Part shown: one piece after another, positions 1 through 64,000 of the stretch
Layout: each line of letters starts with the position of its first letter
Position numbering within the stretch: the first letter of the stretch is position 1
Origin: Chitinophagaceae bacterium IBVUCB1
GTDB taxonomy: Bacteria > Bacteroidota > Bacteroidia > Chitinophagales > Chitinophagaceae
Assembly (NCBI GenBank): GCA_002127285.1
Contig: NFUW01000002.1
Span: forward strand, 1,523,630 to 1,587,629
Length of the DNA: 64,000 nucleotides
Direction of reading: 5' to 3'
Made by a program: the position numbers and the translations under genes
Notes under the pieces: model-generated
Seen by the model: the letters and a program-made list of their open reading frames with translations, nothing else
Databases searched by the model: none
Told to the model about the DNA's origin: nothing

Positions 1-1
1 C

Positions 2-97
2 GAGAGCCTCGGCACTTATCGCAGCCGGACGTTGCAGACATTGCGGTATTTATTTGATAGGGACAAGGAGTTTAAGCGGCATGGGATGATTGAGTAA
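2..97 (+). CDS. 3' end of an unidentified gene (partial)
   Basis: An open frame enters from the left edge and ends at a TAA at 95-97, giving about 31 residues that end in KRHGMIE. The stretch is charged and reads like the C-terminus of a soluble protein. The start lies outside the window and I do not recognise the family. It converges on the toxin gene of the downstream toxin-antitoxin pair with almost no gap. Confidence 0.4.
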   Translation, partial: ESLGTYRSRTLQTLRYLFDRDKEFKRHGMIE

Positions 98-99
98 GA

Positions 100-369
100 C
101 TAAGGGAACAAAGAATAAATATCCTTTCGATGCGCAACTAATATAAACCTAACTGTATTGTTAGGTTCAAGTTCAATACCTATGCGATAATCGCCTATAC
201 GTATCCTGTAATAAGACTTGAACCCTTCCATCTTTTTGATGTGTGGAATATCGTTGATTTTATTAGCTGCTTCTACTGATGAAATGATGAGGGTAATTTT
301 TGATTTGATTGGTTGCGACTGGATTTTAAGGATGCTTTTATGGAAGGACTTATCAAATACTACCTTCAT
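100..369 (-). CDS. RelE/ParE-superfamily toxin of a type II toxin-antitoxin pair
   Basis: 89 residues, the usual size for RelE/ParE toxins. The pattern includes an N-terminal FDKSFHKSI segment, a central K-x-x-x-YYRIRIGDYRIG core and a C-terminal AHRKDIYS, as in RelE-type mRNA interferases. The family usually cleaves mRNA in the ribosomal A site and is inactivated by its antitoxin. Its start overlaps the antitoxin stop by 4 bases, so the two are co-transcribed with the antitoxin first. The RelE fold is clear. The exact target is inferred. Confidence 0.8.
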   Translation of the reverse strand: MKVVFDKSFHKSILKIQSQPIKSKITLIISSVEAANKINDIPHIKKMEGFKSYYRIRIGDYRIGIELEPNNTVRFILVAHRKDIYSLFP

Positions 370-563
370 TTGCCCAGCGCTTTAAATATCACATCTCTGC
401 TTACATTTTTGCCTGTCTTAGCTTTTTTCATTTCAAGACCTAAGGCAAAATCTTCCATATCGGTTTCTTTTATTTTACCCACCTTATCGCCCAACCGTTC
501 CGCAAGTTCTGAAATGAGTTTCAGATTTTTTTCGTTTTTGCTTTTAATGATAATTGCTCCCAT
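366..563 (-). CDS. Antitoxin partner of the RelE-type toxin
   Basis: 65 residues, lysine and glutamate rich, with a predicted helical body (SELAERLGDKVGKI). It lies directly upstream of, and overlaps by 4 bases, the RelE-like toxin, which is the normal antitoxin-first order. By family analogy it binds and neutralises the toxin and may repress its own promoter. No clear DNA-binding motif can be assigned by eye, so the call rests on size and position. Confidence 0.7.
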   Translation of the reverse strand: MGAIIIKSKNEKNLKLISELAERLGDKVGKIKETDMEDFALGLEMKKAKTGKNVSRDVIFKALGK

Positions 564-604
564 CGTTATGCTCTTTATTCAAAGTTAAAGCATTTATCCG
601 TCAA

Positions 605-1462
605 TTAACAATGCAAATAACGTAGTAAAGTCACCACCTCTGTCGCCTCTTTCACATCATGCACACGCAAGATATTAGCACCTTGTTGCAGGGCTATCAT
701 GTGCAGGGCAGTGGTGCCGTTGAGTGCTTCGTCGGGGGTAGTGCCGAGTGCTTTCCATACCATGCCCTTGCGCGATATGCCTGCCAGTATGGGCTTGCCA
801 AGCATACGCAGCGTGTGCATATTGCGCAGCAGTTCGTAATTGTGTTCTAATGTTTTGCCAAAACCAAAGCCGGGGTCTATAATGATGTCTTTGATGCCTG
901 CTGCTTCGCATGTATCAATTGTGGTTCGCAGATAGTTCAGTATGTCTTGCGTCACATTGTTGTATTGCGGGTTTTGCTGCATAGTAGCAGGTGTGCCTTG
1001 CATGTGCATAGCAATGTAGGGCACTTGCAGCTTTGCTACGGTTGCTATCATATCGCTGTCTATACTGCCACTGCTTACATCGTTGATGATAGATGCGCCT
1101 GCCGCAACGGCTTCTTTAGCTACACGACTATGGTAGGTGTCAACAGACAGCCACGCATCGGGGAAACGCCTATGCAGTGCTTCTAATACGGGTAATACAC
1201 GCCGCAGCTCTTCGTCGGGGGCTATGATGCCGCTGCCGGGTTTGGTGCTTGCACCACCTACATCCAGTATGGCTGCTCCCTCGCTCAGCATACGTTCTGC
1301 ATTGCGCAGGATGCTGTCTGCATCGCTTTCTCGCCCCTTATTGTAAAAGCTATCGGGTGTAGCGTTGAGGATACCCATTATAACGGGCGTAGATATATCC
1401 AGCAACCTGCCTTTACTTTGCAGGGTGGTTTGTACGGGTAAAACTGTATTTTTGAACATCAT
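605..1462 (-). CDS. folP: Dihydropteroate synthase
   Basis: 285 residues, normal for DHPS. It condenses 6-hydroxymethyl-dihydropterin diphosphate with p-aminobenzoate in cytoplasmic folate synthesis and is the sulfonamide target. Visible family motifs are MGILNATPDSFYNKG near residue 30, DVGGASTKPG near 65, a central SVDTYHSRVA, and the C-terminal DPGFGFGKT and SRKG segments. Two adjacent ATGs make the start ambiguous by one codon. It diverges from the DUF1599 gene across a 15-base gap, an arrangement common in Bacteroidota. Confidence 0.95.
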   Translation of the reverse strand: MMFKNTVLPVQTTLQSKGRLLDISTPVIMGILNATPDSFYNKGRESDADSILRNAERMLSEGAAILDVGGASTKPGSGIIAPDEELRRVLPVLEALHRRFPDAWLSVDTYHSRVAKEAVAAGASIINDVSSGSIDSDMIATVAKLQVPYIAMHMQGTPATMQQNPQYNNVTQDILNYLRTTIDTCEAAGIKDIIIDPGFGFGKTLEHNYELLRNMHTLRMLGKPILAGISRKGMVWKALGTTPDEALNGTTALHMIALQQGANILRVHDVKEATEVVTLLRYLHC

Positions 1463-1477
1463 AGCAGTACAAAGAAA

Positions 1478-2050
1478 ATGCAGGACAGCGTAAGCGCCAA
1501 CACAATGACCAATACTTTAGAGCAATACAGGGCAGTAGTAGCCCGCTGCAAAGATATGTATGTGAAGAAAGCCAAAGACTACGGCACATCGTGGCGGGTG
1601 CTTCGCCCCATATCTATTGTAGACCAGATATACATCAAAGCATGGCGCATACGCCAGATACAGGAAACAGGGCAGCAGAAAATTGGCGATAGCATAGAGA
1701 GCGAGTTTGAGGGTATCGTAAACTACGGCATCATAGCACTGGTGCAGGGAGCCATGCCGGCAGACGCGCCAACAGAGCTAAGCTACGAAGAAGCCAAACA
1801 GTGGTATGAAACCAAAGCGCAGGAAATAGAAGACCTGATGCAGCAGAAAAACCACGACTATGGCGAGGCATGGCGAGAACTATCGCAGCAGTCGTTTGTT
1901 GACCTGATACTGGTAAAGCTGCTGCGCATCAAACAAATACTTGCCAACGACGGACAAACCATCGTGTCGGAAGGGGCAGATGCCAATTTCTGCGATATTG
2001 TAAACTATGCCATCTTCGCGCTGATAAAGATTGGAGAGAACAAAGCATAG
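1478..2050 (+). CDS. DUF1599 domain protein
   Basis: 190 residues containing two related halves: KKAKDYGTSWRVLRPISIVDQIYIKAWRI and KNHDYGEAWRELSQQSFVDLILVKLLRI. This internal duplication of a K-x-x-DYG-x-x-W unit is characteristic of DUF1599, a family placed in a nucleotide-modification context. The biochemical role is not established. A second ATG at 1505 could be the true start. It sits between folP (divergent) and a DoxX-type membrane protein, a conserved neighbourhood in the phylum. Confidence 0.85.
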   Translation: MQDSVSANTMTNTLEQYRAVVARCKDMYVKKAKDYGTSWRVLRPISIVDQIYIKAWRIRQIQETGQQKIGDSIESEFEGIVNYGIIALVQGAMPADAPTELSYEEAKQWYETKAQEIEDLMQQKNHDYGEAWRELSQQSFVDLILVKLLRIKQILANDGQTIVSEGADANFCDIVNYAIFALIKIGENKA

Positions 2051-2122
2051 GCTTTAACAGTTTATTACAAACTCATTTATAAATTTAGTAGTCAATACAT
2101 ACACGCTAATCAAACTAAAGAC

Positions 2123-3244
2123 ATGAAGTACATACTTTGGCTCATCAGGATAGTAGTAGGTGTCCTGTTCATTTTTTCGGGGCTTGTAAAAGCCAACGAC
2201 CCGCTGGGGCTTAGTTATAAGATGGACGAGTTTTTTGAAGTGTGGAAAATGCACTGGATGATGCCGTTTTCGCTATCGCTGTCTGTGCTGATGATAGCGT
2301 TTGAAATCATTGCCGGTGTGGCGGTATTGCTGGGCTATGCGCAAAAAGTATTTTCGGTATTGCTGCTGTTGCTCATCGTGTTCTTTACATTCCTGACGGC
2401 TTATGTACTGTTTAGCGGTAAGATAAAAGAGTGTGGCTGCTTTGGCGATTGCATCAAGATAAGCAATGAAGAAACTTTTTGGAAAGACGTAGCGCTGACG
2501 GTATTGGGATTGGTCTTATTCATCTACCGAAAAAAGATACAGCCGGTATTTGCAGGTAAGATAGGCACACCATTGATGGTGCTTACTGCCATCTTCTCTT
2601 TTGGTGTGCAGTGGTATGCATTGGGTCATTTGCCGTATCACGATTGCCTGCCTTATAAAATAGGTGCCAACATACACAAAGACCGCCAGATACCAGAGGG
2701 GGCTATACCCGATGTGTACGAAACCGTATTGGTGTACGAAAAAGACGGTGTTAAAAAAGAATTTGATACCAAAAACTTTCCGTGGCAAGATACTACTTGG
2801 AAGTATGTAAGCAGCGAATCGAAGCTGATAAAAAAAGGTAATGCAGAACCTAAAATCAAAGACTTCATCATATCCGACTACGACGGCAATGATGTAACGG
2901 AAAGCGTGCTGACGACACCCGGCTATACTTTGTTGCTGTTTGTAAAAGACATCAACAAGGCAAGCACCGAAAACATGGACAGGCTGCACAACCTGATAGA
3001 AGACGCTGAGAAAAACAATGTGCCGACTTACATACTTTGCTCTGCTACAAAAGAAGACGCTGAGGCATTTCGGAAAGCGAATAATATAGAGAAAGGCATC
3101 CTGTATATGTTTGACGGTACAGTGAGTAAAACCGCGCTGCGTGCCAACCCCGGGCTGATGCTGCTGGAACAAGGTACTATACGCGGTAAGTGGAGCTACA
3201 AAGACTATCCCGCTACATTGGCAGATGCAAAACAGGGCAAATAG
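2123..3244 (+). CDS. DoxX/MauE-like membrane protein, BT_3928 type
   Basis: 373 residues. The first ~150 form a DoxX/MauE-like bundle of about four membrane segments beginning LIRIVVGVLFIFSGLVKANDPLG, with a conserved CGCFGDCIK loop after the second or third helix. The C-terminal ~100 residues resemble a degenerate thioredoxin fold facing outside the membrane. MauE-like proteins are linked to disulfide or electron transfer, but the substrate here is unknown. Its TAG overlaps the GTG start of the next gene, indicating translational coupling. Confidence 0.8.
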   Translation: MKYILWLIRIVVGVLFIFSGLVKANDPLGLSYKMDEFFEVWKMHWMMPFSLSLSVLMIAFEIIAGVAVLLGYAQKVFSVLLLLLIVFFTFLTAYVLFSGKIKECGCFGDCIKISNEETFWKDVALTVLGLVLFIYRKKIQPVFAGKIGTPLMVLTAIFSFGVQWYALGHLPYHDCLPYKIGANIHKDRQIPEGAIPDVYETVLVYEKDGVKKEFDTKNFPWQDTTWKYVSSESKLIKKGNAEPKIKDFIISDYDGNDVTESVLTTPGYTLLLFVKDINKASTENMDRLHNLIEDAEKNNVPTYILCSATKEDAEAFRKANNIEKGILYMFDGTVSKTALRANPGLMLLEQGTIRGKWSYKDYPATLADAKQGK

Positions 3245-4299
3245 TGCTGCGTTTTCTGGCACGGCGCATACGATATAGCCTGCTGGTACTGGCAGGTGTC
3301 ATAACGGTTGTGTTCTTTTTGTTCAACGTATTGCCGGGAGATCCTGCAAGGCTGACGATGGGGCAGCGCAGCGACCTTGCATCTGTAGAAAATGCAAGGC
3401 GCGAAATGAACCTTGATAAGCCGCTTGCCACGCGCTACCTGCTATACCTCAACGATATTTCGCCCATAGGATACCATCTAAGAGATAGTGCTGCGAAGGC
3501 AAAATATAACTATATCACACTGCTGCCGCTTGGCAGCCATGCGCTTGGGCTGAAGTTTCCCTATCTGGGGCGAAGCTATAATACCAAAAGAGAAGTAAAC
3601 GCCGTGCTGACGGAAGCATTGCCGGGAACTATTATACTGGCATTGGCAGCTATGCTGTTAGCGACCATCGGCGGCATATTGCTGGGCATATTGGCAGCAT
3701 TGAAGAAGGGTACATGGATGGATACGGCTGCCATTGCAGCGAGTGTAGCAGGTGTGTCTATGCCATCGTTTTTTGCAGGTTTGGTAATAGCCTATGTGTT
3801 TGGCTACCTGCTGCATAGCTACACTGGGCTGAACATGACGGGTAGCTTGTGGGAGTATGATGCGGTAAACGGTCGCTACCTTGCCCTGCAGAACCTGATA
3901 CTGCCCGCTATCGCATTGGGCATACGCCCGCTGGCTATCATCACGCAGCTTACCCGTAGTGCCCTGCTCGATGTGCTTTCGCAAGACTATATACGCACTG
4001 CCTATGCCAAAGGGCTATCAACACGCAAAGTGGTATTTCGACATGCGCTACCTAATGCGCTGAACCCGGTAGTAACCGCCATATCGGGTTGGCTGGCAGA
4101 GCTACTGGCGGGTTCGTTTTTTGTAGAGTATATTTTTGGCTGGAAAGGTGTAGGCAAGATAACCGTTGACGCGCTTGATAAATTTGACTTCCCCCTTGTG
4201 ATGGGAGCCGTGCTGTTAACTGCGTTTATCTTTATCATCGTCAACCTGATAACGGATATACTCTACGCACGGATAGACCCGAGGGTGCGGCTGGGCTAA
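3244..4299 (+). CDS. ABC transporter permease, dipeptide/oligopeptide (DppB) type
   Basis: 351 residues from a GTG that overlaps the upstream stop codon (TAGTG). A longer GTG start at 3190 would overlap the upstream gene and break the standard RRxxxSLLVLxGV N-terminus, so I reject it. It has about six membrane helices, the family opening FFLFNVLPGDPAR, and the cytoplasmic EAA loop around RTAYAKGLSTRKVVFRHALPNAL. It should form the channel of a peptide or nickel importer. No partner permease, ATPase or binding protein is adjacent. Confidence 0.9.
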   Translation: MLRFLARRIRYSLLVLAGVITVVFFLFNVLPGDPARLTMGQRSDLASVENARREMNLDKPLATRYLLYLNDISPIGYHLRDSAAKAKYNYITLLPLGSHALGLKFPYLGRSYNTKREVNAVLTEALPGTIILALAAMLLATIGGILLGILAALKKGTWMDTAAIAASVAGVSMPSFFAGLVIAYVFGYLLHSYTGLNMTGSLWEYDAVNGRYLALQNLILPAIALGIRPLAIITQLTRSALLDVLSQDYIRTAYAKGLSTRKVVFRHALPNALNPVVTAISGWLAELLAGSFFVEYIFGWKGVGKITVDALDKFDFPLVMGAVLLTAFIFIIVNLITDILYARIDPRVRLG

Positions 4300-4823
4300 T
4301 AAAACACCACCGAAGCAGAGTCTGCAAATGTTCGGTTTTTATCTGTACTGCCTGTAATGTAAAAAGTATATGTACCTTTTACGAAGCTATCGGCAGGGTC
4401 GGGTCTAAAACCTATTATCGTTCCGTAAAAACCGCCACTGCCATTGTCGCCGGATAGTGATATATAGTCGGGGTAGGAAAGTAGATTTTCGTTGGCATTG
4501 ATGGTTTTGGTTGTCAGTACGATATTTGTGTTGCAATATATTTTCACTTTGTCGTACGGTATAGACTCATCCACAATAGGTAATGCAGATACCTTGTATT
4601 GTGGTAGCCCATCGGGGCAAGACTTGCCGGCTATTGTACTGTACAATGCCTTCACCTCTAAGAAATAAGAAGTCTGTTTATAATCGCTGATTTGTACCGA
4701 GTCTTTTTTTGCAGGGTATATATCTGCCCCGTAGTAGGTATGTCTGTCGGGTGCATCTCTGCAGCAAGATGACAAATGAAGAATTGCAAATGTTGCTATG
4801 ATAATAGTTGAGTTTCTGCGCAT
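4296..4823 (-). CDS. Predicted lipoprotein of unknown function
   Basis: 175 residues with a signal peptide ending in a lipobox (LHLSSC), so it is probably a lipoprotein exported to the periplasm or outer membrane. The mature part is beta-rich with no recognised motif (segments such as YTFYITGSTDKNRTFADSASVVF). It converges on the ABC permease with a 4-base overlap and has a long non-coding region upstream. Function unknown. Confidence 0.65.
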   Translation of the reverse strand: MRRNSTIIIATFAILHLSSCCRDAPDRHTYYGADIYPAKKDSVQISDYKQTSYFLEVKALYSTIAGKSCPDGLPQYKVSALPIVDESIPYDKVKIYCNTNIVLTTKTINANENLLSYPDYISLSGDNGSGGFYGTIIGFRPDPADSFVKGTYTFYITGSTDKNRTFADSASVVFY

Positions 4824-5109
4824 GTTAGTATGGTTATTCTACTTTAACGCCAAAGCTTGTGCCAATCTGCAAACAAGATTTCTAACAATTCTTAAAAGAT
4901 GAGCGAATGATGCTTGGTAAAGCGTGTTTGCAGATACGATACTTCAAAACATATACCAAAAAATATTAATTAAAAGTTATCCATTGCTCAAGAATTGATT
5001 ACAAAACAACTTTAACTCCAATGTTACCAAATCATTAAGTCTTGTTTATTAATTTCTTAGCAAATTGTTACCAAAATACATTTGCGCGCAGAAATTTTAA
5101 AACAAATCT
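4824..5109. promoter_or_regulatory. Intergenic region with Bacteroidota-type promoter upstream of the porin
   Basis: This 286-base A+T-rich gap separates divergent genes. A TACATTTG at 5077-5084 matches the phylum -7 consensus TAnnTTTG and lies 26 bases before the porin ATG. A well-spaced -33 TTTG was not convincingly seen. The same octamer recurs before the DUF47 gene at 6434. Nothing else coding is visible. Confidence 0.5.
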
Positions 5110-6333
5110 ATGCGCATCGCATTCAAAGCAGGTATCACAGCATTATTGACAATAGCCCCGCTGACGGCTACATTGGCACAAAAAGGGGAGCAGATAGAGC
5201 TGAAACAAGACGCTAACAAAAAGAAATGGTACGAATCCTTCAGCATCAGGGGTTATGTACAGGCAAGGTACAATCGCTTGCTGGAAACAAACGACCAGCT
5301 AAGCTGCGAGCAGTGCGACCGTAGCTGGGGCAATAACGGCGGTTTTTTTCTGCGCCGGATACGTGTCATATTCTTCGGGCAAATAAGCAAGCAGGTGTAT
5401 TTTTATTTCCAACCCGATTTTGCCAGTTCCGCATCTACTACAGGCCTGCACTTCGGGCAGATAAGGGATATGTATTTTGATTTGGGAGTGGATAAGAAAA
5501 ACCAATTCCGCTTTCGTGTTGGGCAAAGCAAAATACCATACGGCTTTGAAAATATGCAATCGAGTCAAAACCGCCTGCCATTAGACCGTGCAGATGCCCT
5601 GAACAGCGCGGTGAGCAATGAGCGCGACCTTGGTGTCATGTTTTACTACGCACCAACCAAAGTACGCGAACTGTTTGCCAGCTTAGTAAGCGACGGGCTC
5701 AAGGGTTCAGGTGACTATGGCGTATTTGGCATAGGTGTATATAACGGACAAACAGCCAACAGACCCGAATTGAATAACGACCGCCACGCGGTAGCAAGGC
5801 TTACCTACCCCTTTAAAATAGGCAATCAGATAATAGAGCCGGGCATACAAGGTTATACTGGTTTCTACACCATGCCCACAGACCAGTTATCTACTGGTGT
5901 TAAGTACAGAAAAGACCTGACGTATATAGACAAGCGCGTAGGTGCTACCTTGGTAATGTACCCCAAACCATTCGGTATACTGGCTGAATATAATATTGGT
6001 AAGGGACCCGAGTTTAACACACAAACGGATAGCATTGAAGCGCGCGACCTGACGGGCGGCTTTGTAACCATGAGCTATATGGTAAAGTATAAGAAGCAAA
6101 CCTTTATCCCCTTTACCCGTGTGCAATACTATGAAGGTGGTAAAAAACACGAGCGCGATGCACGCAGCCATAAAGTAAACGAATGGGAAATAGGTGTTGA
6201 GTGGCAACCTGTAAAACAGTTTGAACTGGTGGCTATGTACACTATTTCATCGCGCAGGTTTGAGGATTTTGCAAAACAGAATAACTTGCAGCAGGGTTCG
6301 TTATTGCGTATGCAGGCACAGATAAACTTCTGA
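5110..6333 (+). CDS. Outer-membrane porin, phosphate-selective porin O/P family
   Basis: 407 residues with a signal peptide ending ATLAQ. The mature protein has the amphipathic strand pattern of a 16-stranded porin, with GYVQARYNR near the start, RRIRVIFFGQISKQVYFYFQPDF, and FRVGQSKIPYGFENMQSS as in OprO/OprP proteins. The last residues (RMQAQINF) end in an aromatic as outer-membrane barrels do. The following DUF47 and Pit genes suggest uptake of phosphate across the outer membrane, though anion specificity cannot be proved from sequence. Confidence 0.85.
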   Translation: MRIAFKAGITALLTIAPLTATLAQKGEQIELKQDANKKKWYESFSIRGYVQARYNRLLETNDQLSCEQCDRSWGNNGGFFLRRIRVIFFGQISKQVYFYFQPDFASSASTTGLHFGQIRDMYFDLGVDKKNQFRFRVGQSKIPYGFENMQSSQNRLPLDRADALNSAVSNERDLGVMFYYAPTKVRELFASLVSDGLKGSGDYGVFGIGVYNGQTANRPELNNDRHAVARLTYPFKIGNQIIEPGIQGYTGFYTMPTDQLSTGVKYRKDLTYIDKRVGATLVMYPKPFGILAEYNIGKGPEFNTQTDSIEARDLTGGFVTMSYMVKYKKQTFIPFTRVQYYEGGKKHERDARSHKVNEWEIGVEWQPVKQFELVAMYTISSRRFEDFAKQNNLQQGSLLRMQAQINF

Positions 6334-6433
6334 TGATTAAAACGGAGTGATTATATAATTAAATAATATTTAAGGCAAGGTTAAGGAATTATTAAGTATC
6401 CAACGCTTATCCTGCAGCCTTACCAAACAAAAA

Positions 6434-6441
6434 TACATTTG
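6434..6441 (+). promoter_or_regulatory. TAnnTTTG -7 element before the DUF47 gene
   Basis: TACATTTG, 22 bases before the start codon, is identical to the element before the porin. It suggests the DUF47-Pit pair has its own promoter rather than relying only on read-through from the porin. Confidence 0.45.
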
Positions 6442-6463
6442 CAAACTATTCAATAATATATAT

Positions 6464-7111
6464 ATGGCTTTTGCGTCTATAATGAAAATTTTCCTACCCA
6501 AAGACAGGGTATTCTATGGCTTGTTTGAAGAAGTGAGTACCAACCTCACTCAGATGAGCGACATTTTTACAAAAGCGGTGGCGGAAAAAGATGTTACGGC
6601 GCGCCATACCCTGCTTAAAAGCCTTGAAGAGTGGGAGCATAAAAATGATGAGGTAACGCATAAGATATTTATAGAGCTTGGCAGAAACTTTATTACTCCG
6701 TTCGACCGTGAGGATATACACTACCTCGCCACATCGCTGGACGATATAGCCGACTATTTGTGGGGCGCATCCAAACGTGTGATGAATTACGGTATTGATG
6801 ACATAGATGATATAACAGAAGATTTTGCGTTAATCATTGCCAAATCCATCAAGGCACTGAACAAAGCCATCTACGGCCTGCGCGATATGAAAGATATCCG
6901 ATCGCTGACGGAAGCCTGCGTATTGATAAACAGCTACGAAAACGAAGGTGATGATACACTGGATAAAGGCATGATGAACCTGTTTTCATCGGGCATCAAC
7001 CCCGTAGAAATCATTAAGAAAAAAGACTTGTACCAGATGCTGGAAATTGTAACCGATAAATGTGAGGATGCGGCAAACGTGATTGAGTCAATCATCATCA
7101 AATACGTGTAA
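6464..7111 (+). CDS. DUF47 family (PhoU-like) phosphate transport regulator
   Basis: 215 residues, all-helical, the normal length for DUF47/PhoU-like accessory proteins of Pit transporters. Typical features are the FYGLFEEVSTNLTQMSDIF opening, an EWEHKNDEVTHKIFIELGRNFITPFDREDIH segment around residues 50-80, and a later SYENEGDDTLDKGM stretch with potential metal-binding acids. It probably controls the Pit permease in the cytoplasm. The Pit gene starts 26 bases after its stop, so the two form an operon. Confidence 0.9.
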   Translation: MAFASIMKIFLPKDRVFYGLFEEVSTNLTQMSDIFTKAVAEKDVTARHTLLKSLEEWEHKNDEVTHKIFIELGRNFITPFDREDIHYLATSLDDIADYLWGASKRVMNYGIDDIDDITEDFALIIAKSIKALNKAIYGLRDMKDIRSLTEACVLINSYENEGDDTLDKGMMNLFSSGINPVEIIKKKDLYQMLEIVTDKCEDAANVIESIIIKYV

Positions 7112-7136
7112 AAACCATCGGTACAAAACAGACAAT

Positions 7137-8813
7137 ATGTTTACTTTTTTAGTAGTCATTATCATACTGGCGCTGGTGTTCGATTACATCAACGGCTTTC
7201 ACGATGCTGCCAACTCTATAGCAACGGTAGTATCTACCAAAGTACTGACCCCTTTTCAGGCGGTGGTATGGGCAGCAGCTTTCAACTTCGTTGCCTATTT
7301 CGTGTTTCAAGACCACGCGGTAGCCAATACGATTGGTAAAACGGTTTATCCCGAATTTATTACCCTGCCAGTCATATTCGCCGGGCTGATAGCAGCCATA
7401 GCATGGAACTTGCTGACGTGGTGGTACGGTATTCCTTCATCTTCATCGCACACGCTGATAGGGGGCTTTGCAGGTGCTGCTGTAATGCACGCCTATATGA
7501 CCAAAGGCTTTGTAGCATTCAGTTCTATCGTAGAAATTGAAAAAATATCCAAGACAGTCATCTTTATATTTCTTGCACCACTTATCGGTATGGCTATTTC
7601 TATGTTCATAACGCTGGTAACCATCATGCGCAATGTGTGGGCAAGGATAGGTATCATCATCATCGTAACCGCCTGTACATGGATGCTCTTCAACACTTTT
7701 GAACAGAATAAGATTAAAGAAAACGTAGAGAAGCTGTACAAAGTAGATAAGTACGAGAAAGAACTGAAGAAACACCCTGATGACGAAAAGCTGAAAGAAA
7801 AACTGGATAAGGCAAAAGGCGAAGTAAAAGAAGTAATGGCCATTGCACGTCATTACGATAAATTGGGGGCGGGTGCCATAGCAGATAGTATGCAAGTGCT
7901 GGGGCTAACCAAATCTGTAGGAGCTAACAAGGCAAAAGATGAGGTAAAAAAGATATACGGGTTGGATAGCATTAAAGCAGTAGCCATAGCAAAGCCGGAA
8001 CTGAAGCCCGTAGCCGATAGCCTGAACGAAGTAGTGGAAAGTGTAAAGAAGCTGACGAAAATGTATGGTGCAGTGCCTAACGAGCAGCTTGCAGATAGCA
8101 TAGCAACTGTACTGGGTATGACGGAAAAACAACACGCTAAGCTGACAAAAGGAATAGACAAAATAGATGTGCATAAAGACGTAGTGAAAACACTGAAAAA
8201 AGGTGATAACTCGTTTTTGATGTATGCATTGATGGTTGTTGTAGCCATATTTATACTTAGCTACATATATGTAGATGCCCTGCGCGACCCGAGTGCCAGC
8301 CGCAAAGCAAATATGTTTAAGCGTTTGCAGTTGTTGTCGTCAGCAGCATTCAGTTTGGGGCATGGTGGTAACGATGCGCAGAAAGTAATGGGTATCATAG
8401 GTGCTGCATTCGTAGCCTACAATACACAAAAATATCCCGATGTGGGCGCAGCATTGAAAGACCTTGGCTGGGTGCCATTGGCTTGTTATACAGCTATAGC
8501 AGCAGGTACACTGAGCGGTGGCTGGAAGATTGTGAAAACAATGGGTTCCCGCATTACAAAAGTTACCCCGCTGGAAGGTGTGAGTGCTGAAACCGCAGGT
8601 GCGCTTACTTTGTTTATGACAGAGCAGATGGGTATTCCCGTATCTACTACACATACCATTACAGGTTCTATCATAGGTGTGGGTGCTACCAAACGCCTGT
8701 CTGCCGTGCGCTGGGGTGTAACGGTCAACCTGCTGTGGGCATGGATTTTAACCATTCCTGTAAGTGCTATCATAGCAGGTATCGTATATGCTATTACATC
8801 ATTGTTTGTATAA
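7137..8813 (+). CDS. Inorganic phosphate transporter, Pit family
   Basis: 558 residues from ATG 7137. An upstream TTG at 7083 would overlap DUF47 and add a non-membrane tail. Signature segments are DYINGFHDAANSIATVVSTKVLTPFQAV near the N-terminus and the repeated SLGHGGNDAQKVMGIIGAAF in the C-terminal half, giving the two inverted Pit repeats. A charged lysine-rich insert of about 170 residues (roughly 200-370) between the halves is probably a cytoplasmic loop or coiled coil, as in Bacteroidota Pit proteins. It should catalyse cation-coupled phosphate uptake. Confidence 0.93.
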   Translation: MFTFLVVIIILALVFDYINGFHDAANSIATVVSTKVLTPFQAVVWAAAFNFVAYFVFQDHAVANTIGKTVYPEFITLPVIFAGLIAAIAWNLLTWWYGIPSSSSHTLIGGFAGAAVMHAYMTKGFVAFSSIVEIEKISKTVIFIFLAPLIGMAISMFITLVTIMRNVWARIGIIIIVTACTWMLFNTFEQNKIKENVEKLYKVDKYEKELKKHPDDEKLKEKLDKAKGEVKEVMAIARHYDKLGAGAIADSMQVLGLTKSVGANKAKDEVKKIYGLDSIKAVAIAKPELKPVADSLNEVVESVKKLTKMYGAVPNEQLADSIATVLGMTEKQHAKLTKGIDKIDVHKDVVKTLKKGDNSFLMYALMVVVAIFILSYIYVDALRDPSASRKANMFKRLQLLSSAAFSLGHGGNDAQKVMGIIGAAFVAYNTQKYPDVGAALKDLGWVPLACYTAIAAGTLSGGWKIVKTMGSRITKVTPLEGVSAETAGALTLFMTEQMGIPVSTTHTITGSIIGVGATKRLSAVRWGVTVNLLWAWILTIPVSAIIAGIVYAITSLFV

Positions 8814-8844
8814 TATTTCATATTAACAGGAATTTAATCGGTAA

Positions 8845-8868
8845 GGGCGCTCAAATGAGCGCCTTTTT
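8845..8868 (+). terminator. Rho-independent terminator after the Pit gene
   Basis: A perfect 7-bp stem GGCGCTC/GAGCGCC with loop AAAT is followed by TTTTT. It ends the phosphate operon before the helicase gene. Confidence 0.85.
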
Positions 8869-8936
8869 CCGTTACTTTTGCAGATTGCCTTTTTCAGAAC
8901 GGAAAAGCTGCATCGCCGAACAAGAGATACAAGAGA

Positions 8937-11900
8937 ATGTCATTACCTGCACTGCTAAAGCACGTATATAACCATGGAACGGAAGAAGTTATACGCCGTG
9001 GTAAAAAAATATTCTACACTGCCGGTGTGCAAATGCTGGATGTAGACCACCTGCTGGAGCAGGTGCGCTTTCGTGTACGCAATGATGTGTATCAAAACTT
9101 CTACACCGTTACCATCAACAAATACCTTGATAATAAAAACCTGACGGTGCGCTGCCAGTGCCCCTACAATATGGGCGATATATGCAGGCACGAAGTAGCA
9201 GCCCTCTTTCAACTGAACGATATATTGCAAAGCGGCTTTTTTGAAAACGCCGATATTACCTACGACCAGAAACACTCTGTAGTGCGTATGCGGCAGGTGA
9301 GCCTGCAAATGCTGCGCGTATTCGCATCGCCCGAGATAATAGACAAGGCTACCATCTGGGCAAACAATAAGAAAGTAATATACAGCAGCAATAAAACAGA
9401 CCGTGTAGAGGGCGAAGTGCCTGATGAGGAGATGACCTATAAAGTAGTGCTGAAACAAAATGACGAGCGCTACTTCGATACATCGTGCGGTTGTGCCGAA
9501 AAGAAATACCCTTTGTGTGTACACAAAGCGGCCTTATTTATACAGGTGCTGAATGAGCACGGCTCTCAATACTTCTCTACCGTGCGCGATTGGGACGAGC
9601 AGAAAAACAAACTGCTGGCACTCTATGGCTATAGCCTGAAAGACGACCTGACCGGCAAGTTTGAATTCATATACCAGAACGGTAAACCCTTTTTGCGGGT
9701 GCTGGATACCAGCATTAAAAAAGTAACTACACAGCCCGTGTATCATGCCGCCGGCAATGCGGCTACAGCCATCAAAAAAGAACCGCAGGAAGTAGAGCGG
9801 CATCAGTTAGTACCAACAAAAAGGTTGGGCATAGTTATAGATGCGGCAGTTAGCTGGTATCCGTTTGTCAACATTATGCTGGTTGCTGGCGAAACGGACG
9901 AAGATGGCACTAAGTATCTGAACGGTGTGCAGCAGGTAGATTTGCAGCAATATGTAAACCCCATGCAGTTCAGAGAAGAGGAGCGCGAACTGATACCTGT
10001 GATACGCAAGTTTTCGCCTGACGAAACACTGCGTTATCTGAAAAAGAATTTGCCGTTTGGCGATTTTCTGGACGACTACAATGCCGTACTGAAAGAAACA
10101 CCCACCGAAGAAGTAAGCGAACAGGTGTGGGAATACCTGCTGCCCAAATACCAAAAATTATTAGAACGATACAAAGACCATACACTCAGCTTCATTAAAA
10201 ATAACGGCAAGCAACTAAGCTCTAAGAGTATAGAGGCGGTGGCTTTTTCGGGGCATAAAGTGCAGGCGCAGCTTAGCGCGGTGAAGCAGGTTAGCGGCGA
10301 TTACAACATACAGCTATCGTGGATAGTAGATGATAAATATGTGCCTTTCAAAGAGGTAACCGTACTGAACGCGGGGCTTATCATGTACGAATACACGATA
10401 CACCCCATAGCCAATGTGCAGCAGGTGAGGCTGGTAGAGCAGTTTTTGCCGGATGGTGAAATGGTAGTGAGTGCAGCAGAGTGGCCCGATTTTTTGCAGC
10501 ATAAGCTGATGCAGTGGAGTCAGGTATTGCACGTCAACTTTGGCGATGATATTATAGAGCATGTAGATACCGTAAAACCTCAATACAGGCTATACCTTAC
10601 TGAGCGCGAACAAGTGCTGGTATTACAGCCTGCTTTTTCGTACAACGGTGTAGAGATAAAATGGGGTTTCTTTGGCGATGTGATAGAGCCGCACAATGGC
10701 GTAGTAAAAGTAGTGAGGCGCAGCGAACCCGAAGAGCAGGAATACCTGAATATGCTGCGTACACTACATAGCGATATGCAGCACAATGTAAAAGAACATT
10801 ACTTCTATATACCTGCTACATCGGTATTGGCAAACAATTGGTTCTTTCGCTTTGCCGAGGTGATGAAGGAATGGAATGTAGAATTGTTTGGTTTTGAAAA
10901 CCTGAAAAACCTGCGCATCAGTACATACAAGCCCGATACACGCATACAAGTAAGCAGTGGTATAGATTGGTTTGACGCTACAGTAGATGTAGTATTTGGT
11001 GAGCAATCAGTATCGTTGGTAGAGGTGAAACGTGCACTGGCGCAGAAGCAAAACTTTGTACGCTTGGGCGATGGCAGCATTGGTTTGCTGCCCGAAGAAT
11101 GGCTGAAGAAATATGCATTGCTCATAAAAATGGGCGATACAAAAGGCAATAAAGTGCGCCTTAAGAAATTTCACTTCAGCGTACTGGACGAATTGCTGGC
11201 AGATGTAGATGAGGAAGAACTGCAAGAAGAACTGGAAGCGAAGAAACAACACCTGACCAATATTATAGACAACGACTACAGCAATGTGTCTGCCCCCGAC
11301 GGGCTGAAAGCTACGTTGCGCCCATATCAGTTAGCAGGTTTTCAGTGGTTGTTGTTTTTGAAAGAAGCAGGCTGGGGTGGTATATTGGCAGACGATATGG
11401 GTTTGGGTAAAACCGTGCAGACACTCGCTTTCTTTCTGCATTATAAAAAAGACCACCCTAATGCCAAGTTTATGGTAGTATGCCCTACCACACTGATGTA
11501 TAACTGGGAGAATGAGATAAAGAAATTTACAAGTACCCTTACACACTTCATACACCACGGCCCCAAGCGCATGGCTACTGTCAGAAACTTTGAGCCGTAC
11601 GATATTATCATTACTACATACGGCACCATGCGCAGCGACATCAAGGTGTTTAAAGAAATGCCGTTTGACTATGTGGTGCTGGACGAGAGCCAGTCTATCA
11701 AAAACCCGCAATCGCAGGTGGCAAAAGCATCACTATTATTGAATGCAAAACATAGGCTGGCGCTCAGCGGTACACCCGTACAAAACAATACGTTCGACCT
11801 GTTTGCGCAAATGAACTTTCTGAACCCCGGTATGCTGGGCAGCAGAGAGTTTTTTATGAATGAATTTGCCACACCCATAGATAAGTTTCAGGAAGATGAA

Positions 11901-12704
11901 GTGAAGCAGCAGCTACGCAAGCTCACCTATCCTTTCCTGCTAAGGCGAACCAAAGAACAGGTAGCCAAAGACCTGCCCGAAAAAACAGAGATGATACTCT
12001 ACTGCGAAATGGGCACGGAGCAACGCAAGATATACGATGCCTATCGCCATACTTACAGAGAGCAGATAATGGGTATGATAGAAGAGCGCGGCGTAGAGCG
12101 CAGCACCATGCACATATTGCAGGGCCTTACCCGCCTGCGCCAGATATGCGATTCGCCCGCTATACTGAACGAGGCTGAGCGTTATCATAACTACAGTGTG
12201 AAGCTGGACGAACTGACGCGCGAGATAGACGAAAATGTAGGCAAGCACAAAGCACTTATCTTCTCGCAGTTTTTGGGTATGCTGGCACTGATACGCAAAG
12301 ACCTTGAAGCGAAGAATATACCCTATGTATATTTTGATGGCAGCAGCAGTGCTACGGAGCGAGAGACAGCCATACAGGAATTTCAGAACAACCCCGATTG
12401 CAGGGTGTTCCTCATATCGCTGAAGGCAGGTGGTATAGGCCTGAACCTGACGGCAGCAGACTATGTATACATCGTTGACCCGTGGTGGAACCCTGCTGTA
12501 GAGCAGCAAGCCATAGACCGTACACACCGCATAGGGCAAACGAAAAACATATTTGCCTACAGGCTGATATGCAAAGACACCATAGAGGAGAAGATGCTGA
12601 TACTGCAAGAGCGCAAACGCGCCCTTGCCAGTGAGTTAGTATCAGATGATAACGCATTCCTCAAGCGATTGACGAAGGAGGATATCGCGTATCTGTTGAG
12701 TTAA
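8937..12704 (+). CDS. SNF2-family DEAD/DEAH helicase with SWIM-type zinc fingers
   Basis: 1255 residues. The N-terminal part has two SWIM-like clusters, CQCPYNMGDICRHE (about residues 75-90) and CGCAEKKYPLCVH (about 185-200), followed by a long middle region. The SNF2 ATPase fills the last ~460 residues: motif I DDMGLGKT near 820, DEAH-type box DESQSIKN near 920, SGTPVQNN, and motif VI QQAIDRTHRIGQ near 1205. Such proteins translocate on double-stranded DNA and remodel protein-DNA complexes. The cellular role of bacterial SWIM-SNF2 proteins is poorly defined. Confidence 0.92.
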   Translation: MSLPALLKHVYNHGTEEVIRRGKKIFYTAGVQMLDVDHLLEQVRFRVRNDVYQNFYTVTINKYLDNKNLTVRCQCPYNMGDICRHEVAALFQLNDILQSGFFENADITYDQKHSVVRMRQVSLQMLRVFASPEIIDKATIWANNKKVIYSSNKTDRVEGEVPDEEMTYKVVLKQNDERYFDTSCGCAEKKYPLCVHKAALFIQVLNEHGSQYFSTVRDWDEQKNKLLALYGYSLKDDLTGKFEFIYQNGKPFLRVLDTSIKKVTTQPVYHAAGNAATAIKKEPQEVERHQLVPTKRLGIVIDAAVSWYPFVNIMLVAGETDEDGTKYLNGVQQVDLQQYVNPMQFREEERELIPVIRKFSPDETLRYLKKNLPFGDFLDDYNAVLKETPTEEVSEQVWEYLLPKYQKLLERYKDHTLSFIKNNGKQLSSKSIEAVAFSGHKVQAQLSAVKQVSGDYNIQLSWIVDDKYVPFKEVTVLNAGLIMYEYTIHPIANVQQVRLVEQFLPDGEMVVSAAEWPDFLQHKLMQWSQVLHVNFGDDIIEHVDTVKPQYRLYLTEREQVLVLQPAFSYNGVEIKWGFFGDVIEPHNGVVKVVRRSEPEEQEYLNMLRTLHSDMQHNVKEHYFYIPATSVLANNWFFRFAEVMKEWNVELFGFENLKNLRISTYKPDTRIQVSSGIDWFDATVDVVFGEQSVSLVEVKRALAQKQNFVRLGDGSIGLLPEEWLKKYALLIKMGDTKGNKVRLKKFHFSVLDELLADVDEEELQEELEAKKQHLTNIIDNDYSNVSAPDGLKATLRPYQLAGFQWLLFLKEAGWGGILADDMGLGKTVQTLAFFLHYKKDHPNAKFMVVCPTTLMYNWENEIKKFTSTLTHFIHHGPKRMATVRNFEPYDIIITTYGTMRSDIKVFKEMPFDYVVLDESQSIKNPQSQVAKASLLLNAKHRLALSGTPVQNNTFDLFAQMNFLNPGMLGSREFFMNEFATPIDKFQEDEVKQQLRKLTYPFLLRRTKEQVAKDLPEKTEMILYCEMGTEQRKIYDAYRHTYREQIMGMIEERGVERSTMHILQGLTRLRQICDSPAILNEAERYHNYSVKLDELTREIDENVGKHKALIFSQFLGMLALIRKDLEAKNIPYVYFDGSSSATERETAIQEFQNNPDCRVFLISLKAGGIGLNLTAADYVYIVDPWWNPAVEQQAIDRTHRIGQTKNIFAYRLICKDTIEEKMLILQERKRALASELVSDDNAFLKRLTKEDIAYLLS

Positions 12705-12706
12705 TC

Positions 12707-14075
12707 TTATTTATCTACACGGAAGCGTATAGTTTTTACATCTTCAGCTACATACAAACGTAGCACATAGATGCCGCTTGCCACTTCGGGCAACGTAATG
12801 GTTTCCTTAATAGCACCATTTGCAGGGGCTATATCTTTTGTAAACATCAATTGCCCGATTGAGTTATACACTTGTGTATGTATCGGTTGTGTTGATAAGG
12901 TATTACCAGTAAGGGTGAAGCTGCCGTTGTTAGGGTTAGGGAGCAGTGTCGTATTGTGCAGCAACGATATTTTACTGATGCTGTTTGTAACGGTAATGTT
13001 TACCCCATTATCAGGCATGCGCGATGCCGCGTTCGAGCTTACTATTCTTATTCTGTAACCGCTACCGGTGGGTATAGTAGTAGGTATGGTACATATAATT
13101 TTACCGGCGACTGTTGAAGTAAGAGACCCTATAATAGTTGGCGAACTGAAACTGCCCGCAGCATTAGATAACTCAATGCTGAAAACATTGCCTGCACTAT
13201 ACAATGTTGGGTTTACAGGTACATAGTTTACATGAAGTGTGTCTCCGCGCAGCAGGCTTCTGTTAGTGAAATTGATATTAATTAGCCCCCACAGATAATC
13301 GTATATAGATTGTACGTTTGAGTCTGCAAGTTCTTTATTAAACAATACTAATTCATCCATTGCACCATTGAACCAATAACGGAAGGGAGGGTTTTGTGTG
13401 CCACCGATACGTACATCATCTGTATTAGTGCCTATTGCGGCGCTAAAGCTAGTGGTAGATATGGGTGTGATACCACTTGTGTAAACTGTATCTATCATCT
13501 GCACCATATATCTTTTGATGGTGCTACCATTAAAAGTGGTAACCATGAAATACCATTTACCGGTATCAACGGTATTTGAACTTAAGGTGTAAGAACCACT
13601 AGAAGAGCCGGCATAATCTAATTTTACAGTAGTTGGCGAAACGGTATTGCAATTGCCATCATCTTCTGTCAGGTGCATAGCCCAGCAACCCGGGGTATAG
13701 TATGCATAACTCTTATAAATAATATTATTGCCTTGACATGTGCCGCTGTAAAAACCTGTTGTCTTCACTACTGCAACGATGGAAATATTACTAGGGCTAA
13801 GCAAGCTGCTGTGGGGTACTACGGCTACACTATTAGTGCCGTTGAAGCTCATAGCCCTGTTGGCTAAATTCCGAAAGCCGGCAGCTGTACCCATGTTGGT
13901 AGTTGTGCCGTTGTTGCTATTGCCACTAACGTCGGGTAGCGAGGTAACAGTGCCTGAGTTTGTAAAATCCCAACGTGCTATACAGCCTGTTGTGCCGGTT
14001 GGATAAGAAGTTTGCGCTGTTGCTCCTAAAACAGTTAGTGCCGCAACAACTAAGGATAAATAGTGTTTTTTGCAT
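12707..14075 (-). CDS. LamG-domain T9SS-sorted surface protein with a frameshifted signal peptide
   Basis: The body (start to about residue 230) is a LamG/concanavalin-like domain (MSFNGTNSVAVVPHSSLLSP, FRYWFNGAMDELVLFNKEL), followed by an Ig-like part and a type A T9SS sorting domain (LLPNPNNGSFTL ... ASGIYVLRL). The frame has an ATG at 13894, but coding continues upstream through LVVAALTVLGATAQ, a textbook signal peptide, with no ATG, GTG or TTG. An ATG at 14075 is one frame off. Removing one base from the A6 run (14066-14071) gives MQKHYLSLVVAALTVLGATAQ in frame. I infer an indel, real or from sequencing. The intact protein would be exported and anchored or secreted by T9SS. Confidence 0.75.
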
Positions 14076-14117
14076 TGCGTTATATTCTGTAAAATAAATA
14101 TAGTTATTTTGACTTAA

Positions 14118-14780
14118 TTATGACTTTCGGGCATATACATATTCTGCAAAGCCCAGTACATCCCAAAATATATTGGCGTGCAGCCGCTTGCCACGCAGCC
14201 AGAAGCTGAGTATGCGTGCAGGCATTAACAGTATATAAAACCAACTACGGCGCATACCTTTTGATAACACAGTAAAGCCATTTTGTGTAAGTATATCTGC
14301 TATCTCGTTGTAAGAATAAATGCGTACATGGGTATGGTCGTCGTAGTAGTTGAGTGTGCCATACATAGATGGGAGTTTGGTGCTTTGCTTGCCAGGGTAC
14401 TCTATGTAGATATGCCCGCCGGTTTTTAGTTTTTTTGCCAAGCCTGCCAGTACGTCTTGCCCATTGTGCAGGTGCTCTATGATGTGTGCCATATTGATAT
14501 AGTCAAAATAATCATCGGGCATGGCATCATATTGCAGCATGGTCAGGTCCATTTCGTAAAAACCTTTCAAGGCGGTTTCATCTGCTTGGCTGTAAGCATA
14601 GTCTTTGTTCAGGTCAACACCGTGGTATTCGCAATTTGGGAAAATAGAAGTTGTTTTGGACGGTGAGTGGTTGCCTGCACCCACATCGAGCAAGCGAAAT
14701 GAGTTATTGCCTACAGTTTTGTTCAGGAAATAAAACTTGGGGGTACGAGTAGCAAAAAATTTTTTTATCGCGGAGGCCAT
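14118..14780 (-). CDS. Class I SAM-dependent methyltransferase
   Basis: 220 residues from ATG 14780, preferred over a TTG three codons upstream. It has motif I LLDVGAGNHSPSKT around residue 30, an acidic motif with GVDLNKDYAY, and IEHLHNGQDVLAGLAKKLKTGGHIYIEYPG as post-I/motif II-III. This is the Rossmann methyltransferase pattern of the type 11/12 group, often acting on small molecules, sugars or lipids. The substrate cannot be told. It stands alone between two minus-strand genes. Confidence 0.85.
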   Translation of the reverse strand: MASAIKKFFATRTPKFYFLNKTVGNNSFRLLDVGAGNHSPSKTTSIFPNCEYHGVDLNKDYAYSQADETALKGFYEMDLTMLQYDAMPDDYFDYINMAHIIEHLHNGQDVLAGLAKKLKTGGHIYIEYPGKQSTKLPSMYGTLNYYDDHTHVRIYSYNEIADILTQNGFTVLSKGMRRSWFYILLMPARILSFWLRGKRLHANIFWDVLGFAEYVYARKS

Positions 14781-14815
14781 CTGTGGCAATGAAATTAAGC
14801 TATAATTTGTAAGAA

Positions 14816-14850
14816 AAAGAAAAGGCGCAGTTTTGCGCCTTTTCTTTTCG
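14816..14850 (-). terminator. Terminator after the SurA-like isomerase
   Basis: An 8-bp stem AAGGCGCA/TGCGCCTT with loop GTTT is flanked by A-rich and T-rich tracts on both sides. It can act in either direction. In context it ends the minus-strand isomerase transcript. Confidence 0.8.
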
Positions 14851-14859
14851 GGTAGTATC

Positions 14860-16227
14860 TTATTTATTATTCTTTACATAATTATCCAACTGCCTGCAAC
14901 TATCGTATTCTGGGGCGATTTTTACATAATAGGTAGGCGATTTTTCGGCTACCCAGTCCAATAGTTTTTTAGATTTCTTCTGTTGCAGGGCTATCTCTTG
15001 TATGCGGGCATAGTCGTCTATCAGGTTGGCCTTATGTGGTTTAGTGATGTTTTTCATATACACGATACGGCAAGATTTATCGCCCCTGCCATTATCAAAT
15101 ACCTGTGGCTGAGAATAGCTGCCTACCTGCATGGTATCTATCATCAACGCGATGGCGGGGTCTAATTTCTCTATTTCCATCAACGACGAGTTGGTTTGCG
15201 CATCCAGTATCATACCGCCCGTGCGGCTGCTCATTTCGTCCTGAGAGTATTTGCCTACTGCTTCCTGAAAATTGTATTTGCCTGCTATCAGTTGTGCGCG
15301 TATGCTATCCAGCTTAATAAATGCAGCTTTGTAGTCGGCAGATGTATGTTGTGCTTTTATCAGTATATGCCTTACGTCTGCTTCGTCGCCACGGCGTTTT
15401 ATCATTTGTATAATGTGGTATCCGAATTGTGTTTTAACAATAGGTGATACCTCGCCGTTTTGCAGTTTGAAGGCAGCGGCTACAAATTCGGGTGCCCATC
15501 CGCCACCTTTGCGGCTTACCCCATCGTATCTTCCTCCGTTATCCCGGCTGCCTGGGTCGTCGCTATGGAAGTTTGCCATAGTTTCAAAGTCTTTCTTATC
15601 TACCACTATTTCTTTGCGGATACCTTCCAACTTGGTGCGTGCATACAAATCCAGTTCGGGGTTGGTAGGCGGGTTGATGACTATCTGTCCCATCTCTACC
15701 ATAGCAGGAAAGAAAGGTAAGCTATCAACGGGTATGGTATTGAAGAATGCCCTTACTTCGGCAGGGGTTATTTTTACACTATTCAGCAATTGTCCCTGTA
15801 CACGTTCTGCCATCATGTTTTCGCGCGTCATATCGCGGTAGCTTTCTTTCAGTTGAAAGATGGTTTTGCCAGATACTTCTTCCAGTTTTTCTTTAGAGCC
15901 CAACATACCTACAAAGTAGCGCACCCTGTTATCCAAAGCGGCTTCTACATCTTCTTCGCTTACCACAACACTATCGCGCTCTGCCTGCTCTACCAGCATT
16001 TTTTGCAATATCATCTGCTCCATTATTTCGCAGCGCAGTGCATTTTCATCGGCATCGGGTGTGTTTTGCAGGGTAGATGCTATCTGTGCTTCTATTTCTG
16101 ATTGCAGGATGATGCGGTTTTTGCCTACCACGGCTGCTACTTTATCCAGCACTTGCGCTTGTGCATTATTGCATAGCAATAAGCAGGCAACAGCCACTAT
16201 AGCAGTATATATCAATCGGTTTTTCAT
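14860..16227 (-). CDS. SurA-like periplasmic peptidyl-prolyl isomerase/chaperone
   Basis: 455 residues from the ATG giving MKNRLIYTAIVAVACLLL, a signal peptide ending NNAQAQ. The longer frame adds MRTLRRPT before the signal. The SurA N-domain follows (VLDKVAAVVGKNRIILQSEIEAQ). Two parvulin domains follow: the first around GSRDNGGRYDGVSRKGGGWAPEF ... QFGYHIIQMIKRRG, the second around ADVRHILIKAQ ... SSRTGG. It should help fold outer-membrane proteins. It has its own terminator and lies downstream of a TPR gene. Confidence 0.9.
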   Translation of the reverse strand: MKNRLIYTAIVAVACLLLCNNAQAQVLDKVAAVVGKNRIILQSEIEAQIASTLQNTPDADENALRCEIMEQMILQKMLVEQAERDSVVVSEEDVEAALDNRVRYFVGMLGSKEKLEEVSGKTIFQLKESYRDMTRENMMAERVQGQLLNSVKITPAEVRAFFNTIPVDSLPFFPAMVEMGQIVINPPTNPELDLYARTKLEGIRKEIVVDKKDFETMANFHSDDPGSRDNGGRYDGVSRKGGGWAPEFVAAAFKLQNGEVSPIVKTQFGYHIIQMIKRRGDEADVRHILIKAQHTSADYKAAFIKLDSIRAQLIAGKYNFQEAVGKYSQDEMSSRTGGMILDAQTNSSLMEIEKLDPAIALMIDTMQVGSYSQPQVFDNGRGDKSCRIVYMKNITKPHKANLIDDYARIQEIALQQKKSKKLLDWVAEKSPTYYVKIAPEYDSCRQLDNYVKNNK

Positions 16228-16296
16228 TGTTGGTCTTCTCAAAGTCCTCAAAAGTAAGCAGCTAAACGTTAAGGATATTATATTAAATAAACAGGA

Positions 16297-17409
16297 CTAT
16301 TTCTTTTTCTTTTTGCCGTCTGTAGCTTCTGTCTGTATGAAGATGCCCTTTATGTTTTTATCGTTATAAAAATCGCCGGCAGTGGGGCGGTAGGGGTGCT
16401 GCTTTAGCCATTCCTCTATCTTAGGCATCGCATCGCCATGAAATTTAGTCCATGCTTCAAACTGCTGGGGGTTATCTATCTGCCCGAAAACCCATTGGTT
16501 ATATATGTCAAAATAACCATTGCGCAGCATATCGTCCATACGGACGAACATACTGAAAGGATAGCGCCTGCTATAGCTGCGCTGCCATTCCATCAAAAAG
16601 CGGGTGCGCAGCATGATGAGGTTTTCGGCAGTAATACCATCGCTGACTACGGGCGATAGCTTGAGGTAGGTATTATACACAGCCGTTTCAAAGCCCGAAG
16701 CGGCAGGGTTGGTAGTAGTTGCGCCCTTGTATTTAGGCACGGTTGCCTGCCCCATACGGTCGTACATACGCATATATGCACCCAGCAGCATGTCTTTGGT
16801 TTCTTCTGCACGGGGGGTATGCTGCTCTATGTTCAGAAATACCTCTGCATATATCACCGCCCAATGGGGCTTTGTAGTGCCCATATACATACGGGCGGCT
16901 TCGTAGTAGCTGATGTGGTAGGCAGGGTCTTGCTGTATGCCGGTGAGCCATGTGGAAAGCGCGCCCTCATTATCGCCCTCCTGTTCCTGCTGCTTGGCAA
17001 GCTGATTGTATAACAAGCCCGAATGGGGATACCTGCGTACGGCTTCCTGCAGCATGGTTTTGGCTTTTTTGCCTTCGTTTTTGGCAAGGTAGCAGGCGGC
17101 GGCGGTTTGGTAAGCCTGATCGTCGGCTTCGCCGCTTTTCAGTATGGGGTCTAATGTCAGCAGGGCTGCATCTATTTCAGACGACAGGTATTGGGCATGA
17201 GCAAGGTCTCGGTACAGTATCATTTTATCAGGCGCCAATTGTATGGCCTGCCTGTAGGTGATGATGGCCTGTTTCAGATTGCCGCTCATCATTTGTTCGC
17301 GGGCATTATGATACATCTGCTCTACCTCTGGCGACGGCCATTGGCCTTGCGCCATGCCTGCAAGGGGTAGCATACATACAGCCAGTATAGAGAATAAGCG
17401 TATCAGCAT
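16297..17409 (-). CDS. TPR-repeat periplasmic protein
   Basis: 370 residues with an N-terminal signal peptide ending in MAQG. Residues ~30-200 show tetratricopeptide repeats (MYHNAREQMMSGNLKQAIITYRQAIQLAPDK, LYRDLAHAQYLSSEIDAALLTL and so on). A distinct C-terminal domain contains RRYPFSMFVRMDDMLRNGYFDIYNQW and ends in a lysine tail. TPR domains mediate protein contacts. The location before the SurA-like gene hints at an envelope role. Function is otherwise unknown. Confidence 0.75.
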   Translation of the reverse strand: MLIRLFSILAVCMLPLAGMAQGQWPSPEVEQMYHNAREQMMSGNLKQAIITYRQAIQLAPDKMILYRDLAHAQYLSSEIDAALLTLDPILKSGEADDQAYQTAAACYLAKNEGKKAKTMLQEAVRRYPHSGLLYNQLAKQQEQEGDNEGALSTWLTGIQQDPAYHISYYEAARMYMGTTKPHWAVIYAEVFLNIEQHTPRAEETKDMLLGAYMRMYDRMGQATVPKYKGATTTNPAASGFETAVYNTYLKLSPVVSDGITAENLIMLRTRFLMEWQRSYSRRYPFSMFVRMDDMLRNGYFDIYNQWVFGQIDNPQQFEAWTKFHGDAMPKIEEWLKQHPYRPTAGDFYNDKNIKGIFIQTEATDGKKKKK

Positions 17410-17552
17410 TTTAAAAATCTGCGCAAAAGTACTCGTAAAAAACGGTTGAAGTAATAAAAAAAGCCATAGAATATCTATTAATGTGTTGTGTTTAACATAT
17501 TATTATTGAAACCTACTGTTTTACCAAACATTTTTGGTGTTAATTTGTAAAG

Positions 17553-17864
17553 GTGAAACAGTGGCTTGCATATAGTTTTTTGTTCATATTCAGCTTCCAG
17601 TTGCTGCCTGTCAGGCAGTTAGGGCAATTGCTGTACAAAGGCCAGATGACCGAAGAAGTGTACGAAACAGATGGCAAGGCAGATGAAAACAAAAGCCCTG
17701 AATCATTAGCCATTGATAACGATAAATACATAACAAACTATAGTGTATATACAAAATGGCTGTTATATAGCAATCATGCTGTGCATAACACCATATACCA
17801 TACAAAGGCATTGTCTGCTCAATATATAGCAGACGTATTCAGCCCGCCGCCGAATGTGATATAA
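17553..17864 (+). CDS. Small protein with an N-terminal hydrophobic segment
   Basis: 103 residues from a GTG start (valKQWLAYSFLFIFSFQLLPVRQLGQLLYKGQMTEE). The first ~20 residues form a signal or membrane anchor. The remainder is polar, with a C-terminal FSPPPNVI. It lies 64 bases before the SulP transporter gene on the same strand and may share its transcript. No family recognised. Confidence 0.5.
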   Translation: MKQWLAYSFLFIFSFQLLPVRQLGQLLYKGQMTEEVYETDGKADENKSPESLAIDNDKYITNYSVYTKWLLYSNHAVHNTIYHTKALSAQYIADVFSPPPNVI

Positions 17865-17928
17865 ACTATCGGATACCTGTTTATGCATTGCAGGTAGTAT
17901 TTTTATTGAATGAATCTCCCCCCAAGTA

Positions 17929-19584
17929 ATGAATAAACATAACAGCAATTTATTTGCTAATATCAGGTACGATGCCGTTTCGGGGCTTATCGTATTTCTC
18001 ATCGCATTGCCCTTGTGCTTAGGTATAGCATTGGCATCAGAAGCTCCCTTGTTTTCGGGTATAGTTGCAGGTATTATAGGTGGTATATTGGTGGGTTTTT
18101 TAAGCGGTTCTCAATTAAGTGTTACAGGGCCGGCAGCAGGGCTTATAGCCATCGTATTAGGAGCAATAGGAGAGCTAAAGGCTTTTGATATTTTTCTTTG
18201 CAGTGTAATAGTGGCAGGGTTAATACAATTCTTGTTAGGCATATTAAAAGCCGGTACTATAGCCAACTATTTTCCGAATAGTGTGATAGAGGGTATGCTG
18301 GCAGGTATAGGGCTTACCATCATCATAAAGCAAATACCCGATGCCGTAGGCTATACCAAGCAAAACCACGATAGCATGGTAGATGCGGAAGATGGATTAA
18401 GCCTGAGTATTATCGAAGACTCGCTGAAACATATTGAGATGGGAGCAGCCATTATCGCATTGGTTGGGCTTACGTTATTGGTATTATGGCAAACAAAAGC
18501 ATTCGGTAAACTGAAGACGATACCCAGCGGGCTGGTGGTAGTGATACTTGGTGTAGTGATGAATGCCATCTTTAAAGGCGGTAACCTGTATCTGGACGAA
18601 ACACACTTGGTGAGCCTGCCGGTATCGGATAGCTTTAGTGGGTTTCTCAATAACTTCATGATGCCCGATTTCAACGGGTTTATGAATCCTGCCGTATGGC
18701 GTATTGGTGCAATAATTGCTGTAGTAGCATCTATTGAAACTTTGTTGTGTTTAGAAGCAACCGACAAACTGGACCCATATAAAAGATACAGCCCTACTAA
18801 TAGAGAGCTGCGTGCGCAGGGCATTGGCAATATGGTAAGCGGACTGATAGGCGGTTTGCCTGTTACATCGGTTATCGTTCGTTCATCTGCCAACATCAAT
18901 GCGGGTGCACGTACCAAATTATCTGCCATTGTGCATGGGGTGCTATTGCTGGTATGCGTGGCAACGATACCTGCCATCCTGAACCTGATACCCAAGGCGT
19001 CGCTGGCGGCTATATTGATATATACAGGCTACCGCCTTTGCAAGCCATCGGTGTTTATGCATATGTTGAAGCATGGTGGGTGGCAGCAATTTATACCTTT
19101 TTTCGTAACTGCTTTATCCGTAGTAATATTTGGGTTGTTGGTAGGTGTAGGCATAGGCATGGTTATCAGCATCTTCTACATACTGCGCAATAATATGCGC
19201 ATCCCCTACTACTATCATCGCAGTACCTACGATGGTGGCGAGTTGGTAAAACTGACACTATCGCAGGAAGTGTCTTTTCTGAATAAAGCCAGCATAAAAG
19301 AAACATTGGAAAGCCTGCCCGAAAATACCAACGTGGTAATAGATGCCAGCCAAACGGAATATATAGACTTTGACGTGCTGGATTTGATAAAGGACTTTCA
19401 TACAAGCCGTGCTGCCGATAAAAACATCAAGCTATCTTTAATAGGCTTTAAGAGCAGCTATAAAATACCTGCCGAAGCAGCAGACAGGGATGTGGTGACA
19501 GAACTGGAAGAAAACAGCAAACCAGCCATACGCAGTGCAGGCGGGTACAAAAAACTATTGAAGCAACTGACAGGAAATAACTGA
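17929..19584 (+). CDS. SulP family anion transporter with STAS domain
   Basis: 551 residues. About 10-14 membrane helices carry SulP hallmarks: GLIVFLIALPLCLGIALASEAPLFSGIVAGIIGG, SVTGPAAGLIAIV, and ELRAQGIGNMVSGLIGGLPVTSVIVRSSANINAGARTK. A cytoplasmic STAS domain occupies the last ~110 residues (NVVIDASQTEYIDFDVLDLI). SulP proteins move sulfate or bicarbonate. The carbonic anhydrase gene 43 bases downstream makes bicarbonate uptake the better guess (BicA-like pairing). Confidence 0.92.
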   Translation: MNKHNSNLFANIRYDAVSGLIVFLIALPLCLGIALASEAPLFSGIVAGIIGGILVGFLSGSQLSVTGPAAGLIAIVLGAIGELKAFDIFLCSVIVAGLIQFLLGILKAGTIANYFPNSVIEGMLAGIGLTIIIKQIPDAVGYTKQNHDSMVDAEDGLSLSIIEDSLKHIEMGAAIIALVGLTLLVLWQTKAFGKLKTIPSGLVVVILGVVMNAIFKGGNLYLDETHLVSLPVSDSFSGFLNNFMMPDFNGFMNPAVWRIGAIIAVVASIETLLCLEATDKLDPYKRYSPTNRELRAQGIGNMVSGLIGGLPVTSVIVRSSANINAGARTKLSAIVHGVLLLVCVATIPAILNLIPKASLAAILIYTGYRLCKPSVFMHMLKHGGWQQFIPFFVTALSVVIFGLLVGVGIGMVISIFYILRNNMRIPYYYHRSTYDGGELVKLTLSQEVSFLNKASIKETLESLPENTNVVIDASQTEYIDFDVLDLIKDFHTSRAADKNIKLSLIGFKSSYKIPAEAADRDVVTELEENSKPAIRSAGGYKKLLKQLTGNN

Positions 19585-19627
19585 TACTACTTTATACATT
19601 CAAATACTAAAACAGAGACATAATATA

Positions 19628-20260
19628 ATGAAAGCATATGATAAACTGCTGGAACACAATAAACAATGGGCGGCAGATAGAGTGCAGGAAGACCCTGATT
19701 TCTTCAACAGGCTGAAGAACGTACAGCACCCCGAGTTTTTGTGGATAGGATGCAGCGACAGCCGTGTGCCGCCGAATGTGATAACGGGTACTGAGCCCGG
19801 CGAAATATTCATACACCGCAACATAGCCAATATGGTGGTGCATACAGACATCAATATGCTGAGTGTACTGGAGTATGCAGTAAACGTGCTGCAGGTGAAG
19901 CATATAATAGTGTGTGGCCACTATGGATGCGGTGGTGTTAAGGCTGCAATGGGCAATCATAGCTTCGGCATTATCAACAAATGGCTGCGCAATATCAAAG
20001 ACGTGTACCGCATACACCGCAACGAAATAGACGGACAGGCCAATGAGGAAGCATCTGTAAACAAACTGATAGAACTGAACGTAGTGGAGCAGGTGATGAA
20101 CCTTGCCAAGACATCCATTATACAAAAAGCATGGAAGTATCATAACACACCGCACCTGCACGGCTGGGTGTACGGGCTGGCAGACGGGCTGATAAAGCCG
20201 CTGCTGGAGGTGCCACCGCATACGCATCTGGACGAACTGTACGAGTTTGATAACCTCTAA
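19628..20260 (+). CDS. Beta-class carbonic anhydrase
   Basis: 210 residues, standard for the family. Zinc ligands and the Asp-Arg dyad are visible in WIGCSDSRVPP (Cys, Asp, Arg) and VCGHYGCGGVKAAM (His, Cys). It interconverts CO2 and bicarbonate in the cytoplasm. It follows the SulP transporter in an apparent operon and is followed by a strong terminator. Confidence 0.95.
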   Translation: MKAYDKLLEHNKQWAADRVQEDPDFFNRLKNVQHPEFLWIGCSDSRVPPNVITGTEPGEIFIHRNIANMVVHTDINMLSVLEYAVNVLQVKHIIVCGHYGCGGVKAAMGNHSFGIINKWLRNIKDVYRIHRNEIDGQANEEASVNKLIELNVVEQVMNLAKTSIIQKAWKYHNTPHLHGWVYGLADGLIKPLLEVPPHTHLDELYEFDNL

Positions 20261-20365
20261 AAAAATTTTTACTGAGGGCTAAACTTTTTATTGCATGGCT
20301 TGTTATTGTTTATAGTGAGAAATGCATATCAGCTTTTAGCTAAGGGGGCTATAAGTATGAACAAG

Positions 20366-20393
20366 GCCGCTACCGTCTGGTAGCGGCTTTTTG
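20366..20393 (+). terminator. Rho-independent terminator after the carbonic anhydrase gene
   Basis: A perfect 9-bp stem GCCGCTACC/GGTAGCGGC with loop GTCT is followed by TTTTT. Confidence 0.88.
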
Positions 20394-20421
20394 TTTGCTG
20401 TATTGTCCCTAACTTTATGCC

Positions 20422-20766
20422 ATGCTGCGCCCGATTGATAGTTTTTTTCTGAACCTTGAAGAACCAATAAAGAGTACCATGCTCTTTTTGCGTACCCATA
20501 TACCAAGCCTTAGCAAAGACATAACGGAAGAGTGGAAGTACAAGCTGCCGTTTTACTATTACAAGGGCAAGATGTTTTGCTACTTGTGGATACACAAAAA
20601 ATACAAACAGCCCTATATAGGTATTGTAGCAAGTGATAAGATGGACTATCCTGAACTGCTGCTGGAAAAGCGTGCGAAGATGAAAATACTGCTTATAAAC
20701 CCCGATGAAGATATTGACGTAAGAACTATAAATAAAATACTGAAAGAAGCAATGCAGTATTATTGA
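20422..20766 (+). CDS. DUF1801-domain small protein
   Basis: 114 residues, single domain. Segments EEPIKSTMLFLRTHIPS, EEWKYKLPFYYYKGKMFCYLWIHK and a C-terminal RTINKILKEAMQYY match DUF1801 (YdhG/YjbR-adjacent fold). The family's role is unknown. It is often found as a lone cytoplasmic protein. A strong palindrome follows the gene. Confidence 0.75.
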   Translation: MLRPIDSFFLNLEEPIKSTMLFLRTHIPSLSKDITEEWKYKLPFYYYKGKMFCYLWIHKKYKQPYIGIVASDKMDYPELLLEKRAKMKILLINPDEDIDVRTINKILKEAMQYY

Positions 20767-20777
20767 CGGGCAGATAC

Positions 20778-20818
20778 AATAATGGCTATACTATTAATAG
20801 TATAGCCATTATTATTTT
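20778..20818. terminator. Bidirectional terminator: perfect 36-bp palindrome
   Basis: Bases 20778-20813 form a perfect palindrome with half-site AATAATGGCTATACTATT, followed by ATTTT on the plus strand. It lies between two convergent genes and can terminate both. Confidence 0.75.
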
Positions 20819-20834
20819 GATATACTAAACCCGA

Positions 20835-21038
20835 TTAGTTAGTAATAGCGCAAGCTCTTGTAGTATTAGTTTTTGCAACGCAGGTAACTTGTGCCGCATC
20901 TTTGTTTGCACCACCTATTTTTTCAACGGTTGTTGCGCCGCTTGCATAGTCTGTACATGTGCAATCATACTTTTTGCTGCAAGAAGTACCAAATACTACC
21001 AAGCCAGCAAGCATTACAATAGATAAAACTTTTTTCAT
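20835..21038 (-). CDS. Small Cys-rich lipoprotein
   Basis: 67 residues from ATG 21038, chosen because MKKVLSIVMLAGLVVFGTSC is a clean lipoprotein signal with Cys at +1. An upstream start would add an unlikely leader. The mature part has further cysteines (YDCTCTDY, VTCVAK, ACAITN). Similar tiny lipoproteins are common in Chitinophagaceae. No function assigned. Confidence 0.65.
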   Translation of the reverse strand: MKKVLSIVMLAGLVVFGTSCSKKYDCTCTDYASGATTVEKIGGANKDAAQVTCVAKTNTTRACAITN

Positions 21039-21125
21039 ACAATTTATATTATTTAGGGTGTTAATAATGTGTGTAAGGTAATACATAGGTATAAAAGATG
21101 CAAGTATATACATGTTAGGTAATTG

Positions 21126-21467
21126 TTATTCGATGCGGTATTTATCTGCCAGCTTTTTTGGGGCGGTGGTGCAGTAGGCTACCGTCAGTATGTCTTGCAG
21201 CATTTCTTTGGGTATGGTTTGCAGGTTTATGTGCGTCCATCCCTGCTTGCCCCATGCATTGGGTACAGGGTACACAACTGTATTGTTGTATGTGCAAAAT
21301 ACGTTTTGGTCTATGGGTGTCAACTTGAGGGTCATTCGTTTTTCGGGCACATTCATCGTAGCAAAAATCTTTTTCTTCACACGGAAAGACGTTACTTCAA
21401 AGTGCGGCTCTTCCGTTACTTCGTCAAAAGCCATTGCCAATTTGCGTGCAGCTGCGGGGGGGGGCAT
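21126..21467 (-). CDS. MmcQ/YjbR-family protein
   Basis: 113 residues. AFDEVTEEPHFEVTSFRVKKKIFATMN, a central LKLTPIDQ and the ending GWTHINLQTIPKEMLQDILTVAYCTTAPKKL are characteristic of YjbR/CyaY-like proteins, often annotated as MmcQ. They have a putative DNA-binding-like fold, but no function is proved. The start codon runs straight into a C9 run (MPPPAAARKLAM), so the first residues are sensitive to indels. It lies 60 bases downstream of rlmN on the same strand. Confidence 0.8.
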   Translation of the reverse strand: MPPPAAARKLAMAFDEVTEEPHFEVTSFRVKKKIFATMNVPEKRMTLKLTPIDQNVFCTYNNTVVYPVPNAWGKQGWTHINLQTIPKEMLQDILTVAYCTTAPKKLADKYRIE

Positions 21468-21527
21468 ATCTACAAAAATAAATGGTAACTATCCTCTACT
21501 CCATACTTTCTACTCTCTACTAACGAC

Positions 21528-22568
21528 TTACGACTTGCCGTCCACATTTGCCAGTTGTCCGCAGGCTGCGTCTATGTCTTTACCACGGCTGCGGCGCAGG
21601 CGGGCATTTACACGCTTGCTTTCAAGGTATGCCATAAAGGTGTCTGTGGTGTCTTCATCAGGTTTGCTGAAGTCTGCTTTCTCTATCGGGTTGTATTCTA
21701 TGATGTTTACCAAATCTACCGGCACACGGCGGTATAGCTTTATCAGTTCATCGGCATCTTGCAGGCTGTCGTTGAATTTGTTGAAGAGTATATACTCAAA
21801 CGTTATTTCGTTCTTTGTTTTCTGATAGAAGTAGTTGAGCGCATCTACCAAATCATCCAGATTGCTGGTTTCGTTGATGGGCATTATCTCATCGCGTTTT
21901 TTATCGTTGGCAGCATGTAGCGAAAGTGCCAGTTTAAAACGCACTTCATCATCGCCCAGCTGGCGTATCATTTTGCTGATGCCCGCTGTAGATACCGTGA
22001 TGCGGCGCGGGCTCATGCCCAGTGCATCGGGGGTGGTTATCTTGTCTATGGCTTTCAGTACATTCCGGTAATTGAGCAGTGGTTCGCCCATACCCATGAA
22101 TACGATATTGGTGATGCCCTTGCCGTAGTGTTCCAATGCCTGCTGGTTGGCAAGGGTTACCTCGTCCACTATCTCGTCAAAATCCATATTGCGTTTGCGT
22201 GGCAGAAAACCCGTAGCGCAAAACTTACAAGCCAGCGAGCAACCCACTTGGCTGGATACGCAAACCGTCAAACGCTTGTCGGTAGGTATCAGTACGCTTT
22301 CTACAAAATGCCCGTCGTGCAGCAGCAGGCGGTTTTTGATGGTGCCATCGCTGCTGTATTGGCTATGGTGTATTTTCACTTTGGGTATGTGGTACAAGGC
22401 AGACAGCTTTTCGCGGAGGGCTTTGGGCAGGTTGGTCATATCGTCTATACTGCCCGCGTGTTTTTGCCATATCCACTCATACACCTGCTTTGCCCTGAAT
22501 TTGGGTTCGCCCATGCTAATGAGCAGGGTTTCAAGGTCTTGCAGCGTGCTGTTGCGAATGTTTTTCAT
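21528..22568 (-). CDS. rlmN: 23S rRNA (adenine2503-C2)-methyltransferase, radical SAM
   Basis: 346 residues, normal for RlmN. The radical SAM CxxxCxxC motif is seen in GCSLACKFCATGF around residue 115. The family-specific catalytic Cys of the CGQLA segment lies near the C-terminus (DIDAACGQL). SAM-binding NIVFMGMGEPLLNY is present. It methylates A2503 of 23S rRNA and A37 of some tRNAs. The YjbR gene downstream is probably co-transcribed. Confidence 0.95.
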   Translation of the reverse strand: MKNIRNSTLQDLETLLISMGEPKFRAKQVYEWIWQKHAGSIDDMTNLPKALREKLSALYHIPKVKIHHSQYSSDGTIKNRLLLHDGHFVESVLIPTDKRLTVCVSSQVGCSLACKFCATGFLPRKRNMDFDEIVDEVTLANQQALEHYGKGITNIVFMGMGEPLLNYRNVLKAIDKITTPDALGMSPRRITVSTAGISKMIRQLGDDEVRFKLALSLHAANDKKRDEIMPINETSNLDDLVDALNYFYQKTKNEITFEYILFNKFNDSLQDADELIKLYRRVPVDLVNIIEYNPIEKADFSKPDEDTTDTFMAYLESKRVNARLRRSRGKDIDAACGQLANVDGKS

Positions 22569-22701
22569 TTGGCAAAGTTAGGTGATATGTGGCAAATGCC
22601 TTTTTGCCTCGTTATCAGAAAATTAAACTTTACTAAAAATGACATAGGGGGCTATAAGTTCAACAAAATATTTTATACATTTCGGTTAAACATTATGCAA
22701 T

Positions 22702-23706
22702 ATGAAAAAAGTATTACGTTTTCTCGGGATACTCATCCTGATATTGTTTGTTGGCTATCTGGTTTTATGCCTCGCAACGTCATCTGAAGGCAAAGTAGAA
22801 GCAAGTGCTGAAATTAACGCGCCTGCATCTGTAGTATGGCAACAAGTATCCGACTTCAACAACTGGGGCAACTGGAGCTCTTGGAAAGAAGCAGACACTA
22901 CTATCGTATCTGAAGTAAGCGGGCCAGCAGGGCAAGAAGGTTCAAAATACAATTACAAAGGCAAAAGTAGCGGTGAGGGTGTATGTACCAACATGGGTGT
23001 TAATGGTATGGAAATGAAATACCACATGGACTTTATTACTCCGTTTGAAGGAAAGGCGGATGGTATATACAAAGTATCTGAAGAAGGTGGGAAAACAAAA
23101 GTGATGATGACTTACAATCAAACCACTTCTTTCTTTATGCGCGGTATGTGGGCAATCATGGGCAAAAGCATGCTGCAAAAGATGTTTGACCGTGGTTTTG
23201 TATTGTTAAAAAACTACAGCGAAGCACATGCCAATGATGCACCTGCTGCGGGTAGTGCTTTCAATATAGAAGAAACACAATTTGCCGCACATACCTATGC
23301 AGGTGTTCGTCAGGTTATTAAGTGGGCAGATATGATGACGTTTTACGACAAAACATATGCAGATATGGGCAAGAAGCTGGGCAGCCGTATAGTAGGCCCA
23401 GCATCAGACATTGTGTACAAATGGGACGAAGCCAACCAGCAGGCAGATATGCATGTGGGCTTCCCCGTAGCAGATAACAAGCCTGTAGATGGCGGTACGA
23501 TAGTAGAAGTAGCTGCAAGCCCTGCGTACATGATAAAATATACGGGTGGTTATTCGGGCAGTGCGAATGCGCACATGGCACTGGGAGAGCATATGGGCAA
23601 GAGTGGTAAGAAGATGGGTTTAGTGATAGAAGAATACATCAAAGGCCCCGGCGATACCAAAGACAGCAACCAGTATGTAACCAATATCTACTACTTGTAT
23701 CAATAA
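22702..23706 (+). CDS. SRPBCC plus GyrI-like ligand-binding protein
   Basis: 334 residues. An N-terminal hydrophobic segment (FLGILILILFVGYLVLCLAT) anchors or exports the protein. Residues ~35-175 are an SRPBCC/polyketide-cyclase-like domain (VEASAEINAPASVVWQQVSDFNNWGNWSSW). The C-terminal ~150 residues are GyrI/AraC effector-binding-like (FAAHTYAGVRQV ... YKWDEANQQADMHVGFPV). Such two-domain proteins bind small hydrophobic ligands. The ligand is unknown. It has its own promoter region and terminator. Confidence 0.8.
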   Translation: MKKVLRFLGILILILFVGYLVLCLATSSEGKVEASAEINAPASVVWQQVSDFNNWGNWSSWKEADTTIVSEVSGPAGQEGSKYNYKGKSSGEGVCTNMGVNGMEMKYHMDFITPFEGKADGIYKVSEEGGKTKVMMTYNQTTSFFMRGMWAIMGKSMLQKMFDRGFVLLKNYSEAHANDAPAAGSAFNIEETQFAAHTYAGVRQVIKWADMMTFYDKTYADMGKKLGSRIVGPASDIVYKWDEANQQADMHVGFPVADNKPVDGGTIVEVAASPAYMIKYTGGYSGSANAHMALGEHMGKSGKKMGLVIEEYIKGPGDTKDSNQYVTNIYYLYQ

Positions 23707-23734
23707 AGGTTTTCTACCAACCAATCAATAATAC

Positions 23735-23767
23735 AAACCGCGTGTACAGTGTATGCGCGGTTTTTTT
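23735..23767 (+). terminator. Terminator after the SRPBCC/GyrI-like gene
   Basis: An 8-bp stem AAACCGCG/CGCGGTTT encloses a 13-base loop and the T run reaches seven bases. Confidence 0.75.
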
Positions 23768-23886
23768 AGCCCAATCATCTTTGCATAAACAGATGCGCAC
23801 CACACATCATACCATTGTCATTTCCTTTCATTTGTCTTGATGGCGACATTTTAAACCATGTACCTGCTTATCTTTATTGCACGTAT

Positions 23887-24798
23887 ATGAAACAACTATT
23901 TGTAATCCTGATAGCCGTTGCGGCTTTTTATAATGGCAGGGCGCAGGGATGTGCCGATGCGGGTTTTTGCAGTGTAGGTGCTATGCAGCATGGCAAGCAG
24001 AAAGAAGATACCCTGCACAATAGTGTAGGCTTTTCGGCAGCAGTGGCCAGTGGCGAAAAATTGTCTTGGGTTATAAGCCCGCAGTTAGAAATAAAAGCAT
24101 TTGTAGATAAAAGAAGTTATCTGGAAGTAAGGCTGCCTTTTCAGATAATAACGGGCAACCTTGGTAGTAATTATGGCATTGGCGACCTGATAGGTACTTA
24201 TACACACCGCATCAAAACAAAAAAGCCTGAAAGACAATTGTACTACTCTATAGGTATGCGTTTTGGGCTGGGCAATGCAGACGACCAACTAAGCAGCCAG
24301 CCGCTACCTATGGCATACCAAACAAGCCTTGGCACTACCGATGTGATACTGGGCATCAATACCAATATAGGCAAGTACCTGACACTGGCTGCGGGTGTGC
24401 AGCAGCCTTTGCTGCAATACAATAGAAACGGCTACCATACAACCGCCAACAGAGATAGTGTGGAGACGGTGTACTTCTCGTCTCGGCATCTGCGCCGTGC
24501 GGGCGATGCCCTGCTGCGCATAGAGGCCAAAAAAGACTGGAAGCGTAGCGGCATACATGGTGGCCCGTTGATGCTGTACCATCTTGCCAACGATAAAAGC
24601 ATCCTGTCTGATGGCAGAGAGGTAACCCTGCAAAACAGCGCGGGTTTTACCATCAACATCAACCTCGGGTTTTATTACCGTACAGATAATTGGGTGTTCG
24701 ACTTTACGGTAGCAGGCCCTGTATATGCCAGAGAAAACCGCCCCGATGGCCTTACCCGAAATGCCATCGTGATACCCCGACTTACGTTTATGCTGTAA
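23887..24798 (+). CDS. Predicted outer-membrane beta-barrel protein of unknown function
   Basis: 303 residues from ATG 23887, giving a signal peptide MKQLFVILIAVAAFYNGRAQG. A start at 23815 would add a non-signal leader. The mature protein shows alternating strands (KSYLEVRLPFQIITG, YSIGMRFGLG, WVFDFTVAGPVYA) and ends in FML, consistent with a barrel. CADAGFCSVGAMQ near the N-terminus has two cysteines. It resembles transporter-like or TonB-linked barrels of unknown role. Confidence 0.6.
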   Translation: MKQLFVILIAVAAFYNGRAQGCADAGFCSVGAMQHGKQKEDTLHNSVGFSAAVASGEKLSWVISPQLEIKAFVDKRSYLEVRLPFQIITGNLGSNYGIGDLIGTYTHRIKTKKPERQLYYSIGMRFGLGNADDQLSSQPLPMAYQTSLGTTDVILGINTNIGKYLTLAAGVQQPLLQYNRNGYHTTANRDSVETVYFSSRHLRRAGDALLRIEAKKDWKRSGIHGGPLMLYHLANDKSILSDGREVTLQNSAGFTININLGFYYRTDNWVFDFTVAGPVYARENRPDGLTRNAIVIPRLTFML

Positions 24799-24806
24799 GC
24801 ACGGCA

Positions 24807-25424
24807 TCAGGGCTTGTTGGCTGCTGCCTGTTTGGCTTTTTCTTCTTCAACGCGTTTCATACATGCGGCTATTTGTTCTTTTTGTTGTCGCAGTGCCTCG
24901 TGGGCGGGTGTATATACAGGCCCGTTGGGCAATTCGCGTTTATATTTGCCATGTTTCGTGTCGTTGGCAGGGTTGTATTTCAGCGGGTTTTCGGTGGTTA
25001 TATTGCGAAAGCTGAGCCAGTTTCTGAAATGCTTGCGGTATTCCATCTGCGATTTGGCCGTTTCGCCCGTGTAGCGCAGCCATTTGTTAAATGCGTCCAG
25101 CCAGTTGCGTAGTTCGTCTTTCGTTATCTGTTTGCTGCCCAGTGTGTATTTACAAAACTCTTCGTCTATCAGGCACATATCGCGCAGTGCTTCGGGTATA
25201 TAGTTTTGAAAAGATACAGTAGGTTTATGACTACTGCTGCTACTACTTAATGTATTATTACTATTAATAAAATTACCACCAACACCTACAGATATACCCG
25301 CGTTGTGTACTATACTTTGTTGTAGTGTACTATTATTTTCTTTACTATCCTCTATTGTCCTCTCCTTGGTTAGGGTTTGGTTCACCAGTGGTTCACCCGT
25401 GGTTGATAAGTCATTGTCTGTCAA
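24807..25424 (-). CDS. C-terminal fragment of a DUF7833/Lin1244-type replication-like protein, cut by the prophage
   Basis: About 205 residues from a TTG. The open frame continues upstream only to a stop at 25473-25475 with no ATG, and reads as an interior linker (GKKAAAIKKTKALTDND). The rest has a Ser/Asn-rich linker, then EALRDMCLIDEEFCKYTL and HFRNWLSF, matching the C-terminal domain of proteins that normally begin with an N-terminal Lin1244/Lin1753-like DNA-binding domain. That part is missing here. The break coincides with the prophage edge, so I infer insertion inside this gene, with the 5' part beyond the right end. Confidence 0.6.
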   Translation of the reverse strand: MTDNDLSTTGEPLVNQTLTKERTIEDSKENNSTLQQSIVHNAGISVGVGGNFINSNNTLSSSSSSHKPTVSFQNYIPEALRDMCLIDEEFCKYTLGSKQITKDELRNWLDAFNKWLRYTGETAKSQMEYRKHFRNWLSFRNITTENPLKYNPANDTKHGKYKRELPNGPVYTPAHEALRQQKEQIAACMKRVEEEKAKQAAANKP

Positions 25425-25488
25425 TGCCTTTGTCTTTTTGATAGCAGCAGCTTTTTTGCCCTTGTCGCTTAATTACTAATCCGCAAAA

Positions 25489-25511
25489 CCAAAAATACAT
25501 TTTTTATTCCC
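25489..25511 (+). repeat. Candidate transposase end-binding repeat, left copy
   Basis: CCAAAAATACATTTTTTATT followed by CCC. It matches two copies near the right side (63875 and 63939). It sits about 25 bp inside the presumed left prophage boundary (a TGTCGC at 25463 is a possible TG terminus). It may be a MuA-like binding site. Confidence 0.45.
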
Positions 25512-25541
25512 ATGTCTGTAAGCTAATGCCTTACAGACATG
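25511..25541. repeat. 12-bp inverted repeat at the left prophage end
   Basis: CATGTCTGTAAG and CTTACAGACATG are separated by 7 bases and followed by CACTTTTTT. It could be a terminator for rightward transcription from the chromosome or a protein-binding site at the phage end. The rest of 25425-25642 shows only A+T-rich sequence. Confidence 0.5.
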
Positions 25542-25642
25542 CACTTTTTTGGGCTTACTGACAACATGTCCACTTTAAGTTTTTATTTAATTAGTTTTAG
25601 TAGGCTATTAATACTGTTTTAAAAGGGCTGTAAATTGCGCCT

Positions 25643-25882
25643 ATGGTTACCAATAAAATGCTTTCAGAGGTCATTATAGCAAGGTTACATTGGTTAAGGA
25701 ATGAGGCTCACTACAATGCCAGCATGAGCATAGACGACTTCATGTCGGCCAACTGGCCTGTTATTCATAAAATCAAAGAATCCATTAACAAAGACTATGG
25801 TATAGACATGCTACAGCATACACCGGAGATAAGGAATGGCATCAGATTATATTTGATAGCAGAGGGTATTTTCAAGCAGTAG
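25643..25882 (+). CDS. Small hypothetical protein at the left prophage end
   Basis: 79 residues (MVTNKMLSEVIIARLHWLRNEAHYN ... LIAEGIFKQ), predicted mostly helical and without a signal or recognised motif. A second ATG at 25658 is possible. It lies just inside the presumed left prophage end, ahead of the structured RNA candidate. Accessory cargo is likely. Confidence 0.5.
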   Translation: MVTNKMLSEVIIARLHWLRNEAHYNASMSIDDFMSANWPVIHKIKESINKDYGIDMLQHTPEIRNGIRLYLIAEGIFKQ

Positions 25883-25899
25883 CCTTTGTATATTTGCAA

Positions 25900-26021
25900 T
25901 GCGACACTTACATAAATCAAGTCCATTAGGCTTGTTTTTCCCATTATAGGAGAAACCGCCCGGACAGGGCGAAAGCTCAAGGTTTATGTAAGTGTCGCAA
26001 CTTCTTATACCGTCCGGGCGG
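25900..26021 (+). ncRNA. Pseudoknotted RNA or riboswitch-like element upstream of Cys-rich cargo
   Basis: A perfect 17-bp helix joins 25900-25916 with 25983-25999. Inside it, 25956-25965 (CCGCCCGGAC) is exactly complementary to 26012-26021, downstream of the first helix, giving an A-B-A'-B' pseudoknot. The B strand can instead close a local hairpin (CGCCC GGACA GGGCG). Two further small hairpins can form in the junction. It lies 90 bases before the Cys-rich gene. A MITE-like DNA palindrome is the alternative. I do not recognise a known class. Confidence 0.45.
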
Positions 26022-26111
26022 CAATATTCCACCCCTGAAAATTCCCGTTAAATTGCGAGTGTTTTTTATATCTGGCCTTTGTAGGTTTGTAGCTCACCAA
26101 ACCATTTATTT

Positions 26112-26435
26112 ATGAAACATATTATTTCTCTCCTGCTTGCCTTAACACTTATTATGCCTGTACAGCTATATGCTGGCAAGTGTACAGGAAAAGCCAATTG
26201 CACTGCATGTAAAAACTGCAGTAAGTGCAAGCACTGTTCTAATGGCGGCACATGCGGTGTTTGCGCTCCTGCCCGTTCTTCAAGCAGTTCAGACAATTCA
26301 GGCAGTAGCAACAGCCTCTACCAAAGCGGTGGCAGCAGCCGCACAAAGGCTAAGTCAAGTGGAGGCACTGTAAACGTAAGAGGGTATTATAGAAAGGATG
26401 GCACATATGTCAGGCCGCACACACGTAGAAGATAA
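26112..26435 (+). CDS. Secreted Cys-rich small protein
   Basis: 107 residues. A signal peptide ends LYAG. Residues ~22-52 contain nine cysteines in CxxC-like spacing (CTGKANCTACKNCSKCKHC ... CGVCAP), suggesting metal binding or disulfides. A Ser/Gly-rich linker leads to NVRGYYRKDGTYVRPHTRRR, a C-terminal pattern common in small exported Bacteroidota proteins. It is probably lysogenic cargo (a moron) with its own terminator. Metal binding is inference. Confidence 0.6.
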   Translation: MKHIISLLLALTLIMPVQLYAGKCTGKANCTACKNCSKCKHCSNGGTCGVCAPARSSSSSDNSGSSNSLYQSGGSSRTKAKSSGGTVNVRGYYRKDGTYVRPHTRRR

Positions 26436-26442
26436 TAAACAG

Positions 26443-26466
26443 AAAAGCCCCGCATTGGGGCTTTTC
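26443..26466. terminator. Bidirectional terminator between cargo and dcm
   Basis: A 9-bp stem AAAAGCCCC/GGGGCTTTT with loop GCATT lies between convergent genes. A and T tracts on both sides allow termination in either direction. Confidence 0.85.
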
Positions 26467-27381
26467 TTATAACAATTCATATGCCTTTATACTCTCAAAT
26501 AGTTGTAGCGCCATTTGTGGTACTATCGCATTGCCGTACATCTTCAGGCTTTCGTTACACCATTTAGAAACGGTAATTCCGTCCAGTTCGGTGGGTAACC
26601 CATCATTTCTGCCACGAAGCGGGGATTCAACAGGCCAGTTGTGCCAGTAATTTCCTGCACTGTGCTTATCAGGTCGCTCCCGTTCCATCGTTCGCTCTTC
26701 TGCCGCCAGTTCTTGTCGCTGGCTGTAGGTGTCGGCATCAGCTTGTGGTAGTTGTACCGAACGTAAGCCGTCAGTGTCGATGTGTTCTCTGCAGTCTCGT
26801 CGCTGCGTAGCGTGGCCGCTAAAGTAGGTGCTGAACCGTCCATTGCTACAGGTGTTGGTATCAGCTTTCTTTCGCCGGCTGGTACCATATTCATTATTGT
26901 ATGCAACGAACCAGACGCGGTATCTTTGATGCGGAGCGTTGATACCTGAAGCTGGTAATACATACGCGCCGACTTCGTAGCCTTCAGCTTCCAAGTCAAG
27001 TTGCACCTGGTGGAAAACCATACCCTCGTCCCAACTAACAAGGCCGTAAACGTTCTCGCCCACAACCCATCGGGGTTGTATTTCTCTGATAACTCTAAGC
27101 ATCTCCGGCCAGAGGTATCTGTCATCAGCCGTGCCTCTTCGCTTCCCGGCAGCACTGAATGGCTGGCAGGGGAAGCCGCCTGTAATGATGTCAATCTTTC
27201 CTTTATACTTTTTTCCTTTGAATGCCCTGATGTCTTCATACGTTGTTGCATGTGGCCAGTAATGGTTTAAAATTGTTCTACAAAATGGATCTTTCTCGCA
27301 GTGAAATACATTGTTCCAACCTGCCATCTCTGCGGCAAGGTCAAATCCTCCGCCGCCTGAAAATAAACTTCCGTGATTCAT
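26467..27381 (-). CDS. dcm: Phage DNA (cytosine-5)-methyltransferase
   Basis: 304 residues. C5-MTase motifs appear in order: I FSGGGGFDLAAEMAGW, IV GGFPCQPFSAAGKRRG with the catalytic PCQ, VI ENVYGL, VIII HQRYRVWFVA, and X GNAIVPQMALQLF. The region between VIII and X is a variable target-recognition stretch rich in charged residues. Phage C5 methylases protect against host restriction. It lies at the far left of the prophage beside a Dam-type methylase, analogous to the terminal modification gene of Mu. A second long frame overlaps it. Confidence 0.92.
   Translation of the reverse strand: MNHGSLFSGGGGFDLAAEMAGWNNVFHCEKDPFCRTILNHYWPHATTYEDIRAFKGKKYKGKIDIITGGFPCQPFSAAGKRRGTADDRYLWPEMLRVIREIQPRWVVGENVYGLVSWDEGMVFHQVQLDLEAEGYEVGAYVLPASGINAPHQRYRVWFVAYNNEYGTSRRKKADTNTCSNGRFSTYFSGHATQRRDCREHIDTDGLRSVQLPQADADTYSQRQELAAEERTMERERPDKHSAGNYWHNWPVESPLRGRNDGLPTELDGITVSKWCNESLKMYGNAIVPQMALQLFESIKAYELL
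26544..27251 (-). other. Long overlapping frame inside dcm, possible overprinted gene
   Basis: 235 codons stay open in another frame of the same strand as dcm. The product has repeated P-T-P-x-A-x-D elements (PTPVAMDGS, PTPTASDKN) and a C-terminal GLLNPRFVAEMMGYPPNWTELPF, a pattern I associate with proteins often annotated beside phage C5 methylases. It could be a true overlapping gene or a conserved shadow forced by the methylase motifs. No separate start signal decides. Confidence 0.3.
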
Positions 27382-27442
27382 ATACCTGTTTAATGTTGCT
27401 TATATATTTTGCCTGCATTCCCATTAAATCAGGAGTTCATTA

Positions 27443-28228
27443 TCAGATGTTGTAATTAGCGGTCAAAACTTCCGTTTTTAGCTTCCCTCTGCCGCTCCCT
27501 TTATTCACGCTTACTTTCTGTTCAAAAGCCTTGTATTGCCAGCCGTATTGCTTTATATAGCCATCCAGCAAATCAGATGGATAAGACGATAGCAGGAATT
27601 TTCCTTTGATGGTTGCGAGTGTATCAAGCAGGTTGCGCATGTCTTGTTCTGTATAACCCTTATAATGGCCGCAGTCGCTGTTGAAGTAAGGCGGGTCGCA
27701 GTAATGGAAAGACTGCACTGTATCCCTGCTTTTAATGATGTACAAAGCATCGGTACATTCGAGCTGTACGTTCTGCAGTCTGATGGCATACTCTTCACTG
27801 AAGAGCAAACCTTTATTGATGACTTTTTTTGTAGTGCAGTTTTTCGACTTATCATATCCCCAACTGCCATCGAGCATAGAGCTGAACGACTGACTGGCAA
27901 GTACCCACACAGCCCATGCTCTGTCCAGGTCTCCAAACAAGTGCGGGTTTTCGTAGATAACCTTTGCATCTGCGTGTTGGCTTCTGCTATGCAGGGTAAT
28001 GCGTATCTTCTTCTCCAGCGATACATAGTCCTGCTGCACAACTTTGTAGAAGTTGATCAACTCTTTGTTCGCGTCATTAAGAACTTCAATCTCACTCTGT
28101 GGCTTGTTAAACAGTATAGCTGCTCCGCCGCAGAATGGTTCGTTGTAAAGCGTGTGTTCCGGTATTAGCGGAATGATGACGGGAGCCAGCTTCTGCTTCC
28201 CGCCATAATAGGTAAGTGGTGGTTTCAT
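27443..28228 (-). CDS. dam: Phage DNA adenine methyltransferase, D12 (Dam) class
   Basis: 261 residues. The N-terminal SAM motif TYYGGKQKLAPVII and EPFCGGAAILFNKP fit the alpha-type D12 class. DPPY (FHYCDPPYFNS) is the catalytic motif IV near residue 170. The C-terminal GRGKLKTEVLTANY closes the family pattern. It methylates adenine N6 in a short target. Together with dcm it gives the phage two DNA-modification genes at the left end. Confidence 0.92.
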   Translation of the reverse strand: MKPPLTYYGGKQKLAPVIIPLIPEHTLYNEPFCGGAAILFNKPQSEIEVLNDANKELINFYKVVQQDYVSLEKKIRITLHSRSQHADAKVIYENPHLFGDLDRAWAVWVLASQSFSSMLDGSWGYDKSKNCTTKKVINKGLLFSEEYAIRLQNVQLECTDALYIIKSRDTVQSFHYCDPPYFNSDCGHYKGYTEQDMRNLLDTLATIKGKFLLSSYPSDLLDGYIKQYGWQYKAFEQKVSVNKGSGRGKLKTEVLTANYNI

Positions 28229-28288
28229 ATATATCTGTATTTGGTTACTGTTCGCTGCTTGTTTTCCCCAAATACAGGTGCTTCTTCA

Positions 28289-28528
28289 CTATAGAGGTAT
28301 TTCTATCGTTCCGCCGCCAATAAGGTATTTTTCTGTTACACTGTCCTTTTTAATATACCATGTACCATTGTGCGCAAAAGGCTTAGTATAGGTTTGTGTT
28401 GAGGCCTGCTCGTCTGCGGGTATTCCCTCTCCGGCATTGATAGTGTTAATGGCTACGATCGCTGCAGCTTCTGTTTCAAAGGCGAAGACGGATATCGTTT
28501 CCGTTATGTTCTGTTTAAGAAATTCCAT
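28289..28528 (-). CDS. Small hypothetical phage protein after the tail-fibre gene
   Basis: 79 residues (MEFLKQNITETISVFAFETEAAAIVAINTIN ... IGGGTIEIPL). Its start overlaps the 3' end of the upstream fibre-like gene by 14 bases, so it is translationally coupled. Position suggests a fibre chaperone or tail accessory protein. No motif supports this directly. Confidence 0.5.
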   Translation of the reverse strand: MEFLKQNITETISVFAFETEAAAIVAINTINAGEGIPADEQASTQTYTKPFAHNGTWYIKKDSVTEKYLIGGGTIEIPL

Positions 28529-29327
28529 AGTAAGTCATTTGGTTTTGTTGGGCTTGTATCACGTCTGCTTGGGCAAGCCCGGTTGGATAAAATATAATAT
28601 CTCCCCAAAATCCTCTGAATCCGCTATATCCATATCCAAGCTGTGGTGTAAAGTTGAGGTTAGCAGCACTGCCGCCATCGTTATTCAAAACACCATTTAT
28701 GTATGTTTTACGGGAAGAAGTCCCATCACCTTTTATTGCGGCAACAAGATTATTGTTCAATGCGGTAACCCCACCGGCCATCATATAACCTTGCGAGCTG
28801 CCATCACCATTACCCCAAGAAATCCATACGTTATCTACCATACTTAAGAAGCTGTGGTTTAGAGATGGATTGGTATATGATGCAAGCAGCGCAGTATAAT
28901 TAGCCTGATTACTCCTTTGTACCATAAATACAGTAAACGTCCTATTATTAATCGTAAATCCGGAACAAAAATAACCGCCGCCAGGTGTGCTGATATGCGG
29001 CTTTGTTGTCAATGCACTGGTAGCTATTACTTGCATCTGGTCAGATGCGCTTGATTGCGTAAAATGCCTGCCGTTACCTGTCTGGTCATAGAATGTAACG
29101 ATATAACCCGTGCCACCACCAACAAAGCTATTAAAGGCACTCATGTTAAAGTCCTTGCCACTGAAGCCGATGTCTTGTTCAGCGTTGTCGCTGCTACGCC
29201 TGATGCGCACCGCAGCACCTGTATAATCTTTGCGCAGTTTCCGGAGCGACAACGCGGCAGATGCACCTTGCACCATATCAAGCAGCAAAGGCTCCGGTTG
29301 ACCGAATCCGAATACATTTACTGCCAT
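28515..29327 (-). CDS. Tail fibre/receptor-binding-like protein with arabinofuranosidase-B-type lectin fold
   Basis: 270 residues from ATG 29327 (MAVNVFGFG). An upstream in-frame start would run into the previous gene. The stretch LRKLRKDYTGAAVRIRRSSDNAEQDIGF followed by YIVTFYDQTGNGRHFTQ is typical of the alpha-L-arabinofuranosidase B-like concanavalin domain found in Bacteroidota phage and surface proteins. It probably binds host carbohydrate. It is the last large gene of the leftward late operon, where host-range genes usually sit. Confidence 0.65.
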   Translation of the reverse strand: MAVNVFGFGQPEPLLLDMVQGASAALSLRKLRKDYTGAAVRIRRSSDNAEQDIGFSGKDFNMSAFNSFVGGGTGYIVTFYDQTGNGRHFTQSSASDQMQVIATSALTTKPHISTPGGGYFCSGFTINNRTFTVFMVQRSNQANYTALLASYTNPSLNHSFLSMVDNVWISWGNGDGSSQGYMMAGGVTALNNNLVAAIKGDGTSSRKTYINGVLNNDGGSAANLNFTPQLGYGYSGFRGFWGDIIFYPTGLAQADVIQAQQNQMTYYGIS

Positions 29328-29329
29328 GA

Positions 29330-29782
29330 TTAGCTGAAGTTTTGATTTACAAGTACACGAAAAGAAGTAGAACTTACGCAATAGAAGGTAACGATGTCTT
29401 CTGCATTCGCGGCTGCACTTAATGTTATTGCACCCGCACCGCCATAGCCTACTTTAGCACCGGCAGGCAGTCCAAGCGTCCTGCCGCCCGTTCCGTCTTG
29501 TTTTACACGTAACAACAATTGCTGTCCGGGTAGTGCATTGGTAATAGCAAGGGTGCTGTTCGCTGTAAGCGTTACGGCTGCGTTACCACCTGCAGATGCA
29601 TCAAATGTCACCACATTAGCAGGACTCGGCGTTAATGCCAGCTCTCCGTATGTTACTTGGCTTATGGGTATATAGTCGCCCTTTAGCCACACACTGTCCA
29701 GCAAGTCTACAAACTGTGCCTCAGTTGGTTTGTCGCCTGTTTGGAAGTAGGTTTTTAAATCTGTCCTTGTTTTTACTGCCAT
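29330..29782 (-). CDS. Tail/fibre structural protein
   Basis: 150 residues. The N-terminus (RTDLKTYFQTGDKPTEAQFVDLLDSV) is a motif that recurs in Bacteroidota phage tail proteins. The rest is a beta-rich segment with Gly/Ala-rich turns (TLGLPAGAKVGYGGAGAITL), as in fibre shafts. It is packed 2 bases from the downstream fibre gene and 11 from the upstream one. It is probably a virion tail-tip component. Confidence 0.55.
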   Translation of the reverse strand: MAVKTRTDLKTYFQTGDKPTEAQFVDLLDSVWLKGDYIPISQVTYGELALTPSPANVVTFDASAGGNAAVTLTANSTLAITNALPGQQLLLRVKQDGTGGRTLGLPAGAKVGYGGAGAITLSAAANAEDIVTFYCVSSTSFRVLVNQNFS

Positions 29783-29793
29783 CTCAATGCCTG

Positions 29794-30624
29794 TTAGTAA
29801 AGTGGTATAAATTCGTTGAACGATATGGTATAAGTGGTTACACCTGCTATCGGCTCTATCCAGCCAATGCTTATCTGGCCGGATGTGTTAATGATACAGT
29901 TTACGTCTTTGATGTAATCCTTTTCGCTCACATCCAATATATACGCTGTATTATGATAATATACAGATGCTTTAAAATGTCTTATTTGCGATGGCCTGAA
30001 ACCTACCGGCAATTGACACATTAAGTCATATCGAGGATTACCTACGATGCGCTGCGCTTCAGTAATTGTCAAGTCAGCACGTACCTGTACGCCATCCGGA
30101 ACATGCACTTTTTTATAGAACAAATCACCGGCTGCGTTAGCTGGTGTAGCTGCTGTACCGACAGAGGCAGTGACGGATATACTACTCCATGCATCCGCCG
30201 CCGCTTGCTTGCCGAATTGCTCATGAAAACGTTTCATGGTTGCAATTTCATATTGCGTCACACCTACAGGCGCTACACCATATACAAACGCATTGTCGAT
30301 ATACACTTCTTTGGAGGTGGTATCTTCAAACACAACCGCCGTCTTATATTCTTGCACATAGACTTTACTCAAGTCAGGGCTACCCGGTATATTACCACCT
30401 GCAAAGTATATCACATCGCCGTTCAGGTATATCCATCCCGCACTATATGCATCAGGCCCCGTGCTTTTGTGTACACCACTCAGTATCACAGGCGCAGTGC
30501 TGCCTGCAGGCACGCCCATCTCGGCTATGGCCTGCAGTATCTGCTTAGTCCTGTCCTGTTGCCATTCAAGTGTGTCTTGAGCAAACGGAAAACCGCCGAG
30601 TTGATTGAATAAATTACGTTTCAT
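29794..30624 (-). CDS. Tail fibre-region structural protein
   Basis: 276 residues starting MKRNLFNQLGGFPFAQDTLEWQQDRTKQILQAIAEM, a conserved opening of Bacteroidota phage fibre-base proteins. The central part is beta-rich, and a C-terminal domain holds LPVGFRPSQIRHFKASVYY. It lies between the baseplate genes and the terminal fibre genes with 1-11 base gaps, so it is probably the fibre or fibre connector. No enzymatic motif is seen. Confidence 0.55.
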   Translation of the reverse strand: MKRNLFNQLGGFPFAQDTLEWQQDRTKQILQAIAEMGVPAGSTAPVILSGVHKSTGPDAYSAGWIYLNGDVIYFAGGNIPGSPDLSKVYVQEYKTAVVFEDTTSKEVYIDNAFVYGVAPVGVTQYEIATMKRFHEQFGKQAAADAWSSISVTASVGTAATPANAAGDLFYKKVHVPDGVQVRADLTITEAQRIVGNPRYDLMCQLPVGFRPSQIRHFKASVYYHNTAYILDVSEKDYIKDVNCIINTSGQISIGWIEPIAGVTTYTISFNEFIPLY

Positions 30625-30625
30625 C

Positions 30626-31108
30626 TTATACTTGTTTTATCATAAATGCCCTGCCGGGTAGACAGTACTTACGTACCAGGGCAATTAGTTCTTTTTCATC
30701 GTATGTTATACTCACAGGTATTTCAATGGTAAATTGAATGCCTGATGGAAACATCTCTTTATACACCCGCAGCCACTTGGGCGCATTTTCTGTATTACGC
30801 CTTATGTACAATGGGCGTTGCTCTATATTCCTGAATAAGCTGATGGGCGCTACAAGCGGTGCGTCTATTATTTTTATACGTCGCAGGCCTGCATCAAATC
30901 GGTCGTTCAGTACAGCTTCAATATATACTACTTGAGAGGTATGCGCCAGTTCATATATAATGTTGTTAAAAAACACTATAAATGCATTGTAAAGCATTCT
31001 TACAGGCCACAGTATAGCTGCTATGCCTGCCATTCGCTTAGGCTCTTGCCATACTTTTTTTATCAGCAGCTTTGGCAATATGTTATAGTCAATATTAAAC
31101 CACTTCAT
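30626..31108 (-). CDS. Baseplate/tail-tip protein (Mu gp48/gpI-like position)
   Basis: 160 residues from ATG 31108, which overlaps the 3' end of the baseplate J-like gene by 14 bases. A TTG at 31123 is less likely. Sequence MKWFNIDYNILPKLLIKKVWQEPKRMAGI, then AILWPVRMLYNAFIVFFNNIIYELAHTSQVVYIEAVLNDRFD, fits a small wedge protein following gpJ. In Mu and P2 the gene after gpJ is the gpI-type baseplate protein. Assignment is mainly positional. Confidence 0.55.
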   Translation of the reverse strand: MKWFNIDYNILPKLLIKKVWQEPKRMAGIAAILWPVRMLYNAFIVFFNNIIYELAHTSQVVYIEAVLNDRFDAGLRRIKIIDAPLVAPISLFRNIEQRPLYIRRNTENAPKWLRVYKEMFPSGIQFTIEIPVSITYDEKELIALVRKYCLPGRAFMIKQV

Positions 31109-31952
31109 ACGGTATAAATTCAAGAGTAAGGTCTGATGGTGAATACAATCGCAGGTAACCTGAATCAGGCTTGTATTCTACGTTTATGTCACTGTATGGT
31201 AAGGCTGCATACTTTGCCTGTGCACTTACAAGGTGTGGTATAATTACACCATCCACAGCCTGTATAGCATCTGTCTGCTTGTCAAGCCTGTACTTCTTGT
31301 CAAAGTCTATGCTTTTTATAAAAGCATCTATGGCCGACTGTACGGGCGTATCATTCGTTCCGTCTATTCGTTTGCCATCTGCCGCCAGCACCAATGGGTC
31401 GTAGTATATTTTATAACTCAGCTTCAGGTTGTCTGCCGCTTGGTTTTTATAGTAGTTGTCAAGATATACACCAGCGTCTTTTACCCTATTCATGTATGCC
31501 TTTAGAGCATTAAGCTGTGGTGTAGAAAGAGGTATCATATTACCACTGCCATCAAGTGTTGCCACCTTCAGGGCTATACCGCACGGAGCGTCTGTCGCAC
31601 TGGCAAACTTCACTATTTTCATATCATCAATCTGCGACTGCGTCAATCCGGTATTATCGTAATAGTCTTTGTCAGCCACAAGCTCTTTACCATACTGAAA
31701 ATTCTTAGCCATCGTAGCATACCAGCCAAGTGTGTGTGTTTTTCGCTGAGATAGCAACAAGAGCATGAATGCCTTAGCCTCTTCCCACAACACCTCGAGA
31801 CTGTTAAGGGCAACTGCAAACACCCAATAGGTAAGCCTGCGAGGGCTGTATTTACTCCAGTTCGCTGGTTGAAGCGTTGCACCAACGGCGGCATACTCCG
31901 CCACCGCTTTAGCTACTAATTCATCATATATTTGCTGTGCTGTCCTTGCCAT
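31095..31952 (-). CDS. Baseplate J-like wedge protein
   Basis: 285 residues, long helical N-terminus (RTAQQIYDELVAKAVAEYAAVGATLQPANWSKYSP) then mixed domains with PCGIALKVATLDGSGNMIPLST and IDAFIKSIDFDKKYRLDKQTDAIQAVDGV. The last region resembles the C-terminal part of gpJ proteins of contractile-tail phages. It sits between a LysM tail protein and the gpI-position gene, in the normal baseplate order. It should form part of the baseplate wedge. Confidence 0.65.
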   Translation of the reverse strand: MARTAQQIYDELVAKAVAEYAAVGATLQPANWSKYSPRRLTYWVFAVALNSLEVLWEEAKAFMLLLLSQRKTHTLGWYATMAKNFQYGKELVADKDYYDNTGLTQSQIDDMKIVKFASATDAPCGIALKVATLDGSGNMIPLSTPQLNALKAYMNRVKDAGVYLDNYYKNQAADNLKLSYKIYYDPLVLAADGKRIDGTNDTPVQSAIDAFIKSIDFDKKYRLDKQTDAIQAVDGVIIPHLVSAQAKYAALPYSDINVEYKPDSGYLRLYSPSDLTLEFIPYEVV

Positions 31953-32239
31953 TAGCGTACTATAAAATCGTTACCAATTTCCATATAGCCTATACCGCCA
32001 AACACATCTTCCGTTCCGCAGGCTATTACGTAGGTTATCTTGTCGTTGTAACTGCCCAGGTACTTGGTTGTTTCGTTCTCTGTAACAGTCACTTTTAGTG
32101 TTTGTCCGGCTTTCAGTTGTTCAGTGATGCTTAGGTCATTCAGTTTGGCTACATCCCACACGCCATTGATGCTGCCATAATACTGCAGCGCAATGTCTAT
32201 CATGCTTTGTCCGTGCCTTACTGTTACCTCTTTTAACAC
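31952..32239 (-). CDS. LysM-domain tail protein (gpX-like)
   Basis: 95 residues with an N-terminal LysM repeat: VRHGQSMIDIALQYYGSINGVWDVAKLNDLSITEQLKAGQTLKV. Single-LysM proteins of this size are the tail protein X of contractile phages, which sits at the tube tip near the hub and may touch peptidoglycan. Its stop overlaps the start of the baseplate J-like gene by one base. Confidence 0.75.
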   Translation of the reverse strand: MLKEVTVRHGQSMIDIALQYYGSINGVWDVAKLNDLSITEQLKAGQTLKVTVTENETTKYLGSYNDKITYVIACGTEDVFGGIGYMEIGNDFIVR

Positions 32240-32250
32240 TTGTTATACCA

Positions 32251-32655
32251 CTATTTAATACCTGAAAAAAGAATCGCGCCAGCACCTGCTATAGCCACAC
32301 CTTCAATTATGGCAGCAAGCCGCCAACGTTTCATACGGCGCTTGTATTTTTCGCTACTGGCCTTATATGTCGCCAGCTCTTGCATAGTGCGCACTTGTAT
32401 GGATTCGTCGATGCGTCTACGCTCATCTGCTACCTGTAATTGACCTTGCAGTAAATCAACCTGTTCTTTACGGGCCGCATGCATACTGTCCAGCAGGTTC
32501 ACCTGCTCTTCCAACACGGGCAGCAGCATTTCACACTCCAACCCTTGTGCCAGGCGTAGGTTTACTTCTTTAATCTCTTCTTTGCTCAGCGTAACCTGAC
32601 AGCAAGCGTTTAGTGATAGCATACTGGCCACTATCAGCAGTAGTATTGATTTCAT
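32251..32655 (-). CDS. Lipoprotein with coiled coil; candidate outer-membrane spanin subunit
   Basis: 134 residues. The signal peptide carries a lipobox-like LSLNACC. The body is a long coiled coil (EEIKEVNLRLAQGLECEMLLPVLEEQVNLLDSMHAARKEQV) and there is a C-terminal hydrophobic segment (LAAIIEGVAIAGAGAILF). It overlaps the 3' end of the upstream gene, itself a membrane-anchored coiled coil, by 86 bases in another frame. Overlap of Rz and Rz1 genes is a hallmark of phage spanins. The C-terminal hydrophobic segment is unusual for Rz1. Confidence 0.5.
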   Translation of the reverse strand: MKSILLLIVASMLSLNACCQVTLSKEEIKEVNLRLAQGLECEMLLPVLEEQVNLLDSMHAARKEQVDLLQGQLQVADERRRIDESIQVRTMQELATYKASSEKYKRRMKRWRLAAIIEGVAIAGAGAILFSGIK

Positions 32656-32938
32656 GCTTCAATGTTTTGAACTGTGAACTGATTTGTTGTTTTTGCTCGT
32701 TGGCATCTTCATACCTTTTTTGGTAGTAAGCAGCCATACTGTCTTTGCTGCGTATCTGTCGCTCCAGCAACTGGCGTTCTGCATTATTGGCTTCTATAGC
32801 CCACTGTGCTTTAGCATCAAAAAGGCTGCGCTCCACATGTAGCAGCTTATTAATTCTGTAAGCATACACGCAAACGCCGGTACATGCAGCACAGGCCAAC
32901 ACCAGTAATACGATTAATATTATTTCGCTTCTTCTCAT
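32570..32938 (-). CDS. Membrane-anchored coiled-coil protein; candidate inner-membrane spanin (Rz-like)
   Basis: 122 residues. A single N-terminal membrane helix (IILIVLLVLACAACTGVCVYAY) is followed by a periplasmic coiled coil (KAQWAIEANNAERQLLERQIRSKDSMAAYYQKRYEDANEQ). This is the i-spanin architecture. It lies between a holin-like gene and the overlapping lipoprotein, as expected for a lysis cassette. The paired spanin would fuse the inner and outer membranes at lysis. Confidence 0.6.
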   Translation of the reverse strand: MRRSEIILIVLLVLACAACTGVCVYAYRINKLLHVERSLFDAKAQWAIEANNAERQLLERQIRSKDSMAAYYQKRYEDANEQKQQISSQFKTLKHEINTTADSGQYAITKRLLSGYAEQRRD

Positions 32939-32940
32939 GG

Positions 32941-33294
32941 CTATTCCTCCTCCTTTTTCAGACCGAGTTTGCTGAGTATTGACTTCAAAAACATCTCGTA
33001 AAAGCTGGTCGCAACTGCATAGCTTAAGAAGTATTTTATATGGTCTTCTCGATGCAACTGATGGTTATATGCCAACATGCAGATGTAGACAGAAGAAAGA
33101 ACACTTCCTACTATAAGCGTCTTCCATGTAAGGCTTATCTTGATATCCTTGGCAAACAGGTGAATATGTGTAAGCGCCGACATATATCGCTTTGCGAACT
33201 CGCCACCACACAACACAAGTACTACAACAATCCAATCTATGTGCTTAGACAGATCTGCTATCAGGGAAGAAAAAAACGACAATGTTGTTTCCAT
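32941..33294 (-). CDS. Holin-like membrane protein
   Basis: 117 residues with about three hydrophobic segments (WIVVVLVLCGGEFAKRY, TLIVGSVLSSVYICMLAY, FLSYAVATSFYEMFL) and a charged C-terminal tail KKEEE. Size, topology and location beside an endolysin and a second small membrane protein support a holin role. It would permeabilise the inner membrane and release the muramidase. The exact holin class is not clear. Confidence 0.6.
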   Translation of the reverse strand: METTLSFFSSLIADLSKHIDWIVVVLVLCGGEFAKRYMSALTHIHLFAKDIKISLTWKTLIVGSVLSSVYICMLAYNHQLHREDHIKYFLSYAVATSFYEMFLKSILSKLGLKKEEE

Positions 33295-33298
33295 ATTA

Positions 33299-33481
33299 TT
33301 ATTTGTCTTTTTTGTTACGGATATCTTTAATTAAAGTCCTCAATTGGTTCAGCATATACAAGAATCCACCGACAGCCGTAATGAATGTAACGATGTCCTT
33401 GCCGCTTATCCATGAGCCAACAGCCAGCAGTATAAAGTATCCGCCGTCTGCATATTTATTGCCTGTGTTTGGTTGTTCCAT
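33299..33481 (-). CDS. Small membrane protein in the lysis cassette (second holin or antiholin)
   Basis: 60 residues. A central hydrophobic part (YFILLAVGSWI ... IVTFITAVGGFLYML) and a basic tail (TLIKDIRNKKDK) suit one or two membrane passes. It sits 4 bases upstream of the larger holin-like gene and just after the endolysin gene. Phage lysis cassettes often hold two holin-like proteins. Which one triggers lysis cannot be told. Confidence 0.55.
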   Translation of the reverse strand: MEQPNTGNKYADGGYFILLAVGSWISGKDIVTFITAVGGFLYMLNQLRTLIKDIRNKKDK

Positions 33482-33507
33482 TATAGTTTTAAAACGGTTT
33501 TAAACAA

Positions 33508-34071
33508 TTACAACGTTACCCTTTCCATCCAGCCATGAAAGAAACGCTCCTGCGATGGGTTCGCTTCGCATATGTCTACATAACGTGCGCCTTGCAGTAC
33601 GTTTAGCGTCTTCAGCACATTGTATATACGCGGGTGGTCATTCAGGCATCGCAGCGTAACCGGGCCAATGTTGCCATCTACCTTCAGGTCTGCATGTATC
33701 TTGCCGCCCTGATTGCATACATTCAGCGAACGCTGCAGGCTGATAGCAGCGAAGCCGATACCGAAGTTCACGCCCGTATCAAACATCTCATTGCCAATAG
33801 CCTGATTCTCTACTTTGTCGAGCGACAGGCTTAGCCAGTATTCATTCTCGTAAAAATCAAGCACCAATTGCTGCAGCAGCGTATGGCTATCCAGCGATGC
33901 GGGAAAGTTGCGGCCTGCTTTCAGCTCGTCCACTATCTTCCATCCCTTCCATTGCGGGTTTCGTTTGCGGGCTATACCCTTGTAGGTTTCACCACCCCTG
34001 TCTGCGGGGTCGTTTACATAGCCACCCTCATGTGCGCGGGTTATCTTGTACGCTGTAAGAAAATTTGCCAT
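33508..34071 (-). CDS. Endolysin, GH108-type N-acetylmuramidase
   Basis: 187 residues. The GH108 N-terminal signature AHEGGYVNDPADRGGETYKGIARKRNP carries the catalytic Glu in the EGGY segment. The C-terminal half (VNFGIGFAAISLQRSLNVCN ... DGNIGPVTLRCLN) is the associated predicted peptidoglycan-binding domain. No signal peptide is seen, so release depends on the adjacent holin-like proteins. It cleaves the glycan strands at lysis. Confidence 0.9.
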   Translation of the reverse strand: MANFLTAYKITRAHEGGYVNDPADRGGETYKGIARKRNPQWKGWKIVDELKAGRNFPASLDSHTLLQQLVLDFYENEYWLSLSLDKVENQAIGNEMFDTGVNFGIGFAAISLQRSLNVCNQGGKIHADLKVDGNIGPVTLRCLNDHPRIYNVLKTLNVLQGARYVDICEANPSQERFFHGWMERVTL

Positions 34072-34072
34072 T

Positions 34073-34390
34073 TTATTTGCTAATGTTTATTACTAAATCA
34101 TCAAACCTGTTGGTTACATATACTTCAGGGCTTATATGCCCGTCTGCTTCCAGTTCTACTTTTGCCTGCCTTATGAATTTTTTAGGCTCATTCACTATTG
34201 CGCCATCTGCCGTATTGCGTATCCAATCCACTATACCGAAACCACTGGCGGGGAACTGTGTGAATGCGCCCTTTTTGCTTTCTATGCATGTGTGAGCTTC
34301 CTGCTCTGCACTTGCACCTTCTGCATAGTCGCCGTTCGCATCCAGCACCTCGTCGTTCGTGTCAATACCAATAAGCCAGTCCGTCCGCAT
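34073..34390 (-). CDS. Mu gp46/gp25-like baseplate protein
   Basis: 105 residues from the second of two adjacent ATGs. The first ATG (34393) overlaps the stop of the upstream gene. RTDWLIGIDTNDEVLDANGDYAEGASAEQEAHTCIESKKGAFTQFP followed by DWIRNTADGAI fits small baseplate wedge proteins such as Mu gp46 or gp25/GpW relatives, including the conserved early-loop FTQFP with GFG. It lies between the spike and lysis genes. Confidence 0.65.
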   Translation of the reverse strand: MRTDWLIGIDTNDEVLDANGDYAEGASAEQEAHTCIESKKGAFTQFPASGFGIVDWIRNTADGAIVNEPKKFIRQAKVELEADGHISPEVYVTNRFDDLVINISK

Positions 34391-34959
34391 CAATGTTTTA
34401 TTTTGGGGTTTTCGATTTGTTCAACCTTAGTTTCACTTACAAATTTTGTTGAAAGGCTATCTGCTGCGCTTGTTATAGCAGGTGTACTTACGTTTACATA
34501 AGGATGCTTGTGTGCATTATATTTTTGTATCAAATCAGCTAATGCGCTTTCTACTTCATTAAGCCTTTCAATCAACTTTCCTACTATCACCATCCCGCCA
34601 TTATCACCGCCATTCCACACCACACCGTCTTTAGCAAATACCTTTGTCATATCCTGTACTTTCCACAACACCTTAGATACTTGGCTGCATTTCAAAATAA
34701 CCGCCTCTGTTTTGTCATTCTCAATAATTCCGCACAACACATAACTATTCTCTTCAGGCACAGTAGTTACATATCCATCACCCATATCTTCCAGCGCATT
34801 CAACCTTACACCCATCAATGTCGGCGCATCTGCTCTTTCCACATCACACATAGCATCGGTTACATTTACAGCCCTGCCAATCGTTATTTGCGAAAAGCTG
34901 TTGAGTTGTTTTTTTACAACTAATTGAATTAACTCTTGTAACTCCTTATCGAATCCCAT
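34390..34959 (-). CDS. Baseplate assembly/spike protein, gpV/Mu gp45-like
   Basis: 189 residues. The middle contains an OB-like beta domain (ITIGRAVNVTDAMCDVERADAPTLMGVRLNALEDMGDGYVTTVPEENSYVLCGIIE). The C-terminal part (YNAHKHPYVNVSTPAI) has the HxHxP-like end typical of spike tips, where a metal may bind. It follows the hub gene as in Mu and P2. It probably forms the puncturing spike under the baseplate hub. Confidence 0.65.
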   Translation of the reverse strand: MGFDKELQELIQLVVKKQLNSFSQITIGRAVNVTDAMCDVERADAPTLMGVRLNALEDMGDGYVTTVPEENSYVLCGIIENDKTEAVILKCSQVSKVLWKVQDMTKVFAKDGVVWNGGDNGGMVIVGKLIERLNEVESALADLIQKYNAHKHPYVNVSTPAITSAADSLSTKFVSETKVEQIENPKIKH

Positions 34960-34962
34960 GCC

Positions 34963-35922
34963 TTATATTTTGTATGACAAGTAGTTTTTTCTTGAAAAAC
35001 CGCCCATATTGTTATAGTCTATCACAACCCGTTCTATCAGATATGCGCCATTTTTATCCGGCTCAAAATCATTTTCATATTCAACACTATCGCCTGCGTG
35101 CGTTCTCGGTGTGCCTAAGCTGGTAATATCACCCGTAAATCCATTGTACACTGTATTCTTATACCTTGCTTTTGCCACTTGCTTGGCATCAGCCTCGCTT
35201 AGGTTTGTCATGGTTATACGGTTCACCACCGCATCTTTACCTAAAGCCCCGAAGCTGACAATCTTATCCTTACCTGCACTTTTGCCAACAGTTACTTCTA
35301 CACGTACCAGGTAATCACTTTCCTTTTTCCATTGCAGGTTGGTACTCTTCACGTTCTTCTGCTTATGCAGCTTGTGGCGTTTTGTTTTACTGAAGTCCCA
35401 TGAATAAGAGAACCCCACAATCAGTTTCTTTCCCTGCAATCGGCTGAATAAGCCGTAGTCTTTCTGCAACTCTTTCATTATCCTGAAGCTGCTGGCCTTG
35501 TGCGCCTGAAACTTCACAAGTTTCATATCTGGGCATTCCACCTCATATCCGGGCATTATATGCTCAAGTAGTTTCTTCAGGCTAATAGTCGCATAGCTGA
35601 ACGTAAATTCGTTCTGTTTATGCGGGTAAAACATATCATCACACGTAAGCTCCATCGGGGCCTCACTGCCTATATTCTTCAGGAAGCCTTCAAACTCCAG
35701 ATGATACTTGCCATTATAACCGGCATATATTTCTACTTTATCGCCTGTGCTTATATAATCAAGCAATGATTTGCCGTTCAGTTTTTTATAATGCCTTGGC
35801 AATATGATACTGGCAGTATCGCCCAACTCTTTTACTGTCTCTTCAATATGAAATGATGAAATATTTTCAAATCGAATCTTTCCGACTATTACACGGGCAT
35901 TCATGTTCAGGTAAGGTATCAT
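34963..35922 (-). CDS. Baseplate hub protein, late control gene D-like
   Basis: 319 residues. MNARVIVGKIRFENISSFHIEETVKELGDTASIILPR opens the first hub barrel, YISTGDKVEIYAGYNGKYHLEFEGFLKNIG the second, and a central KELQKDYGLFSRLQGKKLIVG segment is typical of gpD/gp27-like hubs. C-terminal GDSVEYENDFEPDKNGAYLIERV completes it. It forms the trimeric hub linking tube and spike. Its start overlaps the next upstream gene by 4 bases. Confidence 0.75.
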   Translation of the reverse strand: MIPYLNMNARVIVGKIRFENISSFHIEETVKELGDTASIILPRHYKKLNGKSLLDYISTGDKVEIYAGYNGKYHLEFEGFLKNIGSEAPMELTCDDMFYPHKQNEFTFSYATISLKKLLEHIMPGYEVECPDMKLVKFQAHKASSFRIMKELQKDYGLFSRLQGKKLIVGFSYSWDFSKTKRHKLHKQKNVKSTNLQWKKESDYLVRVEVTVGKSAGKDKIVSFGALGKDAVVNRITMTNLSEADAKQVAKARYKNTVYNGFTGDITSLGTPRTHAGDSVEYENDFEPDKNGAYLIERVVIDYNNMGGFSRKNYLSYKI

Positions 35923-36533
35923 GCCTCTTCCTCCTCTCCGTTTAGGTAGAACTCTACAGGCTTCAGGCTACGCGCCATCACGCTGAACTGGATGGTGTCC
36001 TGATAACCTTGTACGCCACTCCATACAAAGTCGTAGAAATAAACAGTCTTTATGCCGTTCACCTCCCACATGTCGCCAATTACATTCAGACTATCCGGTA
36101 CTTCAAAGAGCTTTCTTATTTGTTCAATTTTGTATAGCGGGAACTTGTGGTGTTCCATGTCGACGAGTAAACCTTGTACTTCTACCTCCCAAGGCCCGTC
36201 TCCATAACGCTCTACTATTATACCACCATCACCATCAAGTATTGTTTCTATTAGTTGTTTAGTTTTTCTGAAGCGGCACATCAATGGCGGTGCGAACACA
36301 TTACCTGTCCTGCCCGACTTGGTTAGCTTGCCACCTGCAAACTTTAAAGAAAATCCGCCACCTTCTATATCCGTATCTTCAAAAGAAGACTCACTATCAT
36401 CGTACAGATTCACACCCGATACTATCGGCATATACTCACTACCTGGTATCTTGCTGTTTTGGGTTACAAAAACAGGCACTATACCATAAGCACTTTTAAA
36501 CCTGCCTGCTATGTCTATCATCAAATCAGCCAA
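35919..36533 (-). CDS. Tail/baseplate protein, DUF6046-like
   Basis: 204 residues from a TTG at 36533 (valid ATG alternative at 36521). It begins IDIAGRFKSAYGIVPVFVTQN and has DGPWEVEVQGLLVDMEHHKFPLYKIEQIRKLFEVPDSL, which reads like a DNA-circulation or baseplate-tube adaptor of Bacteroidota contractile phages, often annotated DUF6046. It lies between the tail chaperone and the hub gene. No tape measure precedes it, unlike most phages, because that gene is in the other late operon. Confidence 0.5.
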   Translation of the reverse strand: MADLMIDIAGRFKSAYGIVPVFVTQNSKIPGSEYMPIVSGVNLYDDSESSFEDTDIEGGGFSLKFAGGKLTKSGRTGNVFAPPLMCRFRKTKQLIETILDGDGGIIVERYGDGPWEVEVQGLLVDMEHHKFPLYKIEQIRKLFEVPDSLNVIGDMWEVNGIKTVYFYDFVWSGVQGYQDTIQFSVMARSLKPVEFYLNGEEEEA

Positions 36534-37409
36534 ACTGTGGTAGTTTTATTTTACCTAACAATCCCTGCTCTTGCAACCATTGCACCCGCCGCCAGTTCAC
36601 AATCCATTCGTTATCACTCAATCTTTCCGGGTGCGGTATGTGGCAAAAGTGCATTATCAAAGCATCTATCTGCATCACCACTTCTTCATATGTCAAGGAG
36701 CCGCCCGTCGGTGGTATCTTCGGGCAACTCTCTATAAGTTTTTTACAACTGCTGCGGCTTTGGGCTTCAATTCAATAGCTGCTGCAGCACCTGTATAATA
36801 CAGGAAATCATTTTTGCTAACCGTATCAGCATGACTGAGTAGCGCACTCTTCAGCAGTATCGACCTTGCCTTGTTGGGGTTCTCTGCTCTCCATCGCTGA
36901 TGGTCAGATATAGCTGCTCTTGTTGGTGCGCACATTAACACATGCACAAAATCTTTTTCACTTTCACCCGATGCCAGCTTTACTATACGTATTGATATGC
37001 GGTTATCCGCAACAGCTTCATCAATCATTGACTTGGTAATACCTTCAGGCAAGGTGCCAAATTCTTCAGGCAAGTGGAACGAATGCCTGCCTATTGGCAA
37101 TAGTTCCGAAATTCCGTTGAATGCGGCCTCAAACAACACATCGTCAGCTTTTACCTTGTCTTTATGACTAAGCAGGCAATTATTCACCAACACTTCTTTC
37201 GCTGTTTTGGGGTCGTACTGGCTTCGCTCGAATTCCTGTACGATCTGTCTCTTAGGGCGTACCGCCAATACTGTCAACAACATCTCTCCCTCACCGTCAT
37301 ATAGATCTATGTACTTGACATAGCCAGCCTCACCATATTTCTGTTTTGCCTGCAATACCATCTCTTCAGTAATACCAGGCGGATACTTAGTAGCTTTTTT
37401 CTCAGCCAT
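36526..37409 (-). CDS. Tail assembly chaperone with -1 frameshifted extension (G/GT type)
   Basis: The zero-frame product has 225 residues and ends at TAG 36732-36734 (AAAVVKNL). Its two halves are related (LLTVLAVRPKRQIVQEFERS ... ALLSHADTVSKNDFLYYTG). A slippery A AAA AAC at 36738-36744 allows a -1 shift that reads KKLIESCPKIPPTGGSL and continues to 36526, adding about 70 residues (EEVVMQIDALIMHFCHIPHPERL). Tail chaperones commonly make a short and a frameshifted long form that help the tail tube assemble on the tape measure. The extension has no good start of its own. Confidence 0.75.
36698..36744 (-). promoter_or_regulatory. Programmed -1 frameshift signal of the tail chaperone
   Basis: Slippery A AAA AAC (in register with frame 0) is followed by a 7-base spacer containing the stop codon. 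A 10-bp stem GAGTTGCCCG/CGGGCGGCTC (two G-U pairs) follows with a 13-base loop. Site, spacer and stem match the classic -1 signal. Confidence 0.8.
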
Positions 37410-37442
37410 AATTGTTGCTTTTTTGTTGGATTAAAATTTTTG

Positions 37443-37516
37443 TAACGGAGAGGGGACTTGAACCCCTGACCCCCGGATTATGAGTCCGGTGCGCTAACCA
37501 ACTGCGCCACTCCGCG
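37443..37516 (-). tRNA. tRNA with CAT anticodon (Met or Ile2) inside the prophage tail operon
   Basis: A complete cloverleaf: D stem GCGC/GCGC, anticodon stem CCGGA/TCCGG with loop CTCATAA, T arm AGGGG-TTCAAGT-CCCCT. The acceptor has CGCGGAG against CTCCGTT, leaving a C1-U72 mismatch and a G2-U71 wobble, with A73. No CCA is encoded. It sits between the tail chaperone and a secreted-protein gene, in the same direction. Elongator Met versus Ile2 (lysidine) cannot be decided here. Confidence 0.9.
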
Positions 37517-37535
37517 ATAGTTCGTATAGTAAGTT

Positions 37536-38003
37536 TTAGTTCCGGACAATGACTCGTCGGGAGTGTGTACTGTTTTGTGTACCAGTGGTCGTAAGCGTTA
37601 ACTCGTAGTATAGAAACGGGTTGCCGTCTATGGTATAGTGATACGTATTGCTGGCATCCGTCAGGTTGATGGTTGCGATAGTCGCAAAAGGCTCGGTCAA
37701 AAAATAGCCACCGCGTATTACCCATGTACCAGCCACAGTACCCGTATTCTTTTTAGTATTCAGCAGAAATGTTACCTGCTTTCGCCACTCGGTAATCTTG
37801 AGCGTATCAACCTCACTGCCGGCATTGGCAATCGTAACCGTATCAGTAAGATAAGTGCCGCCAGAGCCATAGAGCTTTGTCGTTACATTAGCCGTATTAG
37901 TACCGGCAGCATACACCTGAGCTTTCGCATCGGACGGACTGGTTACTGCGATAATTATTGCTGCCATCGCAAGAAGCATCTTTTTTCCAAGTAGTAATCT
38001 CAT
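37536..38003 (-). CDS. Secreted protein inserted in the tail gene cluster
   Basis: 155 residues with a basic N-terminus and hydrophobic core (LLLGKKMLLAMAAIIIAVTSPSDAKAQ), a convincing signal peptide. The mature part is beta-rich (TVTIANAGSEVDTLKITEWRKQVTFLLNT) with Ser/Thr. A signal peptide is odd for a phage tail cluster. It lies between the tail tube gene and the tRNA and may be a moron altering the host envelope. No family recognised. Confidence 0.55.
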   Translation of the reverse strand: MRLLLGKKMLLAMAAIIIAVTSPSDAKAQVYAAGTNTANVTTKLYGSGGTYLTDTVTIANAGSEVDTLKITEWRKQVTFLLNTKKNTGTVAGTWVIRGGYFLTEPFATIATINLTDASNTYHYTIDGNPFLYYELTLTTTGTQNSTHSRRVIVRN

Positions 38004-38061
38004 AATATTTGTTTAAAGCTGTTTTATAATTGGTTGAAAAAATATCGTCAGCAGATAATCA

Positions 38062-38484
38062 CTATAAGTTGTTATAGCTCACACCAAGACAGAACATATC
38101 ATATTCCATCTTAAGTCCCATAGAGCCATCAACTTTTCTGCCCTGGCTTTGAAACTTCCAAGTAACAGTGTCGTTTACCACCTCGTTAAACTCATTCAGG
38201 AACGTTACTTGCGCTTCAAAAGGCATTACTTTCAAGAGGTCACCATTAGCTGCATTCTCTATCTTGCGTGCTGCATTCATGTAAAGCACCAGTCTCGCAC
38301 GGTTTGTAATTTTACCCATGCTCCAACTCGTACCGACATTGGCAAGGCTGTGATTGATTTGGTGTTCCTGCTCTGTGTAATATTCAATTTCAGCAACTTC
38401 ATCTTCCTGCTGGTTAAACAGCGTTATAACGACATCACCGCTGTCGTAGGCTTTTCCGTTTTTTCTTACTGTTGTCCCTGGCAT
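38062..38484 (-). CDS. Tail tube protein
   Basis: 140 residues. The size, the two-sheet pattern (DSGDVVITLFNQQEDEVAEIEYYTEQEHQIN ... VNDTVTWKFQSQGRKVDGSMGLKMEYDMF) and the position immediately after the sheath gene, overlapping it by one base, fit the contractile tail tube (FII/gpM-like). It would polymerise around the tape measure. Confidence 0.7.
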   Translation of the reverse strand: MPGTTVRKNGKAYDSGDVVITLFNQQEDEVAEIEYYTEQEHQINHSLANVGTSWSMGKITNRARLVLYMNAARKIENAANGDLLKVMPFEAQVTFLNEFNEVVNDTVTWKFQSQGRKVDGSMGLKMEYDMFCLGVSYNNL

Positions 38485-39755
38485 TATATACTTGTTTTAA
38501 GATTTATTTTACCTTGTATTTTAGCGATAGTACCAAGCGGAACGACATCGAAACTGTAATTGACCTGCTGTGCAACAAAGATGTCGCTGTTGCCATCCAC
38601 ATAGGTTTCGCCACCACTGATGTAGCCACTTGCAACAAGGTCATCAAATACATCATTACCCTTTCCGGTAAGGTACTTTTGCACACCTACTGTCATTTTA
38701 CCCGTTGCAGGGTTGGCACTGATAGTTGTACGCACTTCTTGTGTAAGCTGAGCGCGCAACCTACGAGTGGTGTAATTCATTACACGGCAATAAGTACCCT
38801 TATGCTCGTTCATGTTATCGTTACTATCCACTACGATTGGTGTGCAGGTATGATCGCCGTTCCATCGGTAGCCTGTTGTTTCAGGATGCGTATCTGCAAA
38901 CACGTAAGACTTGGTATCAAGCGTTGCAAGCATCGCTTCCTGGTCTTTATTTTTTACGTGGTTGCTAAGTCCGGCTGTAACCCATCGGCTGTTCTTTTCT
39001 CTCGTCAGGTTGAAAGACGCCACCTCTCCGGGGTCTTGTGCCAAATTGCAAGCTCCGATAGTACCGATGTACTTACCCACACCCGCATACTTTCGAGCGT
39101 GGCCCGTTAGTGTTTCTGCAAAATCCCAGTCTTGCCCAACTACCAACGTAACGTGTTCATTGCGCTGCAGGCCGCTTGGTGAAGCAGGTAATGCACGGAG
39201 GTCTGCACAAGAGGCGGCATTGGTACCTAAACCTCTGCCCTCCAGGGCTATATACACTTCGCGCATATTATCAACACTCCATGCATACAGGGCTTCGCAC
39301 TTAGATATAGCCGCACGTACATCCGCGTTGATGCCATCAGTCAATGTTTCGCTGTAGCCACTGGCAGGATTGAAGCCTATAGCCAGGTTGTATATCTCAC
39401 CATTAGCGTCAACGATGAGCTTACGGGCAAACTCTATGTTCGCGTCATCAATAAGATTAGCAAGCGTAGTAGCCTGTGGAGCCAATCTAAGCCAGAACGC
39501 AGTACCTTCAGGTGCTTCATCGTAATAGTCAACGATGTGCCGGTATACAACCATATTGTTACTGGAGGTAAGGTCATAAGCCGAATTCAACAACAAGGCT
39601 TCAGCATCTGCTGGGCTTGTAAGCCTGTAGGAAGTATTCAGCTGAACACCTCCGACAACTGCTATACCTGTTGTTATAAGGCCACCCACCCTGAAGGGCT
39701 CACCAGACACATTTGGCCCGGGTACGCCCCTCGTAATATTTGTCTTTTTAAGCAT
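38484..39755 (-). CDS. Contractile tail sheath protein
   Basis: 423 residues. The N-terminal PGVSxE-like opening appears as RGVPGPNVSGEPFRVGGL. A middle domain follows with PEGTAFWLRLAPQATTLANLIDD. The C-terminal conserved domain has NARRTR-like NYTTRRLRAQLTQEVRTTISANPATGKM and SGYISGGETYVDGNSDIFVAQQVNYSFDVVPLGTIAKIQGKI, which forms the sheath mesh. It establishes a myovirus (Mu-like) morphology. It is followed by the tube gene. Confidence 0.85.
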   Translation of the reverse strand: MLKKTNITRGVPGPNVSGEPFRVGGLITTGIAVVGGVQLNTSYRLTSPADAEALLLNSAYDLTSSNNMVVYRHIVDYYDEAPEGTAFWLRLAPQATTLANLIDDANIEFARKLIVDANGEIYNLAIGFNPASGYSETLTDGINADVRAAISKCEALYAWSVDNMREVYIALEGRGLGTNAASCADLRALPASPSGLQRNEHVTLVVGQDWDFAETLTGHARKYAGVGKYIGTIGACNLAQDPGEVASFNLTREKNSRWVTAGLSNHVKNKDQEAMLATLDTKSYVFADTHPETTGYRWNGDHTCTPIVVDSNDNMNEHKGTYCRVMNYTTRRLRAQLTQEVRTTISANPATGKMTVGVQKYLTGKGNDVFDDLVASGYISGGETYVDGNSDIFVAQQVNYSFDVVPLGTIAKIQGKINLKTSI

Positions 39756-39800
39756 GCTGTTTGTTTAAAAAATCTGATAATATTTTTTTCAGCTAAGCCG

Positions 39801-40262
39801 TTAGCTCTTCGATTCAGAGTCTTCAGATTCAGTTGTTTCAGCGTCTGTGGCTTCAGCGTCTGTGGTTTCTTCTGCCTCTTCAGACTGAGCTTTATCCCAA
39901 GCCTCCAGTTTGCCAATCAAGTTGGCTTCTTTAGCGTTTTTAGCAAAAGCAACGCCTCTGTATTCGCACATCTTTTGCAATGCATCCAGCGTCATGCCTG
40001 CATACTTGCTGGCAGGTGGTGGCGGTATATGGTTAGACTTAACAGTAGCCTCCGCGATAGGATCTTCAACGGCAGCAGGCACCTCTATCTCCACTGCTTC
40101 AAAATTCAGCTTCAGTATTTTTTTACGGTCACCCGATACACTGGCTATCGCCAAGCCTTCTTCTGTGAAGAACTCGCCACCAACATTTACATACAGGGTT
40201 GATACACCCAAGTTCGCTGCTACCTTGGCAGCTTCTGTTTTTTGTTCGTTTGTAATTTGCAT
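39801..40262 (-). CDS. Head-tail region protein with HeH/LEM-like domain and acidic tail
   Basis: 153 residues. The N-terminal half has YVNVGGEFFTEEGLAIASVSGDRKKILKLNF. A HeH/LEM-like helix-extended-loop-helix follows (YAGMTLDALQKMCEYRGVAFAKNAKEANLIGKLEAW). The C-terminus is a low-complexity Glu/Asp/Thr tail built from repeated TTDAEATDAETTES-like units. It lies between capsid and sheath genes, where Mu has head decoration and completion genes. Function inferred from position. Confidence 0.5.
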   Translation of the reverse strand: MQITNEQKTEAAKVAANLGVSTLYVNVGGEFFTEEGLAIASVSGDRKKILKLNFEAVEIEVPAAVEDPIAEATVKSNHIPPPPASKYAGMTLDALQKMCEYRGVAFAKNAKEANLIGKLEAWDKAQSEEAEETTDAEATDAETTESEDSESKS

Positions 40263-40309
40263 TACGATATTTTTTTTTAGAATGAATGTTATCGGTTAAC
40301 CTGCTAACC

Positions 40310-40329
40310 CATCCCGCCTGCGCGGGATG
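40310..40329. terminator. Strong hairpin between capsid and downstream late genes
   Basis: An 8-bp perfect stem CATCCCGC/GCGGGATG with loop CTGC has no T run on the minus strand. It may be an mRNA processing or attenuation point that separates high-level capsid expression from the downstream tail genes. Confidence 0.5.
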
Positions 40330-40387
40330 AGGGCAGGGCTCTATCCAACTCAAAGCATCATGTTACGGGCCTACGCCCAAGAGCTTC

Positions 40388-41293
40388 TTATGCCGCGTTA
40401 TCAGAAACGATAGCCGCAATACACTTCTTAGCCGATGGCACTACAATGTGGTAGTGGCGGAAGTTCATGCGATTACGCTGATATTCAGGGTCTGTTTCTG
40501 CTTTCGCCCAATACATCTTAGTACTACCGGTAGCTTTTACTGTACGGCTTTTTACAAAGCAAACAGAAGCTTGGCGGTCTGGCCCTTCTGTTGGTACGGC
40601 ACCGAAACTTTTTTTCACTTTTGTAGCAACTACATAGTGAGGATTCTTTACGTACTCGTACACTTCAAAACCATACAGGTTGGCGATTTTACCTGTAGTA
40701 TAGTTATAGTATTGCTCTTTAAATTTCTGGTCAACGAGCAACAGATCATTTACATGGTCTGGACACAATACCAAACGGCGGTCTGCTTCCCATTCCAATT
40801 TGTCGCAAGCTCTTTTCAGATTTACGATATCGTTCATAGTAAGCATTCTGCGACCAGTGCCGTCATCGGAACCTGTTGTCATCAAGACTGGCGTGTCAGC
40901 CTGATTGTCAGCAGGGGCAAGCGAATGTATAGCCCTTGCAAACTTCTTCTTATTTATTGCGGAAACGTGCGTGTCTCTTACAACACCCATCTTGTCATAG
41001 GTCGCTGCGTATAGTTCGTCGTCACTTACCGGCGTTTGCTTTGTTTGGTACTTTTTCAACGTAACAGTAAAGTCTTCACCATCCAATTGCTGTATTGCAA
41101 TTGGGTAAGCTGTATTGTCTATCAGCACATCAGGCTCTACACCAAAATAAGTACTGTGAATTGTTTCGGCTTCATCACCGGATTGCACGAATTGGGAACG
41201 GTCGGGCAAACCCTCAAGGAATGATACATTTTCGGCTGTTGACAGTCCTCTTTCTACCTCACGTGTATATACGTGTTTTTTTACTTCAGGCAT
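40388..41293 (-). CDS. Major capsid protein
   Basis: 301 residues. It starts MPEVKKHVYTREVERGLSTAENVSFLEGLPDRSQFV. Its midsection includes DDELYAATYDKMGVVRDTHVSAINKKKFARAIHSLAPADN, and the C-terminus has YNYTTGKIANLYGFEVYEYVKNPHYV and EYQRNRMNFRHYHIVVPSAKKCIAAIV. This is the HK97-like coat pattern of Bacteroidota Mu-like phages. It lies downstream of the protease/scaffold gene as usual. Length is typical for a processed coat. Confidence 0.75.
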   Translation of the reverse strand: MPEVKKHVYTREVERGLSTAENVSFLEGLPDRSQFVQSGDEAETIHSTYFGVEPDVLIDNTAYPIAIQQLDGEDFTVTLKKYQTKQTPVSDDELYAATYDKMGVVRDTHVSAINKKKFARAIHSLAPADNQADTPVLMTTGSDDGTGRRMLTMNDIVNLKRACDKLEWEADRRLVLCPDHVNDLLLVDQKFKEQYYNYTTGKIANLYGFEVYEYVKNPHYVVATKVKKSFGAVPTEGPDRQASVCFVKSRTVKATGSTKMYWAKAETDPEYQRNRMNFRHYHIVVPSAKKCIAAIVSDNAA

Positions 41294-41352
41294 TCTATAC
41301 TATTTTAAGTTGTTTGTAAAATGGTTTTAAATAATGGCGATGAGGTCGTGGC

Positions 41353-42618
41353 TTATGCCTTTACCGGCAATTCACCAAACTCTGTCAAATAGAGCGTGTT
41401 ATACTTTTCCAACTCTTCTTTTTCCATCTTCTCCAGTCCGCGCGGATCTTTTTTAGCCCATGTATCATACGTCCAGTCTTTGCGGTCTTCACTGCCTGAA
41501 GCAGACGATGACGCGCCAGGCTTAGTGTAAGTGATGGCTTGCGGCACTTTCGCGCCTGCAGGTGCAGCAGATGCGGCAGGCACCATCAGCTTCATAGCTG
41601 CTTGCATAGCTGACACACCACCCGCCTTGCCTATCTCCAGCAGGCTCTTACGCTGTTCAGCATCAAACGCCTTGCCTGTAATAGCCTCTACGCTCGTAAG
41701 CAATGCTTCGGCTTGCTGTTCGTTAGCGTCTGCGGGCTGAGCCGATTGCGGGGCAGTAGCAGGTGCAGCGGGTGCCGCAGGTGCCGGTTTGCCTTTAGCC
41801 TCAATGGCTGCATAAATTTGTTCGTCGGGTGTATTCTCATCAACACCCGTCAGCCCGAAGCGGGCGATGAGTTCTTTTTTATTCATTTCTATATTTGGTT
41901 TTGTTTTACCCTGTGCTGTAGCCCGTGCATTCGGCTTTTTAATTTGCATACCTTCCTTGTATGCCTGCTCACCTTCCACTTTCATAGAAGCCAATGCGCC
42001 GTATTGGCTATAAATGTTTTGTATATCTGCCGGCACGCCTTGCGCTTCTGCCTCTTCCGGTATGGGCGGCTTCTTCACATCTTTTACTACTGACGGAATT
42101 ACGCGAGTTATCAATCCTAACTCCAGCGCATCTTCAGCACTCAGCCAGTGGTCATAGCCGTCAAAGTACTCTGCAGAAAAATCAGCCGCCGCAATACCCA
42201 TTTTTTGTGCGTATGATTTAGCTGCATTCTTTTTCATGATGCCGAGCATCTTAGCGGCACCCTGCAAATCTTTCTCATTACCGTATGCGCCTCCTGATGG
42301 CTCGTGTATCATCAGAATACCGTTCTCGCACATTTCAATCTCACCGCACGACAGCATGATAATAGAACCCATGCTTGCACAGATACCTTCTATGCGCCAA
42401 ATAACATTTGCTTGCGCAGCGCCTATACAGTTATATATCGCATTGCCCTCAAATACATTGCCGCCATAACAGTGACAGCGAATGATAATGGTTGCATACT
42501 TCGCGTCCAACGCTTCAAACAATGCCGTAAAAGAGGAGGCATTATTATACCACCACTCTATGTTTGCATAGAACTTGATGACTGCTGTATTCTTATCCTG
42601 TTCGTACCAATAAATCAT
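41353..42618 (-). CDS. Prohead protease-scaffold fusion, ClpP/S14 type
   Basis: 421 residues. The N-terminal ~180 residues are ClpP-like: IEGICASMGSIIMLSCGEIEMCENGILMIHEPSGG contains the nucleophile Ser and the His. The C-terminal part is Ala/Pro/Gln-rich and helical (KGKPAPAAPAAPATAPQSAQ, TGKAFDAEQRKSLLEIGKAGG), typical of scaffold, so this is a protease plus scaffold similar to Mu gpI/gpZ. It begins the leftward late operon and precedes the capsid gene. Confidence 0.85.
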   Translation of the reverse strand: MIYWYEQDKNTAVIKFYANIEWWYNNASSFTALFEALDAKYATIIIRCHCYGGNVFEGNAIYNCIGAAQANVIWRIEGICASMGSIIMLSCGEIEMCENGILMIHEPSGGAYGNEKDLQGAAKMLGIMKKNAAKSYAQKMGIAAADFSAEYFDGYDHWLSAEDALELGLITRVIPSVVKDVKKPPIPEEAEAQGVPADIQNIYSQYGALASMKVEGEQAYKEGMQIKKPNARATAQGKTKPNIEMNKKELIARFGLTGVDENTPDEQIYAAIEAKGKPAPAAPAAPATAPQSAQPADANEQQAEALLTSVEAITGKAFDAEQRKSLLEIGKAGGVSAMQAAMKLMVPAASAAPAGAKVPQAITYTKPGASSSASGSEDRKDWTYDTWAKKDPRGLEKMEKEELEKYNTLYLTEFGELPVKA

Positions 42619-42768
42619 GCGGTATTGTGCGTTTCAGCACAATACTATACACGCATTACGTGGCTGCAAAAGTTTAGTCCAACGCTTGCACTGATTAGTC
42701 CAACGCTTGCACTGATTGTTTCGCGCGCACGTGCGAAAGAGCATTTTTGTGTAAACAGTCTTTCCGTA
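42619..42768. promoter_or_regulatory. Divergent late-gene control region with tandem 21-bp repeats
   Basis: This 150-base region separates the two divergent late operons. Two perfect tandem 21-bp direct repeats (TAGTCCAACGCTTGCACTGA plus T) occupy 42675-42695 and 42696-42716. A palindrome TTTCGC..GCGAAA enclosing CGCACGTGCG follows at 42719-42738. Repeats spaced by two helical turns suggest binding by a late activator. No -7 element is clear. Confidence 0.55.
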
Positions 42769-43278
42769 ATGGCGGTAATCACAAAGAAAAAAGCGGCAGT
42801 AAAGAACAAGCATGCAACGCAAAAAAAGGCGGCTAAAAAAGCACCACGCAAGCGCAGGCCGCGCAAGATAGAGCAGATGCTGAATGCTGAAATAATGTTC
42901 GTCAACTACCAGATGACGGCTAAGGCAATTGCAGAAACACTCAACATCACAGAGAAAACCATAGGAGACTGGAGAGCAAAAGGCGGATGGGATGCAAAAC
43001 GAGATGAATTCTTTGCAAGCCCGTTGAAGATACGCCAACTGCTGCTCACAGAAATGAAACGCATTGCAGAGGGCGAACCCGCGTCTATTGATGCAGATTC
43101 ACTCAGTAAAATAGTAAAGGCTTTTGAGGCTACATCTGATAAGCTATCGCCACCGATAATAGTAGCTGCCATGCAGATGCTTGACAATTTTATGGCGGAG
43201 TATAATCCAGAATTAGCGGTTCAATGCCTGGACGCGCACAGGGCATTCATACAACACGTTATCAGCATCAATGGTTAA
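42769..43278 (+). CDS. Terminase small subunit-like DNA-binding protein
   Basis: 169 residues from ATG 42769. The frame is open much further upstream, but that part overlaps the protease gene and is a shadow. A basic N-terminus (KKKAAVKNKHATQKKAAKKAPRKRRPRK) is followed by a helix-turn-helix (MTAKAIAETLNITEKTIGDWRAKGGWDAKR), then an oligomerisation region. This is the small terminase pattern. It overlaps the large terminase gene by 8 bases. Confidence 0.8.
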   Translation: MAVITKKKAAVKNKHATQKKAAKKAPRKRRPRKIEQMLNAEIMFVNYQMTAKAIAETLNITEKTIGDWRAKGGWDAKRDEFFASPLKIRQLLLTEMKRIAEGEPASIDADSLSKIVKAFEATSDKLSPPIIVAAMQMLDNFMAEYNPELAVQCLDAHRAFIQHVISING

Positions 43279-44887
43279 CACACACAAGAAATACGAAAAG
43301 CTACTCGCTAACTACGACCTGCACTGCAAGCGCATTGCAAAAGCTACAACTATTGACATCAACGAAACCCCACAAGAAAAAATTAAACGCATCAAGTGGC
43401 TGGAGGAAGACTATATACGTTGGTTCGAGTATTACTTTCTGAACTACGCTAAAAAGAAGTCGGCCAAGTTTCATAGGGAGATAGCCGACATCCTGATAAA
43501 CAACACACAGATATACCTGCTGTTGGAGGCATACCGGAGCGCGGGTAAAACGGTACATATATGCATGGGCATACCCTTATTCCTTTACTTCAAAAAAATG
43601 ATGAAGTATGCCATCATTATGGGTCAAACAGAACCTAAGGCACAACGATTACTATCTGGGCTGCAGATACAACTGAAATTCAACCAACGCCTGATAAACG
43701 ATTACGGTCAACGTTTTAAAATCGGCGATTGGGCAGAGGGAGACTTCAGCACAACAGATGGTGTGCGCTTCCGTTCTTTCGGCTTCGGACAGTCTCCGCG
43801 AGGTGAGCAGGAAGAAGGACAACGGCCCGACTATATTGGCGTAGATGATAGCGATATTAAAAAGCACCTGAACAACGACCGCATCATGGGTGACCGTGAA
43901 GACTTTGTGTTTGAAGACCTGATTGGCTGTTTCGATTCGGCAGATGATGCCGTGAAACGTTTTGTATTTGCAAATAACAACTTCCATAAGAAGAGCCTGA
44001 CAAACAGGCTGAAACTACGCTTTAAGGAAGCGCAGATAAAGGCGATAGCTAAAGCACAGCAACAACGCTCCGGCGACAGAAAAGAACGGCATATAGTACC
44101 AACGGGCAAATTCAGGATACTATCCATACCCGCAGTAAAAGATATGGTAAAGTTCGAGCCGCTATGGCCCGAAAAAACAAGCAGCCTCTATTGGAAAGAT
44201 CTGTACGACGAGTTGGGATATCGCAGCTTCTGCAGAGAGTATATGCACATACACGTAGCGGAGGGCAGCATATTTAAAGTAAAATACATGCAGTGGAAAA
44301 AGATGCATGATTACAAAAAGTATGACGCCCTATGTTTCTACGGCGACCTTTCCTATAAAGTAACAGGCGACTTTAAAGCCATGATACTGGTAGGTAAAAC
44401 AAAAAGAGAGCTGCATATTATACATACCTACCTACGGCAAAGCTCACGCGCTGATGTGGCCCGTTGGCTGTACGATCTGTATGAAGACAATAATCTGCAC
44501 TTCTACAACATCCGTTATCAGATCGACGGCCTCTTTGCGCAAGACGAGTTTATATCAGACTTCGACCTGGAAGGCGATGAGCGCGGGTGGCATATACCGG
44601 TTATCCCGGACAAGCGAACCAAAGAGAGCAAGTATGATCGTGTTGAAAGTATGGAGGGTTTCTTTCAGCGACTGTGGGTGTTCTTTAATGAAGAAGAAAA
44701 AGAAAATGCCGACCAGATAGAGCTGCTCGACCAGTTGTATGCTTTTGAGCGCGGCAGCGAAGCGCACGACGACGGGCCCGATGCGTTGCATGGCGCTATA
44801 AGCAATGTAAATGTCATGTTGCACGAGTCGGCTTTCGATGCCCGTGTAGGCATGGCAGACAATTCAGACAACCCCAACACATATTAA
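43271..44887 (+). CDS. Terminase large subunit
   Basis: 538 residues. The ATPase P-loop appears as LLEAYRSAGKTVHICMG around residue 80, with a Walker B-like YIGVDDSDI near 195. The C-terminal RNase H-like nuclease has acidic residues in FYGDLSYKVTGDFKAM near 360 and in AHDDGPDALHGAI near 500. It packages DNA into proheads. It is the second gene of the rightward late operon. Confidence 0.88.
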   Translation: MVNTHKKYEKLLANYDLHCKRIAKATTIDINETPQEKIKRIKWLEEDYIRWFEYYFLNYAKKKSAKFHREIADILINNTQIYLLLEAYRSAGKTVHICMGIPLFLYFKKMMKYAIIMGQTEPKAQRLLSGLQIQLKFNQRLINDYGQRFKIGDWAEGDFSTTDGVRFRSFGFGQSPRGEQEEGQRPDYIGVDDSDIKKHLNNDRIMGDREDFVFEDLIGCFDSADDAVKRFVFANNNFHKKSLTNRLKLRFKEAQIKAIAKAQQQRSGDRKERHIVPTGKFRILSIPAVKDMVKFEPLWPEKTSSLYWKDLYDELGYRSFCREYMHIHVAEGSIFKVKYMQWKKMHDYKKYDALCFYGDLSYKVTGDFKAMILVGKTKRELHIIHTYLRQSSRADVARWLYDLYEDNNLHFYNIRYQIDGLFAQDEFISDFDLEGDERGWHIPVIPDKRTKESKYDRVESMEGFFQRLWVFFNEEEKENADQIELLDQLYAFERGSEAHDDGPDALHGAISNVNVMLHESAFDARVGMADNSDNPNTY

Positions 44888-44896
44888 AACAAGTAT

Positions 44897-45346
44897 ATGG
44901 CAAGATTTTTAACAGATGCGGATTACGACACCCTTATCAAAGAAGAGATAAAGCGGCTGCTCGATGGCAGGGCTACCAACGGCACAGGCACTCCATACAA
45001 ACTGGTCAAAGCCGAAAACATGGCTATACGCCAAATAAAGAACCGCCTGAAAGCAAGGTATGATATGGAAGCCGAGTTCGCCAAGTCAAACACACCGACA
45101 GATTTGCGTGACAGCTTTCTTGTAATGATAACTATTGATATCACCTTATATCATCTGTACAGCCAAACAGGACACAGGGATGTACCCAAGCACAGGGAAG
45201 ACAGATATCAGGACGCTATTGATTGGCTAAAAGATGTAGGTACGGGAGTGCAGGAGGCAGATTTTGCAACCTACGAGGAAGAGGGCGAAACACCCCCGCC
45301 TGATATGCGGCTTTCGTCAGACGAGCAAGAAAATCATAGTTGGTAA
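44897..45346 (+). CDS. Mu gp36-like protein, DUF1320
   Basis: 149 residues. MARFLTDADYDTLIKEEIKRLLDG ... AENMAIRQIKNRLKARYDMEAEFAKSN followed by LVMITIDITLYHLYSQTGHRDVPKHREDRYQDAIDWLKDVGTG is typical of DUF1320 (Mu gp36), a head-tail connector-like protein. Mu places it near the head genes. Here it sits between terminase and portal. The C-terminal tail is acidic. Confidence 0.8.
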   Translation: MARFLTDADYDTLIKEEIKRLLDGRATNGTGTPYKLVKAENMAIRQIKNRLKARYDMEAEFAKSNTPTDLRDSFLVMITIDITLYHLYSQTGHRDVPKHREDRYQDAIDWLKDVGTGVQEADFATYEEEGETPPPDMRLSSDEQENHSW

Positions 45347-45493
45347 TCCATCACCGCCACCCGAAACGCCCAAAACCCCGTTTTACGGTATTTTAAAAAC
45401 TTGGCAAACGGGAAAATGGTATCAATATACCACTCAAAAAAAACAGGGGCAGGAAACCGCCTAAAAATAAATAGAATAAAAAATATTAATACA

Positions 45494-46786
45494 ATGTCAG
45501 AAAGAGGTGCAAGGATTGGCAGAAAATACCAAGCCTACGGAAAGGAAACCAAAGAGCAGGATTATCACGCCATTATAGACCTGATTGTTGAAGATGCAGT
45601 CAATCGAACACGTCAGGGTATTCAAGAGTGGAGGCAAGCAGTCGACGCTGCCGACGACCCCTTATTCCCGCAATGGCATGGCCTGCAGGATATTTACGAA
45701 TACCTGAGTACCGATGCGCACTTTCAGAGTGTATTCAACCTGATACGCAAAGGCGCGGTATTGAGCAAACGATTCTATATACGCAGTTCCGAAACCAACA
45801 AGGAAGACAAGGACAAAACCAAGCTGCTGGAAAAAGAATGGTTCCTGAAGATGGTAAATGAAATGCTGGAGGCTATTGCTCGTGGCTACAGCTTACTGCA
45901 GGTTGCGCGTCCTGAATTGCTCACCAACCATTCTATTGAACTGCCGTTCGATATACTGCCTAAAAGACTATTCATACCGCAATACAATTACCTTGTCACG
46001 CAGTCGGGTGGCCATGAAGCATATTCTATTACCGATCCTGCTTGGGATAATTCCATCATCTGCGTTAAAGGGTTCGACCGCTTTGGTGCAATGAACGATA
46101 TAGTCCCGAACCTGATATGGAAAAAGAATGCCCTGCAAGGTTGGGCTATCTTCAGCGAACGCTTCGGCATACCCCTCGTACAGATAACAACCAACAAAAC
46201 TGCCAAGGGAGACATCGACAAGCTGGAGGCGATGGCTAAGAAGATGGGACAGGCAGCAAGAGCCGTACTGCCAATGGGTAGCACCATGAACATTATTGAC
46301 TCTGCAACCAAGGGCGACCCTTACAAAGTGTATCAGGAGCAGGCAAAGACGCACAACGAAGAGGTGTCTAAGCGTTTCCTTGGCGGTACCATGATAAGCG
46401 ATAACGGCTCCAGCAGAAGCCAAAGCGAAGTACATGAGCGTACACTCGACGATAAGGTGTCGGAAATGGACTTCAAGATGATCGAGTACGCAGTTAACAA
46501 CCAACTGCTGCCGCTACTCAGGCAACACGGCCTGCCTATCGATGAGACTGACGAGTTCGTGTATGACCGTACCCAAACCCTTGCATTGCCCAAGCTATTT
46601 GAAATGGTAGACAAGCTACTGGAGCGCGGTTTCGAAGTGGACGATAAGTGGATGGCTGAAAAGTTTAGCATACCCATCACCGGTAAAGCTATACCGATCG
46701 GCAAGCCTGCGGAAGATACTCCGATAGAAGACGAACCCGTAAAGCCTGTCAAAAAAGACAAGCAGCCCAAAGGTTTTTTCGACTAA
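45494..46786 (+). CDS. Portal protein, Mu gp29-like DUF935
   Basis: 430 residues from ATG 45494. An upstream GTG at 45401 adds a low-complexity basic leader. The DUF935 pattern includes LQDIYEYLSTDAHFQSVFNLIRKGAVLSKRFYI, GYSLLQVARPELL, then KNALQGWAIFSERFGIPLVQITT, and SRSQSEVHERTLDDKVSEMD. The dodecameric portal is the DNA channel. It ends PKGFFD just past a slippery T TTT TTC. A -1 shift there joins it to the MuF protein. Confidence 0.85.
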   Translation: MSERGARIGRKYQAYGKETKEQDYHAIIDLIVEDAVNRTRQGIQEWRQAVDAADDPLFPQWHGLQDIYEYLSTDAHFQSVFNLIRKGAVLSKRFYIRSSETNKEDKDKTKLLEKEWFLKMVNEMLEAIARGYSLLQVARPELLTNHSIELPFDILPKRLFIPQYNYLVTQSGGHEAYSITDPAWDNSIICVKGFDRFGAMNDIVPNLIWKKNALQGWAIFSERFGIPLVQITTNKTAKGDIDKLEAMAKKMGQAARAVLPMGSTMNIIDSATKGDPYKVYQEQAKTHNEEVSKRFLGGTMISDNGSSRSQSEVHERTLDDKVSEMDFKMIEYAVNNQLLPLLRQHGLPIDETDEFVYDRTQTLALPKLFEMVDKLLERGFEVDDKWMAEKFSIPITGKAIPIGKPAEDTPIEDEPVKPVKKDKQPKGFFD

Positions 46787-46804
46787 GCCCCGGTAACACG
46801 GGGC
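46774..46804 (+). promoter_or_regulatory. Candidate programmed -1 frameshift signal joining portal and MuF
   Basis: T TTT TTC at 46774-46780 is in frame-0 register and is followed by GAC TAA. After a 6-base spacer, a 5-bp stem GCCCC/GGGGC (46787-46791 with 46800-46804) has an 8-base loop. A -1 shift reads FFRLSPGNTGRIVTHAEL and enters the MuF frame without a break. Confidence 0.7.
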
Positions 46805-46956
46805 GCATCGTCACTCATGCAGAGCTGTCGGCTCTATATGGTAAACGCTGTAATAAGTGCGGCGGTTACCATCCAGTAGCTGAGGGTGGCGGTATAGACT
46901 TATCCGCAGCTTTTAAAAAGGCTGTAAAATATGTTTATAAAGACAAGGCTGAGGAG

Positions 46957-48096
46957 ATGCTGCCTAAACTATCAGCAGCATACAGCGCTTCTTTTGGTAC
47001 GGGCATAGCAGAGGGCTATGGAGACAATCTGTTTGAAGTAAAGTGGGAATCGCCCGATTGGGAAATGATACGCAACCTGCAAACCAATGTGTATGAGTTC
47101 AGTACCGCCAAGAGCTATCAACAACTGAAAGCCTTGACGCTGGCACTTACGGACGCTGACGGAAAGCTGATACCCGAAAAAGAATTTATTGAAATAGCAT
47201 CGCGCATCAATAAAGAGATGGGTATTACCCACTTACGAATAGAGCGCGACACGGCAATAGGCTCTGCACAAATGGCAAGCCGTTGGGTACAGTTTAAAAG
47301 TGAGGCCGACAAGTTTCCGAACCTTACCTATCGCACAGTAGGCGATGGGCAGGTACGCCCAAGCCACGCAGCAATGGATGGCACTACGCTACCCATCACG
47401 CACAGCTTCTGGGCTACCAACTATCCGCCGAATGGTTGGAATTGCAGGTGCGATGTAGAGCAGTCTATCAATGGCGCGGTTACCCCTGAAAATAAAATAT
47501 ACACACCGGAAGACACACCACCCATGTTTAAAACCAATATGGCAGAGACAGGTGTGGCATTCCCTGAAGAGCATCCGTATTACGACGAGCTGCCGGCAGG
47601 TGTTATGAAAGCAGCTAATGGTATCAATCCGTTTATATATACCAAAATACACAAGGGCAAAAAAGGTGGCTATGTATATAACAACGCCATCAGCAATGCC
47701 AACGCTGCTGAAATAGAAACAGCGCAGATACTTGCCGATAACGGACATAAAGTAATACTGCTACCCGAACTGCAACCTGTAGGTGAAGCACAACAGGCAT
47801 TAAGAAAGATATGCCTGCCCAAAGACGTACCTGAAGGAAAGAACACAGACGCAATGGTAAACGGCAAACTGGTGGACTTCAAGAACATCGTAAATACCTC
47901 CAGCGCGTTGGATAACGCCATTCGTTACGGCAGTAAGCAGGCAGGTATTGTCTGTATCCGCATGGTTGCTTTCCCTTACGATGCAATGAGCAGTGTAATG
48001 AAACAAAGGGTAAAGCGTACTGCTGAAATAAAAGAAGTATGGATAATAGCAGGCACCGAGATAAAGAAGCTGAAGCGGGCAGATATGTTGAAATAA
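46957..48096 (+). CDS. MuF-like head morphogenesis protein with C-terminal nuclease-like toxin domain
   Basis: 379 residues from the first usable ATG (46957). Coding clearly extends upstream to 46787 with a zinc-knuckle-like GKRCNKCGGYHPVAEGGG but has no ATG, GTG or TTG, so the natural N-terminus may come from the portal by -1 frameshift. The MuF domain has HAAMDGTTLPI and PNGWNCRCDVE (Cys163, Cys165). Residues ~240-379 form an extra domain with NAAEIETAQILADNGHKV, then NTDAMVNGKLVDFKN (Asp298, Asp307-x-Lys309). This resembles PD-(D/E)XK nucleases of CdiA-CT/tRNase toxins. It may be injected or assembled in the head. Confidence 0.75.
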   Translation: MLPKLSAAYSASFGTGIAEGYGDNLFEVKWESPDWEMIRNLQTNVYEFSTAKSYQQLKALTLALTDADGKLIPEKEFIEIASRINKEMGITHLRIERDTAIGSAQMASRWVQFKSEADKFPNLTYRTVGDGQVRPSHAAMDGTTLPITHSFWATNYPPNGWNCRCDVEQSINGAVTPENKIYTPEDTPPMFKTNMAETGVAFPEEHPYYDELPAGVMKAANGINPFIYTKIHKGKKGGYVYNNAISNANAAEIETAQILADNGHKVILLPELQPVGEAQQALRKICLPKDVPEGKNTDAMVNGKLVDFKNIVNTSSALDNAIRYGSKQAGIVCIRMVAFPYDAMSSVMKQRVKRTAEIKEVWIIAGTEIKKLKRADMLK

Positions 48097-48168
48097 AAAA
48101 GGGCTCGAGGACTACCGAAGTAATGCCAAGAGCCATTGCAAATATAAGAAACTTTTTAAAATAAGAAC

Positions 48169-50061
48169 ATGAGCGCTTTTTCTCAACCGAAAGTAATGAT
48201 GATGCTGGGCCTTAACAGCGCAGGGCTGAAGCAGGGCTTTGATAAAGCTAAGGCACTGACAGGCAAGTTTGTTTCTGATGTCAACACTAAGCTGAAGCAA
48301 ATTAAGCTGGGTGGAGGCGGTAGCTCATCACCGGGCGAGGGTATGTTCGACAGAGTGCGTGGTATGCTCGGTGGTGGCTTTGACATGGGTGGTATGCTAT
48401 CAGGTATGAGTGGTAAACTTGGCATGTTGGCGGCAGGCATAGGTCTTGTCACAGCCCTCGGTGTCAAAGCAACCACCATGTCTATGGATTGGGAGCGCAG
48501 CATGGCCAAAGTCAATGTAACCACCCAATTACAAAAAGATGAACTGAAAGGGTTAAGCGATGAGATATTACATATAGCAGGGCGAAATGCCAACCCATTT
48601 GAGGAAGTACCTCAAGCATTCAATAAGATTGTCAGTTCGGGCATGGACATGAATTCGGCATTAAAAATGCTGGAACCCACTTTGAAAGCCGCCAAGGCAG
48701 GATTTGCAGATGTTGAAACCGTTGCTTCTGCTGCCGTTTCAATCATGGCATCATCAGGTATAGACAATGCAACAAGGGTTTATGACATACTGTTTGCTAC
48801 ACTCAACAAAGGCAATGCGGAATTTGCAGACATATCACAGTACCTGCCCAAAATAATACCAGGGGCAAGGAATGCAGGTATCGCGCTTGAAGATGTAGCA
48901 GGAGCATACGCATACCTAACGGCACAAGGCTTCAAAGCAGAAGCTGCGGCAACCGGATTACAAAATGTTTTTAAAGCATTCAGTGATGGGCGTACTATAA
49001 AAGGCTTTGATACAATCGGGGTAAAATTGTTTGACGCTGAGGGTAGAGCGAGAGGGCTGAACCCTGTGTTACAGGACTTGCAGAAATCACTTTTGGGGCT
49101 TACCGATCAGCAGCGTATTACTAAGTTGGATAAAATCGGACTTGACCAGGAAGCATCAATGGCTCTGTCTTCTATGCTGCAAGACTACGATAAATTGCAA
49201 GGCATACTTGGATATGTAAGAAATTCCCAAGGTGAGTTAAACAAAGCAATAGATGCCGGAGCTAACAGCACTGACAACTGGAAAATTGCCATGAATGGAT
49301 TAAGTGCCTCTGTTACAGAACTCGGCAACGAACTGAAACCAGTTGCAGAACTACTCGCATACTCTGCACAGTTTGGCGTTGATGCTGCAGGTGGTATCAT
49401 CAATTTATGGCGCAATCAGATACGCTGGCTAAAAGGTGATATGTCGGTAGAAGAAGAACGCAACTTTAACTACAACAAAAAGTTACGCAATGACAAGCAG
49501 CGGGAGTACATGCCTTTCATGCAGGATAATCGAATCAACGACTTCGTTCGGCGCGATGCTGTTGATTGGTTTAATAAAGATAGAACCATAAATCCTGAAG
49601 GCTTACTTGATTATGAAATGGAACATGCAAAACTGTTGCATGGTTATAAAAAAATAATAGATCGTGGACTTGACAGCAATGATGGTAAGGTGAAATCATT
49701 ATTGAAAAGTTACGGTGTCGGTAATACGGAAGACTTTTATAAGTTAATGGAATCAGGAAAATTACCTGAAGCATCTTCTAAGATAGAGTCGCTATTACCT
49801 AAAACACCAGCTAACGGCAAAGCCATTCATACATCCACAACTGGCGCTGGCACTAAAGCCAAGGGTGATGGTGGCGTTAGTGAAGTGATAAACGGCTCGA
49901 AAAAAGAAAAAGTTACCAATATACACATCGAAAACTTTATTAAAGGCGACCTCATCAGCCAAGCTGCAGCAATAAAAGGCATGAGTAAAGAAGAGTTGTT
50001 GAACTTTATGCGAGAGGCTTTCCGCCGTATGGTAGTTGATATGGAAAACGGGGTTGCGTAA
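48169..50061 (+). CDS. Tail tape measure protein
   Basis: 630 residues. The N-terminal region has GLNSAGLKQGFDKAKALTGKF and a Gly/Met-rich hydrophobic part. The TP901-type core reads EEVPQAFNKIVSSGMDMNSALKMLEPTLKAAKAGFADVETVASAAVSIMASSG and VAGAYAYLTAQGFKAEAAATGLQNVFKAF. It sets tail length and is short for a phage of this size. It lies in the rightward operon while tube, sheath and chaperone are in the leftward one, an unusual split. Confidence 0.85.
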   Translation: MSAFSQPKVMMMLGLNSAGLKQGFDKAKALTGKFVSDVNTKLKQIKLGGGGSSSPGEGMFDRVRGMLGGGFDMGGMLSGMSGKLGMLAAGIGLVTALGVKATTMSMDWERSMAKVNVTTQLQKDELKGLSDEILHIAGRNANPFEEVPQAFNKIVSSGMDMNSALKMLEPTLKAAKAGFADVETVASAAVSIMASSGIDNATRVYDILFATLNKGNAEFADISQYLPKIIPGARNAGIALEDVAGAYAYLTAQGFKAEAAATGLQNVFKAFSDGRTIKGFDTIGVKLFDAEGRARGLNPVLQDLQKSLLGLTDQQRITKLDKIGLDQEASMALSSMLQDYDKLQGILGYVRNSQGELNKAIDAGANSTDNWKIAMNGLSASVTELGNELKPVAELLAYSAQFGVDAAGGIINLWRNQIRWLKGDMSVEEERNFNYNKKLRNDKQREYMPFMQDNRINDFVRRDAVDWFNKDRTINPEGLLDYEMEHAKLLHGYKKIIDRGLDSNDGKVKSLLKSYGVGNTEDFYKLMESGKLPEASSKIESLLPKTPANGKAIHTSTTGAGTKAKGDGGVSEVINGSKKEKVTNIHIENFIKGDLISQAAAIKGMSKEELLNFMREAFRRMVVDMENGVA

Positions 50062-50618
50062 TGAACGAACTGGATGAGATATCAGAAACCATTAAGCGGG
50101 TAAACAAAGCAGTTGATGGGCTGATGCCCAAGCTGGCAACACATGCTGTCAACTTCTACAAGCAACGCTTCCGAAGTCAGGATTGGGTAGATAATTATAC
50201 CCATCCTTGGGCAAAGCGCAAAGAGCGTGGCCGCAGACGTAGCGCAAGGGCTGTACTTACAAAGACTGGACGATTGCGCCGCAGCATCCGGAAAGCACAG
50301 GTTACCCCTACCACCGCTATTATTGAAACCGATGTACCCTATGCTTATGCCCACAACTATGGCGTAAATGCTTTGGTAGATGTTGACGCACATACACGGA
50401 GCCGCTACAAAAAAGTAAAAGAAAAATATACTACCCGCAAAGGCAGGGAGCGTACCCGAACTAAGCGAGTGGTTGACGAAGATGCAGGACAGATAAAAGT
50501 ACGCAGGCACAAACGTCGTATGCGATTGCCACGCAGGCAGTTTATGGGGCCAAGCGCCACTCTAAACAAACAATTTGAAAGAATAATCAGTGCCGATTTG
50601 ATAAGAGCTTTAAAATAA
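50061..50618 (+). CDS. Virion morphogenesis protein, Mu gpG-like
   Basis: 185 residues. It overlaps the tape-measure stop by one base. It begins MNELDEISETIKRVNKAVDGLMPKLATHAVNFYKQRFRSQDWVDN. The central WAKRKERGRRRSARAVLTKTGRLRRSIRKA and VPYAYAHNYGV match gpG/virion-morphogenesis proteins of Mu-type phages, which may be tail completion proteins. The C-terminal PRRQFMGPSATLNKQFERII ends the family. Confidence 0.8.
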   Translation: MNELDEISETIKRVNKAVDGLMPKLATHAVNFYKQRFRSQDWVDNYTHPWAKRKERGRRRSARAVLTKTGRLRRSIRKAQVTPTTAIIETDVPYAYAHNYGVNALVDVDAHTRSRYKKVKEKYTTRKGRERTRTKRVVDEDAGQIKVRRHKRRMRLPRRQFMGPSATLNKQFERIISADLIRALK

Positions 50619-50626
50619 CACCAAAT

Positions 50627-51163
50627 ATGACTAAGCAATTTTTCCTTGACATAAAACAGGCTTTTATAGATGCCGAGGCCGACATGTTGGCTGCAGGTAT
50701 GCCTACCATCAAATACATAGACCGCTTTCGCGGCCAACCTCTGAACCCGGAGCAGTACGAATACTATCCGCTGCCCGCTATCTTCATACAATCAAAAATA
50801 GTGTGGACACTTGAGGGCAGGGTGTATAATGCATCAGTAGATTTTACCTTCCATATTGTTACCGACCCTACTTGGGATACAAGCAGTGTAGCCGCCAACC
50901 AGTCTACAGGGCTCAATTACTACACGTTCCTGGACAAAGTACGCGAGGTGCTGGACAACTTGCGCGTTGAGTACATGAGTACGCTCTTTCGTACAGAAGA
51001 TGACACCATCGATGCCGATGTAGTATTTTATGACACACTCGGCTACAGAGCTGCTTATTATGCTGAAAATATGATGCTGCCAAAAACAGAAAGCGTGTAC
51101 AACCCGAACATGATAGCCGTACAAACAAACAGGCAGCTACGGAAAAAAGTAAGGGATGCATAA
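50627..51163 (+). CDS. Putative tail terminator/completion protein
   Basis: 178 residues (MTKQFFLDIKQAFIDAEADMLAAGMPTIKYIDRFRGQPLNPEQYEYYPLPAIFIQ). Beta segments (TLEGRVYNASVDFTFHIVTDPTW) resemble the gpU/tail-terminator fold in Bacteroidota phages. It is the last gene of the rightward late operon. Beyond it the strand switches to the T9SS cargo gene. Assignment is position plus a weak pattern. Confidence 0.55.
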   Translation: MTKQFFLDIKQAFIDAEADMLAAGMPTIKYIDRFRGQPLNPEQYEYYPLPAIFIQSKIVWTLEGRVYNASVDFTFHIVTDPTWDTSSVAANQSTGLNYYTFLDKVREVLDNLRVEYMSTLFRTEDDTIDADVVFYDTLGYRAAYYAENMMLPKTESVYNPNMIAVQTNRQLRKKVRDA

Positions 51164-51208
51164 CACACCCCTTTTTTTGCTTGTTTATTCCGCATCGGGA
51201 ATGTTTTA

Positions 51209-51961
51209 TTACCGTATAATAAACTGCTCTGTTTGTGGCTGCATCCCTGCTGCCTGTACAGTATAGAAATAAGTACCAGGTGCATAGCTACCCGTTGGTA
51301 CAAGTATATCGGTGTATTGATGGCTGATTTGATAAGACTGTATGCGCCTGCCGTCCGCGCTGTACACATCCATGCTGGCGGTATGTATGCCATCAGGCAG
51401 CTTATAACCAAGATGTATGGCATCTGTGGCGGGGTTGGGGTATGCACTTAGCTCTGCATCATTTTGACCCGCATTGGCCTTTACCTGCAGGTACGTACCC
51501 GGTACACTGTAAACACGATTTTGATAGTTCGGGCCAGTAGTAACAATCTTCCATTTACCATTAAATCGTACAGGCCCCGCAAGATATGTATCGTTTAGAG
51601 TTTGCAAAATTGAACCTGTTTCATCACACAGTATTGTAGTATATGTAGTTGCTGAACCTGTAGTGTAATATGAATAACAGAACTCAACCAATGGATCAGC
51701 ATTAAACAGCTTTGTAGAAACACACGTAATGCCAAAATACATAGCTCCACTTGGCACACTTAAATTTATACTCTTCCATACAGTATGGTCTTCATTGTGC
51801 AATGTAGCTTTATTATTTGCAGTATCAACCGAAATATACTTGTACCCTACATCTTCGAGGTTGACTACTTGTAATGTTCTACTTCTCGTATAAGTGTTTT
51901 CCAGTGTCATTTGCGCTTGGCTGTAAACAGGCAAAAGCAGCAGGAGTAATAGCTTTTTCAT
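51209..51961 (-). CDS. T9SS-sorted secreted protein carried by the prophage
   Basis: 250 residues from ATG 51961 (MKKLLLLLLLPVYSQAQ signal). A longer start would overlap the repressor stop. The middle is a beta-rich domain with no known catalytic motif. The C-terminal ~80 residues are a type A T9SS sorting domain (AYPNPATDAIHLGYKL ... GSYAPGTYFYTVQA). It lies between the late operon and the repressor, on the repressor strand 4 bases downstream, so it is probably expressed in lysogens as cargo modifying the host surface. Confidence 0.8.
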   Translation of the reverse strand: MKKLLLLLLLPVYSQAQMTLENTYTRSRTLQVVNLEDVGYKYISVDTANNKATLHNEDHTVWKSINLSVPSGAMYFGITCVSTKLFNADPLVEFCYSYYTTGSATTYTTILCDETGSILQTLNDTYLAGPVRFNGKWKIVTTGPNYQNRVYSVPGTYLQVKANAGQNDAELSAYPNPATDAIHLGYKLPDGIHTASMDVYSADGRRIQSYQISHQYTDILVPTGSYAPGTYFYTVQAAGMQPQTEQFIIR

Positions 51962-51965
51962 TAGT

Positions 51966-52631
51966 TTAGTTTTTACCAAATATAGGACTGTTTTCATTTC
52001 TCTTAATAACGCCAGTTACTCTATATATGCTTCTAATGGCGCTTTTATGAATTAAGAATGGCTCATAATAAAACTTGCCCTTACGAGGGCCCTCTGCATA
52101 TACCATTACATTATCTGAATACAGTTCGTATGTTTCATCGTCTCCTGTTTTGAATAACCGTTTTAAATAACGATTATCCTCTGTTTCCACAACATACACT
52201 TTGCCATATTCAATAATTCCATCGTTTACTTTGCGTAATCCTACAACACAGCCACTTGGATAGTTTGGCGTCATGCTATTTCCATAAATTCTGATAGCAC
52301 ATTCGCTATCCCGTAATAAATCTCCTACGTCAATCATAGTTTTAGGTTTTGTTATAGGCATCATATCAGCTTCCGCAACTTGACTGCCTGCGATAGCCTC
52401 TACGTCATAGAATGGGATTGCATTTCGGTTCACATTTAGTTCACCATTCTTGTTTATATGTTCACTTATACTTGCTATTTGCAAGATAGTAATCTCGGTA
52501 CCTTTAGTGATTGCTTTAGACCCATTTTCCATTTTATTGACCATCTCTCTTGACATGCCAATCCTCTTACCAAAGTCCTCCTGACTTAGTCCTGTAGCGG
52601 TTCTTATGTTTTTTAGTTCTTGGCCAGTCAT
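51966..52631 (-). CDS. Phage repressor, HTH plus S24 (LexA-like) peptidase domain
   Basis: 221 residues. The N-terminal HTH (LKNIRTATGLSQEDFGKRIGMSREMVNKMENGSKAI) is Cro/C1 type. The C-terminal S24 domain has IYGNSMTPNYPSG with the nucleophile Ser, and NRYLKRLF with the catalytic Lys. It should hold lysogeny by binding the operators at 52648-52690 and undergo self-cleavage on DNA damage. It is divergent from the early operon. Confidence 0.93.
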   Translation of the reverse strand: MTGQELKNIRTATGLSQEDFGKRIGMSREMVNKMENGSKAITKGTEITILQIASISEHINKNGELNVNRNAIPFYDVEAIAGSQVAEADMMPITKPKTMIDVGDLLRDSECAIRIYGNSMTPNYPSGCVVGLRKVNDGIIEYGKVYVVETEDNRYLKRLFKTGDDETYELYSDNVMVYAEGPRKGKFYYEPFLIHKSAIRSIYRVTGVIKRNENSPIFGKN

Positions 52632-52647
52632 AATGGTTCTAAAAAAA

Positions 52648-52692
52648 GTTCACATTTTATTTTGAAATGTGAACTTAGTTCACATATATTTG
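52648..52692. promoter_or_regulatory. Repressor operators overlapping the early promoter
   Basis: An inverted repeat GTTCACATTT/AAATGTGAAC spans 52648-52674, and a third half-site GTTCACATAT lies at 52678-52687. TTTG (52661-52664), a 20-base spacer and TATATTTG (52685-52692) form a canonical Bacteroidota -33/-7 promoter for the transposase operon, buried in the operators. Repressor binding would block it. Confidence 0.8.
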
Positions 52693-52719
52693 TGTACCGA
52701 TTTGCGGTACATAGAACAA

Positions 52720-52911
52720 ATGTATGGAAATATGAATAAGGGCAAAAACAAAACGGACTATCAATTAATAGCAGAAACCTTTAATGTTTCCCCAGAGGCG
52801 GTGAGACAGGCATTAAAAAGACGTCGCTCATATCCAAATAACAATCTGGTTAAAGCATACGACAGGTTACAAAAAACAAAAATGTCAACCCTTAGAAAAA
52901 TGGTAGCATAA
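52720..52911 (+). CDS. Small Ner/Cro-like DNA-binding protein
   Basis: 63 residues from ATG 52720. An alternative ATG is at 52732, and earlier starts lie in the promoter. DYQLIAETFNVSPEAVRQALKRRRSY is a helix-turn-helix of the type found in Ner or Cro-like proteins. It is the first gene of the early operon, a position held by ner in Mu, where it represses early and repressor transcription. Its TAA overlaps the transposase ATG by one base. Confidence 0.65.
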   Translation: MYGNMNKGKNKTDYQLIAETFNVSPEAVRQALKRRRSYPNNNLVKAYDRLQKTKMSTLRKMVA

Positions 52912-55007
52912 TGCAGTACCACCCGCAAGACATATATATTCAAAACGATTACAACGCCAATACGTTGTGGGTGTCGCATAGGTTGTTATGTAGCGCCCTC
53001 AACATAAGCGAAGGCTACCTAAGCAAGTCTCGCTGCGAGTATAAAAAGAGCGTGAGCCCAGCACACCGCGAAAGGCAGGTATTGCCTGACACAGGCAAGT
53101 CTTGGCGATATGCAAAAATCAACAACAAGTTTTATTATGCCTATCCCAACATCCCCGACAAGCATCCTGCCCACTATCGCAGTAGCTTGCCGCCTGCAGA
53201 CGAACTGTTGTCTATTTACAGTGCATTCTTAACGGGTGGCAATATGCCGCAGGATGGCTTTGAAACACGTTTTAAAGCAGCTTTAAAAGAGGGCTACAAA
53301 GAATACCTGCATTGCTATAACGAATGTACACCCGCACAGCAAACCAACCTCGCCAAGTACGCTGCCATATTAGAGGCTTCTGTTAGATGGATACGTGAGC
53401 AGCACATCAATACCTCCAAGTACGATTTCTTTCAGTCGCTTGCTGAATTAGTAAAACATCATGCAGTACCCTACGCGCCTGAAAATGCAAGAGTACTGAA
53501 GAGCAAACTGCAGGAGGTAATAGATGGTGTGGCCATTACAGACATAGCCAAGCTGCCACGCATAGGCAACGCCAACCGCGAACAGTACAGTGAAGAGGAA
53601 GTAAAAGCATGGGTACTGCAGCTACGCGACATGGGCGCTAACTATACCAATCAATACATCATACAGAAGATAAAAGATATGTGCATGCTTACCTGCAAGC
53701 CTGCACCATCTAACAGATGGATTGGCTACATCATGCAGCAGCATAATGTAAAATATCTGACAGCACAGCAACGCTTTGGTAGCGACAGCCGTTTCGGCAG
53801 TATATACAGAGGGCATCAGCGTTTTGCTAACGCACTCTTTGCAGGCGACTGTTGGCAGGTGGATGGTACACGTATCAACATCATAGCGCATAAACAAACT
53901 TCTAATTCTGATGACGGCAAAAAACTTGTACAACAGAAATTCCTGTACATAGTGACAGTACGCGATGTGCATAGCGGCGATATTCTCGGCTATCACTACA
54001 GCGTAACGGAAGACAGGTGGGCAGTTCACAGCGCGGTAAAGATGGCTGCTAAGAATGCAGGGTATCTGCCATATGAAATCATCTTTGATAAATTCCCCGG
54101 ACACAACAGTGAAGAGGGCAATACCTTCTTAAAAGACCTTGAGCATTGGGGCGTAATAGTAACTATGTCTTCTGACGCCAATGTAAAGCCTGCACAGGAG
54201 CGTTTCTATGGCACATTACAGACCGTATTCATGCAAGAGAGCATGTTATACTACGGGCAAGGCATACGAAGCAGGCGCAACTACGCACACCGTAGCAAAG
54301 AATGGGTAGAGCGCATGTATAAAGAAGCCAACAAGTTGGGCTTTGACTTTGGGGATGCCTGTGCAGAGGCTACCCGCATACTGGAGGCATACCGTTATAC
54401 AGCATACAGCAAATGGAGCCGCAAGCATGCAGCCGTACACTACAGTCCTGTAGAGCTGCATGACATCAGCGAGAAGCCAAACGTGCGCACATTGGAGGCA
54501 CAGGATTATTGGTATCTCTTCGGCCTCAAGAAGCAATTGCCTATCAAACATCAGGGCTTGATAGAAACGGAGATAGCCAAGGTTACATATCGCTATCGCT
54601 GTACAGACTACAATATCATCAGCAATTACAGCCACGTATTGGTATGCTACGACTATGAAGACCTTAGCCAGATAATGATTTATGAACCCGGAGACGCGGT
54701 TATAAAACGCTACCTCGGCAGGGTAATGGAAGAGAAAGAAGCAATGCGTTATGGCCCCGATGCACAATGGTCGTTGATAGCAGAGCGAGAAGCGAAGATT
54801 AAAGAACTGGACGGCTATCGGGAGCAGGAACTGGAATACCGCAAAGCAGTAGGAGCTGAAGACATAACAGCCTTGCTGCACCCGATGATGATCAGCAAGA
54901 AGAACTACGAACAAACAGAAAGCCAGTACCTGCTGAATCAGGCACAACAAAACGAAACCTACAGCGATGGTGAAGACATCCATGTAGACATAAGAAACGG
55001 TTATTAA
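52911..55007 (+). CDS. MuA-like DDE transposase
   Basis: 698 residues. The N-terminal half has DNA-binding helices (WVSHRLLCSALNISEGYLSKSRC). The integrase core carries Asp318 (CWQVDGTR), Asp393 (EIIFDKFPGHNS) and Glu430 (KPAQERFYG), the DDE triad in the right spacing. A beta-barrel Mu-C domain follows with a C-terminal tail. It catalyses insertion and replicative transposition of the phage with the MuB-like ATPase. It should bind the repeats at the ends. Confidence 0.92.
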   Translation: MQYHPQDIYIQNDYNANTLWVSHRLLCSALNISEGYLSKSRCEYKKSVSPAHRERQVLPDTGKSWRYAKINNKFYYAYPNIPDKHPAHYRSSLPPADELLSIYSAFLTGGNMPQDGFETRFKAALKEGYKEYLHCYNECTPAQQTNLAKYAAILEASVRWIREQHINTSKYDFFQSLAELVKHHAVPYAPENARVLKSKLQEVIDGVAITDIAKLPRIGNANREQYSEEEVKAWVLQLRDMGANYTNQYIIQKIKDMCMLTCKPAPSNRWIGYIMQQHNVKYLTAQQRFGSDSRFGSIYRGHQRFANALFAGDCWQVDGTRINIIAHKQTSNSDDGKKLVQQKFLYIVTVRDVHSGDILGYHYSVTEDRWAVHSAVKMAAKNAGYLPYEIIFDKFPGHNSEEGNTFLKDLEHWGVIVTMSSDANVKPAQERFYGTLQTVFMQESMLYYGQGIRSRRNYAHRSKEWVERMYKEANKLGFDFGDACAEATRILEAYRYTAYSKWSRKHAAVHYSPVELHDISEKPNVRTLEAQDYWYLFGLKKQLPIKHQGLIETEIAKVTYRYRCTDYNIISNYSHVLVCYDYEDLSQIMIYEPGDAVIKRYLGRVMEEKEAMRYGPDAQWSLIAEREAKIKELDGYREQELEYRKAVGAEDITALLHPMMISKKNYEQTESQYLLNQAQQNETYSDGEDIHVDIRNGY

Positions 55008-55019
55008 AACAACATACAT

Positions 55020-55295
55020 ATGACAACGAAGACACCAACAGTAGTACAAGTACACCTCGACTGGAATGCCAAATTCGGCAGGACAGATTACACCGCACAC
55101 CGCAGGTTCTATACTGATAGCGGCACACCCGGATGGCAGAGTGCATGGACAAGCTCGATGCTTGATGCGCTTGACTTTGTAGACGTACCTGCAGAAGAAG
55201 CTGCTGCGATACTGAAGCTGCTCGAAGAGAAGAAGATAACATCAGGCACATGGCGCATTCGTGCTACTGCCGACAAAGCTGAAATTATTTGCTAA
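55020..55295 (+). CDS. Small early protein, unknown
   Basis: 91 residues (MTTKTPTVVQVHLDWNAKFGRTDYTAHRRFY ... ILKLLEEKKITSGTWRIR), no signal or recognised domain. It lies 12 bases after the transposase stop, with the next gene starting 17 bases on. Its C-terminal EEAAAILKLLEEKK suggests a helix. It is one of a string of small early genes whose products often modulate host or replication functions. Confidence 0.55.
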   Translation: MTTKTPTVVQVHLDWNAKFGRTDYTAHRRFYTDSGTPGWQSAWTSSMLDALDFVDVPAEEAAAILKLLEEKKITSGTWRIRATADKAEIIC

Positions 55296-55312
55296 CCATA
55301 AATACTGTTTAT

Positions 55313-55546
55313 ATGCTACAATCCAACTCAACGGCATTAGAACAACAACACACCAACCCCGACAAAGTGCGGTTGGTTGACAAGCTCGACTGTGAGCTGC
55401 ATGGATGGAAACACCTCGGCGTGTACCCGACAGTACCGCACGACATCAACGTGCGAGACAGGTTTGGTAACGAGATATACGTGATGAGCGTAAAATGGAA
55501 CAGGCCTATATGGATACCCGACGGCCATTACACACCCGTAAACTGA
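55313..55546 (+). CDS. Small early protein, unknown
   Basis: 77 residues from ATG 55313 (MLQSNSTALEQQHTNPDKVRLVDKLDCELHGWKHLGVYPT). The upstream TTG at 55289 overlaps the previous gene. It contains VRDRFGNEIYVMSVKWNRPIWIPDGHYTPVN, a beta-rich C-terminal region. No domain recognised. Confidence 0.5.
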   Translation: MLQSNSTALEQQHTNPDKVRLVDKLDCELHGWKHLGVYPTVPHDINVRDRFGNEIYVMSVKWNRPIWIPDGHYTPVN

Positions 55547-55554
55547 TAGATGCC

Positions 55555-55758
55555 ATGACAGTAACAATAAAGTCAGAGTATAACATGGTAAAAGACCAAT
55601 ACGAATTTGAAGTGTGGTCTGATAACAGATATGCTAAAAGTTCAGACCTGAATGAAGCATTGCTTGACGTAGGCATTCAGGCACTATCAGAACGTGTACG
55701 TATAGCGATGGAATACACTAAAAACATTAGCAGTTCCAAAATAATAGATACCATTTAA
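55555..55758 (+). CDS. Small early protein, unknown
   Basis: 67 residues from ATG 55555 (MTVTIKSEYNMVKDQYEFEVWSDNRYAKSSDLNEALLDVGIQALSERVRIA). The beta-hairpin plus helix pattern recalls HicB-like or DUF folds but is too short to assign. It starts 8 bases after the previous stop. Confidence 0.5.
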   Translation: MTVTIKSEYNMVKDQYEFEVWSDNRYAKSSDLNEALLDVGIQALSERVRIAMEYTKNISSSKIIDTI

Positions 55759-55811
55759 AAACAGAACAGGTACCGCGCCAACGATACCTGCACACTAAAA
55801 CATACATACAT

Positions 55812-56753
55812 ATGTCAGAAGCAACAAAAGTAAACAAACTAACGGATGAGCAAAAGCAGAGAATAGCCTCGCTCATCAAAAACGAAATTCGCCGCCTCGG
55901 CACCCAGAAGAAGGTTGCCATAAAATGTGGGGTAAGCGATGCAGCTATCGACCAGTTGAAAACCATGAAGTATCAGGCGCAGGGCGATGATATGTGGATC
56001 AAAGTAGGAAATGCGCTCGGATGGAAAGAAGACACATGGAAGATTGCCTACGACACTATCGATAGCAAGTCTGTGTTTGCGGTACTGAAAGATGCCAAAG
56101 AAAACAGCCTCTTCATACCTATTGCACAATCTGCAGGTGGTGGCAAGTCAAGCGGTATAGAAGCGTTTATGAACCAGCAAAACAGCAACGTCTTCTACAT
56201 AAGCTGCAAGGAATGGAACAAGCGAGAGCTGCTTTACAACTTGTGTATTGCCTTGGGCGTAGACCCGTCTCCGGGCTACCCGCAGGATATGCTGCTGGAG
56301 AAAGTGATAGACTTCTTTAAAGTGAGGCAAAACAAACCGCTGCTCATCATAGACCAGGCGAACAGCCTGAAGCCGAGTGTACTTACGTTCCTCATCTTCC
56401 TGTACAACGAGTGCGAGGACAGGCTCGGTGTAGTAATAGCAGGTACGGAAGAGCTGGAAAAGAAGATAAAGAAAGGGGTACGTCTCTCTTACAAAGGGTA
56501 CGACGAATTGGACAGCCGCTTAGGTAGAAGGTATGTGAAGCTGACAGGTGCAACACTTTCATGCGTTCGCAAAATATGCGCCATCAATGGCATTACAGAC
56601 CCCGATGTACAAGCATACATTTTTGACAAGTGTATGCCGGTATTGAAAGAGGTAGACAGCAACGGCACACCTACCAAAGTAAAAGTAGTTACAGACAAGC
56701 GGCTGATAAAGCGCGCAGTTAAGGCTTGGAAAATTCAAAATCAGGAGGACTGA
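55812..56753 (+). CDS. MuB-like AAA+ ATPase, transposition target selector
   Basis: 313 residues. An N-terminal HTH-like region (KEIRRLGTQKKVAIKCGVSDAAIDQLKT) precedes the ATPase with Walker A AQSAGGGKSSGIEAF around residue 110, Walker B PLLIIDQANSL around 180, and VVIAGTEELEKKIKK as sensor 1 region. MuB-type proteins form filaments on DNA, choose target sites and stimulate MuA. It follows the transposase in the early operon as in Mu. Confidence 0.9.
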   Translation: MSEATKVNKLTDEQKQRIASLIKNEIRRLGTQKKVAIKCGVSDAAIDQLKTMKYQAQGDDMWIKVGNALGWKEDTWKIAYDTIDSKSVFAVLKDAKENSLFIPIAQSAGGGKSSGIEAFMNQQNSNVFYISCKEWNKRELLYNLCIALGVDPSPGYPQDMLLEKVIDFFKVRQNKPLLIIDQANSLKPSVLTFLIFLYNECEDRLGVVIAGTEELEKKIKKGVRLSYKGYDELDSRLGRRYVKLTGATLSCVRKICAINGITDPDVQAYIFDKCMPVLKEVDSNGTPTKVKVVTDKRLIKRAVKAWKIQNQED

Positions 56754-56754
56754 T

Positions 56755-57144
56755 ATGCAAGAGACACAATCATATACGGCAGAGCTGGCAATAGTAATGA
56801 AAGAAACCCGCGAAGACATTGTCAGCAGCGCGGGTATCAGCCACGATGCATACAACACCATGATGTGGGAAACGGGCTGTGCATTTGCAGAGCAGTTCAG
56901 CCGACAATTTATAGCGCACCGAGATATGGTAAAAAAGAACCTGCTCGAAAACAAGGACTGGCTTTTTTGGGACTGGTGGCGCGTAAAGTGGGTACGCGAT
57001 GATGTAAGCATCATGACGCTCGTTGCATCAGACAAGGAATTGCCGATAAACACGAGCAACAGATACGAACAGATGAAGGATGCCATGATAGGATGTCCGC
57101 TATTGGAAAAAGAACTCTATCACATGATACACGATAAAATTTAA
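56755..57144 (+). CDS. Early protein of unknown function
   Basis: 129 residues (MQETQSYTAELAIVMKETREDIVSSAGISHDAYNTMMWETGCAFAEQF), with many Trp near LFWDWWRVKWVRDDVS. It starts 1 base after the MuB-like stop, so translation is coupled. Similar short proteins after MuB are found in Bacteroidota transposable phages. No known role. Confidence 0.55.
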   Translation: MQETQSYTAELAIVMKETREDIVSSAGISHDAYNTMMWETGCAFAEQFSRQFIAHRDMVKKNLLENKDWLFWDWWRVKWVRDDVSIMTLVASDKELPINTSNRYEQMKDAMIGCPLLEKELYHMIHDKI

Positions 57145-57148
57145 CCCC

Positions 57149-57496
57149 ATGCAGAAACTACGCATAACCATCAAAGTATCGCACGAACGGCTGGAGGCAT
57201 TCTCCATGCAGGCAGGGAATGTATTGATGCACTACAGCCCGGAGGACGAGCATGAAAAGCTGCTCTTCGAACACTTGGTTGAAATGCAGGATGCCGTACA
57301 GCGAAAATTGCAAAACGAGCAGAAACAATACACCATCAGCCTGACGGGCAGCATGTCGCTTGCCTTCATGCAGTTGTGGACGCGTGTAAACATCAGCCAC
57401 GACCCGTATAGCAGAGTGTTCATAGATGAGGTCATCGGCAAAATAGACAAACAATCAAAATCACCCGTTGCAAAATATCGCAAGCATGGAAAGTAA
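57149..57496 (+). CDS. Early protein of unknown function
   Basis: 115 residues (MQKLRITIKVSHERLEAFSMQAGNVLMHYSPEDEHEKLLFEHLVEMQDAVQRKL), likely helical after an N-terminal strand. It starts 4 bases after the previous stop. The ending KHGK overlaps the next start by 11 bases. Confidence 0.5.
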   Translation: MQKLRITIKVSHERLEAFSMQAGNVLMHYSPEDEHEKLLFEHLVEMQDAVQRKLQNEQKQYTISLTGSMSLAFMQLWTRVNISHDPYSRVFIDEVIGKIDKQSKSPVAKYRKHGK

Positions 57497-57650
57497 CACA
57501 CAGGCAGAGTTGCTATTGCAGCAAATGGACGAGCAGGAAGAAAACCTACTGCGTCTCCGCCAGCTTGGCGCGGATGAAGACACGATGCGCATGGCAAACA
57601 AACAACTACGATGCACCATCGAAAAGCTGGATGCCGCACTAACACAGTAA
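57486..57650 (+). CDS. Short coiled-coil early protein
   Basis: 54 residues from ATG 57486 (MESNTQAELLLQQMDEQEENLLRLRQLGADEDTMR). A strong heptad pattern suggests a coiled coil or helical hairpin. The start overlaps the previous gene's end. No function can be assigned. Confidence 0.55.
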   Translation: MESNTQAELLLQQMDEQEENLLRLRQLGADEDTMRMANKQLRCTIEKLDAALTQ

Positions 57651-57672
57651 CCAATTTTTAAAATATACAAAC

Positions 57673-58371
57673 ATGAGCAACATTAAGAATCTAACACCTG
57701 AAGAGAAAGAAGAACTCCGCCGCCAGTTTATGGAAGAAGAAAAACAAAAGGGCGAAAGAACAAAACAGGAGCGCAAAAATTACAAGACTTTGGTAAATAC
57801 AACCATCCCTGTTTTGTTCAAAGACTTGATGGCTGTCAGCGCAAACCTAAGTGCTGTTAAGAAGAAAGTGTTTGACGAACTGAAAACACTTGTAAGCCTG
57901 AAAGCCGAATTGTACGATGCGGAACTCGACCAGTTCAGCCACAGCTTCACAACAGAGGACGGCATCACCATTATTATCGGTCACAGATACAACGACGGAT
58001 GGGATGATACTGTAAACGTTGGTATCGAAAAAGTTGAAAAGTTTGTTTCCAGCATGGGCAAAGATGCTAATAGCAAAGCACTTGTAAAAACCATATTGCA
58101 GCTATTGGCGAAAGACAAGACTGGTGTATTGAAAGCAAGCAGGGTAATACAGCTTAAAAAACTGGCGGACGATACAGGCAATCAGGACTTCATTGATGCA
58201 ATAGAAATCATACAGTCTGCACACAGGCCAGTAAAAACAAAGGAGTTTGTAACGGTGCGCTATATCGACAATGATGGTAATAAAGTTGATTTGCCGCTGG
58301 ACATATCTGCTGCTGATTTTGAGCCTACAATCAAACAAGATGCAACGCCACCCGAAGAACCGCGCAGCTAA
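57673..58371 (+). CDS. DUF3164 family protein
   Basis: 232 residues. The helical middle has LFKDLMAVSANLSAVKKKVFDELKTLVSLKAELY and FTTEDGITIIIGHRYNDGWDDTVNVGIEKVEKFVSSM, the DUF3164 signature of transposable phages (Mu early region, historically called a sulfate-transporter-like protein). The C-terminal VTVRYIDNDGNKVDLPL is typical. Function unknown, but it is a reliable marker of Mu-type early operons. Confidence 0.85.
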   Translation: MSNIKNLTPEEKEELRRQFMEEEKQKGERTKQERKNYKTLVNTTIPVLFKDLMAVSANLSAVKKKVFDELKTLVSLKAELYDAELDQFSHSFTTEDGITIIIGHRYNDGWDDTVNVGIEKVEKFVSSMGKDANSKALVKTILQLLAKDKTGVLKASRVIQLKKLADDTGNQDFIDAIEIIQSAHRPVKTKEFVTVRYIDNDGNKVDLPLDISAADFEPTIKQDATPPEEPRS

Positions 58372-58419
58372 GCGCGACTTCCTTATCAACCAATTGTTAA
58401 CCGTTCAAAAAAATAAACA

Positions 58420-58818
58420 ATGCAACAGAACGAAAAGTACATCGAGATTAAAAAAATACTGCTGGATAGTGTTCACGGCCATCTTGCTGACTGCATGGAT
58501 ATGGTACCTGAGCAGAACATGGCCGCCATTGCCATGATGATAAACAAAGAAAGGGCAAATGAGAAACCTGAAGGCAGCATCCGCTATATGGTAGTGCAGG
58601 ATATGGCATCGCTGATATCCGGACACATATCAATGCCCTTGTTCAGCGAAAAGTACACGGACGACAACAGATATGATGGAGGCGGCATCTGCGATAAATG
58701 CGGCAACGATGACAATATGCTTTATAAAGTATCTGTACCCGATACGGATGTGAATAAAGTATGCAACGATTGTAAACGAACACTGGAGATGTACGAGGGT
58801 ACAGTAGGCGTTCTTTAA
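58420..58818 (+). CDS. Early protein with C-terminal zinc finger
   Basis: 132 residues. The helical N-terminal part (YIEIKKILLDSVHGHLADCMDMVPEQNMAAIAMMINKERAN) precedes a likely zinc ribbon CDKCGNDDNMLYKV ... CNDCK (two Cys pairs about 33 residues apart). It may bind nucleic acid or protein. It follows DUF3164 by 48 bases. Confidence 0.6.
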   Translation: MQQNEKYIEIKKILLDSVHGHLADCMDMVPEQNMAAIAMMINKERANEKPEGSIRYMVVQDMASLISGHISMPLFSEKYTDDNRYDGGGICDKCGNDDNMLYKVSVPDTDVNKVCNDCKRTLEMYEGTVGVL

Positions 58819-58833
58819 AACAGTTTTAATACA

Positions 58834-58998
58834 ATGGCAGCAGAGCAACAACACGAATATGTAAGCCACAATGGCGAACTGTATATGTACTGGCGTGGTA
58901 ACTTCTACAAGCGCAGGTTCAACGGGCAGCTTACCGCAGTACTGGATAAAACATTGGTGTTGGAACTGCTGCCATTACTCAACCAAACTAAATGCTAA
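58834..58998 (+). CDS. 54-residue early peptide
   Basis: A 55-codon frame runs from ATG 58834 to TAA 58998 (MAAEQQHEYVSHNGELYMYW ... LLNQTKC). It is well placed 15 bases after the upstream stop and 4 bases before the next ATG. The amphipathic YRRF segment is unremarkable. Codon usage looks like its neighbours. Confidence 0.55.
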   Translation: MAAEQQHEYVSHNGELYMYWRGNFYKRRFNGQLTAVLDKTLVLELLPLLNQTKC

Positions 58999-59002
58999 TA
59001 AT

Positions 59003-59269
59003 ATGAGTGAAGTAAAATTGAACGAAATTAAAGAAGAAAGTTTTTATGCTTTTGTAGCCCCTGACGGCAGTTGGCAAGCTGCAACAACTGCACCTGATTT
59101 TCAAACCTGCATTGCTATAACAGAGGTGTTAAGCAGGTCAGGTATATGCAAGAATCCAGCAGAGATGTTTAGCGATGGATTTGCTATTCTTCCTGTTAAA
59201 ATTACAGTTGTACAAGATGGCACAGAGGAAGAGGGATTTCAAAGATTTAAAAAAAAATACAATAAATAA
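59003..59269 (+). CDS. Early protein of unknown function
   Basis: 88 residues from ATG 59003 (MSEVKLNEIKEESFYAFVAPDGSWQAATTAPDFQTCIAITEVLSRSG). The frame is open further upstream but that part overlaps the preceding gene. It is compact mixed alpha/beta, ending in a lysine run FKKKYNK. Its stop codon abuts the mini tRNA-like element. Confidence 0.55.
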   Translation: MSEVKLNEIKEESFYAFVAPDGSWQAATTAPDFQTCIAITEVLSRSGICKNPAEMFSDGFAILPVKITVVQDGTEEEGFQRFKKKYNK

Positions 59270-59308
59270 CCTGACTGGCAGTCTTCCCGGTTCGAGACCG
59301 GGACAGGT
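59269..59308 (+). ncRNA. Mini tRNA-like hairpin with canonical T arm
   Basis: A perfect T arm CCCGG-TTCGAGA-CCGGG (59286-59302) is joined by a 5-bp acceptor-like helix ACCTG/CAGGT. A small ACT..AGT hairpin stands where the D and anticodon arms would be. It lies between two early genes. It may be a tRNA-mimic or processing signal. No CCA is encoded. Confidence 0.5.
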
Positions 59309-59336
59309 GCGAACTTTTAAAAACAAGCATTCTTTT

Positions 59337-59774
59337 ATGAAACTCAACAAATTTTCTGCGGCCAACATGAGCCACATCCGTCAGAAAGCAAGCACCATTA
59401 GGCTGCAGCGTAAGGGAGCTAATATCATCAGCGACCTTGCCGTTGAATCTATCGGCCTCAAAGCAGGCGACAAGGTTTCTTTGGTACAGGACGAGGATAA
59501 CCCCTCAGACTGGTATTTGATGATTGATGAACAAGAGGGCTTTACCCTCCGTGCTGACAAAGACAGCAAACACTTGTCATTCAACTGTGCTGCATTATCA
59601 AACACGGTACTTGATGCGTGTTTTGACAATGTGTTTTCTGCCACTTTTAAGCTCATTACGGAGCCTAATAAATCGGGGGGGGTAAACTACTACCCAATCA
59701 TTTTGGCAGGCGCTATCGTCAGGGAATACGCGCAGCCTGACGGCTCAGATGGTGGTGAGCAAGAAGACCAGTAG
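59337..59774 (+). CDS. Early protein of unknown function with a G8 run
   Basis: 145 residues from ATG 59337. MKLNKFSAANMSHIRQKASTIRLQRKGANIISDLAVESIGLKAGDKVSLVQ starts with a helix and an AbrB-like beta (ISDLAVESIGLKAGDKVSLVQDE), which may be DNA-binding. A run of eight G (59675-59682) encodes GG-V. If it lost one G, TAA would follow at once. It precedes the RNA island. Confidence 0.55.
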   Translation: MKLNKFSAANMSHIRQKASTIRLQRKGANIISDLAVESIGLKAGDKVSLVQDEDNPSDWYLMIDEQEGFTLRADKDSKHLSFNCAALSNTVLDACFDNVFSATFKLITEPNKSGGVNYYPIILAGAIVREYAQPDGSDGGEQEDQ

Positions 59775-59798
59775 ATAAAGCTCTTCGCATATGTATAA

Positions 59799-59828
59799 GT
59801 CCCTTGATAGTTTCCACTTCCGAGGGAC
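59799..59828 (+). ncRNA. Hairpin at the 5' side of the RNA island
   Basis: A GTCCCT/AGGGAC 6-bp stem (59799-59804 with 59823-59828) lies between the upstream gene and the first tRNA-like unit. The strand, position and lack of a coding frame make it part of the non-coding stretch 59775-60263. Confidence 0.45.
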
Positions 59829-59833
59829 GACTT

Positions 59834-59915
59834 GGGCGGGTAGCTGAGAATGGATTAGCGATATGGCAACATCAATAAGTCCATATAGACGCAGGTTCGA
59901 ATCCTGCCCCGTCCA
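59834..59915 (+). tRNA. tRNA-like RNA with expanded 14-nt anticodon loop
   Basis: 82 bases. A 7-bp acceptor (GGGCGGG against CCCGTCC), T8-A9, D arm GCTG/TAGC with GG in the loop, 4-base variable loop and T arm GCAGG-TTCGAAT-CCTGC are all canonical. The anticodon stem is AT-rich (ATATGG/CCATAT) and closes a loop of 14 bases (CAACATCAATAAGT) with no standard anticodon placement. Discriminator A. It may be a decoy or an RNA-processing signal. Confidence 0.6.
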
Positions 59916-60132
59916 CCGCCTACTGGGATTGCAGTCGGTTTCTACCCAAGCTGCGCACATCGGAGTCGTTAGTTAGGCGATTACTGTTTGGTTACTCCAC
60001 CTTAAAAGGAGTCGACAAATCGGGAAGACGGTTGACACTCGGAAAGACGAGGGACAGTCGCAGCCTTAGCCGTAACATGCATGGCCACCGAAAATAGCGA
60101 TACAGCATGTTGACGTTGTGGAAAGACACATA
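59916..60132 (+). ncRNA. Structured RNA between two tRNA-like units
   Basis: 217 bases with no good reading frame. Hairpins with 4-bp stems close loops GAAAGA at 60038-60051 and 60117-60130 and GGAAGA at 60019-60032. A 7-bp helix AACATGC/GCATGTT joins 60074-60080 with 60105-60111. A bulged hairpin CCG...CGG sits at the 5' end. It may be released from the early transcript by RNase P and RNase Z acting on the flanking tRNA-like units. I do not recognise its family. A large phage RNA class such as GOLLD or ROOL should be tested. Confidence 0.45.
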
Positions 60133-60199
60133 GAGCAGTTGGCCGAGAGGTTAGGTACCGGGTTCCCGGATTACACAGGTTCGAATCCTGTACTGCTCG
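60133..60199 (+). tRNA. tRNA-like RNA lacking an anticodon loop
   Basis: 67 bases. A perfect 7-bp acceptor (GAGCAGT/ACTGCTC), T8-G9, D arm with GAGAGGTTA loop, 5-base variable loop and T arm ACAGG-TTCGAAT-CCTGT are canonical. The anticodon arm is only CCGG-GTTC-CCGG, a 4-bp stem with a tetraloop, so it cannot decode. Discriminator G, no CCA encoded. A following hairpin AACAGG/CCTGTT lies at about 60213-60228. Confidence 0.65.
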
Positions 60200-60263
60200 C
60201 GCATAGGGGTTACAACAGGCTGGCCTGTTCTCAGGTCGGCATTATTAAGAAAAACAAGAACTA

Positions 60264-60422
60264 ATGAAAGCAACAAACAGAAAAACAAGAAAGTGGTTGA
60301 AGTTAGAAAGGTTTTACCCTCCATTCGGAGTTGTGCGATGGGATAGTCGCGCATTGCAGATATATAGCAAAAAGACGAAAATAATGTGCCGAAATCTGGG
60401 CTGGTGTGATTTACCATTTTAA
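60264..60422 (+). CDS. 52-residue early peptide
   Basis: A 53-codon frame from ATG 60264 (MKATNRKTRKWLKLERFYPPFGVVRW ... NLGWCDLPF) to TAA 60422. The N-terminus is basic and the middle holds Pro and Trp. It is the first reading frame after the RNA island. Conservation is needed to be sure. Confidence 0.4.
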   Translation: MKATNRKTRKWLKLERFYPPFGVVRWDSRALQIYSKKTKIMCRNLGWCDLPF

Positions 60423-60453
60423 AACAAAAACTACCAAAGGAGGGTAGCATCAT

Positions 60454-60702
60454 ATGTGTAATTGTATTGAAAAATATCGCAAACAGATTATTGCTGATTT
60501 CGAGAAGCAAGGTACGCCAGCTCAATATGTTCGGTTTGAATTGTCTACCATACACTCGCAAGGCATGAAAAACCTAATTACAGGTCAAGCTATAGAAATT
60601 GGCTATCAAAAAGCTAATAAAAAAGGTGAATTACAAAGGAAAACTGAAAAGTCTTTTGTGTCACACAACTACTGTCCTTGGTGCGGTAAAAAATATGTTT
60701 AG
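60454..60702 (+). CDS. Small early protein with zinc-ribbon end
   Basis: 82 residues. MCNCIEKYRKQIIADFEKQG ... SHNYCPWCGKKYV has Cys pairs at both ends (CxC and CPWCG), fitting a small zinc ribbon. It precedes a related-size gene by 2 bases. Similar proteins occur widely in Bacteroidota phages. Function unknown. Confidence 0.6.
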   Translation: MCNCIEKYRKQIIADFEKQGTPAQYVRFELSTIHSQGMKNLITGQAIEIGYQKANKKGELQRKTEKSFVSHNYCPWCGKKYV

Positions 60703-60704
60703 TT

Positions 60705-60953
60705 ATGAGCAAAAAAAATTGGGAATTCAGAGTATGCATTGAGCTATCTGATGATGACAAACGAAAACTAAAAAGTCTGCTGTTTGACGCAGGACGGGTT
60801 GTTATGAGCGAAGAACAAATCGCAAAGCATGACGAGTGGTTAAATGAAATGTCAAGTCTCGGCATTTTAGATACGGTTGTGGTTTCATGGGGTTATGAAC
60901 AACATAGCTACCGTATAACAAGGGTCGGCAGGCAAATAATCGCAAAACTATGA
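60705..60953 (+). CDS. Small early protein, unknown
   Basis: 82 residues (MSKKNWEFRVCIELSDDDKRKLKSLLFDAGRVVMSEEQIAKHDEWLNEMSSLGILDTVVVSWGYEQHSYRITRVGRQII). Alternating helix and strand. The TGA overlaps the next ATG (ATGA), indicating coupling. Confidence 0.55.
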   Translation: MSKKNWEFRVCIELSDDDKRKLKSLLFDAGRVVMSEEQIAKHDEWLNEMSSLGILDTVVVSWGYEQHSYRITRVGRQIIAKL

Positions 60954-61149
60954 ACAAAACACCCGCACAAATCCGCAACCGCAGGTATTACCTGCACCGC
61001 CGCGTAAAACGCTTTGCGAGGCTCAAGGTTGGGCTAAAAACCATCTACATAGGCAACACCGCTATGGGGGGGTAAACCCTCTCTGTGAGGCTTATATGCG
61101 CGAGTTGAGGGATGGATACGGGTATGTAATACAACTTGAAATTGACTGA
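60950..61149 (+). CDS. Small basic protein split by a G7 run (-1 frameshift or indel)
   Basis: Frame 0 from ATG 60950 gives 41 residues (MNKTPAQIRNRRYYLHRRVKRF ... AMGG) and stops at TAA 61073-61075, right after G7 (61066-61072). In the -1 frame, coding continues as VNPLCEAYMRELRDGYGYVIQLEID to TGA 61147-61149, one base before the next ATG. One extra G, or a -1 slip on G GGG GGG, restores a ~66-residue protein with neat coupling. Sequencing error, phase variation or programmed frameshift are possible. Confidence 0.55.
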
Positions 61150-61150
61150 T

Positions 61151-61426
61151 ATGGAAAAAGGAACACGTACAACGATAGGGCAACTGCTGGATGGCGACCG
61201 CTTCTGCTTTGCTACAGATAAAGACAAGATAGTATGGCAGAAGATGCCGCTACTGTCAGGCAAAGGGCATTCGTGGAAGTATAAGGGTAAAATCTTCTAT
61301 GCAGATATAGAAGTGCGCACCGATGCGGGTACTAAAAGATATTGTAAACACACTACGCAGGTGGTATTCCTGCGACACACCGTTGAGCAAACAGACAAAC
61401 AACCTGTTGGGGGGCTGGCAGGTTAG
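61151..61426 (+). CDS. Small early protein, unknown
   Basis: 91 residues from ATG 61151 (MEKGTRTTIGQLLDGDRFCFATDKDKIVWQKMPLLSGKGHSWKYKGKIF). The start is 1 base after the stop of the frameshifted upstream reading. It is a beta-rich SH3-like pattern. It ends PVGGLAG after a G6 run, and another frame takes over there. Confidence 0.55.
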   Translation: MEKGTRTTIGQLLDGDRFCFATDKDKIVWQKMPLLSGKGHSWKYKGKIFYADIEVRTDAGTKRYCKHTTQVVFLRHTVEQTDKQPVGGLAG

Positions 61427-61589
61427 GTACACGGAAGAGCAACTGGAGGTCATCCGCCGTGAATGGCCCGGACGGCCTCCTGCTCAGTGTACCGGACAAT
61501 GCAAACTGCAACACTTCTGGGTGGCAAGCTGTAGCGGTTGCAACTGGCACGAAGAAGAACCTACCGATAACTTAGATAATGCGTATTGA
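61407..61589 (+). CDS. Cys-rich early peptide of uncertain start
   Basis: About 60 residues. A TTG at 61407 overlapping the G6 run is the best start. The product has YTEEQLEVIRREWPGRPPAQCTGQCKLQHFWVASCSGCNW, a Cys-x3-Cys ... Cys-x2-Cys pattern as in small zinc fingers. It overlaps the end of the previous gene in another frame. A frameshift fusion with it is possible. Confidence 0.4.
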   Translation: MGGWQVRYTEEQLEVIRREWPGRPPAQCTGQCKLQHFWVASCSGCNWHEEEPTDNLDNAY

Positions 61590-61776
61590 TATGCTTACTG
61601 AAGAAGAAAAAAACGACATACGGGAACGCCTCGAACTGGCGCTCGCTGCTGAAGACGGCAGGCTATTGATTGTAATAGTTTCTGAAGACCACGGGTTTTC
61701 GGTACAAAAAAACCACAACATGCAGCAATTGGCACTGGCTCTTCATGAAGTTGGCACCATGCATATAAAACTATAA
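61579..61776 (+). CDS. Small early protein, unknown
   Basis: 65 residues (MRIDMLTEEEKNDIRERLELALAAEDGRLLIVIVSEDHGFSVQKNHNMQQLALALHEV), helix-strand-helix. The start overlaps the previous stop by 11 bases. ATG 61591 is an alternative start. It precedes the HD gene by 2 bases. Confidence 0.5.
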   Translation: MRIDMLTEEEKNDIRERLELALAAEDGRLLIVIVSEDHGFSVQKNHNMQQLALALHEVGTMHIKL

Positions 61777-61778
61777 AC

Positions 61779-62381
61779 ATGAGTACAATACAACCAATAC
61801 ATCAATATCAGGACGGGCTCTTCAACACAGCCAGTGGTAAGCTCATCAATATATGGAATCCGCAACCAGATACCATCACTATATCAGACATAGCCAACGC
61901 ACTCAGTAAGATATGCAGGTTCGGCGGCCATATAAACGAGTTCTACAGCGTAGCGCAGCACAGCATATTAGTAGCTGCCATGTGCGAGAACGATATAAAA
62001 ATGGAAGGCTTGATGCACGATGCTTCAGAAGCGTTTGTTGGCGATGTAATAAAGCCATTGAAAAACATCATCGGCAAGTCGTATGACGAAGTGGAAGACC
62101 GTTTCATGCAAGTAATAGTAGAAAAATTTGAACTCAACATGGCATCTATGCATCGGGTAAAAGAGTACGACAAAGCAGCATTGGAAATTGAACACCGCCA
62201 CTTGCAGTTGAATGACAATAAGCCCTGGCACATGGCAATGATAGCGTACAAGCTGCCTTTCAGGGTATTGCCACCGGCAGAAGCGCGTGTAGAGTTTTTA
62301 TTAGCATTCAAACAATATGCATCACCTGCCTTGTATGCAAAAATTGTGCGTGAGGACAGTGCTGTTGTAGGTAGTATTTAA
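61779..62381 (+). CDS. HD-domain phosphohydrolase
   Basis: 200 residues. Metal-binding residues lie in RFGGHINEFYSVAQHSILVAAM (His) and EGLMHDASEAFVGDVIKPLK (the HD pair), the YfbR-like nucleotidase pattern. Related phage proteins hydrolyse deoxynucleotides and affect host nucleotide pools, so a role in DNA precursor supply or anti-defence is plausible. It is the largest gene in the distal early operon. Confidence 0.8.
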   Translation: MSTIQPIHQYQDGLFNTASGKLINIWNPQPDTITISDIANALSKICRFGGHINEFYSVAQHSILVAAMCENDIKMEGLMHDASEAFVGDVIKPLKNIIGKSYDEVEDRFMQVIVEKFELNMASMHRVKEYDKAALEIEHRHLQLNDNKPWHMAMIAYKLPFRVLPPAEARVEFLLAFKQYASPALYAKIVREDSAVVGSI

Positions 62382-62395
62382 TTGAGTTTTAAAAC

Positions 62396-62845
62396 ATGAG
62401 TAAAAACAAATACGCGCGCTTCTTTGCCCTGCTCAAGCAGGTGAACGCCAACGGCCTGCCGTTGACAAAGGAGCAGGCGATATCAGATATCACCAAAGGC
62501 AGAACTAAAAGCCTGTCAGACCTGAACCATTGGGAGCTACAGCAACTGGAGCGCGACTTATCTTCTATGACAGTCAGCAATTCTGGTAAACTATCAGTAC
62601 CTGCCATGTCGGTTGAAGAGCGCAAGCGGGATAAGATGCGAAAGGCTATCATATCGCAGTTCTTGAGTATTGGCCGCACTGCTAAGGATGCAGCCAGATG
62701 GGCGGAGAGCTATGGGGTTTTTGGTGTAAAAAAGAAATTCAACGATTACGATGAGCAGGAATTGTGGCAGCTTATCCGTAATGCGGAAAACGTAAAAACA
62801 GACGCTATAAAAGCAGTTGCAAAGAAGTTGAAAGATGGCATATAA
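62396..62845 (+). CDS. Mu gp16/GemA-like regulator, DUF1018
   Basis: 149 residues. The opening YARFFALLKQVNANGLPLTKEQAISDITKGRTKSLSDLNHWELQQLERDLS with RDKMRKAIISQFLSIGR and GVKKKFNDYDEQELWQLIRNAENVK matches GemA/DUF1018 of Mu-type phages. GemA influences host gene expression and late transcription. The next gene overlaps its end by 11 bases. Confidence 0.85.
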   Translation: MSKNKYARFFALLKQVNANGLPLTKEQAISDITKGRTKSLSDLNHWELQQLERDLSSMTVSNSGKLSVPAMSVEERKRDKMRKAIISQFLSIGRTAKDAARWAESYGVFGVKKKFNDYDEQELWQLIRNAENVKTDAIKAVAKKLKDGI

Positions 62846-63080
62846 CCAGAACAACCTGCTGAACGAGATTGAAGAGGTGCAACAGATATACTCCAAGCAC
62901 ATCCAAGAGGGTGTGACAGCCGAGTTTATATTCAACAACTACATAAAAAACATATACCATATAAGCCGTACAACTTTCTTTACCTACCTCAAGCGCAACG
63001 TTGCAAAAGAACGCAGGCTACTCAAAGAAAAGGAAGATGCGAAACGGAATTCACAACCAACTTTATTTGATATGCAATAA
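62835..63080 (+). CDS. Small DNA-binding-like protein, candidate late activator
   Basis: 81 residues. GVTAEFIFNNYIKNIYHISRTTFFTYLKRNVAKERR looks like a helix-turn-helix ending in a basic recognition helix. In Mu the gene after GemA is mor, the middle activator. Its place here, overlapping GemA, supports a Mor-like activator. Not proved. A single base overlaps the next gene. Confidence 0.5.
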   Translation: MAYNQNNLLNEIEEVQQIYSKHIQEGVTAEFIFNNYIKNIYHISRTTFFTYLKRNVAKERRLLKEKEDAKRNSQPTLFDMQ

Positions 63081-63493
63081 TGAAAACACTGATAATGACA
63101 AGCAGCAGTTTTACAGGTTCAGTAACATTTGAATATGGTGAATCCGGCAGGCTCGAGAGGTTTTCCATCGACGCTACGATGGGTGAGGAACAAGTAAGGT
63201 GGCTTGGTAGATATATGCCTTGGTATGAAGATGACATTCAAGGGTTTTGCAGCCTTTCAGACAAGCTGGTATTCAGCCTTACAGACAGGGAGGTAACATT
63301 TGAAATGTTCTGGAACAGGTACAACGACAAGAGCCGCAGCAGCCGTAAAAAAGCGGAACAGAAATGGAACAAACTTAGTAAAGCAGATCAGGTCAAAGCC
63401 TACTGTTATATACCGGTATATCTAAAAAATAAGGGTGAAGCTGGCCTCAAATATGCAGAGACATATCTTCATGCTGAATTGTGGAATAATTAA
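63080..63493 (+). CDS. Early protein of unknown function
   Basis: 137 residues (MKTLIMTSSSFTGSVTFEYGESGRLERFSIDATMGEEQVRWLGRYMPW). The C-terminal half, EMFWNRYNDKSRSSRKKAEQKWNKLSKADQVKAYCYIPVYLKNKGEAGLKYAETYL, resembles the C-terminal domain of phage replication/early proteins containing a WxxYPxK-like helix bundle. Function unknown. Confidence 0.5.
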   Translation: MKTLIMTSSSFTGSVTFEYGESGRLERFSIDATMGEEQVRWLGRYMPWYEDDIQGFCSLSDKLVFSLTDREVTFEMFWNRYNDKSRSSRKKAEQKWNKLSKADQVKAYCYIPVYLKNKGEAGLKYAETYLHAELWNN

Positions 63494-63506
63494 TAATTTT
63501 GATATC

Positions 63507-63827
63507 ATGGATGGATACGATTATCTTATCAATAACAACTCGCGCAAACCAATGACCTTTGAAGATTTGTTGGAAGCCCAAAAAAAATTAAACTTATTAC
63601 CTCTGCCCGTCAACGATAATGCTGCAAGTGAACTATATCTTGAAATGAAGCAAGCTGTTGCAGAATATGCCTGTGAAGAAGACTTATTATACTATGAAAA
63701 ACAGGAGTTTTATCAGGCAAAAGATTTGTATAATGAAGTGAATATTACTAACGGCACATTGTTTATAAAATATCGTAAAGTATCAGAAAAAAGTGTTCTG
63801 GTCTCATGTTCTTTTAAGAGTAAATAA
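63507..63827 (+). CDS. Last early gene, unknown
   Basis: 106 residues from ATG 63507 (MDGYDYLINNNSRKPMTFEDLLEAQKKLNLLPLPVNDNAASELYLEMKQAVAEYACEEDLLYYEK). An upstream start would overlap the previous gene. It is acidic and helical. It is the last reading frame before the right-end repeats. Confidence 0.5.
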   Translation: MDGYDYLINNNSRKPMTFEDLLEAQKKLNLLPLPVNDNAASELYLEMKQAVAEYACEEDLLYYEKQEFYQAKDLYNEVNITNGTLFIKYRKVSEKSVLVSCSFKSK

Positions 63828-63830
63828 TTC

Positions 63831-63843
63831 TGACAAAGTGTCA
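63831..63843. repeat. Short inverted repeat after the early operon
   Basis: TGACA-AAG-TGTCA sits 4 bases after the last early gene. It may end the operon or bind protein. It is followed by A+T-rich non-coding sequence to the window end. Confidence 0.35.
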
Positions 63844-63874
63844 AAATATAGCTTTCAAAACGCTACTAAACACA

Positions 63875-63899
63875 CCAAAAATGCAGTTTTTATTACCAT
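63875..63899 (+). repeat. Candidate transposase end-binding repeat, right copy 1
   Basis: CCAAAAATGCAGTTTTTATT followed by ACCAT. It matches the left copy at 25489 at 22 of 25 bases. It lies in the non-coding region (63828-64000) where a Mu-like right end would hold R sites. Right terminus not seen, so it probably lies beyond the window. Confidence 0.5.
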
Positions 63900-63938
63900 T
63901 TTAAACGGTAATATGGAGGGTAATAAATCGGAGTAATT

Positions 63939-63961
63939 CCAAAAATACAAAAAACATTACC
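63939..63961 (+). repeat. Candidate transposase end-binding repeat, right copy 2
   Basis: CCAAAAATACAAAAAACATT followed by ACC, a second copy 64 bp downstream in the same orientation. ATTACC/GGTAAT inverted elements and CACACC/ACACCC runs lie around it. Nothing else is visible in 63828-64000. Confidence 0.45.
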
Positions 63962-64000
63962 GTTTACACCCTGCTAATAAGCACCAACCACACCCTGTAA

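What the first reader, a model, noticed from the sequence alone, without database searches (positions are those of the whole stretch)
59834..60199. Two tRNA-shaped RNAs in which only the anticodon arm is abnormal
Both have full acceptor, D and T arms with canonical TTCGA loops, yet one has a 14-base anticodon loop (59834-59915) and the other a 4-bp stem with a GTTC tetraloop (60133-60199). They should be recognised by tRNA-processing and T-arm-binding factors but cannot decode. Random decay would damage all arms. Selective change in the anticodon arm suggests a purpose such as decoys for anticodon nucleases or processing punctuation.
Basis: partly seen in the sequence, partly recalled or inferred. 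Interest (0 to 1): 0.85.

Follow-up and report, generated by a model that had tools for sequence, protein, structure and literature searches.

The report
Phage tRNA mimics between genes
Two oddly shaped tRNA-like RNAs in a prophage led to a repeated 40-letter RNA that copies only the top half of a tRNA and sits between genes in many phages, probably as a cutting mark for the host's tRNA-processing enzymes.

Summary
Rfam's tRNA model scores both RNAs above cutoff (44.1 and 51.5 bits); only the anticodon arms are abnormal. ARAGORN misses both. They lie in the early region of a Mu-like prophage of Bacteroidota. One homologue of the first, in a prophage with little else in common, has a compensatory acceptor change and a far larger anticodon arm.

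Related phages show something larger. A ~40-nt 'top half of a tRNA' recurs: 5-bp outer stem, ~11-nt bulge with GG (like D-loop G18G19), 6-7-bp stem with a T-loop, then R73-C74 as in host tRNA genes. One copy (59269-59312) precedes the pair. It is in 21 of 26 other MuA-related viral loci, in Streptomyces, Mycobacterium and Gordonia phages, and in many IMG/VR contigs. It lies almost always on the coding strand, mostly between a stop codon and the next start, with strong covariation. No Rfam family covers it.

Best reading: pre-tRNA mimics marking host RNase P/RNase Z cuts between phage genes. Cleavage is inferred, not shown. Anticodon-nuclease decoys are unlikely. Whether the two full-size RNAs do the same job is less certain.

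The parts
59269..59312 (+). tRNA top-half mimic ('minihelix'): outer stem ACCTG/CAGGT, bulge with GG, inner stem TCCCGG/CCGGGA, loop TTCGAGA, tail GCGA; starts on the last base of a TAA stop codon
   Evidence: 45.4 bits, E 3.1e-7 with R1, which was built with this copy; fold z only -1.12
59834..59917 (+). full-size tRNA-like element 1: 7-bp acceptor with G3:U70, D arm, T arm, A73-C74-C75
59861..59886 (+). abnormal anticodon arm of element 1: 6-bp stem, 14-nt loop
60133..60200 (+). full-size tRNA-like element 2: 7-bp acceptor, D arm, V loop ATTAC, T arm, G73-C74
60158..60169 (+). abnormal anticodon arm of element 2: 4-bp stem, GTTC tetraloop
59918..60132 (+). 215-nt spacer between elements 1 and 2 without a plus-strand ORF of 50 aa; would be released if both elements are processed (inferred)
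   Evidence: no structural excess over shuffles
59003..59269 (+). ORF whose stop codon abuts the minihelix
59337..59774 (+). ORF that follows the minihelix; its homologues in L080 and L099 also follow one; a distant homologue lies in L070
52661..52692 (+). candidate early promoter (TTTG-TANNTTTG) with palindrome TGTGAACTTAGTTCACA upstream of the MuA gene; no later plus-strand match in the window
   Evidence: 5 matches in the window, 2.07 expected by chance; weak

Best explanation
The two RNAs are full-size relatives of a family of phage-encoded pre-tRNA mimics. The common form keeps what pre-tRNA-processing enzymes read: 11-12 bp of stacked acceptor and T stem, the T-loop, a GG that can dock on it as the D-loop does, and R73-C74. 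It stands between a stop codon and the next start codon in rows of same-direction genes. Shown here: the structure, covariation, strand bias and placement of the element, and its tRNA-like 3' tail. Inferred: host RNase P cuts at its 5' side and RNase Z (or another 3' enzyme) at its 3' side, so that the polycistronic transcript is split into separate mRNAs with clean ends, as mitochondrial tRNAs punctuate their transcripts. For the window's pair (more speculative): both are trimmed like tRNAs and bracket the spacer at 59918-60132. The anticodon arm drifted freely because nothing reads it.
For: Covariation: 97.2% of cells paired, score 0.649 against 0.135 shuffled and at most 0.127 slid. Strand: 62 on the plus strand (the MuA strand in the MuA loci) against 3 in 32 loci; 60 of 60 R1 matches on it. 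Placement: 68 of 97 unique contexts have a stop within 20 nt upstream and an ATG ORF within 40 nt downstream, against 4.1% of random positions. Second set, found by bulge and T-arm pattern only: 115 of 116 sites have a 5-bp outer stem near the predicted register (98 in the single fixed register), 18.9 expected from shuffled partners; 80 of 115 between stop and start against 4.5%. Seven actinophage loci: 64 against 1 by strand; 60 of 64 overlap no annotated same-strand gene, 44 of 64 have a stop within 20 nt and a start within 60 nt. Bulge/T-loop covariation 78 of 92, shuffled mean 40, maximum 55. Tail R73 and C74 each 89 of 89; C74 also in 34 of 34 distinct tRNA genes of the window's genome, one of them the prophage's own, and 27 of 27 in an Epilithonimonas genome. 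RNase P RNA keeps a GGU at the region aligned to P15 in 4 of 4 hosts. Published: RNase P binds stacked acceptor and T stems (12 bp as a ruler), cuts acceptor/T-stem/T-loop model hairpins at the canonical site, and pairs R73-C74-C75 with GGU (PMC11143913, passages; PMC11221534, passages). Downstream genes fall into 26 clusters of 61, so the element is not tied to one gene. In L093 a full-size element with an enlarged anticodon arm starts 8 nt after the stop of a 232-aa ORF and its C74 lies 19 nt before the next ATG.
Against: No cleavage or expression data. The tail is RCAA in Bacteroidota phages, not RCCA, so one of three RCC-GGU pairs is missing. The window copy has tail GCGA and folds little better than shuffles (z -1.12). 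29 of 97 contexts miss one of the two placement limits and 6 lie inside an ORF of 80 aa or more; in the pattern set 35 of 115 miss a limit and 32 lie inside such an ORF. L021, the closest MuA relative found among 294 genomes of the family (44%), and L022 have none, nor do 5 of the 26 other MuA loci (one of these, L077, holds under 1 kb after MuA), so the element is dispensable. The full-size pair is not at a tight stop-start junction (59 nt after a stop; element 2 ends 64 nt before the next ATG), and its spacer shows no structural excess. The L093 element folds no better than shuffles (z -0.56). The two odd full-size RNAs of L081 lie on the strand opposite to MuA.
Confidence: 0.55

Rival explanations
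1. The minihelix is a translational element: a tRNA-elbow mimic in the intercistronic leader that recruits or holds the ribosome (or a tRNA-binding factor) so that the next gene starts efficiently. Cleavage is not its job.
For: It lies in the space before the start codon (median distance 37 nt; mostly 11-29 nt), often directly after a stop codon. The spacing to the start is fairly regular.
Against: Distances range widely (3 to 116 nt). An unpaired R73-C74 tail that copies host tRNA genes has no obvious translational use. It occurs in Bacteroidota and Actinobacteria phages, whose initiation habits differ (general knowledge).
Confidence: 0.2
2. The elements are binding sites for a phage RNA-binding protein, or put-like antitermination RNAs, that co-regulate the early operon.
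For: Several copies per phage in front of different genes (26 clusters), almost all on the coding strand.
Against: The conserved parts are the general tRNA features (T-loop, GG, stacked stems, R73-C74). The element is shared by different phages of two phyla, which would need the same protein in all; no such protein was looked for.
Confidence: 0.12
3. Element 1 is charged with alanine by AlaRS (G3:U70, A73) and acts as a non-decoding alanyl-RNA, tmRNA-like; element 2 is a sister remnant.
For: G3:U70 with A73 is kept in the homologue L070:1231-1376, where it is the only G:U pair of the acceptor. Of 34 distinct tRNAs of the window's genome (one the prophage's own) only tRNA-Ala has G3:U70. AlaRS charges minihelices (statement in PMC11221534). 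The tmRNA model matches at E 6e-8, though far below its gathering score (25.4 against 47 bits).
Against: Only one homologue. Element 2 and the aligned minihelices lack G3:U70. No tag reading frame was looked for; 82 nt leaves little room for one. The match is to a model of the same clan as tRNA.
Confidence: 0.15
4. Elements 1 and 2 are simply degenerate phage tRNA genes whose anticodon arms were damaged by indels.
For: They occur once, in this prophage. The spacer shows no excess of structure. No close copy in 59 relatives, 396 genomes of the order (one partial homologue) or GenBank phages.
Against: Both acceptors are 7 of 7 paired and both T stems 5 of 5 with intact TTCGAAT loops, while the arms differ from the usual 17 nt by +9 and -5. 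The homologue has a compensatory acceptor change. Odd full-size elements recur in L081 (two) and L093.
Confidence: 0.22
5. The pair are decoys for anticodon nucleases.
For: They keep tRNA shape.
Against: They lack a normal anticodon loop for such nucleases to cut, and the recurring family lacks the arm altogether.
Confidence: 0.03

Closest known systems
Mitochondrial tRNA punctuation (excision of tRNAs that flank mRNAs; abstract of PMC8601606 in the listing; RNase P and RNase Z as its enzymes recalled)
   Same: tRNA-shaped marks between genes of one long transcript
   Different: Real decoding tRNAs there; here a 40-nt top-half mimic without D and anticodon arms, in phages; cleavage not shown
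RNase P model hairpins and duplexes (pATSer, AT1, MD1; passages of PMC11143913 and PMC11221534)
   Same: Stacked acceptor and T stem of about 12 bp, T-loop (not in the MD1 duplex), R73-C74 tail
   Different: Synthetic; the natural element splits the helix 5 + 6-7 bp with a GG bulge and usually lacks C75
Phage RNase P substrates: bacteriophage M3 RNA, C4 antisense RNA, T4 gene 32 mRNA (passage of PMC11143913)
   Same: Phage RNAs recognised as pre-tRNA-like
   Different: Single RNAs, not a repeated intercistronic element
mascRNA-menRNA (RF01684)
   Same: tRNA-like with reduced arms; best sub-threshold Rfam match overlapping a Streptomyces-phage copy (26.2 against 42.5 bits, E 0.38). Its processing by RNase P and Z is recalled
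   Different: Animal nuclear RNA; score far below threshold
phiC31 early-region inverted repeats described as terminators without poly-U (Ingham, Hunter & Smith 1995; recalled, paper not held)
   Same: Possibly the same intergenic places in related Streptomyces phages
   Different: Not seen here; whether they are the same sequences is unknown

Membership tests
tRNA (RF00005), elements 1 and 2 | cloverleaf score above gathering cutoff | tested here: met
   44.1 and 51.5 bits against 29
tRNA (RF00005), elements 1 and 2 | 7-nt anticodon loop able to decode | tested here: not met
   loops of 14 and 4 nt; ARAGORN calls neither
tmRNA (RF00023) | score above gathering cutoff | tested here: not met
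   25.4 against 47 bits for element 1; 14.4 for the L070 homologue
tmRNA (RF00023) | tag reading frame | not tested
   the element is about 82 nt
RNase P substrate (pre-tRNA-like) | stacked acceptor plus T stem of about 12 bp with T-loop | tested here: met
   5 + 6-7 bp in 55 aligned copies (the T-loop TTCRA was demanded by the scan); 7 + 5 bp in elements 1 and 2. Stacking itself is inferred
RNase P substrate (pre-tRNA-like) | R73-C74-C75 that can pair with GGU of RNase P RNA | tested here: inconclusive
   R73 and C74 89 of 89, position 75 is A in 88 of 89; GGU kept in 4 of 4 hosts; element 1 has ACC
RNase P substrate (pre-tRNA-like) | cleavage | not testable with these tools
   needs enzyme assay or end mapping
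Any Rfam 15 family, minihelix | score above a gathering cutoff | tested here: not met
   no match over the copies at E<=1 in L082, L089, L095, L023 (its one match lies elsewhere); only sub-threshold matches over copies in L176 and L181 among 4 further loci
Intrinsic terminator, minihelix | U run after the hairpin | tested here: not met
   Bacteroidota copies: tail RCAA then A/T-mixed, A-rich sequence. Actinophage copies: no T run in the 12 bases shown

The most novel reading that the evidence does not exclude
Phages of at least two bacterial phyla share a minimal tRNA mimic, the top half of a tRNA with a D-loop-like GG, as a reusable punctuation mark: they place it after stop codons so that host RNase P and RNase Z cut their polycistronic transcripts gene by gene. 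The full-size tRNAs with wrecked anticodon arms in this window are intermediates between real tRNAs and this mark.
Probability: 0.45. Interest if true: 0.93.

Novelty: new variant of a known kind. Interest (0 to 1): 0.85.

Why it matters
If the reading holds, cultured phages carry several to more than ten unannotated tRNA mimics between their genes (5 to 15 in stretches of 5-16 kb of seven actinophages), and an essential host enzyme would be part of how they express their genomes. It would give a bacterial-virus counterpart of mitochondrial tRNA punctuation, a natural minimal RNase P substrate in many sequence variants, and a testable reason for odd 'broken' tRNAs in phages. Even if cleavage is wrong, a conserved tRNA-elbow RNA at gene junctions in phages of two phyla needs an explanation.

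Tried and rejected
DNA homologues of the 490-nt region: none in GenBank phages or plasmids. In 59 relatives the hits were mostly the downstream terminator-like hairpin. Antisense role of the 14-nt loop: 52 genome matches with up to 2 mismatches (one is the loop itself) against 59 for the reversed control; rejected. Structured spacer: z -0.23, and 0.92 and -1.12 for two L070 spacers; not supported. Single-protein searches of viral and genome contigs found only the window's own prophage, or nothing confirmed; the genus search found only itself, 294 genomes of the family gave two MuA relatives and GenBank phages one, fF4. Alignment searches reached 26 further MuA loci and 2 further loci with the small protein. 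The phylum survey with R1 found 2 of 395 genomes, own included, under strict filters; low sensitivity, not read as rarity.

Literature: ten searches, several with far more hits than the rows listed, showed no title or abstract that describes the element. In two phage papers looked into by term (fF4; phiScoe) neither 'hairpin' nor 'tRNA' occurs. Mycobacteriophage papers were not searched specifically and the phiC31 papers are not held, so prior description is not excluded.

Rows dropped: alignment A3 took 55 of the 57 elements (one in L078 and one in L089 left out as doubtful). One search used 142 of 145 R1 matches (three of E 0.13 or worse left out), 97 unique contexts. One search was given 102 of those 142, 89 kept. 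One search used the 80 loci listed of 120 or more stretches (the scan hit its limit): 122 sites, 116 with an inner stem of 5 bp or more; at least one contig (L249) is that of L101. One search kept elements with a bulge of 8-16 nt and GG near its start. One search used 61 elements. 55 of the 60 matches built the model. Searches used same-strand genes only: one Joe element (L176:464-504) lies inside a gene annotated on the other strand. The seven actinophage loci were fetched because each held a BLAST hit. A hand-copied list missed one distance; one search recomputed it.

Full report
WHERE IT LIES. The window is part of a 3.41 Mb genome (G000). Its MuA relatives come from Bacteroidota (phage fF4 of Flavobacterium; Chryseobacterium and kin for the element), which is how I place it. 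It holds a Mu-like prophage: head and tail genes, a transposase (52911-55007), a DNA transposition protein (55812-56753) and a DUF3164 protein (57673-58371). The finding lies in its early region, in 489 bases without a plus-strand ORF of 50 aa between a stop at 59774 and an ATG at 60264; two minus-strand ORFs (71 and 136 aa) overlap its ends.

THE OBSERVATION. Both RNAs are there at the stated places. Rfam's tRNA model scores them 44.1 and 51.5 bits against a cutoff of 29; ARAGORN reports neither. Acceptors are 7 of 7 paired, T stems 5 of 5 with loop TTCGAAT, and D-loops keep GG. The anticodon arm is 6 bp with a 14-nt loop in one and 4 bp with a tetraloop in the other. Both fold better than shuffles (z -2.49, -2.34).

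A HOMOLOGUE. A search of 396 genomes of the order found one other genome with a match (28 bases), in a viral contig of IMG/VR (G551, L070; also L072 and L075). In the 16 kb read, only 1 of 17 window ORFs tried has a match there. Its bases 1231-1376 fold as a tRNA-like RNA with acceptor, D, T and variable arms and a much enlarged anticodon arm (z -2.89).

A LARGER FAMILY. A MuA alignment found 27 viral loci, one of them the window's own prophage. Scanning for a T-arm closed by an acceptor-like stem gave 62 on the plus strand and 3 on the other in 32 loci (two of the 3 are the odd full-size RNAs of L081), while eleven altered loop motifs gave 0 to 5 per strand. The common form is about 40 nt: 5-bp outer stem, ~11-nt bulge, 6-7-bp inner stem, T-loop. 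The scan demanded the T-loop TTCRA and the stems, not the GG or the tail. In 55 aligned copies GG in the bulge, TTCGA in the loop and C after the discriminator are invariant. Counting pairs on 34 distinct rows: 97.2% paired, 9 of 12 pairs with changes on both sides, covariation score 0.649 against 0.135 for shuffles and at most 0.127 when slid. A covariance model (R1) built from them finds 60 matches in 519 kb, all on the plus strand, 55 of them by construction. Of the 26 other MuA loci 21 have at least one; L021 and L022 have none. The window has one, at 59269-59312.

PLACEMENT. Over 97 unique contexts, 62 begin between 1 nt inside and 5 nt after a stop codon, 86 have an ATG ORF within 40 nt downstream, and 68 meet both looser limits (20 and 40 nt) against 4.1% of random positions; 6 lie inside an ORF of 80 aa or more against 62% of random positions. 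The genes downstream form 26 clusters among 61 elements, with the transposase the largest (10).

BEYOND BACTEROIDOTA. A BLAST search with the copy of Flavobacterium phage fF4 also hit 24 Streptomyces phage records, weakly (E 1e-3 to 6e-2). With a copy of Streptomyces phage Joe, 132 records matched: 107 Streptomyces, 22 Mycobacterium, 3 Gordonia. In seven such loci (Joe, phiScoe54, RedBear, Amela, Konstantine, Papyrus, VanLee) the scan gives 64 elements on the coding strand and 1 on the other. All 64 bulges hold GG; 60 of 64 overlap no same-strand annotated gene; 42 of 64 start 6-15 nt after a gene end, 49 of 64 end 33-51 nt before a gene start, 44 of 64 meet both limits of 20 and 60 nt. R73 61 of 64, C74 60 of 64. 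In the 80 loci listed, 115 of 116 sites with an inner stem have a perfect 5-bp outer stem within a small freedom of register, 98 in the one fixed register; shuffled partners with the same freedom give 18.9 on average, 26 at most; R73 110 of 115, C74 109 of 115. This set is largely but not wholly separate from the others. The base after GG and the sixth base of the T-loop change together (C with G, T with T: 78 of 92, shuffled mean 40.1, maximum 55), as expected if bulge and loop touch.

THE TAIL. In 89 unique Bacteroidota-type contexts the outer stem is followed by R (89), C (89), A (88), A (88). tRNA genes of the hosts mostly do not encode CCA but keep C74: 34 of 34 distinct genes in the window's genome, one of them the prophage's own (read from its list), and 27 of 27 distinct genes seen in an Epilithonimonas genome that carries such elements, where A75 (20) and A76 (17) also dominate. 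So the element copies the end of a local pre-tRNA. RNase P RNA of four hosts keeps a GGU at the region aligned to P15 (the placement of P15 is my reading).

MECHANISM. [quoted passage not shown] PMC11221534, passages). The phage element keeps these features apart from C75 and adds a GG that can dock on the T-loop. The best reading is a cutting mark between genes. Shown: structure, covariation, strand, placement, tail. Inferred: cleavage by RNase P and RNase Z, and the gain for the phage. For the two full-size RNAs the step is longer: they share the recognised half and the N73-C74 tail, but they are not at a tight stop-start junction, and one homologue is thin evidence. Full-size elements with odd anticodon arms recur in L081 (two, on the strand opposite to MuA; ARAGORN lists them as tRNA-???) and L093 (one). 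The L093 one starts 8 nt after the stop of a 232-aa ORF and its C74 lies 19 nt before the next ATG (53 aa), so a full-size form can stand in the place of a minihelix.

AGAINST IT. No expression or cleavage data; C75 is missing in most copies; some phages of the group lack the element; 29 of 97 and 35 of 115 contexts miss a placement limit; 32 of 115 in the pattern set lie inside a long ORF by a mechanical count; the spacer has no structural excess; the window's own minihelix and the L093 element fold little better than shuffles. A translational or protein-binding role would give much of the same placement.

NOVELTY. No Rfam 15 family covers the copies in the eight loci tested. Ten literature searches showed no title or abstract that describes it, but only the listed rows were seen, the library is partial, mycobacteriophage papers were not searched specifically and the phiC31 early-region papers are not held. 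Earlier description under another name, for instance as terminators, is possible. I file it as a new variant of a known kind: a tRNA mimic, in a form and place I could not find described.

Noticed in passing
window 60203-60247: Terminator-like hairpin (z -3.25) after element 2. It is a copy of a hairpin (GGCTGGCCTGTTCTCAGGTCGGC) found in front of a T run at several places in the genus and family, sometimes two in a row; no Rfam match at gathering level in 10 loci. Here the T run is lost.
   Followed up: partly
window 37442-37516 minus: A normal tRNA-Met(CAT) lies among the prophage's late genes.
   Followed up: no
L070:1535-1608 and 1992-2063: The G551 viral region carries two CAT tRNAs; the second resembles the host initiator tRNA but with an A-U instead of a mismatched first pair and a mismatch in its T stem.
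   Followed up: no
L099:2014-2088: A tRNA-like RNA with a CAT-bearing 7-nt loop ends about 27 nt before the transposase match.
   Followed up: no
L180:14791-15250: Mycobacterium phage Papyrus carries a GOLLD RNA (190 bits) downstream of its minihelix-punctuated genes, in a gap without annotated genes.
   Followed up: no
window 52661-52692: A palindrome TGTGAACTTAGTTCACA sits inside a candidate early promoter, perhaps an operator for the repressor-like ORF (by eye) at 51966-52631 minus.
   Followed up: no
GenBank Arthrobacter phages (34 records): Matches to half of a Papyrus element in gaps between genes of Arthrobacter phages suggest the family may reach further among actinophages; two Klebsiella phage records also matched, one listed inside a primase gene, probably by chance.
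   Followed up: no
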